Shown here: positions 1-64,000 of the stretch, in pieces
How positions within the stretch are numbered: the stretch's first letter is position 1
Layout of the letters: every line of letters begins with the position of its first letter
DNA from: Acidobacteriota bacterium
Lineage (GTDB): Bacteria > Acidobacteriota > Blastocatellia > Pyrinomonadales > Pyrinomonadaceae
DNA length: 64,000 nucleotides
Assembly: GCA_019639135.1 (NCBI GenBank)
Contig: JAHBSL010000002.1
Location: 186,001-250,000 of the forward strand
Reading direction: 5' to 3'
Notes under the pieces: model-generated
Told to the model about the DNA's origin: nothing
The model's input: only the letters and a program-made list of their open reading frames with translations
Database searches by the model: none
Made by a program: the position numbers and the translations under genes

Positions 1-24
1 AAAAAGCGTCCACAAGGACGCTTT
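1..24 (-). terminator. Rho-independent terminator
   Basis: A perfect 9-bp stem (AAAGCGTCC / GGACGCTTT) with a 4-base loop. Read on the minus strand it is followed by a run of T. It lies 25 bases beyond the stop codon of the small exported protein on the minus strand, so it most likely ends that transcript. The window edge cuts off whatever lies further on. Confidence 0.75.
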
Positions 25-49
25 CGAGAACAGAAGGATGCCCACGGCT

Positions 50-361
50 TTAGTAAACGACCTTCTTCGTGCGGCTGACGACCTTTCGGCCGGTTCGCCA
101 GGATTTGTTGGTGACCCATTTGCCGCCGCGATAGGTCTTATAAGCAACCCAACGCGTCCCGTTCCAGATCTGGAGGCCGACGTACTTGCCGCCGCGGTAA
201 ACGCGACGTGTAACGCCAACCTTGCGTTTCCGCTTGACAGAGGTTTGAGCCTGAGCGGCAAACGAATCGCCGCCTCCAGTGACCGAGGAGACGGCTCCGC
301 TGACGAAGGCCGCCGAAAGGATGAGTGCGAAAGCGAAGAATACGGAGATCAGTTTTTTCAT
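50..361 (-). CDS. Small basic exported protein with YRGGK repeats
   Basis: A 103-residue protein with a clear signal peptide: MKK, a hydrophobic core to about residue 23, and a likely cleavage near the FAAQAQ segment. The mature part is short, strongly basic, and rich in Tyr, Trp, Gly, Lys and Arg. Two similar segments are visible, around YRGGKYVG and YRGGKWVT, each linked with a Trp-containing turn, which suggests a small beta-hairpin repeat. No enzyme motif is seen. The pattern suits a secreted or envelope-associated structural or binding protein, but this is inference. It has its own terminator downstream and appears to be monocistronic. Confidence 0.7.
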   Translation of the reverse strand: MKKLISVFFAFALILSAAFVSGAVSSVTGGGDSFAAQAQTSVKRKRKVGVTRRVYRGGKYVGLQIWNGTRWVAYKTYRGGKWVTNKSWRTGRKVVSRTKKVVY

Positions 362-421
362 CGTTTATTCATTACTCCTTGTTCGATGTTTCTAGCAATT
401 CAGTGTCATGTTCGACCTGAC

Positions 422-826
422 CTAATCAGCGCTTCTGACGTTCGCCCTGATGTAGGTAACAATATCTTCGGTCGAGGTTCCAGGCAGAAAGACCTCCGAG
501 ATCCCTTTTTCTTTAAGGACCGGAATGTCCTCGGCCGGGACGATCCCGCCGACAAGGACGAGCGTGTCATCCATTCCGTTTTCACGGAGAAGATCGACGA
601 TCCGAGGGCAAAGCGTTTTGTGGGCTCCGCTAAGAATAGAAATGCCGACTGCATCAACGTCCTCCTGCAAGGCTGCCGAAGCGATCATTTCGGGCGTCTG
701 ACGCAGGCCGGTGTAAATGACCTCCATTCCGGCATCGCGGAGAGCACGGGCGATGACCTTCGCACCGCGGTCGTGGCCGTCGAGGCCCGGTTTGGCTACC
801 AAAACCCTTATTTTGCGTTCGCTCAT
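422..826 (-). CDS. B12-binding subunit of methylmalonyl-CoA mutase type
   Basis: A 134-residue free-standing cobalamin-binding domain. The hallmark DGHDRG (DxHxxG, the His that ligates cobalt) is at residues 16-21, followed by the nucleotide-loop regions GISILSGAH and VLVGGIVP. This length and order match the C-terminal domain of methylmalonyl-CoA mutase, or the small subunit of split acyl-CoA mutases, which interconvert succinyl-CoA-type thioesters by a radical mechanism. No large catalytic subunit lies within the window, so the partner must be encoded elsewhere. The exact substrate cannot be told from this subunit alone (methylmalonyl-, isobutyryl- or ethylmalonyl-CoA). Confidence 0.85.
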
Positions 827-871
827 AAAAGCGTAAGTATATTACCCGCAAATGTTTCGGGCAAGCGAGGG

Positions 872-1771
872 TCATACGGGCAGTCGGGTTTCGGTGACCG
901 ATTCTTCGGCATCGATGTTCGGCGAACCGAAAATGCAGCGGAGTTTTGCAAGCATTCCTTTGCGGCTTCGCATCGCTTGCCACGTCTCGACCCAGCCGTG
1001 CGTGTTGATCCAAAGCGGGTTGTAGCTTTTGATCGGTTTGATGATGCCGTATCTCGGTTCCTCTGTCTCAGGGACGAAGGATCCAAAAAGCTTGTCCCAG
1101 ATGATAAGTACGCCCGCGTAGTTCTTGTCGAGATACGGATTGTTTACACCGTGGTGAACCCGGTGATGCGATGGCGTGTTGAGCACATGCTCAAGCGGGC
1201 CAAGGTTTCGAATGAATTTCGTGTGTATCCAGAACTGGTAGATCAGGTTGAACCCGTGCATCAGAGCGAACATCCACGGTGCAAATCCGAGCAACATTAT
1301 TGGGGCGTAAAATACCCAGTGCAAGATTCCCGAAAACCAGCTTTGCCGCACCGCGACGCTCAAGTTGTAGTGTTCGCTCGAATGGTGGACAACATGGAAG
1401 TTCCAAAAGAGCCGCATTTCGTGACTGATGCGATGGAACCAGTAATATGCGAAGTCATCGACGAAAAAGAGGATCGCCCATGTCCACCAAGCCTCAGCCG
1501 GGAATTTATAGGGTGCGAGTTCGTACGCGGCGTTATAAATGACCGCTACAAAAATGCCAAAGAGTGCTCCAAAAGCAACACTCATGAACCCGACGAAAAT
1601 GTTAGTCCACGCATCGCGAGTTTCGTAGGCGTTGGCGTGCCGGCGATGCGAATACCAAGCCTCGATCCCAATAAGAAGGGCAAAGATCGGGATCGCAATT
1701 ACCGTCGGCTTAAGCATCTCTTTGTATTCTATTACTTTCGCAGGAAAAGTGGGAAGCGAATCTGCCGACAC
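872..1771 (-). CDS. Sterol desaturase / fatty acid hydroxylase family membrane protein
   Basis: A 299-residue integral membrane protein with the clustered histidine motifs of the family: HRISH, HVVHHSSEH and HRVHHG. In this superfamily the histidines hold a di-iron centre that uses O2 to hydroxylate or desaturate lipids. Several hydrophobic segments come first, at about residues 18-35, 55-80 and 90-110, and more lie between the His boxes. The bacterial subgroup resembles alkylglycerol monooxygenase-like proteins; the real lipid substrate is unknown. It lies 45 bases beyond the B12-binding gene on the same strand and is divergent from def. Confidence 0.85.
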   Translation of the reverse strand: MSADSLPTFPAKVIEYKEMLKPTVIAIPIFALLIGIEAWYSHRRHANAYETRDAWTNIFVGFMSVAFGALFGIFVAVIYNAAYELAPYKFPAEAWWTWAILFFVDDFAYYWFHRISHEMRLFWNFHVVHHSSEHYNLSVAVRQSWFSGILHWVFYAPIMLLGFAPWMFALMHGFNLIYQFWIHTKFIRNLGPLEHVLNTPSHHRVHHGVNNPYLDKNYAGVLIIWDKLFGSFVPETEEPRYGIIKPIKSYNPLWINTHGWVETWQAMRSRKGMLAKLRCIFGSPNIDAEESVTETRLPV

Positions 1772-1843
1772 ACGTTAAGGTCCGGGTTCGGTGCCGCTTC
1801 GATGCGTGAATATGTAACCCCGCTCGTGATATTATTTAGCTTT

Positions 1844-2365
1844 ATGCCGGACCTGAAGATCGTCCATTATCCCGACCCCGTTCTCCTCACGGTCGCAAAG
1901 CCCGTGAGCGAGGAGCGTTTCGGCCGGGACCTGGAAGAACTGGTCGATAAGATGTTCGCCACGATGTATCAGGCTCGGGGAGTCGGGCTTGCCGCTCCTC
2001 AAGTTGGTATTTCAGAGCGGATATTCGTGATGGACATACCGAACGAAGATGGCCCTGCGCAAAAGCATGCGTTCATAAACCCGGAAATAATTCACGTTGA
2101 AGGCGAGCAGATTGGAGATGAGGGCTGCCTGTCCTTTCCGGGGCTTTATCAGCAAGTGAAGCGCGACACGCGGGTTATAGTTCGCGCACATGACATCACC
2201 GGACAGGAGTTCGAACTGGACGTCAGCGACCTTGCGGCCCGCTGCGTCCTTCACGAAACTGATCATTGCGACGGCATCGTCTTCCTCAACAGAATGAGCC
2301 CGCTCAAACGCCAACTCGCTAAGCGGAAGATAAAACGGCTTCAAAATACGGGAAAGTGGGAATAG
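1844..2365 (+). CDS. def: Peptide deformylase
   Basis: Removes the N-formyl group from nascent proteins. All three family motifs are present: GVGLAAPQVG (residues 46-55), EGCLS with the metal-binding Cys at 95, and HETDH at 137-141 giving the two His ligands and the catalytic Glu. The ATG at 1844 gives 173 residues, the usual size. The reading frame stays open far upstream, but that extension is antisense to three minus-strand genes and is not credible as protein. Followed 22 bases later by pruA. The formyltransferase gene fmt lies 2.6 kb downstream rather than adjacent. Confidence 0.95.
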   Translation: MPDLKIVHYPDPVLLTVAKPVSEERFGRDLEELVDKMFATMYQARGVGLAAPQVGISERIFVMDIPNEDGPAQKHAFINPEIIHVEGEQIGDEGCLSFPGLYQQVKRDTRVIVRAHDITGQEFELDVSDLAARCVLHETDHCDGIVFLNRMSPLKRQLAKRKIKRLQNTGKWE

Positions 2366-2387
2366 ATCAGTAAATTGGAGATACCTT

Positions 2388-3956
2388 ATGCAGACACAGA
2401 GAGTTTTGGACGAATTTAAGAACGAACCTTTTACAGATTTTTCAAAGCCTGAAAATGCCGAAGCAATGCTGGCCGCGATCGAAAAAGTGCGCAGTGAATT
2501 AGGGCGTGAATACACCTGTCTCGTAAATGGCAAGCGTGTTTCGGTCGGTGGAAAGTTCAAGAGTTTCAATCCGGCGAAGAAAGACGAGGTTGTTGGAGTT
2601 TTTTCTGAGGTCGATGATGACCTTTCGATTGTCGATAAGGCGATTGATGCGGCAACAGAGGCGTTCAGGACTTGGCGCTTTGTTCCGGCGGCCGAGCGGG
2701 CCGAATATCTTTTCCGGATCGCGGACATTATGCGGCAACGGAAGCACGAGCTTTCAGCATGGATGGTGTTTGAGGTGTCGAAGACGTGGGCCGAGGCGGA
2801 CGGAGATACGGCAGAGGCGATCGACTTTATGGAATTCTACGGCCGCGAGATGCTTCGCTGGTCGCAGGAACAACCGGTTACAAAGATCCCCGGCGAGGAC
2901 AACAGTCTTGAGTACATCCCGCTCGGTGTAGGTGCGATCATTCCGCCATGGAACTTCCCGCTGGCGATCATGTCCGGAATGGCGATGGCCGCGGTCGTCG
3001 CGGGGAATACCGTGGTGCTCAAGCCGTCGTCTGATTCGCCGACGATCGCCGCGAAGTTCATAGAGATCGTTGAAGAGGTCGGACTTCCTCCAGGCGTTGT
3101 CAATTTTCTTACCGGAGGCCCGCCGACCGGTGAAGCAATGGTCACAAGCCCGAAAACTCGCTTTATTTCATTCACCGGTTCGAAGGGCGTCGGACTTCAT
3201 ATCAACGAAGAAGCTGCAAAAACACGACCGGGTCAGATCTGGATCAAACGAGTTGTGGCAGAAATGGGCGGCAAGGACGCTATTGTTGTCGCCGATGACG
3301 CGGACCTCGATTCCGCTGCGGTTGGCATAGTCCAAGCGGCATATGGCTTCCAGGGGCAAAAATGTTCGGCGTGTTCGCGCCTGATCGTTGACGAAAAGGT
3401 TCACGACGAATTGCTCGAAAAGGTCGTTACCTTGACGGAACAGCTCAACGTCGGCCAGCCGACGGAAGGCGACACCAATGTAGCTGCTGTCATAAACAAG
3501 CGGGCATTCGACAATACGCTCAATTACATCCAAAAGGGCGTTGAGGAAGGTGGCGAGGTCGTCACCGGAGGTACAGGCGATGATTCGCAGGGCTATTTCA
3601 TCCTTCCGACCATTATCGACAATGTCCAGCCCGGCGACACCATCGAACAGGAAGAGATCTTTGCTCCGGTGCTCGCTGTAATTAAGGCTCGCGATTATGA
3701 CCATGCCCTGGAGATCGCAAATGGCACCGAATTTGGGTTGACCGGAGCGGTCTATTCCGCTTCAGAGGAACGGCTCGAACGTGCTCGCCGGGAGTTCCAC
3801 GTCGGCAATCTCTACTTGAACCGCAAATGCACGGGAGCACTTGTCGGTGTTCATCCGTTTGGCGGGTTCAATATGAGCGGTACGGATTCTAAAGCCGGTG
3901 GCCGCGAGTATTTGCTGCAGTTCATGCAGGGTAAAACGATATCCAGGAAGGTGTAA
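2388..3956 (+). CDS. pruA: 1-pyrroline-5-carboxylate dehydrogenase
   Basis: A 522-residue aldehyde dehydrogenase that oxidises glutamate semialdehyde, from proline or ornithine breakdown, to glutamate with NAD. The N-terminal region, the PWNFPLAI and GSKGVG cofactor segments, the general base in VAEMGGKDA (Glu about 292) and the catalytic Cys in GQKCSAC (Cys about 326) fit the RocA/PruA single-domain family and its usual length of about 515. No proline dehydrogenase gene is adjacent. The stop overlaps the start of the next gene (TAATG), so the two are probably translationally coupled. Confidence 0.92.
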
Positions 3957-4879
3957 TGAGAAGGTCCATACAGAACTTGTTCGTTGTTCTTGCTACTGCG
4001 GGCGTATTATTTGTTGGTTCGGGCAACGTTTTTGCGCAAAAACAGGCTCCGGCTCAGGCAAAACCCGCGGTCAAGCCTATCATTTTCGCGGTCCTCAACG
4101 ACGGCCAGTTGCTGGAGCCGATCGCTCACGTAGAGAACGGAAAGCTCTCCGAGCCGGTTAATGGCAGCGACGAAACGTCGTTGATCGAAAAATTTAACGC
4201 CACCTACTACGGCCCGAAGGCGTCATATCGCCTTATCTTTGGTGGAGCGAACGGTGGCACCGTGACCGTCAACAGTGCGGACGCAGGGGTGGAGTGCGGG
4301 CCAAATTTAGCTCGGGTGACGACATCGTCAACAAAAGCCGAGCTCAAGGGCAAGCTGATGGCACTCGCGACGAACGCTCCTACAGGAAAGGGAACTTTCG
4401 GCGTCCGTCGCCGTCCGACATGGCCGGAGCGGAACGAAGTCGACGCCCTTGTCCGTGCCGAGTTTGCCAAGAATAACGTCGAGGTTAAGAAGCTCGATTA
4501 CCACAACCTGACCGCCCTCGATGTAAATGGCGATAAGAAGGCGGAACTTGTTGGAAGTTTCTGGGCCGAAAGTGACCCAAAGACGCGTACATTATTGTTC
4601 TTCATCGCGGAACGAGGATCCGATGGCAATCTTTCGATAGTCCATTCGGACCTCCGAACAATCAAAGAGGACGAAGTAATGAATGGCGAGATCACGTCTC
4701 TCGATGAAGGCGTTTATCATGAACTTCTTCTCGACATATTCGATTTCGACCGAGACGGCACTGCCGAGATCTTCACCTACGTTCAGGCGTTCGAAGGCGC
4801 AAGTTTCAATGTTTACAAACGCATGGGTGGAAAGTGGAGCAAGGTGTATGAGTTTTCGAATTACCATTGCGGGTTTTAG
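3956..4879 (+). CDS. Exported protein with FG-GAP-like Asp-rich motifs
   Basis: A 307-residue protein with a signal peptide (hydrophobic residues 8-22, ending GNVFAQ). The N-terminal half has no recognised motif. The C-terminal half has two Asp-rich segments, DVNGDKKAELVG and DFDRDGTAEIF, of the kind seen in FG-GAP/VCBS beta-propeller blades, where they bind calcium. The start overlaps the pruA stop by one base. A GC-rich hairpin follows the stop. The function is unknown; a periplasmic or surface role is inferred only from the signal peptide. Confidence 0.7.
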   Translation: MRRSIQNLFVVLATAGVLFVGSGNVFAQKQAPAQAKPAVKPIIFAVLNDGQLLEPIAHVENGKLSEPVNGSDETSLIEKFNATYYGPKASYRLIFGGANGGTVTVNSADAGVECGPNLARVTTSSTKAELKGKLMALATNAPTGKGTFGVRRRPTWPERNEVDALVRAEFAKNNVEVKKLDYHNLTALDVNGDKKAELVGSFWAESDPKTRTLLFFIAERGSDGNLSIVHSDLRTIKEDEVMNGEITSLDEGVYHELLLDIFDFDRDGTAEIFTYVQAFEGASFNVYKRMGGKWSKVYEFSNYHCGF

Positions 4880-4902
4880 ATCGCTGGGGCTAATGGGTTT
4901 GG

Positions 4903-4934
4903 GCGGCCGTAGTTCTGTGTACGGCCGCATTTTA
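4903..4934 (+). terminator. Rho-independent terminator before fmt
   Basis: A perfect 9-bp GC-rich stem (GCGGCCGTA / TACGGCCGC) with an 8-base loop, followed by ATTTTAG. It lies 23 bases beyond the exported-protein stop and just before the fmt start, so it should separate the pruA unit from the fmt unit. The T-run is short, so termination may be incomplete. Confidence 0.6.
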
Positions 4935-4939
4935 GTTTG

Positions 4940-5866
4940 ATGAAAATAGTTTTTATGGGAACACCTCAGGCGGCAGTCCCGAGCCTCGAGCGGCTGGTCG
5001 CCGATGGTCACGAAGTAGTCGCGGTTTATACCCAACCTGACAGGCCGTCAGGTCGCGGCCAAAAGCTTACAGCATCGCCAGTGAAGGACGCCGCTTTGTC
5101 GCTAGGCATTCGGGTTATTCAACCGGAAAAGATCAGAACCGCCGAGGCCCTATCAGAATTCAAGTCGTTTGAAGCGGAAGCTGCGGTTGTTGTCGCCTAT
5201 GGCCGGATTTTGCCCGAAGCGTTTCTCGATGCATTTCCGAGGGGTTGTATCAATGTACATTTCTCGCTCCTGCCAAAGTATCGCGGGGCGGCTCCGGTCA
5301 ATTGGGCGATAGTAAATGGTGAAAATGTCACGGGGGTGACAACGATGCAAATGGACGCGGGGCTTGATACCGGCGATATCCTGCTTCAGCAAGAAACACC
5401 GATCGCTCCTGGCGAGAGTGCCCTCGAACTGATGGAACGCTTGACTCTCCTCGGCTCGGAGGTACTCTCAATGACCATGATGGAACTTGTCGAGATCGTT
5501 CCACGCAAACAAGACGACGCAAAAATGTCACTCGCTCCAATTCTAAAAAAAGAGGATGGACGATTCGATTGGACAGAGGCCGCTGTGTCGATCGAGCGGC
5601 GTGTCCGCGGATTTCAGCCATTTCCGACAACATTCACGAGTTTTCAAGGCAAAAAGATTACGCTTTGGAAAGCTGAAGTTGCTGAGGTCCAAATCACCAA
5701 CTCGGCACCGGGGACTGTTATTCAAGCTAAGGGTGACGGGCTTGTTATCGCATGCGGCGTAGGTGCCTTGCGGATATTGGAGATTCAAACAGAAGGTCGT
5801 CGTAGATTGTGTATCAGAGATTTCCTAAACGGCGTGAAGCTTGAGGAAGGGGATTTATTCGAATAG
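4940..5866 (+). CDS. fmt: Methionyl-tRNA formyltransferase
   Basis: Formylates initiator Met-tRNA using 10-formyl-THF. The N-terminal catalytic domain shows the start MKIVFMGTP, the folate-site and catalytic segment INVHFSLLPKYRGAAP with the Asn and His, and the Asp of MDAGLDTGD. A C-terminal OB-like domain follows from about residue 205. The 308 residues are normal for the family. The ATG at 4940 is preferred over an upstream in-frame TTG. It heads a run with trhO and rsmB, all RNA-directed enzymes; fmt next to rsmB is a common bacterial order. Confidence 0.95.
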   Translation: MKIVFMGTPQAAVPSLERLVADGHEVVAVYTQPDRPSGRGQKLTASPVKDAALSLGIRVIQPEKIRTAEALSEFKSFEAEAAVVVAYGRILPEAFLDAFPRGCINVHFSLLPKYRGAAPVNWAIVNGENVTGVTTMQMDAGLDTGDILLQQETPIAPGESALELMERLTLLGSEVLSMTMMELVEIVPRKQDDAKMSLAPILKKEDGRFDWTEAAVSIERRVRGFQPFPTTFTSFQGKKITLWKAEVAEVQITNSAPGTVIQAKGDGLVIACGVGALRILEIQTEGRRRLCIRDFLNGVKLEEGDLFE

Positions 5867-5881
5867 TCGTTCGCCGAAACT

Positions 5882-6640
5882 ATGTTCGAGATAATCACAT
5901 TTTATGAGTTCAAAAGAATGTCGGACGTCGGCAGCCTTGCTGATATCCAAGATAAGGTACGCGAAGTGATGCACCGATGTTCATTAAAGGGAACCGTAAT
6001 TTTGGCGGAAGAAGGCTATAATTCTACGGTCTGTGGACAACCTGATGACGTCCGGAGCTTTGTTGATTACGCTGAAGAGATCTTTAACACTAGGCTTACT
6101 TATAAATCCTCATTTCATGATTCGATGCCCTTCAGAAGGGTTGATGTGAAGATCAAGCCTGAGATCGTGACACTTAAGCAGAGTGTAGATATCGAAAAAG
6201 GAAAGGGAACTCACCTAAATGCAAAGGAATGGAACCGGATCATCTCCGATCCCGAAACTATCGTTTTGGACACCCGCAATGACTACGAGTATCAAAGCGG
6301 AACATTCAGGCGGGCCGTCAATCCGGGAACTGAAAAGTTCAGCGATCTTCCGGCATTCGTCGAAAGTAATTTAGATCCGGAACGTAATAGGCGAATTGCA
6401 GTGTTCTGCACCGGCGGTATTCGATGCGAAAAGTTCGCTCCGTATCTGATCGAAAAGGGATTTCGAGAGGTTTTTCAGCTTGAAGGGGGAATATTGAAAT
6501 ATCTCGAATCCGTAGATTCGGATGATTCACTTTGGGAGGGCGAGTGTTTTGTCTTCGATGAAAGGGTCACGGTCGATCATGACCTGAAGAAAGGGTATTT
6601 GCCTGACCTCTCCCAGTCAAATTCGGAGATGCCGACATGA
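5882..6640 (+). CDS. trhO: tRNA uridine(34) hydroxylase, rhodanese type
   Basis: A 252-residue UPF0176/YceA-type protein. It has an N-terminal ferredoxin-like domain and then a rhodanese domain with the active-site loop CTGGIRCEKF, whose Cys is residue 176. In characterised members this enzyme hydroxylates U34 of tRNA to 5-hydroxyuridine. The order of segments (LKGTVILAEEGYN, then LDTRNDYEYQSGTF, then CTGGIRCE) is typical. It overlaps rsmB by four bases (ATGA), which supports coupled translation. Confidence 0.9.
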   Translation: MFEIITFYEFKRMSDVGSLADIQDKVREVMHRCSLKGTVILAEEGYNSTVCGQPDDVRSFVDYAEEIFNTRLTYKSSFHDSMPFRRVDVKIKPEIVTLKQSVDIEKGKGTHLNAKEWNRIISDPETIVLDTRNDYEYQSGTFRRAVNPGTEKFSDLPAFVESNLDPERNRRIAVFCTGGIRCEKFAPYLIEKGFREVFQLEGGILKYLESVDSDDSLWEGECFVFDERVTVDHDLKKGYLPDLSQSNSEMPT

Positions 6641-7977
6641 AGATCTCCCCTGCTAGAACAAGGGCCTTCGACATCTTGGCACGCATCGAAAAAGAACACG
6701 CATATTCTTCGATCCTACTTCACACAGGAACGGAGAATTTATCAGATGCAGACAGGGGGCTATGTTATGAGCTTGTTCTCGGACCGTTAAGGCGACAGAT
6801 TTACCTGGATCAGGTCATCAAGCACTTTGCCGGGACCAAGAAAGTAGATCTTGAGGTGCGAATTTCCCTCCGGCTTGGGATCTTTCAGATCCTATTCCTA
6901 GATCGAATCCCGCCCCACGCGGTCATCAACGAGAGCGTAAACCTGGTGCAACGTGCCGGCAAGAGTTCGGCGAAAGGATTCGTCAACGCGATTCTTAGAA
7001 ATACGAAATCCGCATGCCCGGAACTCAGTTTCGACGATCCGGCGGAAAAACTCTCGGTTGAAACGTCCCATCCACGATGGCTTGTCGATAAATGGATCTC
7101 GGACTTCGGGTTCGAGGCAGCCTCGGAGATTTGCATAGCGAATAATCAACCTGTTCACCCGGCTTTCCGTTTGACTGCAAGATATTATTCGCAGTTTGGA
7201 TCCGGCGAATCATCCTTGGAGAGTATGTGCAAGTTTTTGGGAGCAGACGTTGGCTACATCAAGGCATCCGAATCTATCAGCGGATGCTTCTACGCAATAG
7301 GTAGAGCGACGGAACTTCGGAAGGCTGCCAGAAATGGTCTTATCTATTTTCAGGACGCGGGGTCGCAGCTAGTCGCAGATGTGGTCGAATTTCCTAAGAA
7401 CGGTAGGTTCCTTGATCTCTGCGCATCCCCCGGCGGTAAAGTAACAAAGATAGCTGCGGATCCGAGGTATTTGGGGGCTATAATCATTTCAGCGGATTAC
7501 AACCCGGCTCGGGTAACAAACCTTAAGGCTAACTGTGAGCTACAGGGAATGCAAAGGATAAGCGTTATGCAGATCGATGCAGTGAAGGATCTCCCGTTTG
7601 TAGAGAGGGCTTTTGACGCTGTATTGGTGGATGCTCCCTGTACAGGAACGGGAACTATTAGGCACAATCCCGAGATCCGGTATCGTGTTGATGGTGAAGC
7701 AATATCGATGAAAAAGCGTAAACAACGCAAAATGCTAGAGTGTGCATCAAAAGCGGTGAAGATCGGTGGTTCTCTAATCTATTCAACTTGTTCGCTTGAG
7801 CGTGAAGAAAATGAGGAAGTAGTAACCTCATTCTTGGCCGAGAATCAGCAATTTACGCTTGATAGGCCGCGAGTGCCTGATCGTTTTATTCGGGGAACCC
7901 ATTTTTTTAGGACATTCCCATCCGATTTTGAAGGCGATGGTTTTTTTGCAGTGGTTTTCCGGCGTAACGAGGCTTAG
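6637..7977 (+). CDS. rsmB: 16S rRNA (cytosine-967-C5)-methyltransferase
   Basis: A 446-residue protein with a NusB-like RNA-binding N-terminal domain (about residues 5-130) and a SAM-dependent methyltransferase domain. The domain shows the SAM loop LDLCASPGGK, the release Cys in DAPCTGTG (Cys 335) and the nucleophile in STCSLEREEN (Cys 385). These are the two cysteines used by RsmB/RsmF m5C enzymes. The length is normal. It is the last gene of the fmt-trhO-rsmB run. Confidence 0.92.
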   Translation: MKISPARTRAFDILARIEKEHAYSSILLHTGTENLSDADRGLCYELVLGPLRRQIYLDQVIKHFAGTKKVDLEVRISLRLGIFQILFLDRIPPHAVINESVNLVQRAGKSSAKGFVNAILRNTKSACPELSFDDPAEKLSVETSHPRWLVDKWISDFGFEAASEICIANNQPVHPAFRLTARYYSQFGSGESSLESMCKFLGADVGYIKASESISGCFYAIGRATELRKAARNGLIYFQDAGSQLVADVVEFPKNGRFLDLCASPGGKVTKIAADPRYLGAIIISADYNPARVTNLKANCELQGMQRISVMQIDAVKDLPFVERAFDAVLVDAPCTGTGTIRHNPEIRYRVDGEAISMKKRKQRKMLECASKAVKIGGSLIYSTCSLEREENEEVVTSFLAENQQFTLDRPRVPDRFIRGTHFFRTFPSDFEGDGFFAVVFRRNEA

Positions 7978-8036
7978 TTTTATTGGTCTGATCACTTAAA
8001 AATGTTAACATTCTGCTTTAAGTTTTCTGGATCTCT

Positions 8037-8735
8037 ATGAACGCATTAAAGTTCGGAATGACATCGCTCGGTCGTCTGTTGTTTCTAGCAGGAATGTTAG
8101 GAGCGTTTCTGTTTGGAATGGCAGCGGTAGTTTACATGTCACTCTCGGGAGAAGAAGTAAAAGTACCGGAGCTTGTCGGTCGGGATTTTGTTGAAAGTGA
8201 GAAAGAGCTTGCAGCTCTCGGTCTCAAGATCAAAAAGCGGGCGGATCGGCCGAGCACAGAAAAGATCAATACGATTCTCGACCAGCTTCCGCGACCTGGT
8301 GAAACCGTAAAAACCGGACAAATGATTCTGGTTGTAGTTAGCAAGGCCGGGCTCACTCAAGATGAACGTCCAGACTCGCTCAAGAAAGATATAGAAGAGG
8401 ACGATACGAAGAAGATCGAGGAAATGATCTCGGACAAGCCTAAACGGCAGCGGACGAATTCCAACACGAACGCGAACAGTAATGCTAACGCGTCTCGCAA
8501 GGTCGCCGATACTGCAAGGGATGTCGGGTCGAACACCTCAACTTCTTCTAACATTGCCGTGATGGACACCCCGACACGAAGTGACGATTCGAACAGGCGA
8601 GAGTCAACTCCGGCAAACAGTGCAGAGCGGCCGAACCGCAACACGGCCCCGACCTTTACGCCGAGGCCGCAGTCATCACCTTCGGGGGCAAGACCGGCGG
8701 GTGATACACGCCCGCGTACTGCCGATCGACCGTAA
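8037..8735 (+). CDS. Membrane-anchored single-PASTA-domain protein
   Basis: A 232-residue protein. It has a short cytoplasmic N-terminus, one transmembrane helix (about residues 12-34), one PASTA domain (about 38-104, with VPELVGRDFVESEKELAALG and the DQLPRPGETV turn), and then a long polar low-complexity tail of Asn, Ser, Thr, Arg and Pro, including an N(A/S/T)N run near residues 142-152. PASTA domains bind peptidoglycan fragments, usually on Ser/Thr kinases or PBPs; here no kinase domain is attached. It sits ten bases before rpe, an arrangement often seen downstream of rsmB in other bacteria. Confidence 0.8.
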   Translation: MNALKFGMTSLGRLLFLAGMLGAFLFGMAAVVYMSLSGEEVKVPELVGRDFVESEKELAALGLKIKKRADRPSTEKINTILDQLPRPGETVKTGQMILVVVSKAGLTQDERPDSLKKDIEEDDTKKIEEMISDKPKRQRTNSNTNANSNANASRKVADTARDVGSNTSTSSNIAVMDTPTRSDDSNRRESTPANSAERPNRNTAPTFTPRPQSSPSGARPAGDTRPRTADRP

Positions 8736-8744
8736 TTATTATCG

Positions 8745-9407
8745 ATGTACAGCATCGCACCATCCATACTTTCAGCGAATTTTGTTCGACTTGAAGAAGA
8801 GATTGCCGCGGTCGAAAGCGGCGGTGCGACCATCCTACATGTTGACGTGATGGACGGGCGGTTTGTTCCGAATATTACGATCGGCCTGCCAGTGGTCAAA
8901 TCGATTCGAAAAGCAACGTCGATGACGATAGATACGCATCTTATGATCGTTGAGCCGGGGGATTACGCCGTTCAGTTCGTTGATGCCGGAGCCGATATGG
9001 TTTCGGTGCACATCGAGGCCGATCAGCACATTCACCGAACGCTGCAGAGCATTAGAGATGCAGGGGCAAAAGCCGGCGTGGTAATTAACCCGGGCACCCC
9101 TCTTAACTCTGTTTCGGAGGCGATCTACCACGCTGATTACGTACTAATCATGTCGGTAAATCCCGGTTTCGGTGGACAAAAGTTCATTCCGAGGTCGCTC
9201 GATCGGCTTCGTGAGCTTCGGCAGATGATCACTGATCGCGGACTGGATGTTAGGATCGAAATAGATGGAGGCATCGATATGAGTAACATTAACGTTGTGG
9301 CTGATGCCGGTGCCGATATCATGGTAGCAGGGTCGGCGGTCTTCGGTATGGGTGATCCGGCAGAAGCCGTCAGGGCTTTAAGTAATAAGGGAGCCGTTTG
9401 GGTTTGA
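8745..9407 (+). CDS. rpe: Ribulose-phosphate 3-epimerase
   Basis: A 220-residue TIM-barrel enzyme interconverting ribulose 5-phosphate and xylulose 5-phosphate in the pentose phosphate pathway. It has the start IAPSILSANF, the metal-binding HVDVMDGRFVPN, THLMI, the phosphate and flexible loop VNPGFGGQKFIP, and EIDGGID. The length is normal. It is followed by the BamD-like gene with a 33-base gap from stop to the preferred ATG. Confidence 0.95.
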   Translation: MYSIAPSILSANFVRLEEEIAAVESGGATILHVDVMDGRFVPNITIGLPVVKSIRKATSMTIDTHLMIVEPGDYAVQFVDAGADMVSVHIEADQHIHRTLQSIRDAGAKAGVVINPGTPLNSVSEAIYHADYVLIMSVNPGFGGQKFIPRSLDRLRELRQMITDRGLDVRIEIDGGIDMSNINVVADAGADIMVAGSAVFGMGDPAEAVRALSNKGAVWV

Positions 9408-9439
9408 GCCGGGACGGCAAAGTTTGGGTTTTGTTTGTT

Positions 9440-10939
9440 ATGAAGCGATTGATTTATTTGGTCTCATTTATTGCGGTCTTCGCGACGGGCGTTTTTCTTG
9501 TACACGATGTTGTTGGCCAGACACGGCCTGGAGATGGCTCGCCTTCTCAGCGGCTGCAAGTGATGCGGGAAAAGCTTGAGGCCATCCGCCGCTCTGCCAA
9601 CGGCTCGCTCACCGGGCTTCGCCAAGAGGGTAAGGATACGAAAGAAGCACGCGAAAATGCCGATTCTCCCGTTGCTAGGCTTCGGTCAGTCGAACGTGAA
9701 GCGTCTAGTCTCCAAAGCGACGTAATATCGCTTCGGAACAAGATTGACCGTAGCGAGAAGTACGAGGCATCTGAGATAGACCAGCTTGAGGCCGCGGTGG
9801 CGGAACTGCAAACCAGAGCAGATCTGGTCTTTACAGAGACAGCAGCCTCCAGGGCAAATCCGCAGTCAACTGTGGGCCAACCCAGAGAAGTCAAAAAGAA
9901 GAAGAAGTTTCTCGGAATCTTCGGGGGCGGCGGAAATGATGAATACGATGAACTTCTCGGAACGGTCTCACCGGGACGTGACCGCGAGTTGTTCGTTTCG
10001 GCCACCCGTGAGGTCAGGAAGAAAAACTTCGATGTCGGACGCTTGCTTTTTCAGACGATCATTACAACGTACCCCGATTCGCCCTATCTTCCAATGGCAA
10101 AGCTCGCAATCGCAGATGCTTTCTTTCTTGAAGGTACTACGAGTGCACTGATCCAGGCGATTGCAGCCTATCAGGATTGGCTAACGTTCTTTCCCACGCA
10201 TCCGCTCGCTGATCGTGTGGTACTCAAGATCGCTGAATCTGAAATGCGGCAAATTGGACTCCCGGATCGTGACGCAACACGGGCAAAGCGAGCTGAGGTT
10301 CGCCTTAAGGCCCTTTTGGCGAGCTACCCGAACTCGATCCTGAAACCCGAGGCCGAAAAAAGGCTCGTCGAAGTTCAGAACAACCTCGGTTCGCACAATT
10401 TAGGCATTGCAAACTACTATTACACACTTTCGGTCGATCAGAAGAAGGGGGGGCTCAAAGGTGCTCAATCGCGCTACCGGGAGATCATCGATAAGTTTCC
10501 GAATTTCGCTTACATGGACGAGGTCCTCTATAAACTTGGTGTTACTTACATGGTAGAGGAAGAAACCGATCAAGCCGCCAGATATTTCCAACAGATCGTT
10601 GCCGACTATCCTAATAGTGAGTTCGCAGCACGATCGAAAGAGCAGCTTGAACTTATAGGGGCATCGATTCCCGAACCAAATCCGGAGAGGTTGAGTGTTT
10701 TACCGGCCCCAAAGGATGGGTTTTTTACTAATTTTCGGAATCAGCTTTTTGGGATTTATCCGATGACCATAGACCGGAATGGGGTCTTGATGACAAAGGA
10801 CTTCGATAAAGAGAAGTTCGAGCTCATCGACCAGATAATCGAAAACCAGGGAGACATTCAAACGAATCAAATTCCTCAGTCGTTTACGACGGTGATCTCT
10901 GATCGGAGGACCGCCAGCATTACAACTCCTCAGCCTTAG
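9440..10939 (+). CDS. BamD-like TPR protein of outer membrane assembly
   Basis: A 499-residue exported protein with a signal sequence (MKRLIYLVSFIAVFATGVF). It has a coiled-coil stretch at about residues 35-130, a basic KKKKKF patch, and TPR repeats from about residue 180 with the BamD/YfiO pattern of FQTIITTYPDSPY, YQDWLTFFPTHPLAD and FQQIVADYPNSEFA. BamD is part of the machine that inserts beta-barrel proteins. Unlike classical BamD there is no lipobox Cys after the signal sequence. An in-frame TTG at 9398 inside rpe is a less likely start. A terminator follows. Confidence 0.75.
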   Translation: MKRLIYLVSFIAVFATGVFLVHDVVGQTRPGDGSPSQRLQVMREKLEAIRRSANGSLTGLRQEGKDTKEARENADSPVARLRSVEREASSLQSDVISLRNKIDRSEKYEASEIDQLEAAVAELQTRADLVFTETAASRANPQSTVGQPREVKKKKKFLGIFGGGGNDEYDELLGTVSPGRDRELFVSATREVRKKNFDVGRLLFQTIITTYPDSPYLPMAKLAIADAFFLEGTTSALIQAIAAYQDWLTFFPTHPLADRVVLKIAESEMRQIGLPDRDATRAKRAEVRLKALLASYPNSILKPEAEKRLVEVQNNLGSHNLGIANYYYTLSVDQKKGGLKGAQSRYREIIDKFPNFAYMDEVLYKLGVTYMVEEETDQAARYFQQIVADYPNSEFAARSKEQLELIGASIPEPNPERLSVLPAPKDGFFTNFRNQLFGIYPMTIDRNGVLMTKDFDKEKFELIDQIIENQGDIQTNQIPQSFTTVISDRRTASITTPQP

Positions 10940-10976
10940 ACTCTGGCGCGGTTAGTTTAACATCAAAACCCTCTGG

Positions 10977-11010
10977 ACGGGGCTGAATCATCGAAAACGG
11001 CCCCGTTTTA
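10977..11010 (+). terminator. Rho-independent terminator
   Basis: The stem ACGGGGC / GCCCCGT with a 16-base loop is followed directly by TTTTA. It lies 38 bases beyond the BamD-like stop and 22 bases before the next start, so it closes the PASTA-rpe-BamD unit. Confidence 0.7.
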
Positions 11011-11031
11011 TATTCGTTCCCATATTTTGCC

Positions 11032-13113
11032 ATGAAACTGAATCGTTTCAAGACGCAACTCATTTTTTCCATCACTAGCTTTGTGTTCCTTTTATTGGCT
11101 GGTTTTCAAACCGGATCAGCCACACAGACGGACGATTGGAATGCGACGATAGCCAGGTTGGAGAGCCGAGCTGCGACCTCCGCAGGAATAGGTGATGTTC
11201 CGAACACGGAATCCTATGCCAAACTGCTCGAAGGCCAGCGACATACATGGGCTGCCAAGCGAACAAGAAGTGCGGCCCGTGCCACGGCTTCTATTCGCTC
11301 GGCAAGAACTGCATTGGTTGCTGCAATTGATGCCGACCCGAAGCTAGCAGAGGCTTACACAATGCTCGCTGAAATAGAAATTTTGCGTCGGCTTGGAGAA
11401 ACGGAGGTAGTTAATGCTATCCGTTTAGCTAAGATGGCATTGAGATTCGATGATAAGAACTTTGGAGCACGGCGTATCCTCGGCCGTCTTTACTCATTCG
11501 GAGCGAATCTTGCTCGCGGGCAATTGAACCGGCCGAATGCGGAACTTGCCGTTGTCGAATGGAAAAGGGTCACGGAACTCGATCCGCGGAATGCCGAGGC
11601 TTGGGCATTCTTGAGTGTGTTGTATGAAAGGCTCGGGGAGAAAGAAAAAAGGTTAGATGCTCTACGGAAATGGGTGTCTTCAAGTGGAGCAATAGAGAGC
11701 CAATACTACCAATTCATCGTCGGGGTTAACGAAGACCTGGCACCGGAGCGTGCATCGGTTCGTTTAGCCTTCGACCTGATCTCTCTTGGCAGGGTCAATG
11801 AAGCCCTGGAGGTCATTGCCCCGGTCGTTTCCGACCAACCGAACAACACTGTCGCAGTAAGTATCTTGAGAGATATAGCCGAACAGGCCGACGAAAGTAA
11901 GTTCGAACAGGCCGCGGAACCATTAGCCCAGACAGTGGCAACTGATCCCGAGAACGTGGAACTCGCCAATACGCTTGCGCGGCTATACCGAAGGCGGGGA
12001 ATGCTGCCGCGTGCCGAGTCAGTCTTCACGCGTGCGCTTTCTCAGATAGGGAAAAACGAAACGAGGGTGCGTGCACGGATCCTTACCGGCCTGGGGGATC
12101 ATTTTGCCGGCATAGGTAAGTATTCCGAGGCGATCGCCGCCTACGCGGATGCGCTGGCACTGTTTGGAGCCAATATCGGCCCCGGTGATCAGGAGATCGC
12201 TCGCGAAGCTGCCCGGAAGATGATGCTTACGGCCCGTGTCACAGGTGAGCCTGGCCGCATCGCCGGAGCGTTCGACAAGGCGTCGAAGAGTTTGGGCAGC
12301 GGCGACGTGTCAGTAGTGCTTGAGCGAGCGTCATATCTTCGCGAAACAGGGAAGCGAGTTGAAGCCCTTGCATTTGTTAGAGCAGCCGGAGAGCGTGGTG
12401 GCCGGACGTTCGAGCTTTTTCGAACCGAGATAAACCTGCTGGTTGAAACGGGAAAAACCCAGGAAGCAATCGCTCTGATCCGGAATGCGACCCGTTCTGA
12501 CTCTTCCGCGGCTACTTCGGGTCAAAACGGCTCTAACTCGCAATTTTTGGACAAGTTCACCTCCACACTGCTAACCACCGGTGCCTATATTTCCGCAAAA
12601 ATGGGCTCGCAGGCATTGGCATCAGCTGAAGAAGTTGCGTCTTTTGCCAGAGGGAACGAGCGGCGTCAGCTTGCAGCCATCAGCAGGGCTACCGCCCTGA
12701 AACTCAATGGCGATCGTAATGCTGCATTGGATGTTTTACGAGGAATTCTTAACGAATCGTCTGCGAATCCTATTGCTCTCAATAACCTCGGGTACTATCT
12801 CCTGGACGAAATGGAAACAGTCGAAGAGGGCACAGCTCTGATCAAAAGGGCTGTAGCGATAGATCCGCGAAATGCTTCATATCTGGACAGCTTCGGAAAG
12901 GCGATGTTGATCAAAGGAAATCTTCAGGACGCGGAAATGTACTTGCTCGAGGCGGTTGCGATCGAGCCGGGTTCGATGGCCATTTGGGAGCGTCTCGGCG
13001 AGCTTTATCGGCAAAAAGGGCAGCTTGCCGAGTCCCGCCGGGCATTCGAGAGAGCCCGTCAGATAGCCTGGCATCCGGAAGACAAGGACAGGTTGGCCGC
13101 CGGCCTAAGGTAA
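11032..13113 (+). CDS. Large exported TPR-repeat protein
   Basis: A 693-residue protein with an N-terminal signal sequence or anchor (hydrophobic to about residue 26) and tetratricopeptide repeats along most of its length. The repeats show typical A-x-x-x-Y/L-P spacing, such as VTELDPRNAEAWAFLSVLYERLG, and a C-terminal pair around IALNNLGYYLLDEM and MAIWERLGELYRQKG. TPR proteins act as protein-binding scaffolds; no catalytic part is visible. Although it follows the BamD-like gene, a terminator lies between them, so it probably has its own promoter. Its target is unknown. Confidence 0.8.
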   Translation: MKLNRFKTQLIFSITSFVFLLLAGFQTGSATQTDDWNATIARLESRAATSAGIGDVPNTESYAKLLEGQRHTWAAKRTRSAARATASIRSARTALVAAIDADPKLAEAYTMLAEIEILRRLGETEVVNAIRLAKMALRFDDKNFGARRILGRLYSFGANLARGQLNRPNAELAVVEWKRVTELDPRNAEAWAFLSVLYERLGEKEKRLDALRKWVSSSGAIESQYYQFIVGVNEDLAPERASVRLAFDLISLGRVNEALEVIAPVVSDQPNNTVAVSILRDIAEQADESKFEQAAEPLAQTVATDPENVELANTLARLYRRRGMLPRAESVFTRALSQIGKNETRVRARILTGLGDHFAGIGKYSEAIAAYADALALFGANIGPGDQEIAREAARKMMLTARVTGEPGRIAGAFDKASKSLGSGDVSVVLERASYLRETGKRVEALAFVRAAGERGGRTFELFRTEINLLVETGKTQEAIALIRNATRSDSSAATSGQNGSNSQFLDKFTSTLLTTGAYISAKMGSQALASAEEVASFARGNERRQLAAISRATALKLNGDRNAALDVLRGILNESSANPIALNNLGYYLLDEMETVEEGTALIKRAVAIDPRNASYLDSFGKAMLIKGNLQDAEMYLLEAVAIEPGSMAIWERLGELYRQKGQLAESRRAFERARQIAWHPEDKDRLAAGLR

Positions 13114-13238
13114 GGTTATTTTCGGCAAAAGAATCCCAAAATTCCGCGAAATCAACTCCTAAGCTACCCCGAGATCCGCTGCCCGAACGATAGCAGGCAC
13201 CTCTACAACATCAGATCACACTTACTTGAATATCTTCC

Positions 13239-13600
13239 GGGCGGCAAAAATATCTTTACAGCGTGCAAAATTAAGAATATTGCGTGCAAAATTATATTTT
13301 TAACGTGCAAATCTAAATATTTAGCGTGTAAAAATAAGTTTCCAGCACGCAAAAATAAGTTTCCAGCGTGCGAAAATAAGTTTCCAGCGTGCAAAAATAA
13401 GTTTCCAGCGTGCAAAAATAAGTTTCCAGCGTGCGAAAATAAGTTTTCAGCGTGCAAAAATAAGTTTTTAGCGTGCAAAAATAAGTTTTTAGCATGCAAA
13501 ACTAAAACTTTAGCGTGCAAAATTAAATTTTTAACGTGTAAAACTAAAAATTGTGCGTGCAAAAATAAATTTTCAGCATGCAATATTAAGTTTTTAGCGG
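13239..13600. repeat. 21-bp tandem repeat array, 16 full copies plus degenerate ends
   Basis: Units start at 13260 and every 21 bases to 13575, with a degenerate copy before and a partial copy after. The consensus is close to AGCGTGCAAAAATAAGTTTT(T). The central copies (13344-13448) are nearly identical, with TTTCC ends; outer copies drift. Each unit has an A-tract and, in most copies, a T-tract about 9-12 bases apart, so A/T tracts recur at about 10.5-base intervals. That spacing predicts intrinsically curved DNA. Translated on the minus strand it would give heptads such as NLFLHAK. Confidence 0.95.
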
Positions 13601-13665
13601 ACCTCAAATACACACTTCGCTCGCAACGCTGCGGTTCCGGTCTGTGATTTTGTCGGTCAATAGGC

Positions 13666-13696
13666 AATAAAAGAGGCCGCCTTTTCAGACGGCCTC
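13666..13696 (-). terminator. Rho-independent terminator of the M48 protease gene
   Basis: On the minus strand a 7-bp stem GAGGCCG / CGGCCTC, extendable by two pairs past one mismatch, is followed by TTTTAT. It lies 25 bases beyond the protease stop codon. Confidence 0.8.
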
Positions 13697-13721
13697 CCGG
13701 TATTTGATCTATCCGAAACGC

Positions 13722-14891
13722 TTATGGTTTCTCCGGTGAAGGAGTAGGTTCCGGAGCCTGGTCTCGACGCTTGAGCTGCGGCGGTTTGCTCGAGGAAGAA
13801 TTCGATGAATCGGAGCCATCCGAATCGCTGACGCCCGGCTCTCCTTCGGGTTGTCGGCGTTTGAGCGTTGGTCTGCCCGGTTCACCCTCCGCATCATCGC
13901 GAAAGATCCCAGCTTTCGCATTGGTCATGCGCAGAAGATGATTCTTGACCCGCTGAAACTCGGACGTGCTGATGATGTATTCCTCACGCTCAGGAAAACG
14001 GGCCACGAGAGCAAGGCTCGCGTCTCTGCGATCGAGCGACTGCGGGTGAGTGGTAAAGATCTTCGCAAGTGTGCCGGGCTTTTTCTTGTTCTTTTCGTTC
14101 AACTTCTCGAACATCGTCGCCATTGCTGTCGGATCGTAGCCGGCGGCGTAAAGATACTGAACGCCAAGCATATCGGCTTCCATCTCGGCGCTTCGACTGA
14201 ACTTAAGGAAACTCAAGAGCTGTGCAAAGCCGCCTGCATTCTGGGCGATCGGAGCGGCAATTCCGCCGCCGAAGATGATCGTTGCCAGAAGGCCATAGTT
14301 GATCGCCTGAAGTTTGCCCTGATTCTCCATCGCGTGGCGGGCGGCGACGTGTGCTATCTCGTGAGCCATAACGCCCGCGATCTCGGCTTCGTTGTCTGCG
14401 GCAAGAATAAGCCCTTTGTTAACAAAGAAATAGCCTCCCGGCAAGGCGAACGCATTGACCTCGTCGCTGTCAATGACCTTGATCGTAAAGGGGATCTTCG
14501 CATCGGAATGGAGCACGAGGTTCTGCCCGACCCGGTTGATATATTCCGTGACCATCGGGTCTTCGACCATTTTTGCCGATTGCTCGACCTCAAGAGCCAA
14601 CTGACGCCCTATCGCGATCTCTTTTTGCTGAGAGCCGCCGAGCCAACCAAAGAACTTATCGGACCCGCTGTTGATCTTGCGCTTGCCGATCATCGCCGGA
14701 TTTTCTTTATCCGACAGCGGCTTGAGATTCGATTGCGAGGCCAGTTGGGTCGTCTGTGCTTCGGATTTCGCCTTTGAGGTCTTATTCCCGCGTTTCTGAG
14801 CCTCTGCCTGAGACGGCAGGAAGGCAAAAGAGCCGACGACCATCACGAACGAAAGCATAAACGAAATTGCTGTTGATTCTTTGATCTTCAT
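13722..14891 (-). CDS. Exported M48 family zinc metalloprotease
   Basis: A 389-residue protein with a signal peptide ending near SQAEAQ. The zinc-protease motif HEIAHVAARH is at about residues 177-186, with the third ligand Glu in EADMLGVQYL some 60 residues later. This matches the BepA/LoiP/Oma1-like M48 class, which degrades or helps fold outer membrane proteins in the periplasm. The C-terminal tail is rich in Pro, Glu, Ser and Arg and probably disordered. The ATG at 14891 is preferred, with GGTGGA seven bases upstream; a GTG at 14903 is the alternative. It is divergent from the orphan ATPase. Confidence 0.88.
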   Translation of the reverse strand: MKIKESTAISFMLSFVMVVGSFAFLPSQAEAQKRGNKTSKAKSEAQTTQLASQSNLKPLSDKENPAMIGKRKINSGSDKFFGWLGGSQQKEIAIGRQLALEVEQSAKMVEDPMVTEYINRVGQNLVLHSDAKIPFTIKVIDSDEVNAFALPGGYFFVNKGLILAADNEAEIAGVMAHEIAHVAARHAMENQGKLQAINYGLLATIIFGGGIAAPIAQNAGGFAQLLSFLKFSRSAEMEADMLGVQYLYAAGYDPTAMATMFEKLNEKNKKKPGTLAKIFTTHPQSLDRRDASLALVARFPEREEYIISTSEFQRVKNHLLRMTNAKAGIFRDDAEGEPGRPTLKRRQPEGEPGVSDSDGSDSSNSSSSKPPQLKRRDQAPEPTPSPEKP

Positions 14892-15170
14892 AAAGGTGTC
14901 CACCAGATCGGTTCAACTGTAATCCTATCGAAAAGAGAAACTGGAAATCAATGTTTTTTCGATGCAAGGAATTTCGATTTGGTTGTGAAAATAACTTGCC
15001 ACCAATCTATTTTCAACATTCCCAAAGATGTTTCAGCAGCTGAAATAAAATTTTCCTTTTTCCCGGAAGCGAGAACATGCTATATTTTAAGTTGTCGGGA
15101 GCCTTCTCACTAAGCTCCAATATCTTCCTAATCCCCGCTTTTCTCTCGGCTGAGAGTGATTCGTAACTGA
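14892..15170. promoter_or_regulatory. Divergent promoter region between M48 protease and ATPase genes
   Basis: A 279-base AT-rich gap between two genes that point away from each other, so both promoters should lie here. A possible -10 element, TATATT, is near 15081 in the plus direction. No clear operator, riboswitch or hairpin is visible. Confidence 0.4.
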
Positions 15171-18100
15171 ATGAAGATCCAGGAAAAAGTAAAAGATATT
15201 GTCGAAGTACGGCATTATAAGGGCCTTCGCGATTTCCATGCCGATCCTTCCGCTACTCTGGAAAGCTATTGCTTTACGGATGAGACAGCCACTCTGATGG
15301 CCGCCTGGATCGATGCTGCCTCAATGATCGGACCGGGCAAAGGGAAGTCGCTCGCCCTTGCCGGCTACCGAGGAGTAGGCAAGAGTCACTTCCTGGCAAG
15401 CTTCGGTTCGATACTTGCTCTCCCTGAATTGCGGTCCAAGATCCAGAATCAGCATGTTTCTGCTGCGACCCAGGGGCTGTTGCGAAGGCACTACCCGCTC
15501 CTGAATGTCAGAAGGGGAACGCAAGCGACTTTGATCGAAGAGCTCAAGTCGGCCATCTCGGCTTCGATAGGGCCGGAAGCGGTCATAGGTGCTGAGTCGA
15601 TAAAGACGCTTTTGGAGAAGGCGGCGTCTCGGTCGGGCGATGTTCCGCTTGTGATAATTGTTGATACAGCCCACGACCGCGTCAACCGCGTTTCGCGAAA
15701 CGACGGCGACGATCTGGCGCAAATGGCAGCTTTTGCCGCCGAGAACAATGCAATTCTCGCAGTAGCACTGGACGACGACATTGCTGGTGCTGACGGATCA
15801 AACTCGGCGATCGTACGAGCGTTCAACATTGACTTTCTCGACCAGCAGCATCTCTTCAAGGTGGTGAATTCGTTCATCTTTCCGAAGATGAACCAAAAGA
15901 TCACATTGATCGAAGAAATATATTCCTTTTTCAGCCGAGTTGTGCCTAACTTCCGTTGGAGTTCGCAACGATTCGTCTCTTTGTATCCGCTGCATCCGGG
16001 GATACTTGATGTCGCTCCGTATGTTCGCCTGTTCGTCCAGGATTTTGCTCTGCTCGGATTCGCAGCTGAGGCGGGGGAACGCATTCTTGGGCGTCCGGCA
16101 ACCTCGCTGATCGCATTCGACGAGGTTTTTGACAATGCTGAAGCGGGACTTAGAAAGATAAAGGACCTTGAAGATGCATTCGTGGCCTATGACCGGTTGA
16201 ATTCCGAGGTAGTCAGCAAGGTTCCGGTGATGCAGAGGCTACAGGCAAAGCTCATACTAAAGGCTCTCCTTTTGCTCTCTCTAAATGGTCGTGGAGCTAC
16301 AGTCGAAGAGATCTGCGCATCGATGATGATCTACGACGAATCCGACCCTTCCAAAGCTCTCGAAAGCGTTAAAGGCATCATAAAAATGTTCGCGGATGCC
16401 CTGCCGGACGACATATCTTCATACACCGAAGAGGGCGTCGGCATTCTATACAGTTTCCGTGCAAATGCTAAGGAAAGCGCGAATATTGTTCTTGACGAGG
16501 CTATTGCCCAAACCGACCCGATCGTGGTGACAGAGATACTCCGGAAGTTGCTGCAAGAACGGTATCCGGATCTCACCCTAACAGCAGCAACTGACAATCC
16601 CGATCTACTATCTTCAGAGTCGTTCGCTGTCTGGAGAGGTGGTCAGCGGAGAGGAAGATTCTATGTTGCTCTCGATGACGCAGCGGTCGAAGCAGTTGGA
16701 AATCAGGATGAGTCACTCGATTGGCGGTTAACGCTTGACCTGAAAGGGGTCATCAGGGCCTCTGCATCAGCACCACCAGCACCCGACAGTGTGCTTTGGC
16801 AGCCTGACATACTTAGAAGAGATGAGATAGACACCCTTCTGCGTTATTACGTGCTTCAAACTCAGACCGAGATGATCGAAACCCTCGGCGACCAGCATCG
16901 GGCGCTTTTGCACTCTCAGCGCGTTGCTGCGGTCAACATAGCCGAGCGGGTCTTTCTCACGAACGGAAACCTGGTCATAAACGGATTCGATTTTAACTTT
17001 ACCGAAGAAGCTGTTAGCTCTCAATCGATCTCGGGTCTAATTTCGGCAATGCTAGACCCGATGTTCGAGACGCAATATCCGGAACACCCCGTTTTCGGTC
17101 GAACACTGGGGATCAAAGATGTATCGGCGACGATAACCGATTTTTTCGATCCCGCTAAGACAGGACTCGAAGAAACTCAGGATCTGGCTCGTTCGTTTCT
17201 TGCACCGATGGGTTTGGCATCTGAACACGAAGGCATGTTCACGCCGGTTGTCGGGGAAGACCTTGACCAGCTCCCTTATGTCAGGACGATCAATGATCTT
17301 TTAAGTGCCGCAGGCGAAGAGCCTGCTGAGATACTTAGCGTTTATCACAGCTTGAAGCAACCTCCTTATGGGTTTGTGCGGGAAGCACAACATTTGATCC
17401 TGGCTTCGCTTGTTGCAGATCGGAGGATCGAGTTCGTTACTGCGCGCGGTGATCGTATCAACGCTCGCTCTTTGGATCTCAAGATAGTTTGGGGTGATAT
17501 TGTTGCCATTGCTCGTCCGGCCGTAAGTGAACGTCCAGTCGTTTCCAACATTAAATGGGTAAAGCTCCTAACCGGCTTCGACGAGGAGGTTTCAGAGTCG
17601 GGTCCTTCAGGATCGGAAAGGGTTATCTCGGCCTTGGGGGCCTGGCTCGAGGAGTGGAATACAGCGAACCTTTTGAACCGGTTCGATAAAGTACCAGACT
17701 CGCTTGTCAACACCAAGGTCTGGCTCGATGCTTCGTTCGTAAAGAAGACCCTCGGCCGTGTTGTCGAAGCGCTAACGCACCTGATCGCGGGCAATATCCG
17801 AATCGACCAGGCTCTCCGGGACATTTCGGATGCGTTTTCTCATAGTGAGATCGAATTCGAGAAAAGCGTCGCCGCTCTCGAGAGGATCGAGACGTTTCTT
17901 TCTTCAGCCGCAGTTCGTTTACGTGTTGTAGGGTATGCCACTTCAGCCGGATGTGTGCCCGACCAGAAAGCCAACGATACGAAACGAGCATTGTTGGCTT
18001 GTTTGTCGGAAGGTGTGCGGAATCCTGGATCGTCGAAAAACCGCGAGGCGGGCTATCTTTGGGACGGGTACCGTTCACAGTATCAGGATTCATTTATAAA

Positions 18101-18689
18101 AGAGCACACACGGATAATACGTTCTCATGAGCTTCAGGAGAAGTTCGACAACATAAGGCGAACCGATATTTGGTGGGAGTTCGAATCGCTAAGCGAAATT
18201 CCGCAGCTTCGAACTGCATACTGGCAGAAAGCTATCGAGCTCAGCGGCCGTTTGGCGGAGTTGGACTGCGGCTTCGCAAGCGACCAGGGACTCGAGCACC
18301 GGGCCGGGTGTATCTGCGAATTTGATATTTCAGCCTCGGGCGAGTGGGAACGGATGTCGGACGAATTGTGGGAAACAGTTACCTCCGGGCATAGCAAGAT
18401 CCGGGAGATGATCGTCAACGATTGTGAGAGGCTTGCAGATTTTGCCACAAGTACTATCAAGTCGGCTAGGTACAAGCATTTCGGGGAAGCCTGTGAGTCA
18501 CTTATTACAAGCCTACGCAAAAGAGATCTTCGTCGTCTTGGGAAAGATGAGATAGATATCCTTCGACTATTGTACCGAGATCTTGCTGCCAGCGATCTAT
18601 CGATGGATCGTGCTAAGGAAACTTCTGGTAGCTATCCTTTTGCTTCTTCCGCTCATAAGTCCAACCTCAGCGAGCTGGCGACGGTTTGA
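15171..18689 (+). CDS. Orphan 1172-residue P-loop ATPase, BrxC/PglY (DUF6079)-like
   Basis: A large soluble protein with a Walker A motif GYRGVGKSH at residues 65-73 and a Walker B-like strand LVIIVDTAHD at about 161-170, where the usual Glu after Asp is Thr. The N-terminal opening (KVKDIVEVRHYKG, then an FTDET segment before the P-loop) and the later RFVSLYPLHPGILDVAPY segment resemble the BrxC/PglY-type ATPases of BREX phage-defence systems. The remaining 800 residues are alpha-helical with no motif I recognise. No BREX methyltransferase, PglZ or BrxL gene lies nearby, so if related it is an orphan. The assignment is by eye; a different large AAA/STAND-type ATPase family is possible. Confidence 0.6.
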   Translation: MKIQEKVKDIVEVRHYKGLRDFHADPSATLESYCFTDETATLMAAWIDAASMIGPGKGKSLALAGYRGVGKSHFLASFGSILALPELRSKIQNQHVSAATQGLLRRHYPLLNVRRGTQATLIEELKSAISASIGPEAVIGAESIKTLLEKAASRSGDVPLVIIVDTAHDRVNRVSRNDGDDLAQMAAFAAENNAILAVALDDDIAGADGSNSAIVRAFNIDFLDQQHLFKVVNSFIFPKMNQKITLIEEIYSFFSRVVPNFRWSSQRFVSLYPLHPGILDVAPYVRLFVQDFALLGFAAEAGERILGRPATSLIAFDEVFDNAEAGLRKIKDLEDAFVAYDRLNSEVVSKVPVMQRLQAKLILKALLLLSLNGRGATVEEICASMMIYDESDPSKALESVKGIIKMFADALPDDISSYTEEGVGILYSFRANAKESANIVLDEAIAQTDPIVVTEILRKLLQERYPDLTLTAATDNPDLLSSESFAVWRGGQRRGRFYVALDDAAVEAVGNQDESLDWRLTLDLKGVIRASASAPPAPDSVLWQPDILRRDEIDTLLRYYVLQTQTEMIETLGDQHRALLHSQRVAAVNIAERVFLTNGNLVINGFDFNFTEEAVSSQSISGLISAMLDPMFETQYPEHPVFGRTLGIKDVSATITDFFDPAKTGLEETQDLARSFLAPMGLASEHEGMFTPVVGEDLDQLPYVRTINDLLSAAGEEPAEILSVYHSLKQPPYGFVREAQHLILASLVADRRIEFVTARGDRINARSLDLKIVWGDIVAIARPAVSERPVVSNIKWVKLLTGFDEEVSESGPSGSERVISALGAWLEEWNTANLLNRFDKVPDSLVNTKVWLDASFVKKTLGRVVEALTHLIAGNIRIDQALRDISDAFSHSEIEFEKSVAALERIETFLSSAAVRLRVVGYATSAGCVPDQKANDTKRALLACLSEGVRNPGSSKNREAGYLWDGYRSQYQDSFIKEHTRIIRSHELQEKFDNIRRTDIWWEFESLSEIPQLRTAYWQKAIELSGRLAELDCGFASDQGLEHRAGCICEFDISASGEWERMSDELWETVTSGHSKIREMIVNDCERLADFATSTIKSARYKHFGEACESLITSLRKRDLRRLGKDEIDILRLLYRDLAASDLSMDRAKETSGSYPFASSAHKSNLSELATV

Positions 18690-18775
18690 TCGCTTCTCGC
18701 CTTACGTTCACCAGATCGAATCAACGTCGTTTATCGTTATAGCGAAATTCTTCCTGCCGCTGTATTCTTTTTTAT

Positions 18776-19657
18776 GTGGAAAGAATTGCGATAATTGGGG
18801 TCGGTCGTGTCGGTGGAGCTTTCGCACTCGCACTGGATCGATGCGGCTACAGGGTCGCTGAACTTATCACCCGCGACGGTAGTATTCCGAGCGTAGTAAG
18901 TTTTCTTTCACGACCAGCTTTCGTGACCGGTATCGATAGCAACGAAGCTATTTCAGCGGAAATAGTGATAGTTGCTACACCCGACCCAGACATCGAGGAG
19001 GCTGTTACTGCCGTTGCTCATCGGCTTGCTAAGAACTCGGTGGTATTTCACACAAGTGGTTCGCTTAGCTCTGGTATTCTTTCGGCCTTGGCGAACTGCG
19101 GGCACGAGACTGGCTCTGTGCATCCTCTTGTTGCAGTAAGCGATCCTATTTCTGGAGCGGAAGCATTATTAAGTGCTTTTTTCTGCATTGAAGGAACGCA
19201 AACTGGGGTTACGGTTGCTCAAGAGATCGTTACTCGACTTGGAGGACAGAAGATAGTAGTCGAGACGGCAAAAAAACCGCTTTATCATGCTGCGGCAGTT
19301 ATGTCGGCTGGACACCTGGTGGCTTTGCTGGCGACCGCTCATAGACTGATCGCAATGGCTGGCATTGATCCCGAGCAGGGCAGCAAGGCCTTACTCCTAC
19401 TTTCACGATCTGCACTAGCTAATCTTTTCGATAGGTCTCCAGAGGAATCCTTGACCGGACCTTTTGCCCGCCTTGATATAGCAGCCTTCCGCAGGCACCT
19501 TGACCTAATGGAAACTCATGCAGACGATCTTAGCAAGGAAGTGTACCTTTCGCTTGCCGCAGTTTCGTTGCAGATGGTCCAAGCGACGGGTGAGAACGCA
19601 TCGCTACGAGATCAGTTCGTCGAGGAGTTGAATATGGCTAAAGCTAAATTCAAATGA
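18776..19657 (+). CDS. Rossmann-fold DUF2520 oxidoreductase-like protein
   Basis: A 293-residue protein with an N-terminal NAD(P)-binding fold, start ERIAIIGVGRVGGAFA (GxGxxG), and a helical C-terminal domain of the DUF2520 type, related in layout to pyrroline-5-carboxylate reductase and ketopantoate reductase. The segments VFHTSGSLSS and GSVHPLVAVS are typical of this family. The true reaction is not known. The start is GTG at 18776; the ATG two bases before is out of frame and stops at once. It is followed 28 bases later by the Fur gene. Confidence 0.8.
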   Translation: MERIAIIGVGRVGGAFALALDRCGYRVAELITRDGSIPSVVSFLSRPAFVTGIDSNEAISAEIVIVATPDPDIEEAVTAVAHRLAKNSVVFHTSGSLSSGILSALANCGHETGSVHPLVAVSDPISGAEALLSAFFCIEGTQTGVTVAQEIVTRLGGQKIVVETAKKPLYHAAAVMSAGHLVALLATAHRLIAMAGIDPEQGSKALLLLSRSALANLFDRSPEESLTGPFARLDIAAFRRHLDLMETHADDLSKEVYLSLAAVSLQMVQATGENASLRDQFVEELNMAKAKFK

Positions 19658-19684
19658 TAAGATTTAATTCACAGGGGACGACCA

Positions 19685-20197
19685 GTGTCAGAGTTCGAAA
19701 AAGAAAAAGAAATTTTCTTGGAACATATCCGGAAATCAGGTTTACGACGGACGAGTCAGCGAGATCTGATACTCGAGATCTTTCTACGAACTGAGGAGCA
19801 TCTGACCAGCGAGGATCTTTATTGGCTTGTGCAGAAAGAGGATCCTTCAGTCGGCCACACGACAGTGTATCGCACCCTTAAGCTTCTTACTGAAGCAGGA
19901 CTCGCTCGCGAGGTTCGATTTGGTGATAACAAAACTTATTACGAACATCACTATGACCATGAGCATCATGATCACTTGATATGTACTTCGTGTGGCAAGG
20001 TCGTCGAATTCTTTTCTCAGCAGATCGAGGAGCTGCAAGACGACATCGCCGAGCAGCACGGCTTTAAACTCTCGCATCATAGTCTTAGGATGTGGGGGAT
20101 CTGCGAAGCCTGTTCAAAGTCTCAGGCGGATTTCTCATCGGTTCCCCCGGGGGCTCAGCCGAGAGTTCGGGTCAAGACGGTAATTGGCGGGCAATAA
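19685..20197 (+). CDS. Fur family metal-responsive transcription regulator
   Basis: A 170-residue Fur/PerR/Zur-type repressor. It has a winged-helix DNA-binding part (about residues 15-85, with RRTSQRDLILEIFL and VGHTTVYRTLKLL), then the metal-sensing hinge YYEHHYDHEHHDH, and two structural-zinc pairs CTSC and CEAC. The start is GTG at 19685 with AGGGGA upstream. Which metal or peroxide it senses cannot be read from the sequence. Its stop overlaps the next gene's ATG (TAATG), so a ferredoxin-like protein is made together with it. Confidence 0.9.
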   Translation: MSEFEKEKEIFLEHIRKSGLRRTSQRDLILEIFLRTEEHLTSEDLYWLVQKEDPSVGHTTVYRTLKLLTEAGLAREVRFGDNKTYYEHHYDHEHHDHLICTSCGKVVEFFSQQIEELQDDIAEQHGFKLSHHSLRMWGICEACSKSQADFSSVPPGAQPRVRVKTVIGGQ

Positions 20198-20778
20198 TGG
20201 AAACAGACGTGAACATAGAAGAAGTAGAGGTCCAGTTCAAGAAGGAGGGGATCCGAGGCAATGTGCCGGCCGGCACTTATCTTATTGATGCCGGCAAGCG
20301 GCTTGGGGTTCGATTTCCTATACCTTGCATCCCGGTTTCCGGAGAGCATTATTGTTCCGTAGATGTCGAATCGGGAATTGGTGCGTTGTCAGAGCCTAAT
20401 GAAGTAGAAAGAGAATTTTTCGAACGCAGTACTGGCGTTTTCGGTAATCGGTTGGCATGCCAGGCCCGACTTGAAAAGCCGGGTTCTGTCGTAATCGAGA
20501 CCAGGTTTATCGAAGATATAACCGAAGATAAACAAGAATCTGGAACTGAGATCTTCGAAAGTTACAAAGATCGATTTTCAGCACTTCCGCTTGAGCAGAA
20601 GATGTCTGAGATCAGTCAATTGGAAGCCATCGCTCTAGCTGACACTATTGGATTTGTATTGAATGCTCCTTATACCGTTGGAAGCAAGGTGACGGATATT
20701 CTCGCCAATCTTTCAATGAAAAGGGATTCAGATGAAATGGCAGAGAAACCACATGACAATGGCTCGACGGAGCCTTAA
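20197..20778 (+). CDS. Ferredoxin-like protein missing one cluster-ligand Cys
   Basis: A 193-residue protein. Residues 10-100 follow the [2Fe-2S] beta-grasp ferredoxin layout, including the closing RLACQA. Adrenodoxin-type ferredoxins have C-x5-C-x2-C and a later Cys; here Cys44, Cys53 and Cys88 are kept but the middle ligand position holds Glu50 (CIPVSGEHYC). The cluster may therefore be absent, unusually ligated, or labile. Residues 115-193 form a helical, acidic extension with no known motif. The gene overlaps the fur stop by one base, so translation is probably coupled. A redox or iron-sensing partner of Fur is a guess from context. Confidence 0.6.
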   Translation: METDVNIEEVEVQFKKEGIRGNVPAGTYLIDAGKRLGVRFPIPCIPVSGEHYCSVDVESGIGALSEPNEVEREFFERSTGVFGNRLACQARLEKPGSVVIETRFIEDITEDKQESGTEIFESYKDRFSALPLEQKMSEISQLEAIALADTIGFVLNAPYTVGSKVTDILANLSMKRDSDEMAEKPHDNGSTEP

Positions 20779-20846
20779 GTGAGCGAGTTTGGCAACTGAC
20801 ACATTGATCACCCAAAAGGGCAGCGAAGTACGAATAACGTGGAACT

Positions 20847-21692
20847 ATGAGCGATAACGCCTTGGAAAAACGAGTTCCGAGCATGATCAAGGAAAAGGGA
20901 CAATACCTTCTTGCCTTTGGCATCATTGTTTCTATGCTTGCGGTCACAAACATACCATTTCTTGTGATCTTTTTCTTCGGCGTATTCGCTTTTTTCTTGA
21001 TCAAAACATTCACCGGCGGGTCGAAGAGTGATAATCGGGATATTTTCGAATTTTATCTCAGCGCGAATGAGATATTGCGCGACGACGATCGTCGTTGGTT
21101 CGGTTTCGAATTGCGAGAAACGATCGACCGAGGTGAGAACATAGTTCGCAGAATGACAGCTGCTCCGCCTCTCGTGTTTTTCGCTCTTGGTGCCCTTTAC
21201 AGTAAACTTGGCGAACACAAGGCCGCAGTGAAGTATCTTTCGCGAGTTGTAGAAAGGCCTGAATCAGATGAGTCGGCGTATGTATATCCCACACCTGAAC
21301 TTCGGCAGTATGTCAGGGTGTTGCGCCGTATTGAGAGGGAGCCTGCCGATGCTCCGCTTACCTCGGCGGCGATACGGTCGCTAGAGCGAGCGCGGAAATT
21401 ACGAGCAACGACATTGCTTGAGGATAATCGGACAAAGTTTTCGGCCGGAGAATTGAGTCCGGGGCAGGTTGCGGCAGCTCAACTTGACCCCTCAAATGCG
21501 GAGGAGAGCTCTGTGCCGCTAGTTTACACTGAAGAGTTAGTTCGAGAAGACTCGTCCCCTGGAGTAGAACGAGACCCTCTTTCGAGTAAGAATTTGTCAA
21601 CGGATCAAGGTGACCATCATGGCGATCCATTTTCGAATAGAAAGCCGATCACCGAACTCCTTCACGACATCTACGACAAAAACGCTCGCTGA
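20847..21692 (+). CDS. Two-helix membrane protein with cytoplasmic TPR-like region
   Basis: A 281-residue protein. Two hydrophobic helices lie at about residues 20-36 and 38-54. They are followed by a soluble region with a TPR-like pair (PPLVFFALGALYSKLGEHKAAVKYLSRVVE) and a polar, probably disordered C-terminus. It lies 68 bases beyond the ferredoxin-like gene on the same strand and may belong to the same transcript. It ends directly against the convergent MscS gene. The function is unknown. Confidence 0.65.
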   Translation: MSDNALEKRVPSMIKEKGQYLLAFGIIVSMLAVTNIPFLVIFFFGVFAFFLIKTFTGGSKSDNRDIFEFYLSANEILRDDDRRWFGFELRETIDRGENIVRRMTAAPPLVFFALGALYSKLGEHKAAVKYLSRVVERPESDESAYVYPTPELRQYVRVLRRIEREPADAPLTSAAIRSLERARKLRATTLLEDNRTKFSAGELSPGQVAAAQLDPSNAEESSVPLVYTEELVREDSSPGVERDPLSSKNLSTDQGDHHGDPFSNRKPITELLHDIYDKNAR

Positions 21693-23174
21693 TTATTTTT
21701 TAAGCCCGAAGAACTGTTTCAATGACAAGAGGAATCCTTGCTTATTCGGGACTGTGATATCGTGGTGGAGTTCCTCGATCGCAGCTAATTCCTTTTGTCG
21801 AAGTTCTACGATCTCGACGATCCTCTCGGCAAGGGTCGGATCTTTTTTCAGGATTGGTGTGAGTTCCTTTTTTCGTATCTCGATGACCTGAGTTTCGTCA
21901 TCCGCAATAACGCTCGCCGAACGCTTTTCGCCTGTCAGCAAACTCATCTCGCCAAAAAAATCACCTGATTTAAGTCGAGCCAGGATATGTTTATCGCCAC
22001 CCTCGTTGTGTTCGATACGGACACTGCCTTGTGTGATAATGAACATCGATTCTCCGGATCTTCCCTGTTCTACTATTACTTCTCCTGGTGCAAACACCCT
22101 GGCAACGGCGTTGGCAGCCAGTTCATCGAGGTCCTTTTCTGAGAGTGGGGCAAAGATCGGCACACTTACGATCGCCTCAGATGAACGGACTGACATCTCT
22201 TCGTGGGCAATCGGAGCCGCCGTGCTTTCAACGTGTATGGTCCGCGTCGGAAATGCGAACTTGATGCCCTCTCGCGTAAAGAGATACCAGATGGTCTGTC
22301 GGATCACAGCGTCCGTATCATTATGTTTTCTATAGTCCTCGCACCAGTATTTGACCTCCCAGTCGATACCGCTCTCGGCCAAATCACGGATACGTACGTT
22401 CGGTCGTTTAAGCGCTGAAACATTTGGAATATTACGAACGGCTTCGCGGACGAGCCGAGCTGTCCGTGTTGGTGAAAATCCGAACTCAGTATTGAAGAAA
22501 ACGAGACGTGCGTTCAGATTTTCCTTTGGAGCCACCTCGATGACCTCCTTGCCGATCACAGAGTTGCTGATGATGACCAGTTTATCCTGAAAGGTTCTGA
22601 TCTTGACGCCTCGCCAGGTCACGGACTCAACTACACCTTTTGCTTTGTTCGAAACTGCGATCACATCGCCTACCTGAAAAGGATGATCTGCCTGGAGAGC
22701 AACACCCGAAAAGAAGTTGCCTAGCGTGTCCTGAAGAGCGAGTCCGACTACAATGCCGACGATGGTCGAGCCGGTGAAAATAGCGGCCAATTGTACATCA
22801 GGGAAATGCGATTGAAAGATGACGAAGAAGGCAGTAATGTAAACCAGAACTGAAACCACGGTACGAGCAAGGGAGACGATCTCCGATTGCGCGATCGACC
22901 GCAAAACGGTCGCGAGAAGGAGAGCTGTTATGAAACGAACGATCGCAACGACGAGCGACATCCAGAGGAATATCTTCAGTATCGGGAAGAGGTATGACGC
23001 GAAGGAGCGTAGGGTATCCACGAACATCTCGGACGTTACACTACGTGCGAACATGCTGCCGATGTATTCATTGGTTAATATCTCGACCCGAGGAAGTAGA
23101 AACAGGAAGACTGAGATCAGAAAGAGGAAAAGAAGCGTGGGAAAAATGCGGCTTACAATTTTATTGTGGTCCAT
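21693..23174 (-). CDS. MscS-type mechanosensitive channel with cyclic-nucleotide-binding domain
   Basis: A 493-residue protein. Transmembrane helices fill about residues 10-170. The MscS pore and beta domain follow (GLALQDTLGNFFSGVALQ, then FQVGDVIAV), and a C-terminal cNMP-binding domain at about 345-470 has the roll GDFFGEMSLLTGEKRSASV. MscS proteins release solutes under osmotic shock; channels with this extra domain can be gated or tuned by a cyclic nucleotide. The conserved FGEMSLL-x-x-x-x-RSA phosphate-binding cassette is intact, so nucleotide binding is plausible. The upstream minus-strand gene is the Nramp-related transporter, ending 3 bases before this start. Confidence 0.9.
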   Translation of the reverse strand: MDHNKIVSRIFPTLLFLFLISVFLFLLPRVEILTNEYIGSMFARSVTSEMFVDTLRSFASYLFPILKIFLWMSLVVAIVRFITALLLATVLRSIAQSEIVSLARTVVSVLVYITAFFVIFQSHFPDVQLAAIFTGSTIVGIVVGLALQDTLGNFFSGVALQADHPFQVGDVIAVSNKAKGVVESVTWRGVKIRTFQDKLVIISNSVIGKEVIEVAPKENLNARLVFFNTEFGFSPTRTARLVREAVRNIPNVSALKRPNVRIRDLAESGIDWEVKYWCEDYRKHNDTDAVIRQTIWYLFTREGIKFAFPTRTIHVESTAAPIAHEEMSVRSSEAIVSVPIFAPLSEKDLDELAANAVARVFAPGEVIVEQGRSGESMFIITQGSVRIEHNEGGDKHILARLKSGDFFGEMSLLTGEKRSASVIADDETQVIEIRKKELTPILKKDPTLAERIVEIVELRQKELAAIEELHHDITVPNKQGFLLSLKQFFGLKK

Positions 23175-23177
23175 TGT

Positions 23178-24491
23178 CTAGCCGCTAAAAATATCAGCTA
23201 TCGAATACCCAATCAACATTAGAGATAAGATCGAGACCACAGAGGTTATTGTCCACGCGAAGATATTGAAGTATTTTCCATTGGCATTATCGCCCATGAT
23301 CTCTCGATTGCTCGCAAGTTTGACGATCGCAACAAGGATGACGGGCAACAAAAGTCCGTTGATGCTTTGTGTAAAGACCAGGAGCCTTATCTGCGGAATG
23401 CCGGGAATCAATGCGACGCTCAGCCCTATTACGATAAGGACCGTGAAAATGCCAAGGAATATCGGAGCTTCACGAAACGAACGTGAAAGGCCTTTCTCGA
23501 AACCCAATGCTTCGCTCATTGAGTAGGCCGTAGCCAATGGAAGAACACCCATTGCCAACATCGCAGCACCGAAGAGCCCGATGGCGAAGAGATACTTCGC
23601 ATACTCGCCGACGACCGGAGCCAAAGCCTCTGCAGCAGTTGCGGCCGAATCGACCTCGTAAATGCCCTGTAAATGTAGAGTAGCGGCAGTGGAGATCACT
23701 ATGAATGCGGCAATAACTACTGCGAATGTAGTACCGACAATTACATCCGCCCTCGCGATCGGCAGGTCATCCTTGTCAAGTCCCTTTTCGACGACGGTCG
23801 ATTGAACGTAAACCTGCATGAAAGGAGTGATCGTCGTCCCGATCAAAGCCATTAACGTGAAAAGATACACAGTTTCGGCACGAAAAGTCGGCATTACAAA
23901 GGCCGAACCAACGGCGGTCCATTCCGGTCGAGCTAAAATGGCCGAAAGAACGTAGCAGAAAAACACCAAGGACATTGCCAGGAAGACCCTTTCAACACGC
24001 TTTTGCGTGCCCCGTACAACCAGCCACCAGATCAGGCTTGCGGAGACTGGAACGGCAACATATCTCGGCACCCCGATCAACTCAGATGCCTGTGCGATAC
24101 CTACAAATTCAGATATGATTACGCCGGTATTGGCGATGAGTAGTGCCAACATGACCAGAGCAGTCCATCGCACACCGAATTGTTCTCGAATGAGGTCGGC
24201 GAGGCCCTGGCCGGTAACCACGCCCATTCGAACGCACATCTCCTGAACAACGATCAAGCTGACGACCATGGGTATGAATGCCCAAAGAAGTGTATATCCG
24301 AATTGAGCCCCGACCGAGGAGTAAGTGGCAATTCCGCTTGCGTCGTTACCGGCATTCGCAGCTATAATTCCGGGGCCTAACACGGCCAAGTAAGCATAAA
24401 AGCGGAATTTTGACAGACGTTCCGTAAGCCGCCTCTGAAGACGCCTTAACCTGACTATCAAGAACTTTGGTGAAAGTCCGCTGAGGATCAT
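23178..24491 (-). CDS. Nramp-related divalent metal transporter
   Basis: A 437-residue polytopic protein with about 11 hydrophobic segments. It follows the Nramp layout, but the signature residues differ: TM1 has NDASGIATYS where classical Nramps have DPGN, and TM6 has GTTITPFMQ where they have the MPH motif with the metal-binding Met. This is the pattern of Nramp-related proteins, some of which carry Mg2+ rather than Mn2+ or Fe2+. It probably lies in one transcript with the MscS gene that follows 3 bases later. The substrate is inference. Confidence 0.8.
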   Translation of the reverse strand: MILSGLSPKFLIVRLRRLQRRLTERLSKFRFYAYLAVLGPGIIAANAGNDASGIATYSSVGAQFGYTLLWAFIPMVVSLIVVQEMCVRMGVVTGQGLADLIREQFGVRWTALVMLALLIANTGVIISEFVGIAQASELIGVPRYVAVPVSASLIWWLVVRGTQKRVERVFLAMSLVFFCYVLSAILARPEWTAVGSAFVMPTFRAETVYLFTLMALIGTTITPFMQVYVQSTVVEKGLDKDDLPIARADVIVGTTFAVVIAAFIVISTAATLHLQGIYEVDSAATAAEALAPVVGEYAKYLFAIGLFGAAMLAMGVLPLATAYSMSEALGFEKGLSRSFREAPIFLGIFTVLIVIGLSVALIPGIPQIRLLVFTQSINGLLLPVILVAIVKLASNREIMGDNANGKYFNIFAWTITSVVSILSLMLIGYSIADIFSG

Positions 24492-24668
24492 TGCCGCAAT
24501 TATCGCTATCTAACATGTCTGATAAACAACCTGTTCGGGTCGCGAACGTTGACTATAACCCGATTTAGCAAAACCACAAAACATCCCACTTTGAGGTTCC
24601 GTTTATCATGAAACATTCTTGAAGTGTTGGAATTTGTCTCTGCACAGGGCCTTTGCTAAAGTTCCGAT

Positions 24669-26402
24669 ATGACAAAAACTACCTTCCTACGGGCCGCTGC
24701 GGCTTTCTTAATCTTTTCGTTCACGAACTTTCATATCTCTCATGCGGCCTTTGCAGCGGCGAACAAAGAACCGGTAAGAGCACGGAGCTCGATGGTCGCT
24801 TCGCAGCATGAACTGGCATCAAGGATCGGCTTGGACGTTATGAAGCGGGGCGGGAATGCTGTTGATGCTGCAATTGCGGTCGGTATCGCACTTGCGGTGG
24901 TATATCCCGAAGCGGGCAACATAGGCGGCGGCGGATTTATGCTCATTCGGTTCAAGGATGGTCGTACTCATGCGATTGATTATCGCGAGATGGCCCCGGC
25001 AGCGGCCCATCGAGATATCTTTGTTGACAAGGATGGCAATGTCATCCGAGGTGATGGAGGTTCGACCATCGGATATCGAGCATCTGGCGTTCCCGGTACA
25101 ATTGCCGGATTTGAGATGGCTCTTGATAAATATGGTTCCGGCAAAATCAAATGGAAGGATCTGATCGAGCCGTCGATACCCTTAGCACGAGATGGCTACG
25201 TGTTGACGCATCGACTCGCTTCACTGCTAGAGGGCTATAAAGAACACCTTTCAAGATATCCGGACAGCAACCGCATATTCTTAAACAATGGTAAGTATTT
25301 CAAGGAAGGAGATGTCTTCAAGCAACCGGAGCTGGCTGCTACCTTGAAAAGGATCGCAGAGAAAGGTCCCCGGGAATTTTACGAAGGTGAGACCGCGAGA
25401 ATGATAGCCTCGGATATGAAGGCCAATAATGGGCTTATCACACTTGACGATCTGAAGAACTACAAAGCAAAGGAAAGACCCCCTCTTCGAGGAACGTATA
25501 GAGGGCATGAAATAATCTCTATGCCGCCGCCGAGTTCGGGCGGTATTGTTATGCTTCAGGTGCTTAATATGCTCGAGGAGTGGGACATCGCATCGATGGG
25601 GCATAACTCGGCCGCTAAGTACCACTTGCTTACGGAAGCCTCCCGACGGGCCTTTGCTGACCGGGCGGAATACATGGCGGATCCGGATTTCGCGGATGTT
25701 CCGACGAATGCGTTGACCGCGAAGGACTATGCCGCAGATCGGCGAAAGGGAATCGACCCAAAAAAGGCGTCTCCGAGCCGCGAGGTAAAGTTTGGTGAGG
25801 TTGCGATCAGCGAAGGGCAAGATACCACACACTATACGGTTGTCGATCCTGAGGGAAACGTTGTTTCGAATACTTATACGATCAACGACCTTTACGGTTC
25901 CCGGGTGACTATAAAGGGTACTGGAATCCTTATGAACGACGAAATGGACGATTTCGCGGCAAGGCCGGGATCTCCTAACCTGTTTGGATTGGTACAGGGA
26001 GAGCGAAACAAGGTCGAGGGTGGCAAAAGACCCTTATCGTCAATGACGCCGACGATCGTACTGAGAAAAGATGGATCCGTGTGGTTCGCGGTTGGGGCTC
26101 GCGGCGGGCCGCGGATCATTTCCGCCGTAATGCAGACGGTTATCAACGTGATCGACCATGGCATGAACATACAGCAGGCGATCGATGCACCACGAATTCA
26201 TCATCAATGGTTACCGGACGAGATATTCCACGAGCCCTATGGTCTTTCTCCTGATACGATTGAAATTCTACGTGGCTATGGCCACAAATTTGTCGAGCGC
26301 CCGGGCAACATCGCCTCTGCTACAGGAATAATGGTCGGTAGTGACGGCGTGCGTTATGGAGCGATCGACTCGAGGAGCGATGGAGCGGCGATCGGCTACT
26401 AA
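24669..26402 (+). CDS. ggt: Gamma-glutamyltransferase
   Basis: A 577-residue exported proenzyme with a signal peptide of about 30 residues. It has the large-subunit core (GGNAVDAAIA, GNIGGGGFML, SGVPGTIAGF) and the autocleavage site at DTTHYTVVD, where the Thr at about residue 385 becomes the N-terminal nucleophile of the small subunit. Later come SSMTPT and GARGGPRI. The enzyme cleaves glutathione and other gamma-glutamyl compounds in the periplasm. Length and order are normal. It overlaps the convergent zinc-ribbon gene by four bases at their 3' ends. Confidence 0.93.
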   Translation: MTKTTFLRAAAAFLIFSFTNFHISHAAFAAANKEPVRARSSMVASQHELASRIGLDVMKRGGNAVDAAIAVGIALAVVYPEAGNIGGGGFMLIRFKDGRTHAIDYREMAPAAAHRDIFVDKDGNVIRGDGGSTIGYRASGVPGTIAGFEMALDKYGSGKIKWKDLIEPSIPLARDGYVLTHRLASLLEGYKEHLSRYPDSNRIFLNNGKYFKEGDVFKQPELAATLKRIAEKGPREFYEGETARMIASDMKANNGLITLDDLKNYKAKERPPLRGTYRGHEIISMPPPSSGGIVMLQVLNMLEEWDIASMGHNSAAKYHLLTEASRRAFADRAEYMADPDFADVPTNALTAKDYAADRRKGIDPKKASPSREVKFGEVAISEGQDTTHYTVVDPEGNVVSNTYTINDLYGSRVTIKGTGILMNDEMDDFAARPGSPNLFGLVQGERNKVEGGKRPLSSMTPTIVLRKDGSVWFAVGARGGPRIISAVMQTVINVIDHGMNIQQAIDAPRIHHQWLPDEIFHEPYGLSPDTIEILRGYGHKFVERPGNIASATGIMVGSDGVRYGAIDSRSDGAAIGY

Positions 26403-26944
26403 GGCTTCTCATCGTTCTCTAATAGCTTTGTAGTGTTTTCGGTAACGCTTCCCGGCCGACCTTCAAGCTCATTCGTGTCCCGCCATGCTCCCTGTATCGG
26501 AGGCGAATAAACGTTCGCTGGAATAGAGGTTTCCGGTGGTAGTTCTTTCACCTTTGCCCCGGATTTCGGAAGTAGCGATCGCGAACCTTCCTTATCGTCA
26601 AGTGACGCAACCGGATCAGACGACTCGAACATCAAGGCATACGCCACGCGTAAGATGCCACCGACCGTCAATATTATTGCGAATGCGGCAACAAAGAACG
26701 GTTCCGCGTTAGCCGCCATCGTCAACAGAGCCACTAAGGGAACTATGAGAAACGAGAGAAGAAAAATAAAAAGGCCTTGATAGATACCTTTCCGTCGCGG
26801 CGATATCTTCCACTCCTTGTTGGGCGTCTTCGGCTTTCCGCCACCATCAATCAAGGCGGCGACGCCGCTCATTTCAAAACCGCAACGCGAACAGAAACGA
26901 ATTTCTCGCGAGATCTGTTGTTGGCCGCAGATCGGACAGTGCAT
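26399..26944 (-). CDS. Zinc-ribbon membrane protein, paralogue of the upstream gene
   Basis: A 181-residue protein that begins with a zinc ribbon (CPICGQQ then CSRCG). Two hydrophobic helices follow at about residues 53-75 and 80-103, and then a polar tail ending in a VTENTTKLL motif. The same plan, including the closing motif, is seen in the gene just upstream, so the pair arose by tandem duplication. Its ATG shares a base with the upstream stop (TAATG). The role is unknown. Confidence 0.75.
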   Translation of the reverse strand: MHCPICGQQQISREIRFCSRCGFEMSGVAALIDGGGKPKTPNKEWKISPRRKGIYQGLFIFLLSFLIVPLVALLTMAANAEPFFVAAFAIILTVGGILRVAYALMFESSDPVASLDDKEGSRSLLPKSGAKVKELPPETSIPANVYSPPIQGAWRDTNELEGRPGSVTENTTKLLENDEKP

Positions 26945-27504
26945 TACTTATCAAGTTCCTTTTTAAGAAGTTTTGTAGTGTCTTCGGTGACGCTGGCCGG
27001 TCGGGCAAGGTCGCCCGTTTCCGGCGCTTGCCAATTGCCTGCTGCAGGAGGTACGAAATCATCCACGGAGTTTCGGTCGCCGACCGGCAGTTCGCCATAC
27101 GTTCTTGGCATAGAAAACTCGGACTGTCGATTTGCGGTCTCTGGCCTAGGCTGTTCGGTAAGTTTTCGACTCGGCGATCTTGGGAGAAGTATCAATGAAA
27201 CCAGAAGAAACAGTAAACTTCCGAAAATCGCCAGAACCCCTGAGATCGGTACTAGTTCATCGCCATCGAGGATCGCAAGAATCGGCGTGACGATGAACAG
27301 CATTAAAAGAAACCAAAAGCCCGTAAAGATCAACCCATTCTTCCGGGTCAAAAGCGATCCGGCATTCGCCGGCAGTACACTTCGGTACGGGATCTCGCCG
27401 TTGTTCGCCAGTACCTCCGCAATGACCCCGAGCGGAAGTCCACACCGGGCACAGAATCGTGTTTCATCGCTAACTTGCTGTTGTCCGCATCTAGGGCAAT
27501 GCAT
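26944..27504 (-). CDS. Zinc-ribbon membrane protein
   Basis: A 186-residue protein starting MHCPRCGQQQ, with the zinc-ribbon pairs CPRC and CARC, two transmembrane helices at about residues 50-72 and 80-105, and a tail ending VTEDTTKLLKKE. The frame remains open 237 bases further upstream, but that part overlaps the next gene and lacks protein-like features, so the ATG at 27504 is chosen. First gene of the zinc-ribbon pair. Confidence 0.75.
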   Translation of the reverse strand: MHCPRCGQQQVSDETRFCARCGLPLGVIAEVLANNGEIPYRSVLPANAGSLLTRKNGLIFTGFWFLLMLFIVTPILAILDGDELVPISGVLAIFGSLLFLLVSLILLPRSPSRKLTEQPRPETANRQSEFSMPRTYGELPVGDRNSVDDFVPPAAGNWQAPETGDLARPASVTEDTTKLLKKELDK

Positions 27505-27589
27505 ATTTCTCTGCGCAGTCACAACATTCTCTGTTGCCGTGTCGAAAATCTTACGAATTCTTACATACAAATGTTCGCAATGTAAAACA

Positions 27590-28066
27590 CTATAATCGTG
27601 GGGGCGATTCGTCCAACAAGAGTTGAAACAGGGCGAAAGCTCGCCCTTGTAGATGTTCAGCCCGACAAAGTGACTCGAGCAGCACTTCCACGATCGGCCG
27701 CAGTTCGCTTGGAGCGGGGATTTCGCGGAGAAGATTTTCATCCCTACCGATGAAAATGAAACCCTGTCGGGTCATTTCGCGAACCTCAGATAGATATTCG
27801 AGTATCTTCTCTTTGGACTCCATTGATTCTTCCAGTGTCCATTCGAACGGATCGTCCCAAAGACGTCTAGTGATTCCACCGAACGTCATTTCAACATTAG
27901 CAGCCGACCGTATAAGAAATTCGCCACAGGAGAAAAGCGCCGGGAAATAGTCAAGTTGCTTCGGCCTGCGAAATAGCATTTCGTTGGTGCACTGTTTGAC
28001 GAGACTCACGGAGCGCGAGTCGATAGCCGAGAATCTGCCGGCGATATGACCCAGAATAGTGTTCAT
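27590..28066 (-). CDS. DinB-like helical protein, unassigned
   Basis: A 158-residue, mostly helical, soluble protein. It begins MNTILGHIAGRF, has GEFLIRSAANVEMTFGGIT in the middle and EVLLESLCRAEHLQGRAF at the end. The helix spacing and the His residues recall DinB/YfiT-type four-helix bundles, but the three-His metal site is not clear, so the call is weak. The ATG at 28066 is used; a TTG lies two codons upstream. It lies beyond a hairpin that follows the OB-fold lipoprotein gene. Confidence 0.5.
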   Translation of the reverse strand: MNTILGHIAGRFSAIDSRSVSLVKQCTNEMLFRRPKQLDYFPALFSCGEFLIRSAANVEMTFGGITRRLWDDPFEWTLEESMESKEKILEYLSEVREMTRQGFIFIGRDENLLREIPAPSELRPIVEVLLESLCRAEHLQGRAFALFQLLLDESPPRL

Positions 28067-28073
28067 AATCAAA

Positions 28074-28099
28074 GAAGACCGCAGTTTAGCGCGGTCTTC
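28074..28099 (-). terminator. Probable terminator hairpin
   Basis: A perfect 9-bp stem GAAGACCGC / GCGGTCTTC with an 8-base loop, 26 bases beyond the stop of the OB-fold lipoprotein gene. On the minus strand it is followed by only TTT, so it may work weakly and let some transcription into the next gene. Confidence 0.55.
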
Positions 28100-28124
28100 A
28101 ATCTATCTCATCTTTGAAAATGAA

Positions 28125-28493
28125 CTAACGCTTCCGGAATCGTCGGTCTTTTTCTAGCATTCCGAGACCGAAATTCCGTCCCTGCCAGCTAACGCCGCTG
28201 CCGATACGGCCTTTAACCCCAATCTCGGCACCCTTGTTTGGTACCACGTCTTCGGTAATGATCCATAATGTACCAGTCCCGTCGTCGATCTTGTAGGCCC
28301 CACCTCGAATAGGTGTTCCTGGAATATTTACGCCATAACTGTCTCGGACAACACCGGCTATTGCAATGTCTTTATTGTTGAATCTGGACGGGTTGGCTTG
28401 CAGCTCTGCAATACTCACCCGTTTCGGACATGCGGCCAGAAACAGGGCCCCAACAAGTAGAACTACGATCCCGACAATGGTGCTCTTTCTCAT
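28125..28493 (-). CDS. OB-fold lipoprotein
   Basis: A 122-residue protein with a lipoprotein signal peptide (lipobox LFLAAC, Cys at residue 22). The mature part has a single small beta-barrel (FNNKDIAIAGVVRDSYG, then YKIDDGTGTLWIIT, then EIGVKGRIGSG), the pattern of OB-fold nucleic-acid- or ligand-binding domains of the tRNA_anti/BOF kind. In an envelope lipoprotein it more likely binds a small ligand or protein than DNA. Another OB-fold lipoprotein gene lies at 49137-49529. Confidence 0.7.
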   Translation of the reverse strand: MRKSTIVGIVVLLVGALFLAACPKRVSIAELQANPSRFNNKDIAIAGVVRDSYGVNIPGTPIRGGAYKIDDGTGTLWIITEDVVPNKGAEIGVKGRIGSGVSWQGRNFGLGMLEKDRRFRKR

Positions 28494-28732
28494 TTATTCA
28501 TTATTCTCCTGTAGAACTCGATTCTCGGCATTGGCCGACGCCTTAGAGATTCGCTCCGCTAGCGAAATGGTTGCCGAGAAAATTCACAGGGACGTTGACC
28601 TAAGACGCGCGTTTTCAGTTCCGATCGTCAGAAGTACGAGCATAAAATGGGAATTTCACGAGCATTTTTGTGGTATATTCGAAAGTTACCCTCCGTTGCT
28701 CGCGTTGGGTAAACACATCCGATATTTATTTT

Positions 28733-31624
28733 ATGTCACACAGCCTTTTTAATTCGCGCCAATCATTTCAAACCGGAACCGGCAACGACGGAGTTTTCTA
28801 TTCATTGCCACAGCTTGAGGCCGAGGGGTTAGGGCAGATCAGTCGTTTGCCAATATCGATCAAGATCGTGCTTGAATCGGTTTTGCGTAATTTCGACGGC
28901 GGGCTTAAGGTCAGCGAGGAGAATATACGAACTCTAGCTGCCTGGAAGCCGAATGAGGATAGAACTGCCGAAATACCGTTCGTTGTAGCGAGGGTAGTCC
29001 TTCAGGACTTCACAGGCGTACCACTTCTCGTCGATCTTGCGGCGATGCGGTCTGCGGTTCAGAGAATGGGCAAGGACGTCGGAATGATCGAGCCGTTGGT
29101 GCCGGTTGACCTTGTGATCGACCATTCAGTGCAGGTTGACTATGCGGGAAGTGAGTATGCATATCAGCGCAACATGGAGATCGAGTTTCAGAGAAACGAG
29201 CAGCGATATCGTTTTCTGAAATGGGGAACTCAAGCCTTTAACGGCTTCAGTGTCATACCGCCGGGAATCGGAATCGTTCATCAGGTAAACCTTGAATATC
29301 TCGCAAAAGGTGTTTTCGAGCGTAACGGGGTCTATTTCCCTGATACACTTGTAGGGACAGACTCGCATACGACGATGATCAATGGCCTTGGGATCGTTGG
29401 ATGGGGTGTTGGCGGCATTGAAGCAGAGGCGGGAATGCTCGGCCAACCGGTCTATTTCCTCACTCCAGATGTCGTCGGTGTGCACATGACCGGATCGCTT
29501 CCTGAGGGGGCGACAGCGACCGACCTTGTTCTTCGGGTTACTGAAATGCTCAGGAACGCTAAGGTCGTCGGTAAATTTGTGGAGTTCTTTGGCGAAGGGG
29601 CGGCAGCATTAAACGCTACGGACCGTGCGACCATCGCCAATATGGCCCCCGAATACGGAGCGACCATGGGCTTCTTCGGCGTTGATGAGAAGACGCTCGA
29701 GTACTTCCGCTCAACCGGTCGGCCGGAACAGCAGGTTGAAACGATTAGGAATTACTTCATCGCCCAGCAAATGTTTGGCATCCCCAAACAGGGCGATGTC
29801 GATTACAGTGAGGTTCACGAACTTGATCTTGGAAGCATAGTTCCTTCGGTTGCGGGCCCGAAACGTCCGCAAGATCGGATCGAGTTGAAGAATCTTTCAA
29901 CGAAGTTCAGAGATCTTTTTGTGGCATCGGTCTCTGACGGAGGATTTGGAAAGGACGCTGGTCAGCTGTCGGAGCGATTCACTGTTGAACTCTGCGGCTC
30001 TCCGAACGAGGTGGTCAAAGGCGGCGGTGATCAAAGTGCGGTCTCGATACCGCTCCCGGTTTTTGGGCAAGAGAGTGCTAAGGATACGAGCGTAACGACC
30101 GAGGTCGAAATGATCAATAACCGCCCAACACCTGACGGCGTTGTTGTTTCAGCCGAAGATTGCACTCCAGAACGGACCAATATCGGCCACGGAGACGTGC
30201 TGATCGCAGCTATCACGTCATGCACAAACACCTCAAACCCTTCAGTCATGATAGCCGCCGGGTTACTGGCGAAGAAGGCGTCCGAACGCGGGATGAAGGT
30301 GCCGGACTTCGTTAAGACTTCCCTGGCTCCGGGATCGAGAGTTGTTACCGATTACCTCAAGAAAACCGGCCTTCAACAGCATCTTGATGCGGTTGGTTTC
30401 AATCTGGTCGGATACGGTTGTACGACCTGTATCGGAAACTCCGGCCCGTTGGATGGGGGTATCGAGAAGGAGATCGTGAAGAACGATCTCGTTGCGGCAT
30501 CGGTGCTTTCCGGCAATCGTAATTTTGAAGCAAGGGTTCACCAGAATATCAAGGCCAATTTTTTGATGTCGCCGCCGTTGGTAGTTGCGTATGCGCTGGC
30601 CGGTAGCGTACTGAAAGACGTTTATCGCGATGCGATCGGAAAAGACCGGGACGGGAACGATGTCTTTTTGAAAGACCTTTGGCCGTCGCTGGACGAGGTT
30701 CGAGAAATTCTTGGTCAAGCGTTCGATCCGGAGACATTTAAACGGCTTTACAATGAGTTCGCTGAGCAAAATCCGCTTTGGAACCAGATCGAATCGCCGG
30801 TCGGCAAAGTTTATGAGTGGGATCCGTCGTCAACATATATACAAGAGCCGCCCTATTTTGACGGCTTTTCGCTGGAAACCGGCTCTTTTTCGGACTTTGA
30901 GGGTGCAAGGGCATTGGCTATCTTTGGAGATTCGGTGACGACCGATCATATTTCACCTGCTGGTGCTATCAAGGCCGACTCTCCGGCAGGCCGCTACCTA
31001 CAGGAGCTTGGTGTAGAGCCAAAGGATTTTAATTCTTACGGTTCGCGCCGTGGCAACGACAGAGTGATGCTCCGCGGAACTTTCGCTAACGTGCGGATCA
31101 AGAACATGCTCGTTGCCCCTAAAGAGGGCGGCTTTACTAGATACCAGCCGAGCGGCGAAGAGATGACAATATACGATGCTGCTCATCGATATAAATCCGC
31201 AGGCGTGCCTTTGGTCATTGTTGCCGGGAAGGAATACGGCACGGGCAGCAGCCGCGACTGGGCAGCAAAGGGAACTCGCTTGATGGGTGTAAAAGCTGTG
31301 ATAGCAGAGTCATTCGAGCGAATTCACCGGTCAAACCTTGTTGGAATGGGCGTGCTTCCTCTTCAGTTCAAGGATGGAGAGACGGCTGAAACTTTAAGTC
31401 TTGACGGCACGGAGACCTTTGATCTGTTCGGGTTGGAGGCTGTAGAGGTTAGGCCGATGCATGAAGTTATGCTTCGGATTCATCGAGCAAACGGCGAAAC
31501 GGTCGAAACGACCCTCCGGCTGCGAATCGATACACCGATAGAGCTCGAGTATTACAAGGGCGGGGGAATACTTCCGTTCGTATTAAGACAGTTGCTACTT
31601 TCGGGAGATGCTGTTTCGGCGTGA
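28733..31624 (+). CDS. acnA: Aconitate hydratase A
   Basis: A 963-residue AcnA/IRP-type aconitase, interconverting citrate and isocitrate in the TCA cycle. The 4Fe-4S ligands are in [10 protein letters not shown] and [12 protein letters not shown]; other anchors are [13 protein letters not shown] and, in the swivel domain, [14 protein letters not shown] and [12 protein letters not shown]. The frame is open 63 bases upstream, but the ATG at 28733 matches the usual N-terminus. Members of this class can also bind mRNA when the cluster is lost. It is alone, with 239 bases before it. Confidence 0.95.
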
Positions 31625-31770
31625 TGTTTTTTTTGGCGTTCGGGAATACCTGACATCGTAGTAGATATTCTCTTTCGGGGAATTTCGATTTTTTTGAGGC
31701 AGTAGGCGCATTCCAAAGTCTCTTATAGCTTGTCCACAACAGATGACCTGAAATTTGGTCAGGAGTAGGT

Positions 31771-34392
31771 ATGAAGAAGATAATTTCTCTGGCAATTTGC
31801 TTTTCGTTCGCGGTCTTGAGTCCCCTTTCGCTGGTCGCCCAACGCGGTGAGACCAAGAGCAGAAATCTTCCCCCGTTTGCCTCATATTTCACAGAACCGA
31901 TGACTGAAACTTCTTTCGGGCCAGCATTCGCTTACACCGACGGTGAATCGACGTTGGTCGAATGGACCATGCTTACCGAGAAGCAGAATTTTGGCTTCAA
32001 TTTGCAGCGGCTTGGTGAAAAGGGCTGGGAAACGGTCTCCGACACATTTGTCGGCGGCTCGGGTTTGTATATTGGTTCTGAGGTCGTAGCCGGAGAAAAA
32101 TACAACACGCTTGATTATAATGGCGGGATCGGGTCCGTATATCGGATCGAAAGTATCGCTACCAACGGGTCACGGGTGTTTTCTGATCCTTTTACGTCCG
32201 TCCAGGTCAATAACCTTTCAGGGTTTTCAGGTTTTCATTTGGTCGAGAGTCGAAGGACCGCCCGCGATGAACGCGGCACTTCGATCTCTTCGTCTCCCAG
32301 TTTGCCCAAGGAAGTTGCCATTGAGGTTGAAGCTAACGAGCTAACACCAAATCCGGACGGCCATCGCTGGGTGATGTTGCAGCCAGGAATAAGGCTTGGC
32401 GTACGTAAGGACGGGTTCTATCGTGTAACCCGCGTTGAGCTTGAGACTGCGGGATTTAACGTGAATTCTGATCCGTCGCTTTGGCAACTTTTTCTTGAAG
32501 GCAATCAACAGTCGATGATCGTGGAGCCGAACGGGCAATACATCGAATTTTATGGCCGCGGTATTGATACGCCAGAAAGCGATAATAGGGGGTACTTCTT
32601 AGTTGTCGGGCCAAGCGCAGGCAAGCGAATGGCTACCAGAGTTGCCCGACCTGACGCAAGTACTGTCCGTGCCGCAAACTATCAACATCGTTTTGTCTTT
32701 AAAGAGCGGATTAACTACACAAATCAGGTCAGAAACGGCGACGCTGAGAACTTTTTCGGCCGGCCGATAATGAGTACAATGTCGGCAAATATCCCGTTCA
32801 ACTTGTCGGCGATAGATACTGCGACTTCAACTGCAAATGTAATTGTACGAATTCAGGGCTTCAGCGCAGGAATCCACTCTGTTACCGTTACGCTCAACGG
32901 CCAGAGTCTTGGAACCATCCAAGGTGCAGGTCAGCTTAATGTTGAGCAGACATTTTCAGTGCCGACGAGTTTACTTCAGCATGGAGCAAACTCGATGCTG
33001 CTTGCTGCGACCGGACCAAACCCGGACACAAATCTTTTTGACACCCTTACGGTCGAGTTTCCACGTAAGCATGTCATGGAGGGCGGAAAACTCGATTTTT
33101 ACACTGTAGGCAATCGAGGTGCTACGCTTTCGGGCCTGACCTCCCCAAACGTTCGACTGATCGACACGACTTTTGAAGGTGACCCTATCGAGGTCATCGG
33201 TCTCAATCCGGTTGAGTCAAATGGCACGTTTTCTGTTCAGATTCCAGCTGCTCGACCGAAAACCTATCATGTATTCGAGCCATCTCAGTTACTTTCGGTA
33301 GCAGATCTCCGCCCGATGATCGAAGATTCGTTGGGAACTTCGGGAATTGGGGCACAGCTTATTGTCATTTCTCACCCCAGCCTTATGAGCGAAGTGGCCC
33401 AATGGGCGGCATACCGTCAATCGCAGGGCTTGAGTGTAAAGGTTGTGAATGTAAACGATGTCTTTGACGAGTTTGGGTATGGCGTCCTCTCCTCGTCATC
33501 GATCAAGTCGTTCCTGCGGTTCGCTTACACCAATTGGAACATCGTCCCCGGCTACGTACTTCTGATCGGAGATGCATCATTCGATTCGCGCAACTATTTG
33601 GGCGGTGGGTACTGGAATCAAGTGCCCAGTCCGATCATTAACACGATATTCACCGAGACTGCGAGTGACGATTTCCTCACAGATTTCAATTCTGACGGCC
33701 TTTCTGAGATCGCGATAGGTCGAATTCCTGCACGGACAAGTGTTCGAGTGCAGACCGCGTTTGAAAAAATGACCCGATGGGAGCAGTCACTTTCGCAGCC
33801 ACTTGAACGGGGCGCACTTTTCGCATACGACAATCCTGACGGCTATGATTTTCAAGCAATGAGCGGCCGTCTTAGGGATCGGCTCCCGGGCACGATGCCT
33901 GTTACATTCATCGGTCGTGGCGAGGTGAATTCACAGGCAAACTTAGTAACTGCATTGAATACAGGTCCTTACATTGTGAATTATGCAGGTCATGGCAGCA
34001 CCGGGGCTTGGGCCGCTACGAGCTTCTTCTCAGTGTTTAATGTTACTTGTACCAACGGGGCGACTCAGTGCATCAACAATGTCAACAACGAATCGATCTA
34101 TACGATGTTGACGTGCCTTAATGGCTTCTTTCACGGAGCTTCTGCGGATAGTCTCGCAGAATCTCTGTTGTTCGCTGAAGATAAGGGAGCGGTTGCAGCA
34201 TGGGCTTCTACAGGCCTCACTACGGCCGATATCCAGGAAATAATGGGACAAAGGTTTTTCCAAAAGATCGGGGATGGGACAATTCCAAGGATGGGTGATC
34301 TGATCAAGGACGCTAAATCAACTATCCCTGGGGGAACCGACGTCAGGTTGTCTTGGGCTTTGATCGGGGATCCGATGTTAAAAGTCAGGTAA
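31771..34392 (+). CDS. Exported C25 (gingipain-like) cysteine peptidase
   Basis: An 873-residue exported protein with signal peptide (residues 1-22). A beta-rich N-terminal half precedes a C25 peptidase domain from about residue 500. The catalytic His is in VNYAGHGSTG and the catalytic Cys in MLTCLNGFF; the substrate-side segments VLLIGDASFD and IAIGRIPART are typical. It closes with ALIGDPMLKVR. The C-terminal sorting domain of Bacteroidetes type IX secretion is absent, so its route to the surface is unknown. A terminator follows it. Confidence 0.85.
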   Translation: MKKIISLAICFSFAVLSPLSLVAQRGETKSRNLPPFASYFTEPMTETSFGPAFAYTDGESTLVEWTMLTEKQNFGFNLQRLGEKGWETVSDTFVGGSGLYIGSEVVAGEKYNTLDYNGGIGSVYRIESIATNGSRVFSDPFTSVQVNNLSGFSGFHLVESRRTARDERGTSISSSPSLPKEVAIEVEANELTPNPDGHRWVMLQPGIRLGVRKDGFYRVTRVELETAGFNVNSDPSLWQLFLEGNQQSMIVEPNGQYIEFYGRGIDTPESDNRGYFLVVGPSAGKRMATRVARPDASTVRAANYQHRFVFKERINYTNQVRNGDAENFFGRPIMSTMSANIPFNLSAIDTATSTANVIVRIQGFSAGIHSVTVTLNGQSLGTIQGAGQLNVEQTFSVPTSLLQHGANSMLLAATGPNPDTNLFDTLTVEFPRKHVMEGGKLDFYTVGNRGATLSGLTSPNVRLIDTTFEGDPIEVIGLNPVESNGTFSVQIPAARPKTYHVFEPSQLLSVADLRPMIEDSLGTSGIGAQLIVISHPSLMSEVAQWAAYRQSQGLSVKVVNVNDVFDEFGYGVLSSSSIKSFLRFAYTNWNIVPGYVLLIGDASFDSRNYLGGGYWNQVPSPIINTIFTETASDDFLTDFNSDGLSEIAIGRIPARTSVRVQTAFEKMTRWEQSLSQPLERGALFAYDNPDGYDFQAMSGRLRDRLPGTMPVTFIGRGEVNSQANLVTALNTGPYIVNYAGHGSTGAWAATSFFSVFNVTCTNGATQCINNVNNESIYTMLTCLNGFFHGASADSLAESLLFAEDKGAVAAWASTGLTTADIQEIMGQRFFQKIGDGTIPRMGDLIKDAKSTIPGGTDVRLSWALIGDPMLKVR

Positions 34393-34413
34393 AGCCTCAT
34401 CGTTAACAACAAG

Positions 34414-34449
34414 AAGGACGACCGATAGAGTTCGGCCGTCCTTTTAATT
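34414..34449 (+). terminator. Rho-independent terminator of the C25 peptidase gene
   Basis: A long stem AAGGACG-CCGA / TCGG-CGTCCTT, with a single mismatch near the middle, is followed by TTTTAATTTT. It lies 22 bases beyond the peptidase stop. On the other strand it lies just beyond the tRNA gene and may also end that transcript. Confidence 0.8.
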
Positions 34450-34450
34450 T

Positions 34451-34526
34451 TGGTACTCGCGGCAGGAGTCGAACCTGCGACCTCTTGCTCCGGAGGCAAG
34501 CGCTCTATCCACTGAGCTACGCGAGC
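34451..34526 (-). tRNA. tRNA-Arg (anticodon CCG)
   Basis: A complete 76-nt cloverleaf on the minus strand: acceptor GCTCGCG / CGCGAGT (first pair G-U), D arm GCTC / GAGC, anticodon stem CTTGC / GCAAG with loop CTCCGGA, T arm GCAGG / CCTGC with TTCGACT, discriminator A and an encoded CCA. Anticodon CCG reads CGG. It lies 24 bases downstream of the cyclophilin lipoprotein gene on the same strand. Confidence 0.97.
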
Positions 34527-34550
34527 AGGAAACGAAAGTATAGCACAAAG

Positions 34551-35183
34551 CTACTGCCGCGGTTCAATGCGGATGGTCTTGATCCGGACGTCCTCGACGG
34601 GCCTTTCAAAATCTTTCGGTTGGACGCCTGCGATTATTCGGGCGTTGTTCATCCCTTCGATCACTTTGCCAAAGATCGTGTATCGGCGGTCGAATGCGGT
34701 CTCGCGTTTCAGAGTGATGAAAAACTGCGAATTCGCCGAATTCACGTCTGGGCCGCGAGCGGCTCCGACGATTCCTGTATTGTATTCGATGTCCGAGAAC
34801 TCGGCCGCAACATCCGGTTTTTGCGAGCCGCCTTGTCCGTCGTTCTTCGGATCGGCATCCTTCGAGTTCGGGTCCCCACCCTGGATAACGCTGTCGTTAA
34901 CGCGGTGAAAGGTCGTGCCGTCATAAAAACCCTCGCGGGCGAGCTCTTTAAACCGCTCAACCATCTTGGGTGCGATGTTCGAATACAATTCGATTTTTAT
35001 CGTCCCGTACGCTCCTTGGTTCTCCATTTCGATCACCGCTATCTCCGCGTCCGGTATCGGGGTTACTCCTGACTTCACGGCCGCATTTGCCGAATTGCTT
35101 GTCGATGGCGTGTTGCCGCAGCCAGCCGCAAGAAAAACTCCGAGCGATAAAACCAATGTAGTTCCAAAAGTTCTTCTGATCAT
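34551..35183 (-). CDS. Cyclophilin-type peptidyl-prolyl isomerase, lipoprotein
   Basis: A 210-residue protein with a lipoprotein signal (lipobox LAAGC) followed by a cyclophilin domain. Active-site segments are [14 protein letters not shown] (containing the catalytic Arg), NSQFFITL and FGKVIEGM. It speeds cis-trans isomerisation of proline bonds in envelope proteins. Its start overlaps the dtd stop by four bases. It is the third gene of the cyclophilin-dtd-cyclophilin operon, so the cell has one cytosolic and one exported copy made together. Confidence 0.92.
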
Positions 35184-35638
35184 TTTTCTTTTTTCAACTC
35201 GTTCGTATCGAGCCAGATGGTCACAGGACCATTGTTAACCAACTCCACGTCCATCATTGCCTTGAATTGCCCGGACTTGACCCTGATCCCGGAGCGTGTG
35301 ACCCGTTCCATAAAGTATTCGTACAGGCGGTTGGCTTCGTCCGGTAGTGCTGCTGCGATATACGATGGACGGCGGCCGCGTCTGGCGTCGGCAAAAAGCG
35401 TGAACTGCGAAACAACGAGCATCTCTCCATTTACTTCCGCTAGCGAAAGATTCATTTTGCCCGCTTCATCGTCAAAGATCCGTAGATTTACGATCTTATC
35501 AGCAAGAATATCCGCTTCGCCTTCGCTGTCGCCCTTGCCTACGCCGAGAAGCACTAACAGGCCCTCCCCGATCTTTCCAACTGTTTTGCCGCCGACGGCA
35601 ACCGAAGCCTCGGAGACCCTCTGGATCAAGGCCCGCAT
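35180..35638 (-). CDS. dtd: D-aminoacyl-tRNA deacylase
   Basis: A 152-residue DTD that removes D-amino acids (and glycine mischarged on tRNA-Ala) from tRNA. The start [13 protein letters not shown], the active-site SQFTLFAD and the cross-subunit [11 protein letters not shown] segment are all intact. The length is normal. It overlaps both neighbours: one base with the cytosolic cyclophilin gene before it and four with the lipoprotein cyclophilin after it. Confidence 0.95.
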
Positions 35639-36132
35639 TAGTTGACGACTTCTTCGATGTAAACGCGGTTCATCACCACTGGCTCGAGCGGCCTGTCGTT
35701 CGGGTTTGTCGCTACCTCGGCGATGGCGTTTACAACGTCCTGTCCCTCGATGACCTTACCAAACTTCGTGTAGCTCGGCGGGAGCGGGTAATCGATATGC
35801 ATTATGAAGAATTGAGAGCCGTTCGTGTTCGGCCCCGAATTCGCCATCGCCACCGTGCCGCGTTCGTAAACCCCGACGTAAAGGTCAGACATCCGGTCGA
35901 TCTCATCGTCAAATCGCCCGCCCCATGCCGATTCGCCGCCGTAGCCTTCGCCAAGCGGGTCGCCGCCCTGGATCATAAAATTCTTGATCACGCGGTGAAA
36001 GATGACGCCGTCGTAGTAATTTCGCTCGGCCAATAGCCGGAAATTCTCGGTCGTTTTCGGAGCGTCCTGCTCCATAAGCTCAAACTTGATAGTACCCTTG
36101 CTGGTCTCTATAACTGCGATCCTGTTGCTCAT
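35638..36132 (-). CDS. Cytosolic cyclophilin-type peptidyl-prolyl isomerase
   Basis: A 164-residue cyclophilin without a signal peptide. Motifs: [15 protein letters not shown] with the catalytic Arg, GSQFFI and [10 protein letters not shown]. It begins the three-gene minus-strand operon with dtd and the lipoprotein cyclophilin. Confidence 0.92.
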
Positions 36133-36204
36133 TTAACTCTCCTGATATGAATAAATACAAATGAAAAACCTACCACGATTGACCGATAAAGGCGAATTGT
36201 TCGG

Positions 36205-37068
36205 TTATCGTTCAAGGATGAACCTCCTTATCGCCTCGGCAACACCGGCGCTGTTATTGTCCGCGGTGCGGTGGACGCCCTCGCGTTCGAGGAGTTGCCG
36301 ATCTGCATTGCCCATTACCACCGGAGTTCCGGCGTATTCAAGCATTTCCAGGTCGTTGAAGTTATCGCCGATAGCCATAACTTCTTCCTGCCCGATGCCG
36401 TGGCGTTCGGCGAGCCTTTGAACACCGATACCCTTCGATGCGTTGCTCGGGAGTATGTCTAGAAGGGTAAAGTCGAGTTTCGGATAGACGGTCGCAAGGA
36501 GCGTTACCGTGTCGCCAAGCTCGGTTCTGAGGAGCTTTTCGAGCTTCGCCATCGAGTCGCAGCCGCCCGAGAATGAAATATGTATCACCTGATGGTCCGG
36601 AAGTGCGTCCTCAAGCGAACTTACGTGATTGACGGCCTCTTCGGCCTCGTCGCCGTGCATCGTCTCGGCCCAGCGGATGTACTTCTGGAGCGGCTCGTTG
36701 TCGTGGGAGACGCGGTCGTAGATCATCGTGCCTTTGCCGTGCGGATCGGCGCTGACGAGTGCATCGCCGCCATACTTTTTACCGACGCGGACGATCTCTA
36801 GAGCAATATCGGTCTTGAGCAGCGAAGCCTCGACGGTTTCAAGGGAATCGGCGAATTTCAGCAAGGCTCCGTTGTGAGTCACGAGCGGGGCATTTAGCTC
36901 GAGCCTTTGGCCTACGTGCAGGGCATCGCGGAAGCGGCGGCCGGTCGCGATAGTGACACGCACGCCCGCTTCTTCGGCCTTACGGATCGCGAGGCGATTC
37001 GCTTCCGGCACTTTGCCCTGTGAATCGAGCACCGTGCCGTCAAGATCTAATGCAAGAAGTTTTATCAC
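36205..37068 (-). CDS. Cof-type HAD-IIB phosphatase
   Basis: A 287-residue HAD superfamily hydrolase with the nucleophile motif DLDGTVLDS near the N-terminus, a type IIB cap in the middle, TIATGRRF as motif II, and the metal site GDNFNDLEML near residues 233-242. Such enzymes dephosphorylate sugar phosphates and related metabolites; the substrate is not predictable. It overlaps the mltG stop by four bases, so it is the second gene of that operon. Confidence 0.88.
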   Translation of the reverse strand: MIKLLALDLDGTVLDSQGKVPEANRLAIRKAEEAGVRVTIATGRRFRDALHVGQRLELNAPLVTHNGALLKFADSLETVEASLLKTDIALEIVRVGKKYGGDALVSADPHGKGTMIYDRVSHDNEPLQKYIRWAETMHGDEAEEAVNHVSSLEDALPDHQVIHISFSGGCDSMAKLEKLLRTELGDTVTLLATVYPKLDFTLLDILPSNASKGIGVQRLAERHGIGQEEVMAIGDNFNDLEMLEYAGTPVVMGNADRQLLEREGVHRTADNNSAGVAEAIRRFILER

Positions 37069-38153
37069 TGCCGATTATCGTTCTCCTTTTTACGTTTTCG
37101 CTGTTCTTCTAGCCATCGCTGGTAAACAGCCTTGCCTTTTTCGAATTCGGCTGCGGAGGCGTAGAAGTGGTGCGAGCCGTCATTCTTCCCGACATCGAGC
37201 ACATAAAATATGTAGTTCGTTTCGGCCGGGTTGAGGGCTGCTTCGATCGCCGAGGCTGAGACGGACGAGATCGGCCCCGGCGGGATACCGCCATACTTTC
37301 GCGTGTTGTAGGGCGAGTCGGCCTCGATGTCGCTTTTGTGGATGGTGCCGTCCCAGCGGTTCTGCATCTTGGCTACATAGACAACCGTTTGGTCGATGCC
37401 AAGTGGGATGTTGCGGTTGATGCGGTTATAGATCACCGAAGCGACGATCGGTCGTTCGGCCTCGACCGGCGATTCGGTCTCGATCAGCGACGCTATCGTC
37501 ACAATCTCATGCGGAGTGCGGCCGAGTGCCCGTGCCCGCTCGGTCCATTCCGGCTTCCAGGTTTTGCGAAACTGCTCGACAAGCCTCGGAATAATGGTTC
37601 TCGGCGTGGCATCCGGCGGCAGCTCATAAGTCGCCGGGTAAAGATAGCCCTCAAGGTTGCGTGCGTCCGGGTCGAGATCGCGGATCAGCGCCGTATCGTT
37701 CATCAAAGCAAGGATCTCGCTTTCGCTCATCGCCGGTTCACCCGGGAATTGCTCCGCGAGCCGCTTGGCGATGTCGAAACGGGTGAAGCCCTCAGGAATG
37801 GTCAGCCGCTTCGTTGCAGTCGTACCTTTCTCAAGTGTTTTAAGCACCTCGAGCGGCGAGATCGGCGATGCAAAGCGGTACTCGCCGGCCTGGAGCTTTG
37901 AGGCATCGCCTGCCGTCCGGAGATAGAGCTTAAGGGCAAGCGGCGAGCGGACAATGCCGTCGGCCGCGAGGCGATCTATGATGATGTTGGGCGCCGTGCC
38001 GCGCTCGATAGTGATGACCTCATTGGCTTTTGTGTGCTCGGCCTTCGCGTTAAGCGACGAGTAAAACCAATAGACACCCGCACCGGCCGCCAAAAGCGCC
38101 GTCAAGCCGAGTACAAATATGATCTTCACAAGTTTGATCATCGCTCCCACCAT
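37065..38153 (-). CDS. mltG: Endolytic murein transglycosylase
   Basis: An MltG/YceG protein of about 362 residues. It has one N-terminal transmembrane helix, a LysM-like region, then the catalytic domain with EGYLYPATYELP, the catalytic-Glu segment ASLIETESP, VIYNRINRNIPLGIDQT, and SPYNTRKYGGIPPGPI. It cuts nascent glycan strands and helps end their growth. Starts at 38153 or 38141 are both possible (MVGAMIKL); the helix begins just after the second. Upstream lies the repeat-rich gap. Confidence 0.9.
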   Translation of the reverse strand: MVGAMIKLVKIIFVLGLTALLAAGAGVYWFYSSLNAKAEHTKANEVITIERGTAPNIIIDRLAADGIVRSPLALKLYLRTAGDASKLQAGEYRFASPISPLEVLKTLEKGTTATKRLTIPEGFTRFDIAKRLAEQFPGEPAMSESEILALMNDTALIRDLDPDARNLEGYLYPATYELPPDATPRTIIPRLVEQFRKTWKPEWTERARALGRTPHEIVTIASLIETESPVEAERPIVASVIYNRINRNIPLGIDQTVVYVAKMQNRWDGTIHKSDIEADSPYNTRKYGGIPPGPISSVSASAIEAALNPAETNYIFYVLDVGKNDGSHHFYASAAEFEKGKAVYQRWLEEQRKRKKENDNRQ

Positions 38154-38221
38154 CTTACCAAAATCGCCCAACCGTAATCAGTTCGACTCGCCAGTGGTGT
38201 TTCATTTTTTAATGTGAGCAT

Positions 38222-38292
38222 ATGTTTCTGAAACAGTTGAAACGAATGAAAGAAATGAAATGCCTGAAACACTTGAAACGCCTGAAACGCCG
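38222..38292. repeat. Degenerate CTGAAACG-type short tandem repeats
   Basis: About six imperfect copies of a motif near (C/T)(T)GAAACG in 70 bases, at irregular spacing. A GAAA-rich stretch in the middle looks like a decayed copy. The meaning is unknown. Confidence 0.5.
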
Positions 38293-38357
38293 TGGCGTTT
38301 TGAGTCCCGGGTTTCGAGAATTCCGGATTCCCGATTCCAGATTCCAAATTCCCAAAA

Positions 38358-38414
38358 CTCCCCTCCTTGAATAGGAGGGGTGGACGCCGCTTCGGCGGAC
38401 GGGGTGGTAGAAGG
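38358..38414. repeat. 57-bp palindromic intergenic element, copy A
   Basis: The element holds two hairpins: CCCCTCC / GGAGGGG around TTGAATA, and CCGC-TTCG-GCGG with a UUCG tetraloop. It ends in GGGGTGGTAGAAGG. It differs from copy B at a single base. Confidence 0.85.
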
Positions 38415-38463
38415 CAGCGAATACCGGCCTTGTCCGGCTGTTTGTTATTCCAAATTCCGAGTG

Positions 38464-38520
38464 CTCCCCTCCTTGAATAGGAGGGGTGAACGCCGCTTCG
38501 GCGGACGGGGTGGTAGAAGG
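38464..38520. repeat. 57-bp palindromic intergenic element, copy B
   Basis: Same two-hairpin element as at 38358-38414, in the same orientation 106 bases on, with 56 of 57 bases identical. In both copies ATTCC-rich sequence lies just upstream. Confidence 0.85.
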
Positions 38521-38582
38521 TTCTGAGTCCCGGCTTTCGAGAATTCCAAATTCCAGATTTGGAATATCGCATTGGATAATAA

Positions 38583-38602
38583 GCCCTTGCTGACGCACGG
38601 GC
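38583..38602. repeat. GCCC/GGGC hairpin repeat, copy 1
   Basis: GCCCTTGCTGACGCACGGGC, a short inverted repeat with GCCC / GGGC arms. It recurs with changes at 38663, 38747 and 45534, each time followed by CCTC or CTTC. Confidence 0.65.
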
Positions 38603-38662
38603 CTCGTCATTCCAGACTCCAGATTCCAAATTCCAGATTCACCATTCACCATTCGAACATAC

Positions 38663-38682
38663 GCCCTTGCTGATGCGCGGGC
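38663..38682. repeat. GCCC/GGGC hairpin repeat, copy 2
   Basis: Differs from copy 1 at two positions (TGATGCGC for TGACGCAC). It is preceded by ACCATTCACCATTCG. Confidence 0.65.
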
Positions 38683-38746
38683 TTCTGCATTCGGATGCCA
38701 GATTTTAGACTCCGAATTCATCATTCACCATTCACCATTCGAGCAC

Positions 38747-38766
38747 GCCCTCCCTGACGGTCGGGC
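38747..38766. repeat. GCCC/GGGC hairpin repeat, copy 3
   Basis: The arms and the CTGACG core are kept (GCCCTCCCTGACGGTCGGGC), and it is again preceded by a TTCACCATTCACCATTCG stretch like that before copy 2. Confidence 0.6.
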
Positions 38767-38854
38767 CTCTGAGACGGCGGGCCTTTAACAACTCTTCACC
38801 CCATTACTGTTAGTCAGAAGCCGGCTGGTGCCTTTGGCGGCGAAGGCGGAGGGC

Positions 38855-38892
38855 GGGAAAGAAAAACGCGAGATGCTCAATGCACCTCGCGT
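38855..38892 (-). terminator. Rho-independent terminator of pckG
   Basis: On the minus strand, the stem ACGCGAG / CTCGCGT with an inner GCAT-type pairing is followed by TTTTTCTTTC. It begins 25 bases beyond the pckG stop. Confidence 0.8.
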
Positions 38893-38916
38893 CTTTCGTT
38901 TGTTTGTAAACGGCGG

Positions 38917-40809
38917 CTATTCGCCCTTGGCGACGGCAATGGTCGGGAGTTCTTCCTCCGGACGCGGCGTTGCAAGCCCGAGCTCCGGCGAACGCCAGAG
39001 GTTTGAGACGAGCAGCTCGCGGATGAAGGTCATCTCCTTCGGCAGGCGGTCGTAGAGCTTGAAGAAAAGGTCGTCGTGGGTCGAGATCTCCTTGATCCAC
39101 ATATCGCGGTCGAGCTTCATCACCGTGTCCCACTGTTCGCGGCTGAAGTCGAGCCCACGCCAATCCATGTCCTCGTAACGCGGCATCCAGCCAAGCGGCG
39201 TCTCGGTTCCCTTCGACTTGCCGTGCGAACGCTCGACGATCCACTTCAGAACGCGGAAGTTCTCGCCAAAGCCGGGCCAGAGGAACTTGCCGTTCTCATC
39301 CTTGCGGAACCAGTTGACCGAGAAGATACGCGGCGGTTCGGGGATATTGCGGCCGAGGTCGAGCCAATGCGAGAAGTAATCGCCCATGTGGTAACCGGCA
39401 AAGGGCAGCATCGCGAAAGGATCGCGGCGGACCTCGCCGATGTTTCCAAAGGCGGCGGCGGTCATCTCGGAGCCCATCGTCGCGGCCATATAAACGCCGA
39501 ATGCCCAGTTGAACGACTGCTGAATGAGCGGCACGACCGTATTGCGGCGGCCGCCGAAGATGAACGCCGAGACCGGCACGCCCTTCGGCGAATCGAAGTG
39601 CTCATCAACGACCGGGCACTGCGTGATCGGGGCGGTAAAGCGGGCGTTCGGATGTGCAGCGGGCTTCTCGCTCGCCGGTGTCCAGTCATTGCCCTGCCAG
39701 TCGATGGCGTGTGCCGGCGGTTCGCCGTCCATGCCTTCCCACCAAACGTCGCCGTCGTCCGTCAAAGCAACGTTGGTGAAGATCGTGTTCTCGCGGATTG
39801 AATCCATCGCGTTCGGGTTGGTCGAATAGTTCGTTCCCGGAGCGACGCCGAAGAAGCCGGCCTCGGGGTTGATCGCGTGAAGCTTGCCGTGTTCATCGGG
39901 CTTGATCCATGCGATGTCGTCGCCGACGGTCGTGACTTCCCAACCCTCTTCGCGGAATTCCTTCGGCGGAATGAGCATCGCAAAGTTGGTCTTTCCGCAA
40001 GCCGACGGGAACGCCGCACAGACGTAATCCTTGCGACCGTTGGGCGATTTCACGCCGACGATGAGCATGTGCTCGGCAAGCCAGCCCTGCTCGCGGCCGA
40101 GCGTCGAGGCAATGCGGAGAGCGAGGCACTTCTTGCCGAGTAGGGCGTTTCCGCCATAACCCGAGCCGTATGAAATGATCGAACGCTCCTCGGGAAAATG
40201 AACAATGTATTTGTCCTTCGGATCCGGCGAACACGGCCAGGGCACATCCTGTTGGCCTTCCGCGAGCGGCATACCGACCGAATGGAGGCAGTGGACGAAT
40301 TCGCCGTCACCCATTGCTTCAAGAGCCTTCGTGCCCATTCGCGTCATGATCTTCATATTGACGGCGACATAGGGCGAATCGGAAAGCTGAACGCCGAACT
40401 GCGAAATGGGCGAACCGATCGGGCCCATGCAGAACGGGATGACGTACATCGTCCGGCCACGCATCGAACCGCGGAACTTGGGCGTCAGGATCGCCTTCAT
40501 TTCCTTCGGGGCCATCCAATTATTGGTCGGGCCGGCATCGCCTTTCGAAAGCGAGCAAATGTAGGTGCGGTCCTCGACGCGGGCAACATCCGAGGGATGC
40601 GAGCGGGCCAAAAAGCTGTTCGGTCGCTTTTCCTGGTTAAGCCGGATGAACGTGCCTGCCGCAACCATCTCTTCGCAAAGCCGGTCATATTCTTCCTGCG
40701 AGCCATCGCAGAGATAGACCGCATTCGGTTCGCAAAGTTCGGCCATATCCGTGACCCAACGCTGGAGTTCCGGGTTCTTGATATCTTCGGGAATCGTATA
40801 TTTAGCCAT
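38917..40809 (-). CDS. pckG: Phosphoenolpyruvate carboxykinase (GTP)
   Basis: A 630-residue GTP-type PEPCK, converting oxaloacetate to PEP in gluconeogenesis. The P-loop with the reactive Cys is [12 protein letters not shown]. The substrate segments [17 protein letters not shown]-like (near residues 215-230) and [11 protein letters not shown], and the guanine-site region near [19 protein letters not shown], are typical. The length is normal. It has a terminator downstream and appears to be monocistronic, with a 172-base gap up to the EamA transporter stop. Confidence 0.95.
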
Positions 40810-40981
40810 AAATTTAGCTCTCTTGATCTTAATTCGTTGTTAAATCTTCAGGTCTAATCTTAAACGGTCAATAACCGGCCGCTTTTGGAAGTATTTGAAA
40901 AGATTATCATAAGATTAGTGCAAAAGTTAACTTTAGGGCAGCACTTTGAAGTGGTTTCGGATTTCGGCATTCCGGACCGCA

Positions 40982-41899
40982 TTAAGCCTCCACAGAAACG
41001 GCCTTTCGGGTGTATTGGCGGATGGTATGAACCGCGACCGCAGCGATGATGATCGCACCGCCGATCATTGCCCAAATGGTCGGTATCTCGCCGACAAAAA
41101 GCAGCACCCAAATGGGATTTATGAGTGGCTCGATAAAGCCGATAATGCTCGCATCAAGCGGCCGGACACCCGCCGCAACTCCTTTTGTGAAAAGAATATA
41201 CGCGATGCCGATCTGAAAAATGCCGAGAAAGGCGATGGCAAGCAGGTCGTTGGTCGTGATCGCGGCCGGCGGCGATTGGGCGATGAGAGGTATCATCACA
41301 AGAACGATGATCAGATTGCCGTAAAAGACCGAGACCGCAGGATTCCTCTGCTCCGACCGCGGATGCCGCAGGAAGATAAAATAAAGCCCGAAGCAAACGC
41401 CCGAAACGAGGCCCGCGATGTTCCCGGAGAATGGGTCAGGAGCCGTCGCCGAACTCGCGTTATCAAGAAAGAAAAGCGACATCCCCGCGATGCAGAGAAG
41501 CACTGTAACAAGGTCGCGAACGTGGAAGCTCTCGCGGATCAGGAACGGGGCGAGCACGAGCACGTAGATCGGGGCCGTGTACTGGAGAAAGATCGCGTTT
41601 GCGGCGGTGGTGTTCTTGGTCGCGTAAACGAAAGAGGTAAGCGTCGCCGCATAAAGGAACGAAGCGAAGATGGTGTAGCGGTCGAGCCGCAGGCCCTTTT
41701 TGTAGGTGAAAGCCGCTACAACGATCGCCGCAAAAAGCGACCTTCCCATATTGACCGAGAACGCATCGAGCGTCGTCAGCTTGATAAAGAGGCCGCCCGT
41801 GCTCCACAGCAGTACTGCGATCACAACAAGCACTACCGGATTCACGCCCAGGCTGGTTGATTCGCTCTTTTGATTCCTCTCTTGCACTTCGCTTGCCAA
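40982..41899 (-). CDS. EamA/DMT family transporter
   Basis: A 305-residue protein with ten hydrophobic segments in two repeated EamA halves; the second half begins near residue 165, and each half ends with a Pro-Gly or Glu-Pro turn such as IGFIEPLINPIW. Members export amino acids, purines or other metabolites; the substrate is unknown. It is divergent from the Kef antiporter, with an 84-base shared promoter region. Confidence 0.88.
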   Translation of the reverse strand: MASEVQERNQKSESTSLGVNPVVLVVIAVLLWSTGGLFIKLTTLDAFSVNMGRSLFAAIVVAAFTYKKGLRLDRYTIFASFLYAATLTSFVYATKNTTAANAIFLQYTAPIYVLVLAPFLIRESFHVRDLVTVLLCIAGMSLFFLDNASSATAPDPFSGNIAGLVSGVCFGLYFIFLRHPRSEQRNPAVSVFYGNLIIVLVMIPLIAQSPPAAITTNDLLAIAFLGIFQIGIAYILFTKGVAAGVRPLDASIIGFIEPLINPIWVLLFVGEIPTIWAMIGGAIIIAAVAVHTIRQYTRKAVSVEA

Positions 41900-41983
41900 A
41901 ATGGGATTTTTACTTAATTCGCCGATAAGAGCAAAGGTACTATAGTGGCATGAGCCTCTGCCGTAATTTGCGGCCTAAGATAT

Positions 41984-44374
41984 ATGCTGATCGAACCTGT
42001 ATTGGCCGCCGGAGCTGTTCCGCAGTTCCTCACCGAAACCGTAGCATTGATCGTCGCCGGTGCAGCGATAGCATACATCTGTTTCCGGCTGCGGCTGGTT
42101 CCGATAGTCGGCTTTTTGATCGCCGGTGTCTTCATCGGGCCGAATGCTCTCGGGCTGGTCCAGGATCGTGAGCTTGTCGATGCAACGGCCGAGATCGGCG
42201 TAATCCTGCTTCTTTTCACCATCGGCATCGAGTTCAGCCTCGAGAAGCTTGCCCGCATCCAAAAGCTCATCTTCGGCGGCGGCAGCCTGCAGGTCGGGCT
42301 GACGATCGCGGCGGTCGGCCTTGTGCTTTATGCATTCGGCGTAAGCCTTCCGGCGGCGATCTTTACCGGAATGCTGGTCGCCTTGAGCTCAACGGCGATC
42401 GTCCTGAAGCTGCTGGCAGACAAGGGCGAAACGAACTCCGAGCCGGGCCAGGTCGCCCTCGGGCTTCTGATCTTTCAAGATCTGGCGATCGTCGTGATGG
42501 TACTTCTTGTCCCGGTGCTTGCAGGCGGCAGCGAAGGCGGGCTCGGGCAGATAGCGACCGCACTTGGAACCGCCATCGGCATAATACTGCTCGTACTTGT
42601 CGTCGCGAGACGCGTGATGCCGAAGATCCTCGAATCCGTCGCTTTGACGTGCTCGCCCGAGTTGTTTCTTTTAACCGTGATCGCCATCTGTTTCGGTACG
42701 GCATATTTAACAAGCCTCGCGGGTGTCAGCCTCTCACTTGGTGCGTTTCTCGCCGGGTTGATGGTCAGCGAGAGCCGCTTCTCGCAGCACGCACTCAGCG
42801 AAACGCTCCCGCTCCAGATACTTTTTTCGGCCACATTCTTCATCTCGGTCGGAATGCTTCTGGACGTTTCGTTCCTTCTTCAAAACTTGCCGCTCGTAGC
42901 GGGTGTGATCCTTGCGGTTCTGGTCATCAAGGCCGTAACGACGTGGATCAGCGTCAAGGCACTCGGCTATGCAACGCCGATCGCAGCGGCCTCGGCACTT
43001 ACTCTTGCACAGATCGGCGAGTTCTCGTTCGTACTCGAGCGAGCCGGCCGCGAGGTCGGGCTCTTCCCCGCCGGTGCGGAATCGGGTTCTCAGGCGTTCA
43101 TTGCGGCAACCGTTGGCCTGATGGTCGTGACGCCGCTCTTGATGCGGCTCGGTGAAAAGGCATCGGCAAAGGCTGCGAGCAAGATCGATCGCCTGCCGGT
43201 CTCGGCCGAAAGCGAAGAGCACCAGACCGAGCACACGCTTGACCTTGAGGATCACCTCATCGTCGCCGGGTACGGCCAGGCGGCGAGGTCGCTGATTCGC
43301 GTTGTTGCCGGCTCCGGCATTCCCTATGTGATAACGACGCTAAGCCCGACCGGTGCCAACGAGGCTGAATCCGAAGGCCTGCCCGTTGTCCGCGGCGACG
43401 CCTCGCGTCCGTTTTTGCTGAGGCACGTTGGCATCGACAAAGCGAAGATCGTCGTGATAGCCGACGACGACCCGGCTACGGCACATAAGATCATTTCGGT
43501 CGCCCGGCAGTTGAACCCGACGCTTCGGATCGTCGTCCGAACGCGATATTCGGCCGATGCCGAGCACTTGCTCGAGGCCGGCGCCGATGAGGTCGTCTCC
43601 GAGGAGTTCGAGTCGATCGTTCAGCTCTTTGGCGAGGTGCTCCGCGAATACCGCGTTGAGGCGGCGGAGATCGACCGCCTGGAAGACCTTGCCCGCCGCG
43701 ACGGCTACGCCGCATTGATGGCCGAGACGGTGCGAATGACGAACTCCGAATTTGCCTGCGAGACCGGCGAAGGCTGCTTCGATTCGAGGACGGTTACGGT
43801 TCGCGAAGGCTCGGCTGTCGCAGGGCTCACCGTTGCTGAGGCCGAGCTTTCCGGAAGTTCCGGCCTGCGTGTAGCCAAGGTCACGCGGGTTTCCGAGACC
43901 TTCGAAGGACCGGGTGCAGATTTCGTTCTTCAAGCCGGCGACGAACTTTTGCTTGAAGGCTCGACGGAAGCATTTGCCCGGAACGCGGCGAAATTCAGGA
44001 AGCCGAGTGCGATGGCAACGGCGGCCGGAACCTCGGTTGCAGTCGGGTTCGCTTCGCAGCCCAAGTCGCCGCGGCGGATCGATACCGAAAGCCCGTTCTC
44101 TCATCTCACAGAGGTTGATACATCTGTCTGCGAGCACGTTGAGATGATCCGGCCGGTCTTTCCGAGTGCGGCGGGCTGCGAGGAGTGCATTGCGATGGGC
44201 GAGCAGTGGGTGCATCTCCGCATTTGCCTGACGTGCGGCCACGTCGGCTGCTGCGATACCTCAAAGAACAAACACGCCTCCGCCCACTATGAAAAAACCG
44301 GGCATCCGCTGATCGCATCATTGGAGCCCGGCGAGAATTGGGGTTGGTGTTACTCGGACGAAGAGTATGTCTAG
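41984..44374 (+). CDS. Kef-type cation/proton antiporter with UBP zinc finger
   Basis: A 796-residue CPA2 protein. Residues 5-395 form the antiporter membrane domain (FTIGIEFSLEKL, SSTAIVLKLL, GLLIFQDLAIV). Residues about 415-530 are a TrkA-N Rossmann domain (LIVAGYGQAARS), and about 600-675 a TrkA-C domain. The last 80 residues are a UBP-type zinc finger: CEH, CEEC, CLTCGHVGC, then HASAHYEKTGHPL and WCY. That finger binds ubiquitin tails in eukaryotes; in bacteria its ligand is unknown. The protein probably exchanges K+ or Na+ for protons under control of its cytosolic domains. Confidence 0.9.
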   Translation: MLIEPVLAAGAVPQFLTETVALIVAGAAIAYICFRLRLVPIVGFLIAGVFIGPNALGLVQDRELVDATAEIGVILLLFTIGIEFSLEKLARIQKLIFGGGSLQVGLTIAAVGLVLYAFGVSLPAAIFTGMLVALSSTAIVLKLLADKGETNSEPGQVALGLLIFQDLAIVVMVLLVPVLAGGSEGGLGQIATALGTAIGIILLVLVVARRVMPKILESVALTCSPELFLLTVIAICFGTAYLTSLAGVSLSLGAFLAGLMVSESRFSQHALSETLPLQILFSATFFISVGMLLDVSFLLQNLPLVAGVILAVLVIKAVTTWISVKALGYATPIAAASALTLAQIGEFSFVLERAGREVGLFPAGAESGSQAFIAATVGLMVVTPLLMRLGEKASAKAASKIDRLPVSAESEEHQTEHTLDLEDHLIVAGYGQAARSLIRVVAGSGIPYVITTLSPTGANEAESEGLPVVRGDASRPFLLRHVGIDKAKIVVIADDDPATAHKIISVARQLNPTLRIVVRTRYSADAEHLLEAGADEVVSEEFESIVQLFGEVLREYRVEAAEIDRLEDLARRDGYAALMAETVRMTNSEFACETGEGCFDSRTVTVREGSAVAGLTVAEAELSGSSGLRVAKVTRVSETFEGPGADFVLQAGDELLLEGSTEAFARNAAKFRKPSAMATAAGTSVAVGFASQPKSPRRIDTESPFSHLTEVDTSVCEHVEMIRPVFPSAAGCEECIAMGEQWVHLRICLTCGHVGCCDTSKNKHASAHYEKTGHPLIASLEPGENWGWCYSDEEYV

Positions 44375-44378
44375 CTGA

Positions 44379-45410
44379 TCATTCGCCGGAAACGGCCGAG
44401 GCGATCGTTTCGCGAAGCTTCTTCGCGGACGTCGTCGCCGGTTCGAGTTCCGAGTCCTCGACGTTTTGCCGGACCTTCTTGCCGAAGACGGCGTTCCAGG
44501 GCGGAACGACGATCGTCACATTGCCGGTCGCCTTTGCCTGGCAGGCGAGGCGGATGAAAGGCTTATCGCCCTCGGGCTGGTTATAGCCAAACACCTTCAT
44601 CTGCTTGCGCTCGCGGGCCGAGGGTTCGCTAAGCTTTTCGGCACCGCCGAGAACGCCGACCCAGCAGGTGCCGCAAGAGGCGGATGTGCACTCTATCGGC
44701 ACCGGGCCATCCCAGCAGCGTTCGTCCATTGACTGCCAATCCTGCGAGTGGTCTTTCTGCGAGGCCGAGGCGATCTCTTCTTCGTTGATGACCTTGAAGC
44801 GGCCGCCGGAGTATTCATCGCGGATGACCGAAAACTCCTTATCGATCGTTTTGAGGAATCCGAGCAGGCCCTGCGAGTCGTCCTTCGCACGCTCGGCGAC
44901 GATCGCGTCCGGCGACTTGGCCATCAGGCCCGCGGGCTTTGCCGCGATGCCCGCAGCCGCCTTGAACGCATCCTGCCCGACCTGCAACAGCGTCATCAAT
45001 CCGACGGCGGCGATGCCGAGCGACAGGCTTTCTTTCGTTTTGGCGTCTGAGGCGACCTGCTTCGCTATGCCGCGGATCTCGTCGGCGATAGCTCCGGCCT
45101 CGCCGTCCTCGGCACGAGCCGCGACCGCCGCCTTTACCTGCGGCCAAAATCGGTGGCCGTAAAGAAAGCGGTGCGAGGTATCGATCTTGTCCGCAAGGCC
45201 GAAATCGCCCTGCATCGCGAGGCCCTTCTTTGCTTCCTCAACGTCCTCCGCCGAGTTCAGATACCGCACCAGATCGAGCGGATAGAACCGGAACCAAACC
45301 TGCGTCGCGTCGCGATCGACCGCGTGGATATCCGCCGCAACCGTGGCAACCGCTGCCAACCACTCGGACTCATTATGCCTTGCCAGAGATTCAATAAATG
45401 CGTTGCTCAT
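44379..45410 (-). CDS. Helical protein with C-terminal [2Fe-2S] ferredoxin domain
   Basis: A 343-residue protein. The first 220 residues are helical and carry Trp, His and Tyr-rich segments (TQVWFRFYPLDL, TSHRFLYGHRFWPQV), with no domain I recognise. Residues about 230-315 are a plant-type ferredoxin domain: CTSASCGTC (C-x4-C-x2-C) and RLACQAKATG giving the fourth Cys. The cluster-binding set is therefore complete. The ATG at 45410 starts MSNAFIESL; the frame runs on upstream into the repeat-rich gap and is not used. It is convergent with the Kef gene, 4 bases apart. Confidence 0.75.
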   Translation of the reverse strand: MSNAFIESLARHNESEWLAAVATVAADIHAVDRDATQVWFRFYPLDLVRYLNSAEDVEEAKKGLAMQGDFGLADKIDTSHRFLYGHRFWPQVKAAVAARAEDGEAGAIADEIRGIAKQVASDAKTKESLSLGIAAVGLMTLLQVGQDAFKAAAGIAAKPAGLMAKSPDAIVAERAKDDSQGLLGFLKTIDKEFSVIRDEYSGGRFKVINEEEIASASQKDHSQDWQSMDERCWDGPVPIECTSASCGTCWVGVLGGAEKLSEPSARERKQMKVFGYNQPEGDKPFIRLACQAKATGNVTIVVPPWNAVFGKKVRQNVEDSELEPATTSAKKLRETIASAVSGE

Positions 45411-45533
45411 AGTCGCAATTTTCCTCGTTATCGCAAACGGATATTTAAGCAAATTTCCCGCCCGGCAACAACCTGGGAAGATTCCGAATTCCAGATTCGC
45501 CGCTCGTGACTTGTCACTCACCGCTACGAATCA

Positions 45534-45553
45534 GCCCTTTCTCACGCGCGGGC
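45534..45553. repeat. GCCC/GGGC hairpin repeat, copy 4
   Basis: GCCCTTTCTCACGCGCGGGC, followed by CTCGGAC. It matches the copies at 38.6-38.8 kb in arms and in the ACGC core. Confidence 0.6.
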
Positions 45554-45590
45554 CTCGGACACGGAGATCCGGTATTCCGAATTCAAACGG

Positions 45591-45647
45591 CTCCCCTCTT
45601 TGAATAGAAGGGGTGAACGCCGCTTCGGCGGACGGGGAGGTAGATGG
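45591..45647. repeat. 57-bp palindromic intergenic element, copy C
   Basis: 53 of 57 bases match the copy B sequence. The UUCG hairpin is unchanged; the first hairpin has two changes that weaken it. As in copy B, it is followed by TTCTGAGTCC and then CTTT. Confidence 0.8.
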
Positions 45648-45974
45648 TTCTGAGTCCCTGCTTTAGCTGGCCAGCTTGGAGTCCAGGCTTAGCGTCATGA
45701 GGGGTTTCTCCATTGGCGTGCCCTTGCTGCAAAGGAAGTGAAAATAGTTCTTGACTTTGTAGAATTTCGGATTATTATTAGGCAAATTCGATTTGAGTTC
45801 CCGCTGCTCTTTCGGATAGAGCGACGAGTGTCTTCGCTTTTTGCGGTCCTACAAAGTTGAGTAGTTAGGGAACTCCTAGTCTGACCTGCTACATCTCCCT
45901 ATTCAAGAGATAAGTCAGTTCAGGAAACCCACGGCCCTAGCTAGACCTGTCACGGTCATTGGAGGATCAATCCC

Positions 45975-47837
45975 ATGTTCGCTTCCCCTGCGGTTCGTTC
46001 AAAGATCGAACTTTTTGGTGCGCTTCGTCTTCAAATTTTTCTGCTTGTAATGGTCGTCTGCTCAATTAGTGCGGATTATGCGTTCTCTCAAATAATTCCA
46101 ACAACCGAATTCAAGTTTTTGCCGGATCCTTCTACAAGCCGTCTAATCGACGTGCGAAGAGGAAGAATTGAGGCGGTGGAGGTTTCCGACGCCAACGGCT
46201 TTCGAATTCAAAAAGATCGATTGAAAGCGGAACTCAGTAACGACAAAATACTCGATTTGAAGATCGATGATGGAAAAATCTCGTTAGCATGGAAAAATCC
46301 CTCGAAAGAGGAAACATTGACGATTTCCGTGGACGGTTCTCCATTGGCCTCGTACAAGATTCGGGTACTTGAAGAACTCGATGCGGTCGAGTCCAGGGTT
46401 GGTGATGAAATCATACTGCTCCAGAACTCCACCAGGACGATCTCAGTGCGAGATTCACTCGTCTTCTATTCAAACTTCACTGAGAAGAGACAAATCGACA
46501 ACAGGACCCCGCTACCAAACCTTTTGTGCGAGACGACCAACACCACGGTTGCGCGAGTAGACGAAGATTGTGAGACTTTGTCACCAGGTAGCCTTGCAGG
46601 AATTACCGACCTGCGCATAACGCACCCTAACTTTGCGACGCGGCTCTTTCGAGTACGCACAAAACAAGTCGCGAGCTCGATCGTCTTGAGCCTAGATTCG
46701 GGGCTAAGCCGTTTAGAACCTCGACGTGATTCGACGACAGTTCGGGCAAGTCTTCGTGATTCTAACGGCAATAGCTTCACCGAAAGCCCACCGCAGATCA
46801 ATTGGACTGTAGTGAATAGTGAGAAAAAAGAGGATGCTGAACTGGCCGCGTTTGTAAACCTTTCACGGATTGACAATTCCACTGTAACTGTTCGGCTCTC
46901 CGCCAAAGCTCTCGACCAAGAGAATATTCCGGGATCGCTGTGGATCAGCGGTTGCATCGCTGGGCAGGCTGAATCAACAGGCTGCGATCACATCCAGTTG
47001 GAGCTACGAAAGGTCAAGGTAACTGGTTTCAGGCCGTTAAGAATTCGTCTAGATGTCTTGGACGATCTAACTGCAAAGGATTTGTTTGGAAAGCGTGCGG
47101 CGAAAGAGTATTTCATCGCAAAAGTTCGATTGTTCAACGAGATTGGTAGGGACGACTTGGAATTTGGAAAATCTATTCTTGTCTACAGTGAATCACTCGA
47201 GGTCAACGTTGCCGTCGAGTATCGACAAAATCGACAAATAGGTGATGACGACAAAGCCGCAAAGAAATGGAGAACAGTATCTGAAGGCGACTTCAAGAAA
47301 TTGTTCGGCGTAGATCACCTTACGGCCTACCGAACGTACGAAGAACGATGCGTGCGCATCAGCCAAAAGGACATGAAGGTCCCATATCGGCCGTTGACTT
47401 TCGAAATGGTTTTAAATACACAGGATCGTCGAGACTCTCGTAGCTTAAAGAGTAAGATCCTGTTAATTATGAATGGGGCTTCGAGCCTAACCTCGTTCGT
47501 CACATCGATAGCTGTTCCCGGTGCCGGGAGTGACCTTCCAATAGGACTCGAAAAATTCAATAATCTGCTAATTCCCAGTTTCCAAAAGCTCTTCCCGAGC
47601 CTAAATGAGGTCCAACGTCAGAATATTACCTCAATGGTAATGCGCCCCTTGGAGGAGATTCCATTCGGATCAGATATAACCCGGGTTCTGTTCTTTCCGA
47701 AGAAGTCCTTCTCCGGCGTTTTACCAAATGGCGATGGCGTCAGAAAGACTGAGATCCGAATTAGTGCAATCAGTATTGCGGACGCCTGTGCGGAAGTTGG
47801 GATCATTGAGAAGGCCTCTGAGGCTAAAATTCGATGA
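45975..47837 (+). CDS. Large exported protein, unassigned
   Basis: A 620-residue protein with an N-terminal membrane or signal segment (about residues 18-38, ending YAFSQ). The rest is mainly beta-strand-rich and polar, with several short Ig-like pieces (LAWKNPSKEETLTISVDG, EVNVAVEYRQNRQIGDDD) and no catalytic motif I recognise. The base composition is more AT-rich than in the flanking pckG-Kef block, and it lies beside a repeat mosaic and a decayed gene, so it may be accessory. A good ribosome site supports the start. Confidence 0.6.
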   Translation: MFASPAVRSKIELFGALRLQIFLLVMVVCSISADYAFSQIIPTTEFKFLPDPSTSRLIDVRRGRIEAVEVSDANGFRIQKDRLKAELSNDKILDLKIDDGKISLAWKNPSKEETLTISVDGSPLASYKIRVLEELDAVESRVGDEIILLQNSTRTISVRDSLVFYSNFTEKRQIDNRTPLPNLLCETTNTTVARVDEDCETLSPGSLAGITDLRITHPNFATRLFRVRTKQVASSIVLSLDSGLSRLEPRRDSTTVRASLRDSNGNSFTESPPQINWTVVNSEKKEDAELAAFVNLSRIDNSTVTVRLSAKALDQENIPGSLWISGCIAGQAESTGCDHIQLELRKVKVTGFRPLRIRLDVLDDLTAKDLFGKRAAKEYFIAKVRLFNEIGRDDLEFGKSILVYSESLEVNVAVEYRQNRQIGDDDKAAKKWRTVSEGDFKKLFGVDHLTAYRTYEERCVRISQKDMKVPYRPLTFEMVLNTQDRRDSRSLKSKILLIMNGASSLTSFVTSIAVPGAGSDLPIGLEKFNNLLIPSFQKLFPSLNEVQRQNITSMVMRPLEEIPFGSDITRVLFFPKKSFSGVLPNGDGVRKTEIRISAISIADACAEVGIIEKASEAKIR

Positions 47838-47962
47838 ATCGGTACGCATGAATGTCTCGTGAAAAATAAAGAGACCATGGACACGGGCGGGAGACGATTC
47901 CGCCCCATCTTAACCAAATTGAGGCGCTCACTTTGAACTTCTCAACACTAAGTTCTCGCAAT

Positions 47963-48237
47963 TTAGAGCGCGGTCACACGGTCGATGCAGACTTGGGCGT
48001 TGGGGCGTTTTACTCGGATGCGGAGGCGGGGCGATGGGCGATTGGGGTCGGGCTCGGCGAGTTCGGAGCGATATGTGATGTCGTAGGCGGCGCGGAGTTG
48101 GCGGGCGATGTCCTCGTATGCGCGGTCGATCTCGGCGACCTGCGAGATCGGAAAATAGACGCCGCCCCATAACCCTCAACAAACCCGATCATCGTCGCAA
48201 AATGCTCAATATTCCTCGCGTGTCCAGTTTCAGCCAT
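47963..48237 (-). pseudogene. Frameshifted remnant of a VWFA-related exported protein
   Basis: The minus strand starts MAETGHARNIEHFATM in one frame and continues after about 24 codons in another as GGVYFPISQVAEIDRAYEDI, then QLRAAYDITYRSE, LRIRVKRPN and a TAA stop. The change of frame is at a GGGGCGGCG run near 48165. The joined product resembles the C-terminal end of VWFA-related proteins (compare GRAFFQGQIAPISYDPFFRE in the intact gene at 57568-58557). The VWA domain itself is missing, so this is a decayed 3' fragment. Confidence 0.7.
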
Positions 48238-48458
48238 GACAAACTCTCCTTTATTTTCCTATGATTTCCCGCCAGAACGGCGGAAATTTAACACGAAAGC
48301 TATACATTTTTCAAGCGTAAATAGTTCTTGAGAGAGCTTCGCTTGTTAAATGCCCTTCACGCTCGAACTATTCGATTATTCAAGCGTTTAAGCGAATTTT
48401 TCTATGTTCTGAACAACTTTCGGGTTAAACGCTAGATTTGCCGCATGTTGGGCCAGAT

Positions 48459-49121
48459 CTATTGAATGAAACTAAAGTGTTCGATTTTGTCGGGGTAGAA
48501 CTCTCGGCAATACTCCCGAAAGAGCGTCACTGCTTCGGCCTTGACCTCGCCGGACGAACTATAAGGAGCTTTCTCCGCTACATCAAGTCCGAAAGAACGA
48601 GCTTCGTTTCGTTGCACCACCAGTTTCGGATCATCATATGATGCATATAACCAATCCTCGACAACCTCGGGAAATTCTAAACCAACGTATCCTCCAAGCG
48701 AAGACCATAGCGAAACCATAGTATGAGCAGACTCTACCGGGACTTTCTCCTTCGCCATAGACGCAAAAAATCCAGTCGGATTACCCGAATAACCGGAGGT
48801 CGCCATTGCAGAGTTATTGACTAAGCTAATGAAGTTTTCTGCATCCGGCATGTATGGGAGTACATAAGTTCCGGCCAGACCGCCCACCGCTTCAAGGCCA
48901 CCAGCTTCCATTCCCTCAGCTCCTCCTAGGATAACAAAGAAAGGAAATTTGGCGTCACGGCAAAGTGAGCCAAGAATGGCACAACGCTCGAATGCGTGGC
49001 CCTGTGCACCGATGACATTCATAGCTTTTATGTGCTCCTTTCCAAGAAATGATCTTTCTATCGCCGGACGAACGAGCAGTTTTGCCAAGGTGTGCATTAG
49101 TTTAGGTGCCTTTTCATTCAT
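48459..49121 (-). CDS. Unassigned soluble protein
   Basis: A 220-residue protein with no signal peptide. Notable segments are GAQGHAFERCAILGSLCRD, FFVILGGAEGMEAGG and AYVLPY-like strands, which could be a Rossmann-type fold, but I see no motif that fixes the function. AAGGAG precedes the ATG. It follows the OB-fold lipoprotein gene by 15 bases and is probably in its operon. Confidence 0.6.
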   Translation of the reverse strand: MNEKAPKLMHTLAKLLVRPAIERSFLGKEHIKAMNVIGAQGHAFERCAILGSLCRDAKFPFFVILGGAEGMEAGGLEAVGGLAGTYVLPYMPDAENFISLVNNSAMATSGYSGNPTGFFASMAKEKVPVESAHTMVSLWSSLGGYVGLEFPEVVEDWLYASYDDPKLVVQRNEARSFGLDVAEKAPYSSSGEVKAEAVTLFREYCREFYPDKIEHFSFIQ

Positions 49122-49136
49122 ATGTTCTCCTTCTTA

Positions 49137-49529
49137 TCATTTCACCAATTCGCAGGGTTTAAGGGCGATGTTTTTTAGGTCCATGTAGTTTTGGCTGTGG
49201 ATGTTTGCGATCTTGCCTTTGACGGTTACGTCCATGTTCATCCAGTTGTCCGCGATCTCGTCGGGTATTTTAGCCTGCGGGACGGTGCAGGACAGTTGTC
49301 GCTCTTTATGGACCCGCCGATCGAACTTGAGCGAGAGGGTGTAGCTGTTGCCTTCTGCTCGAGGCTGGTTGGCGATGTATCCGTGGACGATGACCTCTTT
49401 TCCCATGTAGGCCTCTTTATCCGCGACGGCTTTATCCGCCAATTCATCAACGGCGTAACCCTCTTTGGCCTCGCAGCCCGCGAGGGCGAAGATTACGAAG
49501 GATGCTGTAATCAGTAGTAAGGACTTCAT
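49137..49529 (-). CDS. OB-fold (tRNA_anti-like) lipoprotein
   Basis: A 130-residue lipoprotein with lipobox LAGC and Cys at residue 19. The mature part has the OB pattern YMGKEVIVHGYIANQPR, YTLSLKFD and MDVTVKGKIANIH, like the tRNA_anti-like family of small envelope proteins. It shares this fold type with the lipoprotein at 28125-28493, though the sequences are clearly different. The ligand is unknown. Confidence 0.7.
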   Translation of the reverse strand: MKSLLLITASFVIFALAGCEAKEGYAVDELADKAVADKEAYMGKEVIVHGYIANQPRAEGNSYTLSLKFDRRVHKERQLSCTVPQAKIPDEIADNWMNMDVTVKGKIANIHSQNYMDLKNIALKPCELVK

Positions 49530-49554
49530 CTCTTTTCGTGCCCGTTAGCAATCG

Positions 49555-49947
49555 CTACCACAATACTGCCACCAGATTGCTTGCCGCAATCGCTTTATCG
49601 ACGGTGAGCAAAGGAGCGCTTAGGCGTCGAGCAAGGCCGACAATGATCCGGTCGTGCATTTCGGGTACGGAAAGATCGTTGTCAAAATCCACGATGTCTT
49701 CCGGGTCTAAAGGCGTCAAGACGTACTGGGAGCCAGCCTTCAAACTCTGAAACTCCGCGGAATAGTTGATCGGCGAGCCGTATTTAGCGTTGATGTAGTA
49801 AAGTTCGGCAAGAACTATCGAAGAGATGTGGATGAACGCTTGTCCATTCTGAGCTTCGTCGAAGGCCGCTTTTGCTTTCGGACCGAGTTTCTGGGAAGCG
49901 ATAAGATACCAAAACAGAGCATGAGTATCCGCTACATAATCATTCAT
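49555..49947 (-). CDS. vapC: VapC-type PIN-domain toxin
   Basis: A 130-residue PIN nuclease with the acidic metal-binding residues in place: Asp in YVADTHALFWYL, Glu in SSIVLAELYY, and Asp in PEMHDRIIVG, with a further Asp in LLTVDKAI. VapC toxins cut RNA, usually tRNA or rRNA, when the antitoxin is lost. The gene for the likely antitoxin ends five bases before this start. Confidence 0.88.
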   Translation of the reverse strand: MNDYVADTHALFWYLIASQKLGPKAKAAFDEAQNGQAFIHISSIVLAELYYINAKYGSPINYSAEFQSLKAGSQYVLTPLDPEDIVDFDNDLSVPEMHDRIIVGLARRLSAPLLTVDKAIAASNLVAVLW

Positions 49948-49952
49948 AACGG

Positions 49953-50180
49953 CTATTCTGCGTCTAGTTTCTGTTTCCAGCCATCACGGATCTCACGCAG
50001 ATCGGAAACGATGTCGATATCATCCGGAAACTTGTTTTTCCATGCCCCGTAAAGGTTTTTCGGCTTGCTGTTTGCACGAGTATTTGAGCGCAACCGATGA
50101 GCCAGATGCTCGACTAATTCGAGTTGCTCAGCAGGCGTTAACTGCTCGGCAAGCTTTGTGATCTCCTGAAGTCCGTTCAT
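49953..50180 (-). CDS. Probable VapB-like antitoxin
   Basis: A 75-residue protein directly upstream of vapC. The N-terminal half is a helical pair (LQEITKLAEQLTPAEQLELVEHLAHRL) as in short antitoxins that pair with PIN toxins; the C-terminal half is basic and Trp-containing and would wrap the toxin. No clear AbrB or RHH DNA-binding fold is visible, so the family assignment rests partly on position. Confidence 0.75.
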   Translation of the reverse strand: MNGLQEITKLAEQLTPAEQLELVEHLAHRLRSNTRANSKPKNLYGAWKNKFPDDIDIVSDLREIRDGWKQKLDAE

Positions 50181-50218
50181 ATCGTTATCCTCAAGATCAT
50201 TATAACTCAGGACGTTTG

Positions 50219-51253
50219 CTAAATCTCCTCAAAATCTAAAACGACCTTGCCGCAGTTGCCTTCGCGGATGGCTTCGAAGCCTTTTTCGAAGTCTTTGTAG
50301 GAATAGCGGTGGGTGACGACGGGCGAGATATCGACGCCGGCGTCAAGGAGGTTGGACATCTGATACCAGGTCTCGTACATCTGGCGGCCGTAGATGCCTT
50401 TGATGGTGATCATGTTGAAGATGACGGTCTTCCAGTCGATGGCGAACTGCTCGGCGGGGATGCCGAGGAAGGCGATCTTGCCGCCGTGGAACATATTGGC
50501 GAGCATATCCTTGAACGCCACCGGAACCCCGGACATTTCCATCCCGACGTCGAAACCTTCCTTCATTCCCAATTCTTTCTGGACGTCCTTGATCGACGTT
50601 TTGCTGACATCTACGGCACGTGTTACGTGGCCCATTTTTTCGGCGAGCTGGAGCCGAAAGGGATTGACGTCGGTGATGACGATGTTGCGTGCTCCGGCGT
50701 GCTTCGCGACCGCGGCGGCCATAATGCCGATCGGGCCGGCCCCGGTGATAAGCACGTCCTCGCCAAAGACCTCGAACTCGAGCGCCGTATGTACCGCATT
50801 GCCGAAGGGGTCGAAGATGGCGGCGACGTCGAGGTCAACGCCGGGCTTGTGCTTCCAGATGTTTGTGTGCGGCACGGCGATGAACTCGGCAAACCCGCCG
50901 TTGGTGTTAACGCCTACGCCGGTCGTATTGGCACAAAGTGCCCGCTTCCCTGCCATGCAGTTGCGACAGCGGCCGCAAACCAGGTGGCCCTCAACGCTGA
51001 CGATGTCGCCGGGCTTGAAATCGACGACGTTCGAGCCGACATCGACGATCTCACCGACGAACTCGTGGCCGATGGTCGTCGGCACGTCGATCGTCGCCTG
51101 CGCCCATGCGTCCCACTTGTAAATATGGAGGTCCGTGCCGCATATGCCGCCGCGTTTTACGCGGATCATCACGTCGTTTATGCCCATCTCGGGCACTGGC
51201 ACGTCCTCTATCCAAAGGCCGGGCTCGGCCTTGCTCTTAACGATAGCTTTCAT
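50219..51253 (-). CDS. tdh: L-threonine 3-dehydrogenase
   Basis: A 344-residue zinc alcohol dehydrogenase-family enzyme oxidising threonine to 2-amino-3-ketobutyrate. Catalytic-zinc residues are in [11 protein letters not shown] and TIGHEFVGE, the structural-zinc Cys set in [15 protein letters not shown], and the NAD fold at [19 protein letters not shown]. The whole-length pattern and the [19 protein letters not shown]-like segment near residue 275 are typical of Tdh rather than general alcohol dehydrogenases. No kbl gene (the usual partner) is adjacent. It is divergent from pheS. Confidence 0.92.
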
Positions 51254-51406
51254 TTATCGAAGTCACCTTATTTTGCGGAATAAAGCCAATGATATCAGAG
51301 GTTCGGACGGCGGGCGAAAGCTCTCGCGGCGAACCGCGGCGGGCGGCGGCGATATTTTTCTTCCGCCCTGTATTTTCTCGCCGGATTTCGGTTATCCTTA
51401 GTGTTT

Positions 51407-52573
51407 ATGTCTGATGCAAATCAACATATCGAAGCGGCGAGGACGGCATTTGCCGAGGCCTTTACACCGTTCGATTCACTTGACCTAAATGGCGGCGGCC
51501 TTGCCGATGCCGAGGCGAAACTTCGGGAACTTGGCGAGCTGAAGGTCCGCCACACCGGCAAAAAGTCGGCACTTGCCGAGGCGAAAAAGATGATCGGCCG
51601 CGTCGCCCCGGAGGAGCGGTCAGCCTTTGGCCAGGCGGTTCAGGCCGCCGAGAAGGAGATCATCGACCGGCTTGAGAAGGCCGAGGCCGAGCTTAATGAG
51701 TTCATTACGGCGGCGAGGATCGAACGCGAGCGACTTGATGTAACGATTCCCGGCCGGCGGCCGAGGACCGGCCATCTGCACCCGATAACGATCCTGCGGC
51801 AGCAGATCGAGGACATCTTTGTTTCAATGGGCTACGCGATCGAGGACGACCGCGAGATAGAGACGGACTATTACAACTTTGACGCGCTGAACATTCCCGA
51901 GGGCCATCCGGCCCGCGAGTCGCAGGACACGTTTTACACGACCGGCGGCTTTGCCCTGCGTTCGCAGACCTCGACCGTGCAGATCCGGGCGATGGAGCGC
52001 CGCGGCGTTCCGATTCGCATAATCGCACCGGGCAAGGTCTTTCGCCGCGACACGCCGGATATGACGCACGTGCCGATGTTTCACCAGATCGAGGGCCTCT
52101 GTGTCGATAAAGGCATCACGATGGCGCACCTGAAAGGCACTGTGACCGAATGGTTAAAGCGGCTCTTCGGCGAGGATACCGTCACGCGGTTTCGCCCGTC
52201 GTACTTCCCTTTCACCGAGCCCTCGGCCGAGTTCGATTTCTCGTGTTTTGTCTGCCACGGCTCCGGGCGAGTGAGCAGTGAGCAGCGAGCAGTGAGCAGT
52301 GAGAAAGGCGAAGATGGCGACGGACTGCTTACCGCTCACGGCTCACCGCTAACAGACAGATGTCGGCCCTGCAAGGGCTCGGGCTGGATCGAGCTTGGCG
52401 GGTCGGGCATGGTGCATCCTAATGTGCTCCGGGCGTGCGGCGTCGATCCGGCCGTTTACTCGGGCTTCGCCTTCGGCTTCGGCCTCGAACGCATGGCCGC
52501 GATGATGTTCAACATCGACGACATCCGGCATATGTTCGAGAATGATGTGAGATTTTTGGAGCAGTTTCGGTAA
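51407..52573 (+). CDS. pheS: Phenylalanyl-tRNA synthetase alpha chain, with in-frame insertion
   Basis: A 388-residue protein that makes Phe-tRNA with PheT. It has an N-terminal coiled coil (residues 1-100), then the class II core with [19 protein letters not shown], the motif 2 region [11 protein letters not shown], and [11 protein letters not shown] with [11 protein letters not shown] as motif 3. Usual bacterial PheS is about 340-350 residues; here an extra stretch of about 31 residues sits between the Cys pairs CxxC-HGSG and CRPCKGSG, made of repeat DNA (see the repeat entry). The ATG at 51407 is preferred over GTG at 51401. pheT lies 1.0 kb away instead of adjacent. Confidence 0.93.
52269..52361. 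repeat. Heptamer inverted-repeat element inside pheS
   Basis: Direct heptamers GTGAGCA, almost five copies, lie at 52271-52303. After a 23-base centre comes a matching tract of GCTCACC-type heptamers at 52327-52354, nearly the inverse complement, so the element can fold into a hairpin. Its total length (about 93 bases) keeps the pheS frame. Similar TCAC/GTGAG pieces occur in the intergenic mosaic at 45510-45525. Confidence 0.85.
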
Positions 52574-52828
52574 ATGGATCAGTCTAATCCAATAATTGCG
52601 GCACACAAGCATTCCTCCAATCATCGGGAGGAACTCCTTTCGAGTGAAAACTGCGGCTGCTTCCACTGTCTCAAGATATATTCGCCAACGGAGATCGAGG
52701 ATTGGATTGATGAAAATGATAGTTGTGCGCTGTGCCCAAATTGCGGAATTGACTCTGTGATTGGTTCTAAATCCGGCTATCCGATAACAACGGAATTTCT
52801 AAGGCAAATGCATCAACACTGGTTTTAG
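52574..52828 (+). CDS. Small zinc-ribbon-like cytoplasmic protein
   Basis: An 84-residue protein starting directly after the pheS stop. It has CFHCLK and, after an acidic stretch (EIEDWIDEND), CALCPNCG, giving two Cys pairs that probably hold one zinc. The C-terminal SKSGYPITTEFLRQMHQHWF is a pattern I know from small conserved bacterial proteins of unknown role, so it is likely a real gene. It interrupts the usual pheS-pheT order. Confidence 0.75.
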   Translation: MDQSNPIIAAHKHSSNHREELLSSENCGCFHCLKIYSPTEIEDWIDENDSCALCPNCGIDSVIGSKSGYPITTEFLRQMHQHWF

Positions 52829-52831
52829 AGA

Positions 52832-52990
52832 ATGAACATTAGCTACAACTGGCTCACGGAGTTTATTGATTTTGACCTTTCACCGGAGAAAAGGGCGGCG
52901 TCTTTGACGCATGTGGGATTCGCGGTCGAGTGCGTGTGGCCAGCAAAGAATCGTTTGGGTTTCGAGGCACTTGATCTTTGCCAAATGTGA
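52832..52990 (+). pseudogene. Decayed duplicate of the pheT 5' end
   Basis: The first 33 codons match the start of the true pheT (53600) at 82 of 99 bases; the encoded start [20 protein letters not shown] compares with [20 protein letters not shown]. Similarity ends after AVE at codon 33, and the frame then runs through unrelated residues to a TGA at 52988. It is only 52 codons long and cannot make a working PheT. It is not a recent copy, since about one base in six differs. Confidence 0.88.
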
Positions 52991-53011
52991 TAAAGTTGAG
53001 GGCAGGAAGAT

Positions 53012-53209
53012 ATGTCTGTAACAACCTTCGAAGGTGTCGTAAAAGATGGTAGGGTCGTCATTCCTTCGGAATTCAAACTTCCCGAGGCTGCAAGGGTTTA
53101 CATTATCGTCCCCGATGATCCGCCCAGGCGAATTATGAGTCCGCGTCTGGCAAATAAGGACGACGCTAAGCTATTTATAAAAACTGTCGAGGAAGACATT
53201 GAAGACTGA
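53012..53209 (+). CDS. Small antitoxin-like protein
   Basis: A 65-residue protein beginning [20 protein letters not shown], the beta-hairpin pattern of AbrB/MazE-like and DUF104-like small proteins, with a helical acidic tail. These often pair with a downstream effector. Here the next gene overlaps it by 11 bases and encodes a retropepsin-like protein, so the two form a unit. DNA binding and autoregulation are possible but not shown. Confidence 0.65.
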   Translation: MSVTTFEGVVKDGRVVIPSEFKLPEAARVYIIVPDDPPRRIMSPRLANKDDAKLFIKTVEEDIED

Positions 53210-53588
53210 ATTTGACCCGAGCTTTGACCCGCCCGCTCCGATTGGAACTGTCCTGAAAAGAAATAGAACTACTGGTGAAAGGAGCGATGAGATCAAGATG
53301 CTTCTTGATACGGGTGCGGACGTTTCACTCCTGCCTGAAGACCGGATTCCGGCCCCGGTTCTTGATTCGGCCCGTTTCGGAACAGTTCGGCTGACTGCAT
53401 TTGACGGCAGTTCTCGATCCTATCGTTCAATCGAACTGCAGATCGTTTTTCAAGGCAAGCGGTTCACAGGCGAGTTCTGTTTAATTGACGACGACATTGG
53501 AGTTTTGGGCCGCGATGTACTTAATCAGGTTTCAATACTGCTCGACGGCCCGAATCTTGTTTGGGATGTAATAGAATCCAACAACTAA
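53199..53588 (+). CDS. Retropepsin-like aspartic protease
   Basis: A 129-residue protein with the single-domain aspartic protease signature LLDTGADVSLLP (D-T-G-A) near residues 35-46 and the second conserved GVLGRDVLNQ segment (ILGRD type) near 108-117. Such clan AA enzymes act as dimers, and few bacterial ones have known substrates. The start is TTG at 53199, overlapping the upstream gene. It ends 12 bases before pheT. Confidence 0.8.
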   Translation: MKTEFDPSFDPPAPIGTVLKRNRTTGERSDEIKMLLDTGADVSLLPEDRIPAPVLDSARFGTVRLTAFDGSSRSYRSIELQIVFQGKRFTGEFCLIDDDIGVLGRDVLNQVSILLDGPNLVWDVIESNN

Positions 53589-53599
53589 CCTTTTTCTGA

Positions 53600-55696
53600 A
53601 TGAATATTAGCTACAACTGGCTCAGGGAGCTTATTGATATTGAACTTTCGCCGGAGGAGACGGCAGCGGCTTTGACGCGCGTTGGTCTGGCGGTCGAGGG
53701 CATTCATCCGCATAAGGACGACCTTGTTCTCGACATCGATCTTACGTCGAACCGGCCGGACTGCCTTTCGCATCTCGGCGTCGCCCGCGAACTCGGCGTG
53801 ATAACGGGGAAGGAACTTGCCGCGGTGACGCAGACGCACGGAGAGACCATGGACGACGTTGCCGTGGACTCGATCCCGTTTCCGGCCGTCCTTGCTCCTG
53901 AGGTCGCACGTATTGAGAATCCCGAGCTTTGCCATCGCTTCACGGCTCGCGTCATCCGCGGGGTAAAGATCGGCGCTTCGCCGGAGTGGCTTGTCGATCG
54001 GCTCGAGGCTCTCGGTGAGCGTTCGATCAACAACGTAGCCGACATTACGAACTACGTTATGCTCGAACTCGGCCAACCGATGCACGCCTTTGACCTCGAT
54101 AAACTCGCCGAAAAGCGGATCGTCGTCCGCACTGCCAGGGCAGGCGAGAAGATCACGACTCTCGACGAGGCCGAACGCGAGCTTGACGAAACGATGCTCG
54201 CCATCTGCGACGCCGAACGCCCCGTTGCCGTCGCCGGCGTTATGGGCGGTTTTGAAAGCGGCATTACCGAAGCGACAACGAACGTCCTGCTTGAGGTCGC
54301 CTATTTCAAACGCGAGAACATCCGTCAGACCTCGCGTCGGCTGGGCCTCGCGACCGAGGCAAGCTATCGCTTTGAGCGCGGCGTCGATATCGAAAATCTT
54401 ATCCGTGCCTCGGACCGTGCGACCGAGTTGATCCTCGAACTCGCGGGCGGCGAGGCGGCGGACATCGTGGACGTTTATCCCGAACGCCAACAGGAGCGAA
54501 CGGTACGCTCAGCCAATATTTCCGCGGCCGTCAAACGGCTAACCGGGCTCGATGTCGCGGCCGATGAATGTGAACGGATACTCTCGGCTCTCGGCATCGA
54601 GCGCATCGGTGAGGGCGAATATACATCGCCGACCTGGCGGCACGACATCGCCATCGAGGAAGACCTTGTAGAAGAGGTCGCCCGCCACGCGGGTTACGAG
54701 AACATCAAGGACGAACTCCCGCCCGCTTACGGTGCGGGCGAATATCAGGCGACCGAGGTGCGTAAACGCCGCCTCCGCGGAGCACTCGCAGAGCAAGGCT
54801 TCGACGAAGCGATCGCCTATAGCTTCATCGACGTCCGCCACGATGATCTTTTCGCAGCAGTGCCCGAGTTCCTTCGCGAAGGCGGCGAGGAAAAATTTGT
54901 TACGCTCAAGGACTCGGTCATCGAAGGTGCCGTCCGGATGCGGCCTACGCTTATTCCCGGCCTGCTTGGCGCTCTTCGGCTAAATCTCAACCATCAGCGG
55001 CGGGACGTTAAGCTCTTCGAGATCGGCAAGGCGTTTGCCGCTTCCGGTATGGGCGAGCTGCCGGTCGAACGCGAGCTTTTCACCATCGCTGTGACCGGCG
55101 GCGAGGTACACGAGGACCGTGCGATGCCGGCCCGTCCGCTCGATCTCTACGATGCAAAAGGAGCGGTCGAAGCCGCTCTTGAGGCAGCCGGAACAGCGGG
55201 CTATGAATACCGCCCCGCAGAGGTCTCGCACCTGCGGCCGGGCCAGGCCGGCGAGGTGGTAAAGGACGGCCGCGTGGTCGGAACTTTCGGCCGGCTGAAT
55301 GAGGAAATCGCAGCCAATTACAAGTTTAAGCAGCCTGTATATGTTGCGGAGCTCGATCTACAAACGATACTCGCGGAACCGAGCGACCCGGCTGTTTACA
55401 CGCCTCTATCGCGGTTTCCTGCGGTCGTACGCGACATTTCGTTTCTGGTCCCGCGTTCGCTGACCTTTGCCGAGGTGCAGCGGACCGCACTTGCCGCGGG
55501 TGCCGCAAACCTTCGGGCGGTCTCGTTCGTCGATATCTTTGAAGGCAAGGGGCTCGCGGATGATGTCCGCTCGCTGACCATCCGGCTTGAGTTCCGGAGC
55601 GATGAGCGGACACTTACCGACGCCGAGGCCGAGGCGGAATACAACACGATCCTCTCTCAGCTTAAAGATGCGATGGGACTTGTGCCGCGAGCTTAA
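53600..55696 (+). CDS. pheT: Phenylalanyl-tRNA synthetase beta chain, short form
   Basis: A 698-residue PheT. Domain order: B1 (residues 1-37), then directly [22 protein letters not shown] (normally after the B2 domain), the B3/B4 editing region ([37 protein letters not shown]), B5 (RPDxx-type [16 protein letters not shown]), the catalytic-like B6/B7 and the C-terminal anticodon-recognition B8 domain ([15 protein letters not shown]). The 100-110 residue tRNA-binding OB domain B2, present in most bacterial PheT of about 800 residues, is absent. The rest appears intact, so it should work with PheS. Confidence 0.93.
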
Positions 55697-55789
55697 TAGC
55701 GGAAATAGATCGAACTTGCAGTTTCGTGAGAAAATTTGGATAATCGTCGTCACGCGATCAGCCAAATGCTCTCACCTGGAGTCAATCGG

Positions 55790-56077
55790 ATGAATGGTCT
55801 AACGGGAATGGAGAAGTTCTCGCATCTCGAGGATAAGATTTACCTCACCATCGAGTTTGCAAAAAAACTTCGCGATGAAAATGAAAAGCTCGAAAAAGAG
55901 CTCGTCGATCTTCGCCGCGAAAAGCTTGGCTTTGATGCCGAGCGAATGCGGCTTGAAGAGAAGATCGAATCGCTGCTCACCGAGCGCGATGCGATCCAGC
56001 TCAAGGTCGAGGCCATGCTTGAGGCGATGACGATCCTCGATACCGAGGTCGCTGCCGCGGTCGGGAGGGTTCAGTGA
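55790..56077 (+). CDS. ZapB-like coiled-coil division protein
   Basis: A 95-residue protein that is one long heptad coiled coil after a short start (MEKFSHLEDKIYLTIEFAKK, then KLRDENEKLEKELVDLRREK). The next gene is zapA, which supports a ZapB-like role linking the Z ring to other division parts. GGAG eight bases before the ATG at 55790 supports that start; the ATG at 55808 is the alternative. It is shorter in motif than E. coli ZapB, so the call rests on form and neighbour. Confidence 0.65.
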   Translation: MNGLTGMEKFSHLEDKIYLTIEFAKKLRDENEKLEKELVDLRREKLGFDAERMRLEEKIESLLTERDAIQLKVEAMLEAMTILDTEVAAAVGRVQ

Positions 56078-56433
56078 TGGCGGTCGGACGCGAGGACGGC
56101 GGCTCGGCCGAACAGGCGATCCGCGTCGAGATCTACAACCAGACGTACAGCATCCGCTCGGATGGCGACAACGTGTATATTCAAAAACTCGCCGATTACG
56201 TCGATTCGAAGATGCGCGACATCTCGTCCGGTACGCTGACGGTCGATTCGCTTAAGGTCGCGATCCTCGCCGCACTTCACATCGCCGACGAACTCCATCA
56301 ACAGCAGCATCAGCATCAGCAATCGGATGCGCAGCTCGCCTCGCGGAGCGCAGAATGTACGGAGATGCTCGACCGCATCCTCAAACACAAGGACATCGTT
56401 CCGCAGGAACTTGAGTCCGACCGTTCGATGTGA
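56077..56433 (+). CDS. zapA: Cell division protein ZapA
   Basis: A 118-residue protein with the ZapA fold: the N-terminal strand pair IRVEIYNQTYSIRSDGDNVY, LADYVDSKMRDISS and a long coiled-coil helix with KVAILAALHIADELHQ. ZapA cross-links FtsZ filaments. A His/Gln-rich run lies at about residues 77-85. The ATG at 56077 shares a base with the stop of the ZapB-like gene, with GGGAGGG upstream. A 6S RNA-like sequence follows, as in many bacteria where ssrS lies after zapA. Confidence 0.9.
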   Translation: MAVGREDGGSAEQAIRVEIYNQTYSIRSDGDNVYIQKLADYVDSKMRDISSGTLTVDSLKVAILAALHIADELHQQQHQHQQSDAQLASRSAECTEMLDRILKHKDIVPQELESDRSM

Positions 56434-56498
56434 TTTTTATCCGGGCAGAGCCCACAGATTTCTTTCCTTCCACTTCTCCGAGTGCTATAGTTTTCCTA

Positions 56499-56720
56499 GG
56501 CGGCGAGCAATGACTGCCGGGTGCGTGACTGAACGCATTTATAATTGAGCCAACACTTGAATTGAGGGAGGCTGATGCCGATTTCAGTGCGGCTCCCTAC
56601 GCGGGAAGCCGCCGGAGGATGAGGCTTAGATGCATCGAAAGATGTAGAAGGCCACCCACCTGTTTGAAACAGGTTCAATTCACGCGTTTGGAACGGCTCA
56701 GGCGGTCGCTCGCTGCTTTT
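56499..56720 (+). ncRNA. ssrS: 6S RNA (probable)
   Basis: An RNA of about 220 nt directly downstream of zapA. The ends can pair: GCGGCGAGC near the start with GCTCGCTGC near the end, with further pairs GAC-GCC inside. The interior has a large unpaired central region, and the 3' half contains the stretch ACCCACCTGTTTGAAACAGG then TTCAA, like the CACCTTGAACCAAGG stem of E. coli 6S. A T-run follows. 6S RNA holds the housekeeping RNA polymerase in stationary phase by mimicking an open promoter. The ends are approximate. Confidence 0.7.
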
Positions 56721-57513
56721 ACTTTTCTGCGGGGATCATTTCGGCCTCGGTCTCGCGTTCAAGTTCGAGCCGGATCTCTTCCGCGGCCTGTGCTTCCTGA
56801 AGTGCAATCGGGAGTTCGGACGAGCGTGCGGAGAGCCGCTTCATCGCGAGTTCAGTGCCGGCAAGGCTGCCGCCGCGAAGTGCCGCGGCCTCGATCATCT
56901 GGAGCCGAGCTTCGGCCTCGCCGAGCATTCCCTGGGCTTCCGCATTTATTTTCTCTAACTTTTCGGCGTCCTTCCTGATCGAGTCGAGAAACTCGGCCTT
57001 ACGTTCGGTCTTGAGCTGGCGAAGTTTATTCTCTCGCCGCTTTGTTTCGTTGAGCTTTTTACGTGTCGCCCTGATGACCCGGGTTGCGGTGAGCCGCGAG
57101 GCGAGCGTTTCGCGATAGGCATCGGCAAGAAGCGGGTCGTTGCGCTCCATTTCTTTGAGTGCACGCTTCTCCTGCGGCTTAAGCTCATGCCGGAACCAAT
57201 CGACCTCGCCGGCCTTGATGCCGTCAATGGCCATCAGTTCCCTCACCTCATTTCGCCAGCGTGAATACTTGTAAGCAAAGATGGCCGAGAGTATTGCCCC
57301 TTTAAGGAAACCGATCGCCGTGATCAGGAATCCAAAGAAAAGTATCGTAGCCGCGACCGGCGGCGACGAGGCGAAAAACACGAACAGGATCGCCGAAACG
57401 ATGATCGGCAGCAGCGTCAAGACGACCGGCGACGCAATGGCCGCGAGCCGCAAATTCCGGCCGCGGGCAAGCTCGCGGGCGTCAACATCGTATTTTACCG
57501 GCAGGTCGCTCAT
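56719..57513 (-). CDS. Membrane protein with long coiled coil
   Basis: A 264-residue protein with two transmembrane helices (about residues 25-48 and 55-78) and a long charged coiled coil after that (about residues 125-250), rich in Lys, Arg, Glu and Ala. No enzyme motif is visible. The stop codon overlaps the T-run of the 6S RNA on the other strand. The role is unknown; an envelope scaffold is possible. Confidence 0.65.
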   Translation of the reverse strand: MSDLPVKYDVDARELARGRNLRLAAIASPVVLTLLPIIVSAILFVFFASSPPVAATILFFGFLITAIGFLKGAILSAIFAYKYSRWRNEVRELMAIDGIKAGEVDWFRHELKPQEKRALKEMERNDPLLADAYRETLASRLTATRVIRATRKKLNETKRRENKLRQLKTERKAEFLDSIRKDAEKLEKINAEAQGMLGEAEARLQMIEAAALRGGSLAGTELAMKRLSARSSELPIALQEAQAAEEIRLELERETEAEMIPAEK

Positions 57514-57567
57514 TCCCGATTTACTTTACAAACAGTATCATTCTAATTCAAACTAGGTCCTGAAACG

Positions 57568-58557
57568 ATGAGCAACGAACGAAAACCTTTCAGATCGAGT
57601 AGGTTGGCACTGGCGAAGGCGGCGGCACATTCGCTTGTTTGTGTGCTGTTCACGTTGCTCCTCGTTACGGCGACCCAGGGACAGGACCAGCCGGACACCC
57701 AGGCTCGAACGGTTTCTATCCCGATCTCCATTTACACCCAACAGGAACTCCGCACGGGTCAGCAGCAGGAACTGGTCGAGGTCGATCAGCTACTGGTTCG
57801 CGAGAATGGGATCGAGCAGACGATCCTCTCTATCCGGAGCATCGACGATGCCCCGCTCGCACTCGCCGTTCTGATCCAGGACGACCTGACCTCCGAATTC
57901 AACCTCCAGCTAAAGGACATCGCGAACTTCATTCGTGGACTTCCGAAAGGCTCACGGGTGATGGTCGGATATCTTCGGGCGGGCGTCCTTCAGGTTCGGC
58001 AGCGTTTCACGACCGACCTTGAAAAAGCGGCACGTTCGCTTCGGATAGTCGCCTCAAGCTCAACCGTTTCGCCGCGGAATCCTTATGACGGTGTGCTCGA
58101 TGCCTTGAATCGTTTCGATTCGCTTCCAGCCGGACGCCGGGCTATCTTTATGGTCTCGGACGGGGTCGATGCTTCGCAGGGTTTTTTCGGCGCGACGCCG
58201 AGCCAGAGCGTTGATCTGGACCGAGCCATTTTTAACGCCCAGCGAAAAAGCGTCTCGGTGTTTTCGATATATTCGCCGACGGTTCTGACCGACAACCGGA
58301 ACACTGCGTTGGCATTGTTCGGACAAGGTTCGCTAGAGCGGCTTGCAAAGGAAACGGGCGGCCGGGCGTTCTTCCAGGGCCAGATCGCTCCGATCAGCTA
58401 CGACCCATTCTTTCGCGAACTCAAACTGCTGCTCGACCGGCAGTTTCTGCTGACCTATCTTTCGACCAGCACAAAGAAGGGTTTCTATCGCCTGGACGTC
58501 CTAAGCACAAATCCCGACGTGCGGATCGTCCACCCAAAAGGCTACGTTTACCGCTGA
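57568..58557 (+). CDS. Exported VWFA-related domain protein
   Basis: A 329-residue protein with a signal segment at about residues 12-33, an N-terminal beta domain (ENGIEQTILSIRSIDDAPLALAVLIQDD) and a VWA-like domain (GRRAIFMVSDGVDAS at about residues 190-204, SVFSIYSP later). The metal-binding DxSxS start is replaced by DDLTSE, so a full MIDAS site is doubtful. The final YRLDVLSTNPDVRI segment is the usual end of Acidobacteria-type VWFA-related proteins. A decayed copy of such an end lies at 47963-48237. Confidence 0.8.
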   Translation: MSNERKPFRSSRLALAKAAAHSLVCVLFTLLLVTATQGQDQPDTQARTVSIPISIYTQQELRTGQQQELVEVDQLLVRENGIEQTILSIRSIDDAPLALAVLIQDDLTSEFNLQLKDIANFIRGLPKGSRVMVGYLRAGVLQVRQRFTTDLEKAARSLRIVASSSTVSPRNPYDGVLDALNRFDSLPAGRRAIFMVSDGVDASQGFFGATPSQSVDLDRAIFNAQRKSVSVFSIYSPTVLTDNRNTALALFGQGSLERLAKETGGRAFFQGQIAPISYDPFFRELKLLLDRQFLLTYLSTSTKKGFYRLDVLSTNPDVRIVHPKGYVYR

Positions 58558-58558
58558 T

Positions 58559-59008
58559 CTATTTCACTGCCCGCTTGCAGATGGGGCAAACCGGGACATC
58601 CTCTTTCAAAAGCAAACCTATCCAAAAAAAGAAAAGCGTGAAGATAAGCAGGGTGCCGAAGACGATCCAGCCCGCGGTCGAGATGCGCCTTTCGATGACG
58701 GGAAGGAAATGCGTCCCGCAAAACGGGCAGCGATAGTTGCCGGAAAGGTCTTTGGGCCCCGTGTAGGCGAGTGCACCGGCTTGGGGAGCTAAGGGAGTTT
58801 CAAGCAGCGGCGTGGTCTGCGGCCGGGCACCGAGGTTGATCGTCTTCCCTTCTGCCTGCGTTTGAAACTCATCGGTCTTCCAGGCATAGGGCCGCGGCGG
58901 AGCCTGGTCGTAATCGACCTGCTGCCTGACGGCCATCCTTGCTCCGCAAAACCTGCAGAACTGGCTTTCATCGGCATTTGTCTTGCCGCAATTTTGACAC
59001 TGGATCAC
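58559..59008 (-). CDS. Zinc-ribbon protein with LITAF-like C-terminal domain
   Basis: A 149-residue protein. The N-terminal zinc ribbon is CQNCGK then CRFCGA. The C-terminal 60 residues hold CPFCG, then a continuous hydrophobic helix pair, then CPICK, the arrangement of LITAF/CHPF domains in which two Cys pairs flank a membrane-inserted hairpin and share one zinc. The middle is low complexity. It is convergent with the VWFA-related gene, one base apart. No function is known. Confidence 0.7.
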   Translation of the reverse strand: MIQCQNCGKTNADESQFCRFCGARMAVRQQVDYDQAPPRPYAWKTDEFQTQAEGKTINLGARPQTTPLLETPLAPQAGALAYTGPKDLSGNYRCPFCGTHFLPVIERRISTAGWIVFGTLLIFTLFFFWIGLLLKEDVPVCPICKRAVK

Positions 59009-59052
59009 AACCTTTAGCTACGCGGAAACGCTGACCGAGGTTCCGCTACATT

Positions 59053-60021
59053 TCAAAAGCGTATTCGTTCTCCGCTTCGGATGGAAGTATATACCGATTC
59101 GACCAATTCGACCGACCGGAAACCGTCTTCGGCGGTCACCAGCGGTTCGCTGCCCGCGAGGATCGAATCGATGAACGCACGGTCCTCCTGAACATAACCC
59201 CAACGCTCCTCTTTTTCCGTCATATGAAATGAGAGCGTTTCAAAGTTTGCGTCCATTCCGCAGGAATCGAGCAAGCGTTCCATTTCTTCCGTCATGATAG
59301 TTCGGTGATGACAAAAGACCTCGATCCTCTCAAAGGGAAAATGCCAACTCGCGTCCGAGGAAGATGCGAAGGTGCAGTGAAAGCCGCTCTTGAACTTGAA
59401 GATGATCGAAAATTCGTCGAGTTCGGGATATTCGTGCTGCGACCCGTAGGCGACAAGCTCTTCGATCTCACCGAACTGGAACCGCATCATATCGAAGAGG
59501 TGTATGGTCGTCTCGTAAAGAAAGCCGCCGGTCACATTCACGTCGCCGGTCCAAACGGGATTCTTCAGTTCGCCGCGGTTCATCTTTATGTGGGCCGAGT
59601 GAGCCGTGTCGTTACCGAGCAGATCCTTCAGCGTCGCATAGACCGGTGCAAAGCGGCGGTTGTGCCCGACCTGGAACACACCTTTGCCGCCGTTGGCTGC
59701 ATCGCGTAATTCTGCCGCGTCTTCAATGCCGATCGCGAACGGCTTTTCGCAAAACACATGCTTCCCTTCGGCGATGGCGTGAAGCGCGATCTCTTTATGC
59801 GTCTTGTTCGGCGAGCAAACGAGAACGGCGTCGCAGTTCGCCATCAGTTCGTCGCGCGACGAGCAGACCTTGCCGCCGATGCTCTTTGCGGTACGCTCCG
59901 CCCGCTCTGGGACGATATCGAACAACGCCGAGACCTCAGCCCGCTCATCGCGGGTATAAATACGCCCGTGAACATTACCGATATAACCGGTTCCGACTAT
60001 GCCAATGCGAACTTTATCCAT
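59053..60021 (-). CDS. Gfo/Idh/MocA family oxidoreductase
   Basis: A 322-residue NAD(P)-dependent sugar or inositol dehydrogenase-type protein. It has a Rossmann fold at the start (RIGIVGTGYIGNVHGR), the family EKP motif in HVFCEKPFAIG, and the C-terminal substrate domain from about residue 125 (GVFQVGHNRRFAPVY with the catalytic-region His). The frame extends 29 codons upstream into the inverted repeat and is not used. It follows a sugar phosphate isomerase-like gene on the same strand; together they suggest breakdown of a sugar or polyol. Confidence 0.85.
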   Translation of the reverse strand: MDKVRIGIVGTGYIGNVHGRIYTRDERAEVSALFDIVPERAERTAKSIGGKVCSSRDELMANCDAVLVCSPNKTHKEIALHAIAEGKHVFCEKPFAIGIEDAAELRDAANGGKGVFQVGHNRRFAPVYATLKDLLGNDTAHSAHIKMNRGELKNPVWTGDVNVTGGFLYETTIHLFDMMRFQFGEIEELVAYGSQHEYPELDEFSIIFKFKSGFHCTFASSSDASWHFPFERIEVFCHHRTIMTEEMERLLDSCGMDANFETLSFHMTEKEERWGYVQEDRAFIDSILAGSEPLVTAEDGFRSVELVESVYTSIRSGERIRF

Positions 60022-60033
60022 TGATCTCGCTTT

Positions 60034-60096
60034 GAGTGCGCGATTTATCGCGTATCTGTTTCGTATTATCAGGTTTACGCGATAAATCGCGCACTC
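60034..60096. repeat. REP-like inverted pair within the sugar operon
   Basis: Two perfect 21-base arms (60034-60054 and 60076-60096) in inverse orientation with a 21-base spacer. Each arm itself contains the near-palindrome CGCGATTTATCGCG. The outer flanks also pair partly (TTTGAG / CTCTGA). It fills nearly the whole gap between two co-directional genes. Confidence 0.9.
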
Positions 60097-60101
60097 TGAA
60101 C

Positions 60102-60950
60102 TTACCAACTTCCGCCGGCGGCGTACTTTCCGAGTCCGAGAGCCTTTTCGGCCGCTTCTTTCGCTTCTTTGGCGACGACGAACGGGTCACGCTCCCAATA
60201 TTCCGGCCGAAAGATCTCAACGCTCGCCGGGCCTTCGTAGCCGATCTTGTCGAGCGTCTCTTTCATCTTTGCGATCGGCAGAACGCCTTCGCCCGGATAG
60301 AGCCGCTTCGAATCGTTAAGCTGATCTTTTGGCAGGTCTTCGGCTCCATTGATGTGAAAGATGAAAAGCTTCTGCGGGTCGAGGTTCTCGAGTGCCTCCC
60401 ACGAGGAACTGCCCGCGTAAAAATGATAGGTGTCGATCACATTACCAACGCTTTCGCGGCCAACGAGGTCAACGATCTTGCTGCCGAGGTCGAGCGTCGT
60501 CACCGAATTCCCTGCCTCGCCGAGAAATTCGAAACCGAGCTTGATGCCGTGCGGTTCGGCAATGTCCGCGAGTTCATTAAGCACGCGGACGGATTCCTCG
60601 ATGGTCTCTTCGTCGGTCTTCGGCCCTTGCCGCAAAGCTCCCGGAACAGAAAGCACGTACGGGCAGCCGATCGCTGCCGAAATGGCCGAAAGCTTTTCGC
60701 ATTCTTCCTTGATCGCGGCGTAGTCTTCGTCCGAACGCCACGTGATATGCTCGAGCGTGTTGATCGAGAGCACTCCGACGCCGGTCTCTTCCAAAAGCTG
60801 CTTCAGGTCCTCGACCGTGTGCCCGTCAAGATAGTCGTAAAGCTTATTCGAACGGAGTTCCACCAGTTCAAATCCCGCCGCCGCGGCCGAGCGGATATCC
60901 GTCTCGAGGTCCGCCGTCATCGTGGTCGCGCCATTCAATGCAAGTTTCAT
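60102..60950 (-). CDS. Sugar phosphate isomerase/epimerase (TIM barrel)
   Basis: A 282-residue xylose isomerase-like TIM barrel (AP endonuclease 2 superfamily). Metal-binding candidates are Glu in LGFEFLGEAGNS, Asp/His in VIDTYHFY, His in LFIFHINGAED and Glu in ASVEIFRPEYWERDP, an IolE/IolI-like layout. Such enzymes isomerise or dehydrate keto-inositol and sugar derivatives. It is the first gene of a probable two-gene operon with the Gfo/Idh/MocA oxidoreductase; the 80-base gap holds the REP-like pair. Confidence 0.85.
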   Translation of the reverse strand: MKLALNGATTMTADLETDIRSAAAAGFELVELRSNKLYDYLDGHTVEDLKQLLEETGVGVLSINTLEHITWRSDEDYAAIKEECEKLSAISAAIGCPYVLSVPGALRQGPKTDEETIEESVRVLNELADIAEPHGIKLGFEFLGEAGNSVTTLDLGSKIVDLVGRESVGNVIDTYHFYAGSSSWEALENLDPQKLFIFHINGAEDLPKDQLNDSKRLYPGEGVLPIAKMKETLDKIGYEGPASVEIFRPEYWERDPFVVAKEAKEAAEKALGLGKYAAGGSW

Positions 60951-61016
60951 ATATTCCTAAATTCTTGTGGATCAAAGTTGTTACAAATAGAGTCGGATTA
61001 ATCTTAACGGACATGT

Positions 61017-62324
61017 CTATTCTTGGAGAAATCGAGCGATCGCGAACCGTTTCCCGTTATTTATTATGTCTGGGGTATCGGTTGATCCGGCCACAACTAT
61101 CTTACCGTCAGGTTGTACCAAAACTGATGTCGGTATCGCGCTTAAGCCGTCGTAAAATGCAGTCAAACCAGTATCCTCAATAACACCGGTTGATGAATAC
61201 CTAACAACGGCGAAATGCGATGGATCGTTTCCTGAAGGCCTGAAGTCGCCAACGACAACCAACTTGCCATCCGATAAAGCTACGACCGCCGCCGCAGATT
61301 CGATGCTCCCCGTTGTCCCCAAATTCGTGCGAACAATGCCGTGTTGACCAAACCCGACGTCTCCGCGTCCCCTTTTAGTTAACCGCAATAACAGAAAGTC
61401 AAAGTCGGTCGGGCTTTCGCCAACCCTGCCGACCAAGAGCAGCTTACCGTCAGATTGGAGAAATGTGCCCTGGATACCAATGCCTGTACCCGTCGGAAAA
61501 ACTACCCTTACAACCCCCTGTAACCCAAATGTTCTATCAAGGTTGCCAGACTCATCTACCCGCAATGCCCAAGCTATATTGCCGCCGGATGGTGTCCCGC
61601 GGTCGTTCGCCATACCTGCTAAGACGATCTTCCCGTCGGTTTGTATATGAATACCAACGATTGTAAAACTTCCTAGTCGGCTAAGATTCAGGCTCGTGAT
61701 CCCGTTCGTACCGAATGATTGATCGCGGCTTCCGTTGGCGTTTAATCGCATCAGCCGGTACGGCCCGGCCCCCGATTCTGCCATAATCACATTTATCTTT
61801 CCATCTTGCCTCAAGGCGAAACCGATGGCCCGAACATTGCTGCCAAACGAATTTACGTTCGCCGAAAAAGATTGATCTAGCGAACCATTTGCGTTATAAC
61901 GCGTAAGAAAGGCAGAATTTGAGAATCCGGCAAATTGCTCCCATAGTCTTAAATAACGGCCATCAGAAAGCTGCTTAACATCAACGAGTCGATAAAAAGA
62001 ATTGTTCAGTATCTGTAAGGTTTTTCCGTTTGTCCCGAAGTTCACGTCCAGTTCGCCAGACGAGGTCAGGCCGCAGAACGCGATGCCGGCAGCCTGTGGT
62101 AACGGCAGCGGATATACATGCTCACCACCAATGATCAGCCTTTGTGACGGTTGCTGAAATAAATATCGGGCGAAGGAGCCACGACTCTCATTCGTCTCGA
62201 AATCGACCGTAACTAGGCCGTCACCATCGAAGGAAGGGTCCAGAACAATTGCACCGTTGACGTTAACAGCCAATAGAACCGATAGAAATGACGTCAAGAT
62301 TTTAAATGATAGGGAGCTTTTCAT
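61017..62324 (-). CDS. Exported Delta-60-repeat protein
   Basis: A 435-residue protein with a signal peptide (residues 1-24). It is made almost wholly of repeats of about 50-60 residues, each with a (L/R)D-x-(S/N)FG-x-x-G start (LDVNFGTNGKT, RDQSFGTNGIT, LDRTFGLQGVV) and a Q-x-DGK(I/L)-(V/L)-(V/L) strand (QTDGKIVLAGM, QSDGKLLLVGR, QPDGKIVVAGS). This is the Delta-60 repeat, thought to form a beta-propeller. There is no C-terminal sorting domain. The ATG at 62324 is preferred because it begins the signal peptide. Confidence 0.85.
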   Translation of the reverse strand: MKSSLSFKILTSFLSVLLAVNVNGAIVLDPSFDGDGLVTVDFETNESRGSFARYLFQQPSQRLIIGGEHVYPLPLPQAAGIAFCGLTSSGELDVNFGTNGKTLQILNNSFYRLVDVKQLSDGRYLRLWEQFAGFSNSAFLTRYNANGSLDQSFSANVNSFGSNVRAIGFALRQDGKINVIMAESGAGPYRLMRLNANGSRDQSFGTNGITSLNLSRLGSFTIVGIHIQTDGKIVLAGMANDRGTPSGGNIAWALRVDESGNLDRTFGLQGVVRVVFPTGTGIGIQGTFLQSDGKLLLVGRVGESPTDFDFLLLRLTKRGRGDVGFGQHGIVRTNLGTTGSIESAAAVVALSDGKLVVVGDFRPSGNDPSHFAVVRYSSTGVIEDTGLTAFYDGLSAIPTSVLVQPDGKIVVAGSTDTPDIINNGKRFAIARFLQE

Positions 62325-62486
62325 ATGTTTTATCGTTTCTTTGGATTCTATAGAATTATCACATTCCTTTCGCATATAACCAACACAAATCTCGTCAACA
62401 ATAAACAGAAGGCGAACGCTGGGTATTGTCAATTCATCAAAGGCTCGGTTAACCTTAACTAAGTGTTTCCTACCAAAATTGTATTT

Positions 62487-63860
62487 ATGAAAACCTACTT
62501 GGCAATCACCTGTTGTATCGTTTTATTCGTAACCGGAGCATTTTCTCAGACTTCGGATGCGGCACTTCGGCGGGCGATCGATGCCGACAATGCGGCGAAG
62601 CTTGAGGCCGGCGGAAAGCTGCCGGTGATGGCCGTTGAAGAACATCTCTCGCGTGCGGAAACCTACATGGCAAATCGGCTCTTTCCGCAGGCCCGCGAGC
62701 ACTGGGCGATCGTACTTGAGAAATACCCCGAGGCGGCCGGAACGCCGAAGGCCCTTTTCGGCACCGCCCGCTCGTATATGTGGGAACGCGAATACCTGAA
62801 GGCGGTCGAGTGGTTCGATCGTCTGCTGAAAGACCACCCGATGACCAAAGAAGGCCGCGACGGCCTCGCCTTCAAAGGGGCAAGCTACGTTCGAGCCGGA
62901 AAGAATCTCGAAGCCGCCCGAACCTACGAGCAATACACCGTGATGTTCCCGACCGGCGAGAGGATCGAATCGGCATACTTGAACATCATCGACGCCTATC
63001 GCGAGGCGGGAGAATACGCCAAAGCGGCCGAGTGGGTCGAAAAGGCGGTGCTTGAATTTCCGGGTAAGTCCACTGAGGTCAATGCCTTACAGGCTCTGGT
63101 CCGAATGGAACTCTACCGCGGACGCTGGAATGAGGCTGCCGCCGCTGCCGACCGAATGCTCGCCGTTCGCAGCTTTGCGGGCTCGATGACCTCGGCTGAC
63201 GAAGCGAGATTTTTAAAAGGATTTGCCCTTGATAAAGCAGGAAAGAGGAGCGAGGCGAACACGGTTTTCGCGTCGATAACGCAGTCTCCGACCTCTTACT
63301 TCGGCGGCCTCGCCGATGAGCGAAACACGGGGTCGCCGGTCAAAAAGACCGCTGTGGTCTCTTCGCGAATGTATTCGCAATACCCGACGCCGTTCAAGCT
63401 TCAGGTTATGCGGCACGCCGCGAAGCAACGCATCGATCCGCGTTTCATTCTGGCCATAATGAAACAGGAAAGCTCGTTCCGGCCGAACGCAAAATCGCCC
63501 GCCGGGGCTCGCGGGCTTATTCAACTCGTTTTTGATACCGCCATCAAGTATAAGGACGAGGCCGGATATCCGCGGCTTCAGCCCGATGACCTTTACGACC
63601 CGGAGACGAACATCGCGATCGGTTCGATCTACATTCGTAAGATCAAGGACGAATTCGGCGGGCTCTATGAGGCGGTCGCGGCAAGCTACAATGCCGGCGA
63701 GGACAACGCCGCTCGCTGGCTCAACCGGACCAAACCCAAAGATCCCGGGCTTTTCGCAGCGGAGGTCGGCTTTGCCGAGACCAAGAACTATGTCTTTAAG
63801 GTGATGAACAACTATCGGGTCTATCGCGAACTTTACGACGAAAAGCTCAATCGGCGATAG
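62487..63860 (+). CDS. Lytic transglycosylase with TPR region
   Basis: A 457-residue exported protein. It has a signal peptide (ends near GAFSQTS), TPR-like repeats at about residues 35-280 (ALFGTARSYMWEREYLKAVEWF and YLNIIDAYREAGEYAKAAEW), and an SLT domain from about 310 to the end. The SLT domain has the catalytic Glu in MKQESSFRPNA, then GARGLIQLV (Slt70 has GLMQL) and ASYNAGEDNAARW. It cleaves peptidoglycan to anhydro products, as in the Slt family. A strong terminator follows. The ATG at 62487 is preferred over a GTG at 62463. Confidence 0.88.
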   Translation: MKTYLAITCCIVLFVTGAFSQTSDAALRRAIDADNAAKLEAGGKLPVMAVEEHLSRAETYMANRLFPQAREHWAIVLEKYPEAAGTPKALFGTARSYMWEREYLKAVEWFDRLLKDHPMTKEGRDGLAFKGASYVRAGKNLEAARTYEQYTVMFPTGERIESAYLNIIDAYREAGEYAKAAEWVEKAVLEFPGKSTEVNALQALVRMELYRGRWNEAAAAADRMLAVRSFAGSMTSADEARFLKGFALDKAGKRSEANTVFASITQSPTSYFGGLADERNTGSPVKKTAVVSSRMYSQYPTPFKLQVMRHAAKQRIDPRFILAIMKQESSFRPNAKSPAGARGLIQLVFDTAIKYKDEAGYPRLQPDDLYDPETNIAIGSIYIRKIKDEFGGLYEAVAASYNAGEDNAARWLNRTKPKDPGLFAAEVGFAETKNYVFKVMNNYRVYRELYDEKLNRR

Positions 63861-63883
63861 TCCCGTGAAACGATCGACAATGC

Positions 63884-63919
63884 AAAATGCCCGGCCATTT
63901 GCGACCGGGCATTTTCATT
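63884..63919. terminator. Bidirectional rho-independent terminator
   Basis: An 11-bp perfect stem AAAATGCCCGG / CCGGGCATTTT with a 10-base loop and T/A runs on both sides. It lies between the transglycosylase gene and a converging gene at the window edge and can stop both. Confidence 0.85.
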
Positions 63920-63934
63920 TCGAGCAACTTCGGA

Positions 63935-64000
63935 CTATTGACAAGCCGTTTTGCGCCAGCCGATGGGCCCTTCCATACACTGGAACATCTGACCAACGCC
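63935..64000 (-). CDS. Partial gene at the window edge (C-terminal end)
   Basis: The minus strand has an open frame running in from the edge and ending in TAG at 63935. It encodes 21 residues ending IGWRKTACQ, with two Cys (FQCMEG and TACQ) 17 residues apart, possibly a disulphide pair in an exported protein. The call rests mainly on its placement just before the bidirectional terminator. The identity cannot be judged from this piece. Confidence 0.45.
   Translation of the reverse strand, partial: GVGQMFQCMEGPIGWRKTACQ

What the first reader, a model, noticed from the sequence alone, without database searches (positions are those of the whole stretch)
13239..13600. Helically phased 21-bp A-tract array between convergent genes
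Seventeen units of exactly 21 bases, or two helical turns, each carry an A-run, most with a T-run about half-way, so the tracts recur near every 10.5 bases. Phased A-tracts are known to bend DNA. A 340-base array should form a strongly curved or superhelical segment, and the shared GCGTGC core gives up to 17 identical docking sites. The unit also keeps two minus-strand frames open as heptads, but the lack of an ATG start and the identical-unit pattern favour a DNA-level role (nucleoid protein binding, supercoil sink between convergent genes, or attachment site).
Basis: partly seen in the sequence, partly recalled or inferred. Interest (0 to 1): 0.7.

Follow-up and report, generated by a model that had tools for sequence, protein, structure and literature searches.

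The report
Two-helical-turn tandem array between genes
A stretch of 17 back-to-back 21-base repeats sits between two genes of an acidobacterium; it turns out to be one of many such arrays in that genome, each with its own sequence but all with a unit of exactly 21 bases (two turns of the DNA helix), which points to rows of evenly faced protein-docking sites rather than to bent DNA as such.

Summary
In detail: 17 contiguous 21-bp units, no indels, between a TPR gene and an M48 peptidase gene. The curvature reading is only partly right. A wedge model makes the array among the most curved DNA in 1.93 Mb of its genome. But 37% of random same-composition 21-mers, tandemly repeated, are predicted at least as curved, and the A- and T-runs alternate about 8 and 13 bp apart, not 10.5. 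It is not coding: no frame shows a synonymous excess.

The array is one of about 20 in the 1.93 Mb sampled. Self-similarity at lag 21 marks 23 loci (lags 42 and 63: 18 and 15); lags 19, 20, 22 and 23 mark none. Units differ from locus to locus and many lack A-tracts; the period is what is kept. One array persists in two sister species with its unit re-homogenised. Another family keeps a TGTC-N4-GACA dyad in three species at different places while linkers change, as operators do. The window array is absent from both sister sites.

Best reading: a helically phased array of docking sites for an unidentified DNA-binding protein, turning over like a minisatellite. Rival: a neutral minisatellite whose amplification favours two-turn units. 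The protein is inferred, not shown.

The parts
13245..13601 (.). 17 contiguous 21-bp units, consensus CAAAAATAAGTTTTCAGCGTG; central units 6-11 nearly identical, edge units diverged
   Evidence: TRF; unit list; substitutions cluster in columns 6, 10, 14 and 15 (30 of 55; chi-square p = 4e-5 for even spread)
13329..13496 (.). most homogeneous block (units 5-12) of the array
   Evidence: unit list
13450..13576 (.). segment with the highest predicted curvature in the window (166.8 degrees over 126 bp, Bolshoy wedge model)
13673..13696 (.). terminator-like hairpin GAGGCCG-N10-CGGCCTC between array and M48 gene; a close copy lies at the same place in sister genome G025
   Evidence: sequence and L003 intergenic; the consensus scan did not list it because of its 10-nt loop
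11032..13113 (+). upstream flanking gene: secreted-type TPR protein, 693 aa
13722..14903 (-). downstream flanking gene: M48 family peptidase, 393 aa; TPR-M48 neighbourhood kept in the genus
   Evidence: Pfam PF01435 E = 1e-31; synteny

Best explanation
The array belongs to a genome-wide class of intergenic tandem arrays whose unit is exactly two helical turns (21 bp) long while the unit's sequence differs from locus to locus. I think the most likely role is a helically phased docking array: each unit offers one copy of the same site on the same face of the helix, so that an oligomerising DNA-binding protein can load cooperatively along 100-350 bp and form a local nucleoprotein filament or wrap. 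Units are multiplied and homogenised by slippage or unequal exchange. In this AT-rich copy the phased A- and T-runs also curve the DNA, which may help wrapping but is not what defines the class. Shown: the array, its exact register, the genome-wide 21/42/63-bp class, absence of coding constraint, turnover between species, and operator-like conservation of a dyad in one sister family. Inferred: that a protein binds, which one, and that this particular array is bound.
For: In 1.93 Mb of the own genome, 42-bp stretches at least 80% self-similar at lag 21 occur at 23 loci (lag 42: 18, lag 63: 15) against 0 at lags 19, 20, 22 and 23; TRF agrees (period 21: 12 arrays, 42: 3, 63: 3, 84: 1; 19, 20, 22, 23: none with 3 or more copies). 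Coding multiples of 3 such as 18 and 24 are far rarer than 21. In 162 genomes of the class, a pattern allowing all periods 13-33 found 8 loci; seven are about 21 bp and one is 32 bp, near three turns. One array is conserved at the same site in three species (13, 13 and about 20 units) with the 21-bp register kept apart from one 20-bp unit. A TGTC-N4-GACA array family occurs at different places in three species with dyad columns conserved against linkers (4:43, 0:22 and 8:49 changes in 8 dyad versus 13 other columns; p = 5e-6, 3e-5, 6e-5). Dyads are enriched in the class (combined p = 5e-4). In the window array the AGCGTGC columns change less than average (12 of 55 changes in 7 of 21 columns, p = 0.04) and A/T positions change mostly to A/T (18 of 31, p = 0.004). 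No frame shows synonymous excess.
Against: No binding protein is identified. The window unit itself has no significant dyad (p = 0.53). The window array is missing at the orthologous site in both closest sisters, so it is dispensable. Units in one array share descent, so substitution counts are not independent. The A/T-preserving bias is not seen in the pooled class.
Confidence: 0.43

Rival explanations
1. Neutral intergenic minisatellite. Arrays arise and are lost by slippage or unequal exchange; the exact 21-bp unit reflects a bias of the amplification machinery (a two-turn loop or wrap during replication or repair), not selection.
For: Homogeneous centre with diverged edges; absent in both sister species; copy number differs between species at a shared locus, 13, 13 and about 20; no coding or strand preference; indel to mismatch ratio of 21-bp arrays is not lower than that of other tandem repeats in the same loci.
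Against: Conservation of the TGTC/GACA half-sites against linkers in three species, dyad enrichment, and persistence of one array at one locus through about 20% divergence are not expected from pure mutation bias.
Confidence: 0.37
2. Curved-DNA element: phased A- and T-tracts make a static superhelical segment that acts as a supercoil sink or bend between the convergent genes.
For: Bolshoy wedge curvature ranks first of 1.93 Mb over 336 bp and third over 126 bp; end-to-end distance 0.17 of contour length. Run positions are coherent at 10.5 bp.
Against: 37% of random same-composition 21-mers, tandemly repeated, are predicted at least as curved (69% in the AA-wedge model); A- and T-runs are 8 and 13 bp apart; many sister arrays are GC-rich without A-tracts; most lie between tandem or divergent genes.
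Confidence: 0.1
3. Translated heptad-repeat peptide on the minus strand.
For: A 154-aa minus-strand frame spans the array.
Against: Synonymous changes equal expectation in every frame (open minus frame 13 observed, 13.9 expected of 55); no Pfam match; period 21 excess is not matched at 18 or 24; no frame is shared between arrays.
Confidence: 0.03
4. RNA element: chain of hairpins in the 3' region of the TPR transcript.
For: Plus-strand RNA folds better than dinucleotide shuffles (z = -3.1); in the sequence GCGUGC can pair with itself through G-U.
Against: With a null that keeps the repeat and permutes columns, z = -0.5; minus strand z = 0; across the class the excess is equal on both strands, as DNA dyads give.
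Confidence: 0.05

Closest known systems
Bacterial minisatellites (VNTR loci)
   Same: intergenic direct repeats, homogeneous centre, gain and loss between species, copy number differences at one shared locus of the class
   Different: unit length is fixed at exactly 21 bp (and multiples) at about 20 loci with unrelated sequences
Phased A-tract curved DNA / A-tract periodicity of prokaryotic genomes (PMC3940949, PMC3431218, PMC4132750)
   Same: A- and T-runs coherent at 10.5 bp in this array
   Different: that signal is diffuse through genomes, not long exact tandem arrays; most arrays of the present class lack A-tracts
Iterons and multi-operator arrays (named from general knowledge)
   Same: repeated sites spaced about two turns; dyad sites conserved against linkers in the TGTC family
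   Different: no replication-initiator gene or origin beside the window array; sites differ between loci; protein unknown
Heptamer tandem repeats of prokaryotic intergenic regions (most abundant class in the SPADE survey, PMC6344855) and cyanobacterial STRR (general knowledge)
   Same: intergenic, widespread, function unclear; 21 = 3 x 7 and the own genome also has many 7-bp arrays
   Different: most 21-bp units have no 7-bp substructure; the passages of the survey that I read do not name a 21-bp class
CRISPR arrays
   Same: regular repeats between genes
   Different: no spacers: units are contiguous and nearly identical throughout

Membership tests
Minisatellite / VNTR | contiguous direct repeats of about 10-100 bp | tested here: met
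   17.0 x 21 bp, 0% indels
Minisatellite / VNTR | copy number varies between strains or close species | tested here: inconclusive
   window array absent in both sisters; another array of the class has 13, 13 and about 20 units in three species; strains not available
Intrinsically curved DNA | A-tracts in phase with the helix | tested here: met
   vector strength 0.61 at 10.5 bp, although spacings alternate 8 and 13 bp
Intrinsically curved DNA | unit more curved than same-composition units at the same period | tested here: not met
   37% (wedge model) and 69% (AA-wedge model) of random units are at least as curved
Intrinsically curved DNA | anomalous gel mobility | not testable with these tools
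   needs a gel assay
Iteron / operator array | one specific dyad or site per unit, conserved against linkers | tested here: inconclusive
   window unit: no significant dyad (p = 0.53), AGCGTGC columns slightly conserved (p = 0.04); TGTC family of the same genus: p = 5e-6 to 6e-5
Iteron / operator array | cognate initiator or regulator gene beside the array | tested here: not met
   neighbours are a TPR protein and an M48 peptidase
Protein-coding heptad repeat | excess of synonymous changes in one frame | tested here: not met
CRISPR | unique spacers between repeats | tested here: not met
   units contiguous
Short heptanucleotide repeats (STRR-like) | unit of 7 bp | tested here: not met
   TRF finds period 21 only at this array

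The most novel reading that the evidence does not exclude
Bacterial chromosomes of many phyla carry a so far unnamed class of dispersed intergenic elements: tandem arrays of exactly two-turn (21-bp) units with locus-specific or genome-specific sites, read by a protein that assembles along one face of the helix. The window array is an A/T-rich member; a Bacteroidales MAG has dozens of five-unit members.
Probability: 0.28. Interest if true: 0.85.

Novelty: new variant of a known kind. Interest (0 to 1): 0.6.

Why it matters
If period and not sequence is what is kept, these arrays are a genome-wide signature of something that reads DNA in steps of two helical turns, either a protein or the amplification process itself. 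That makes a concrete search possible (find what binds many different 21-bp arrays in one genome) and gives a physical handle on a long-standing question, namely what intergenic tandem repeats of bacteria are for.

Tried and rejected
Rfam at E up to 1: only weak chance matches to eukaryotic RNAs. BLAST against phages and plasmids: no match. Exact 26-base unit pattern in 84,980 genomes and in viral contigs: none. A two-unit variable-gap pattern in 396 genomes of the phylum drowned in AT-rich chance hits. Viral contigs as comparison: periods spread over 13-14, 19-24 and 27-33 without an exclusive 21 peak. Indel rate as a test of register selection: uninformative, equal to other tandem repeats. 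RNA structure: not above the column-permutation null for the window array. Promoter and terminator scans: at chance level.

Full report
1. Observation. TRF finds 17.0 copies of a 21-bp unit at 13244-13599 with 80% matches and no indels. The units run in register from 13245 to 13601; units 6-11 are almost identical and the edges diverge. The array lies between a TPR gene (11032-13113, +) and an M48 peptidase gene (13722-14903, -), followed by a terminator-like hairpin at 13673-13696 that recurs in the sister genome G025. It is the only array with this unit in its genome. A-runs and T-runs alternate about 8 and 13 bp apart; pooled, they are coherent at 10.5 bp (vector strength 0.61).

2. Not coding, not RNA. 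One minus frame is open across the array, but synonymous changes among units equal expectation in all six frames, and the open frames differ between arrays of other genomes. Plus-strand RNA folds better than dinucleotide shuffles but not better than a null that keeps the repeat and permutes its columns.

3. Curvature. With the Bolshoy wedge parameters (written from general knowledge) the array holds the most curved 126 bp of the window (166.8 degrees). It ranks third in 1.93 Mb at 126 bp and first at 336 bp. The control matters: a unit of the same composition in random order, repeated every 21 bp, is at least as curved in 37% of trials, and in 69% with an AA-only wedge model. Curvature therefore follows from period and AT content.

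4. The class. Tandem repeats in the flanks of those loci, outside the seed arrays, show period 21 far above its neighbours (26 arrays, against 1 at 20 bp, 5 at 22, 6 at 18 and 3 at 24); those genomes were pre-selected. In 162 genomes of the own class, with all periods of 13-33 bp allowed, seven of eight loci have about 21 bp and one has 32 bp. The unselected test is the own genome: in 1.93 Mb, 23 loci are self-similar at lag 21, 18 at lag 42 and 15 at lag 63, and none at 19, 20, 22 or 23. The sister genome G002 gave one such locus in 400 kb, so density varies. Units are unrelated between loci and many have no A-tract, for example CGGAACGGTTTGACGGCTTGG and TGTAGGCTTACATTTCGGGAT. Gene orientation around them is mostly tandem (11 of 20).

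5. Evolution. The window array is absent at the same site in the two closest relatives, where the gap between the genes is 275 and 63 bp instead of 614. By contrast the array at G000:C12:50108 is present at the same site in G002 and G025 with 13, 13 and about 20 units; in each species the inner units have become alike while edge units still match across species. A third array (G000:C9:103619) is missing at its orthologous site in both sisters, but arrays with the same dyad, TGTC-N4-GACA, lie elsewhere in G034 and G025. There the eight dyad columns hold 4 of 47, 0 of 22 and 8 of 57 changes. That is how binding sites behave. Over the whole class dyads are enriched (combined p = 5e-4), but the window unit does not show one (p = 0.53).

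6. Interpretation. Two turns of the helix, not seven codons, best explains why 21, 42 and 63 are favoured while 18 and 24 are not, and why one array of the class has 32 bp. Either a protein reads the arrays in two-turn steps, or the process that multiplies units favours two-turn lengths. Half-site conservation, dyad enrichment and site persistence tip me to the first; absence of the window array in sisters and its minisatellite-like edges keep the second close behind. No protein has been identified.

7. Limits. About 47% of the own genome was examined. Assemblies are drafts, so unit numbers may be collapsed. The host group is inferred: genome G076 of the same family has the same match at the same coordinates as G514, behind the named record of L060 (Pyrinomonadaceae bacterium Bin_76_1). 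Units within an array share descent, so p-values on substitution counts are optimistic. Literature was searched only in open papers; A-tract periodicity is well described (PMC3940949, PMC3431218, PMC4060949) and intergenic heptamer repeats are noted as unexplained (PMC6344855). My ten searches found no description of a 21-bp array class.

Noticed in passing
L054, L055, L056, L065, L067, L069, L070, L079, L088, L092, L133 and others (CACWTR01, Bacteroidales MAG RUG10906): Dozens of interspersed intergenic elements of mostly five 21-bp units: GAAAATNNATTTTC dyads joined by 7-bp linkers from a small vocabulary (ATGACGT, ACGTCAT, AAAGTTT, AAACTTT, AAGCTTT), ends often marked by CGCG or ACGTC. A dyad about every 10.5 bp.
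   Followed up: partly
L472 1519-1728, L473 1508-1697, L474 1412-1664: TGTC-N4-GACA 21-bp arrays at different places in three species; dyad conserved, linkers unrelated in G025.
   Followed up: yes
L042 1760-1961 (same stretch in L084 7431-7632): A second, unrelated 21-bp array (TATCTCTGTTCAGGGTTAACG) directly beside an A/T-type one.
   Followed up: no
own genome G000 (L209-L228, L348-L427): About 50 tandem arrays of 7 bp with three or more copies in 1.93 Mb, next to the 21/42/63 comb; a few 21-bp units (TCTGGCTTCTGGCTTCTGACT) are three heptamers.
   Followed up: no
window 38543-38733: An 80-bp tandem repeat containing ATTCCAG-like heptamers.
   Followed up: no
G002:C15 about 124772-125584 (L434): Where G000 has a 21-bp array (C12:119904), the sister carries a small transposase-like gene that resembles REP-associated Y1 transposases (from memory, not searched), flanked by GTCGTCTTCGACGAC hairpins.
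   Followed up: no
G437:C124:1697-1901 (L229): A tandem array with a 32-bp unit, close to three helical turns, in another family of the class.
   Followed up: no
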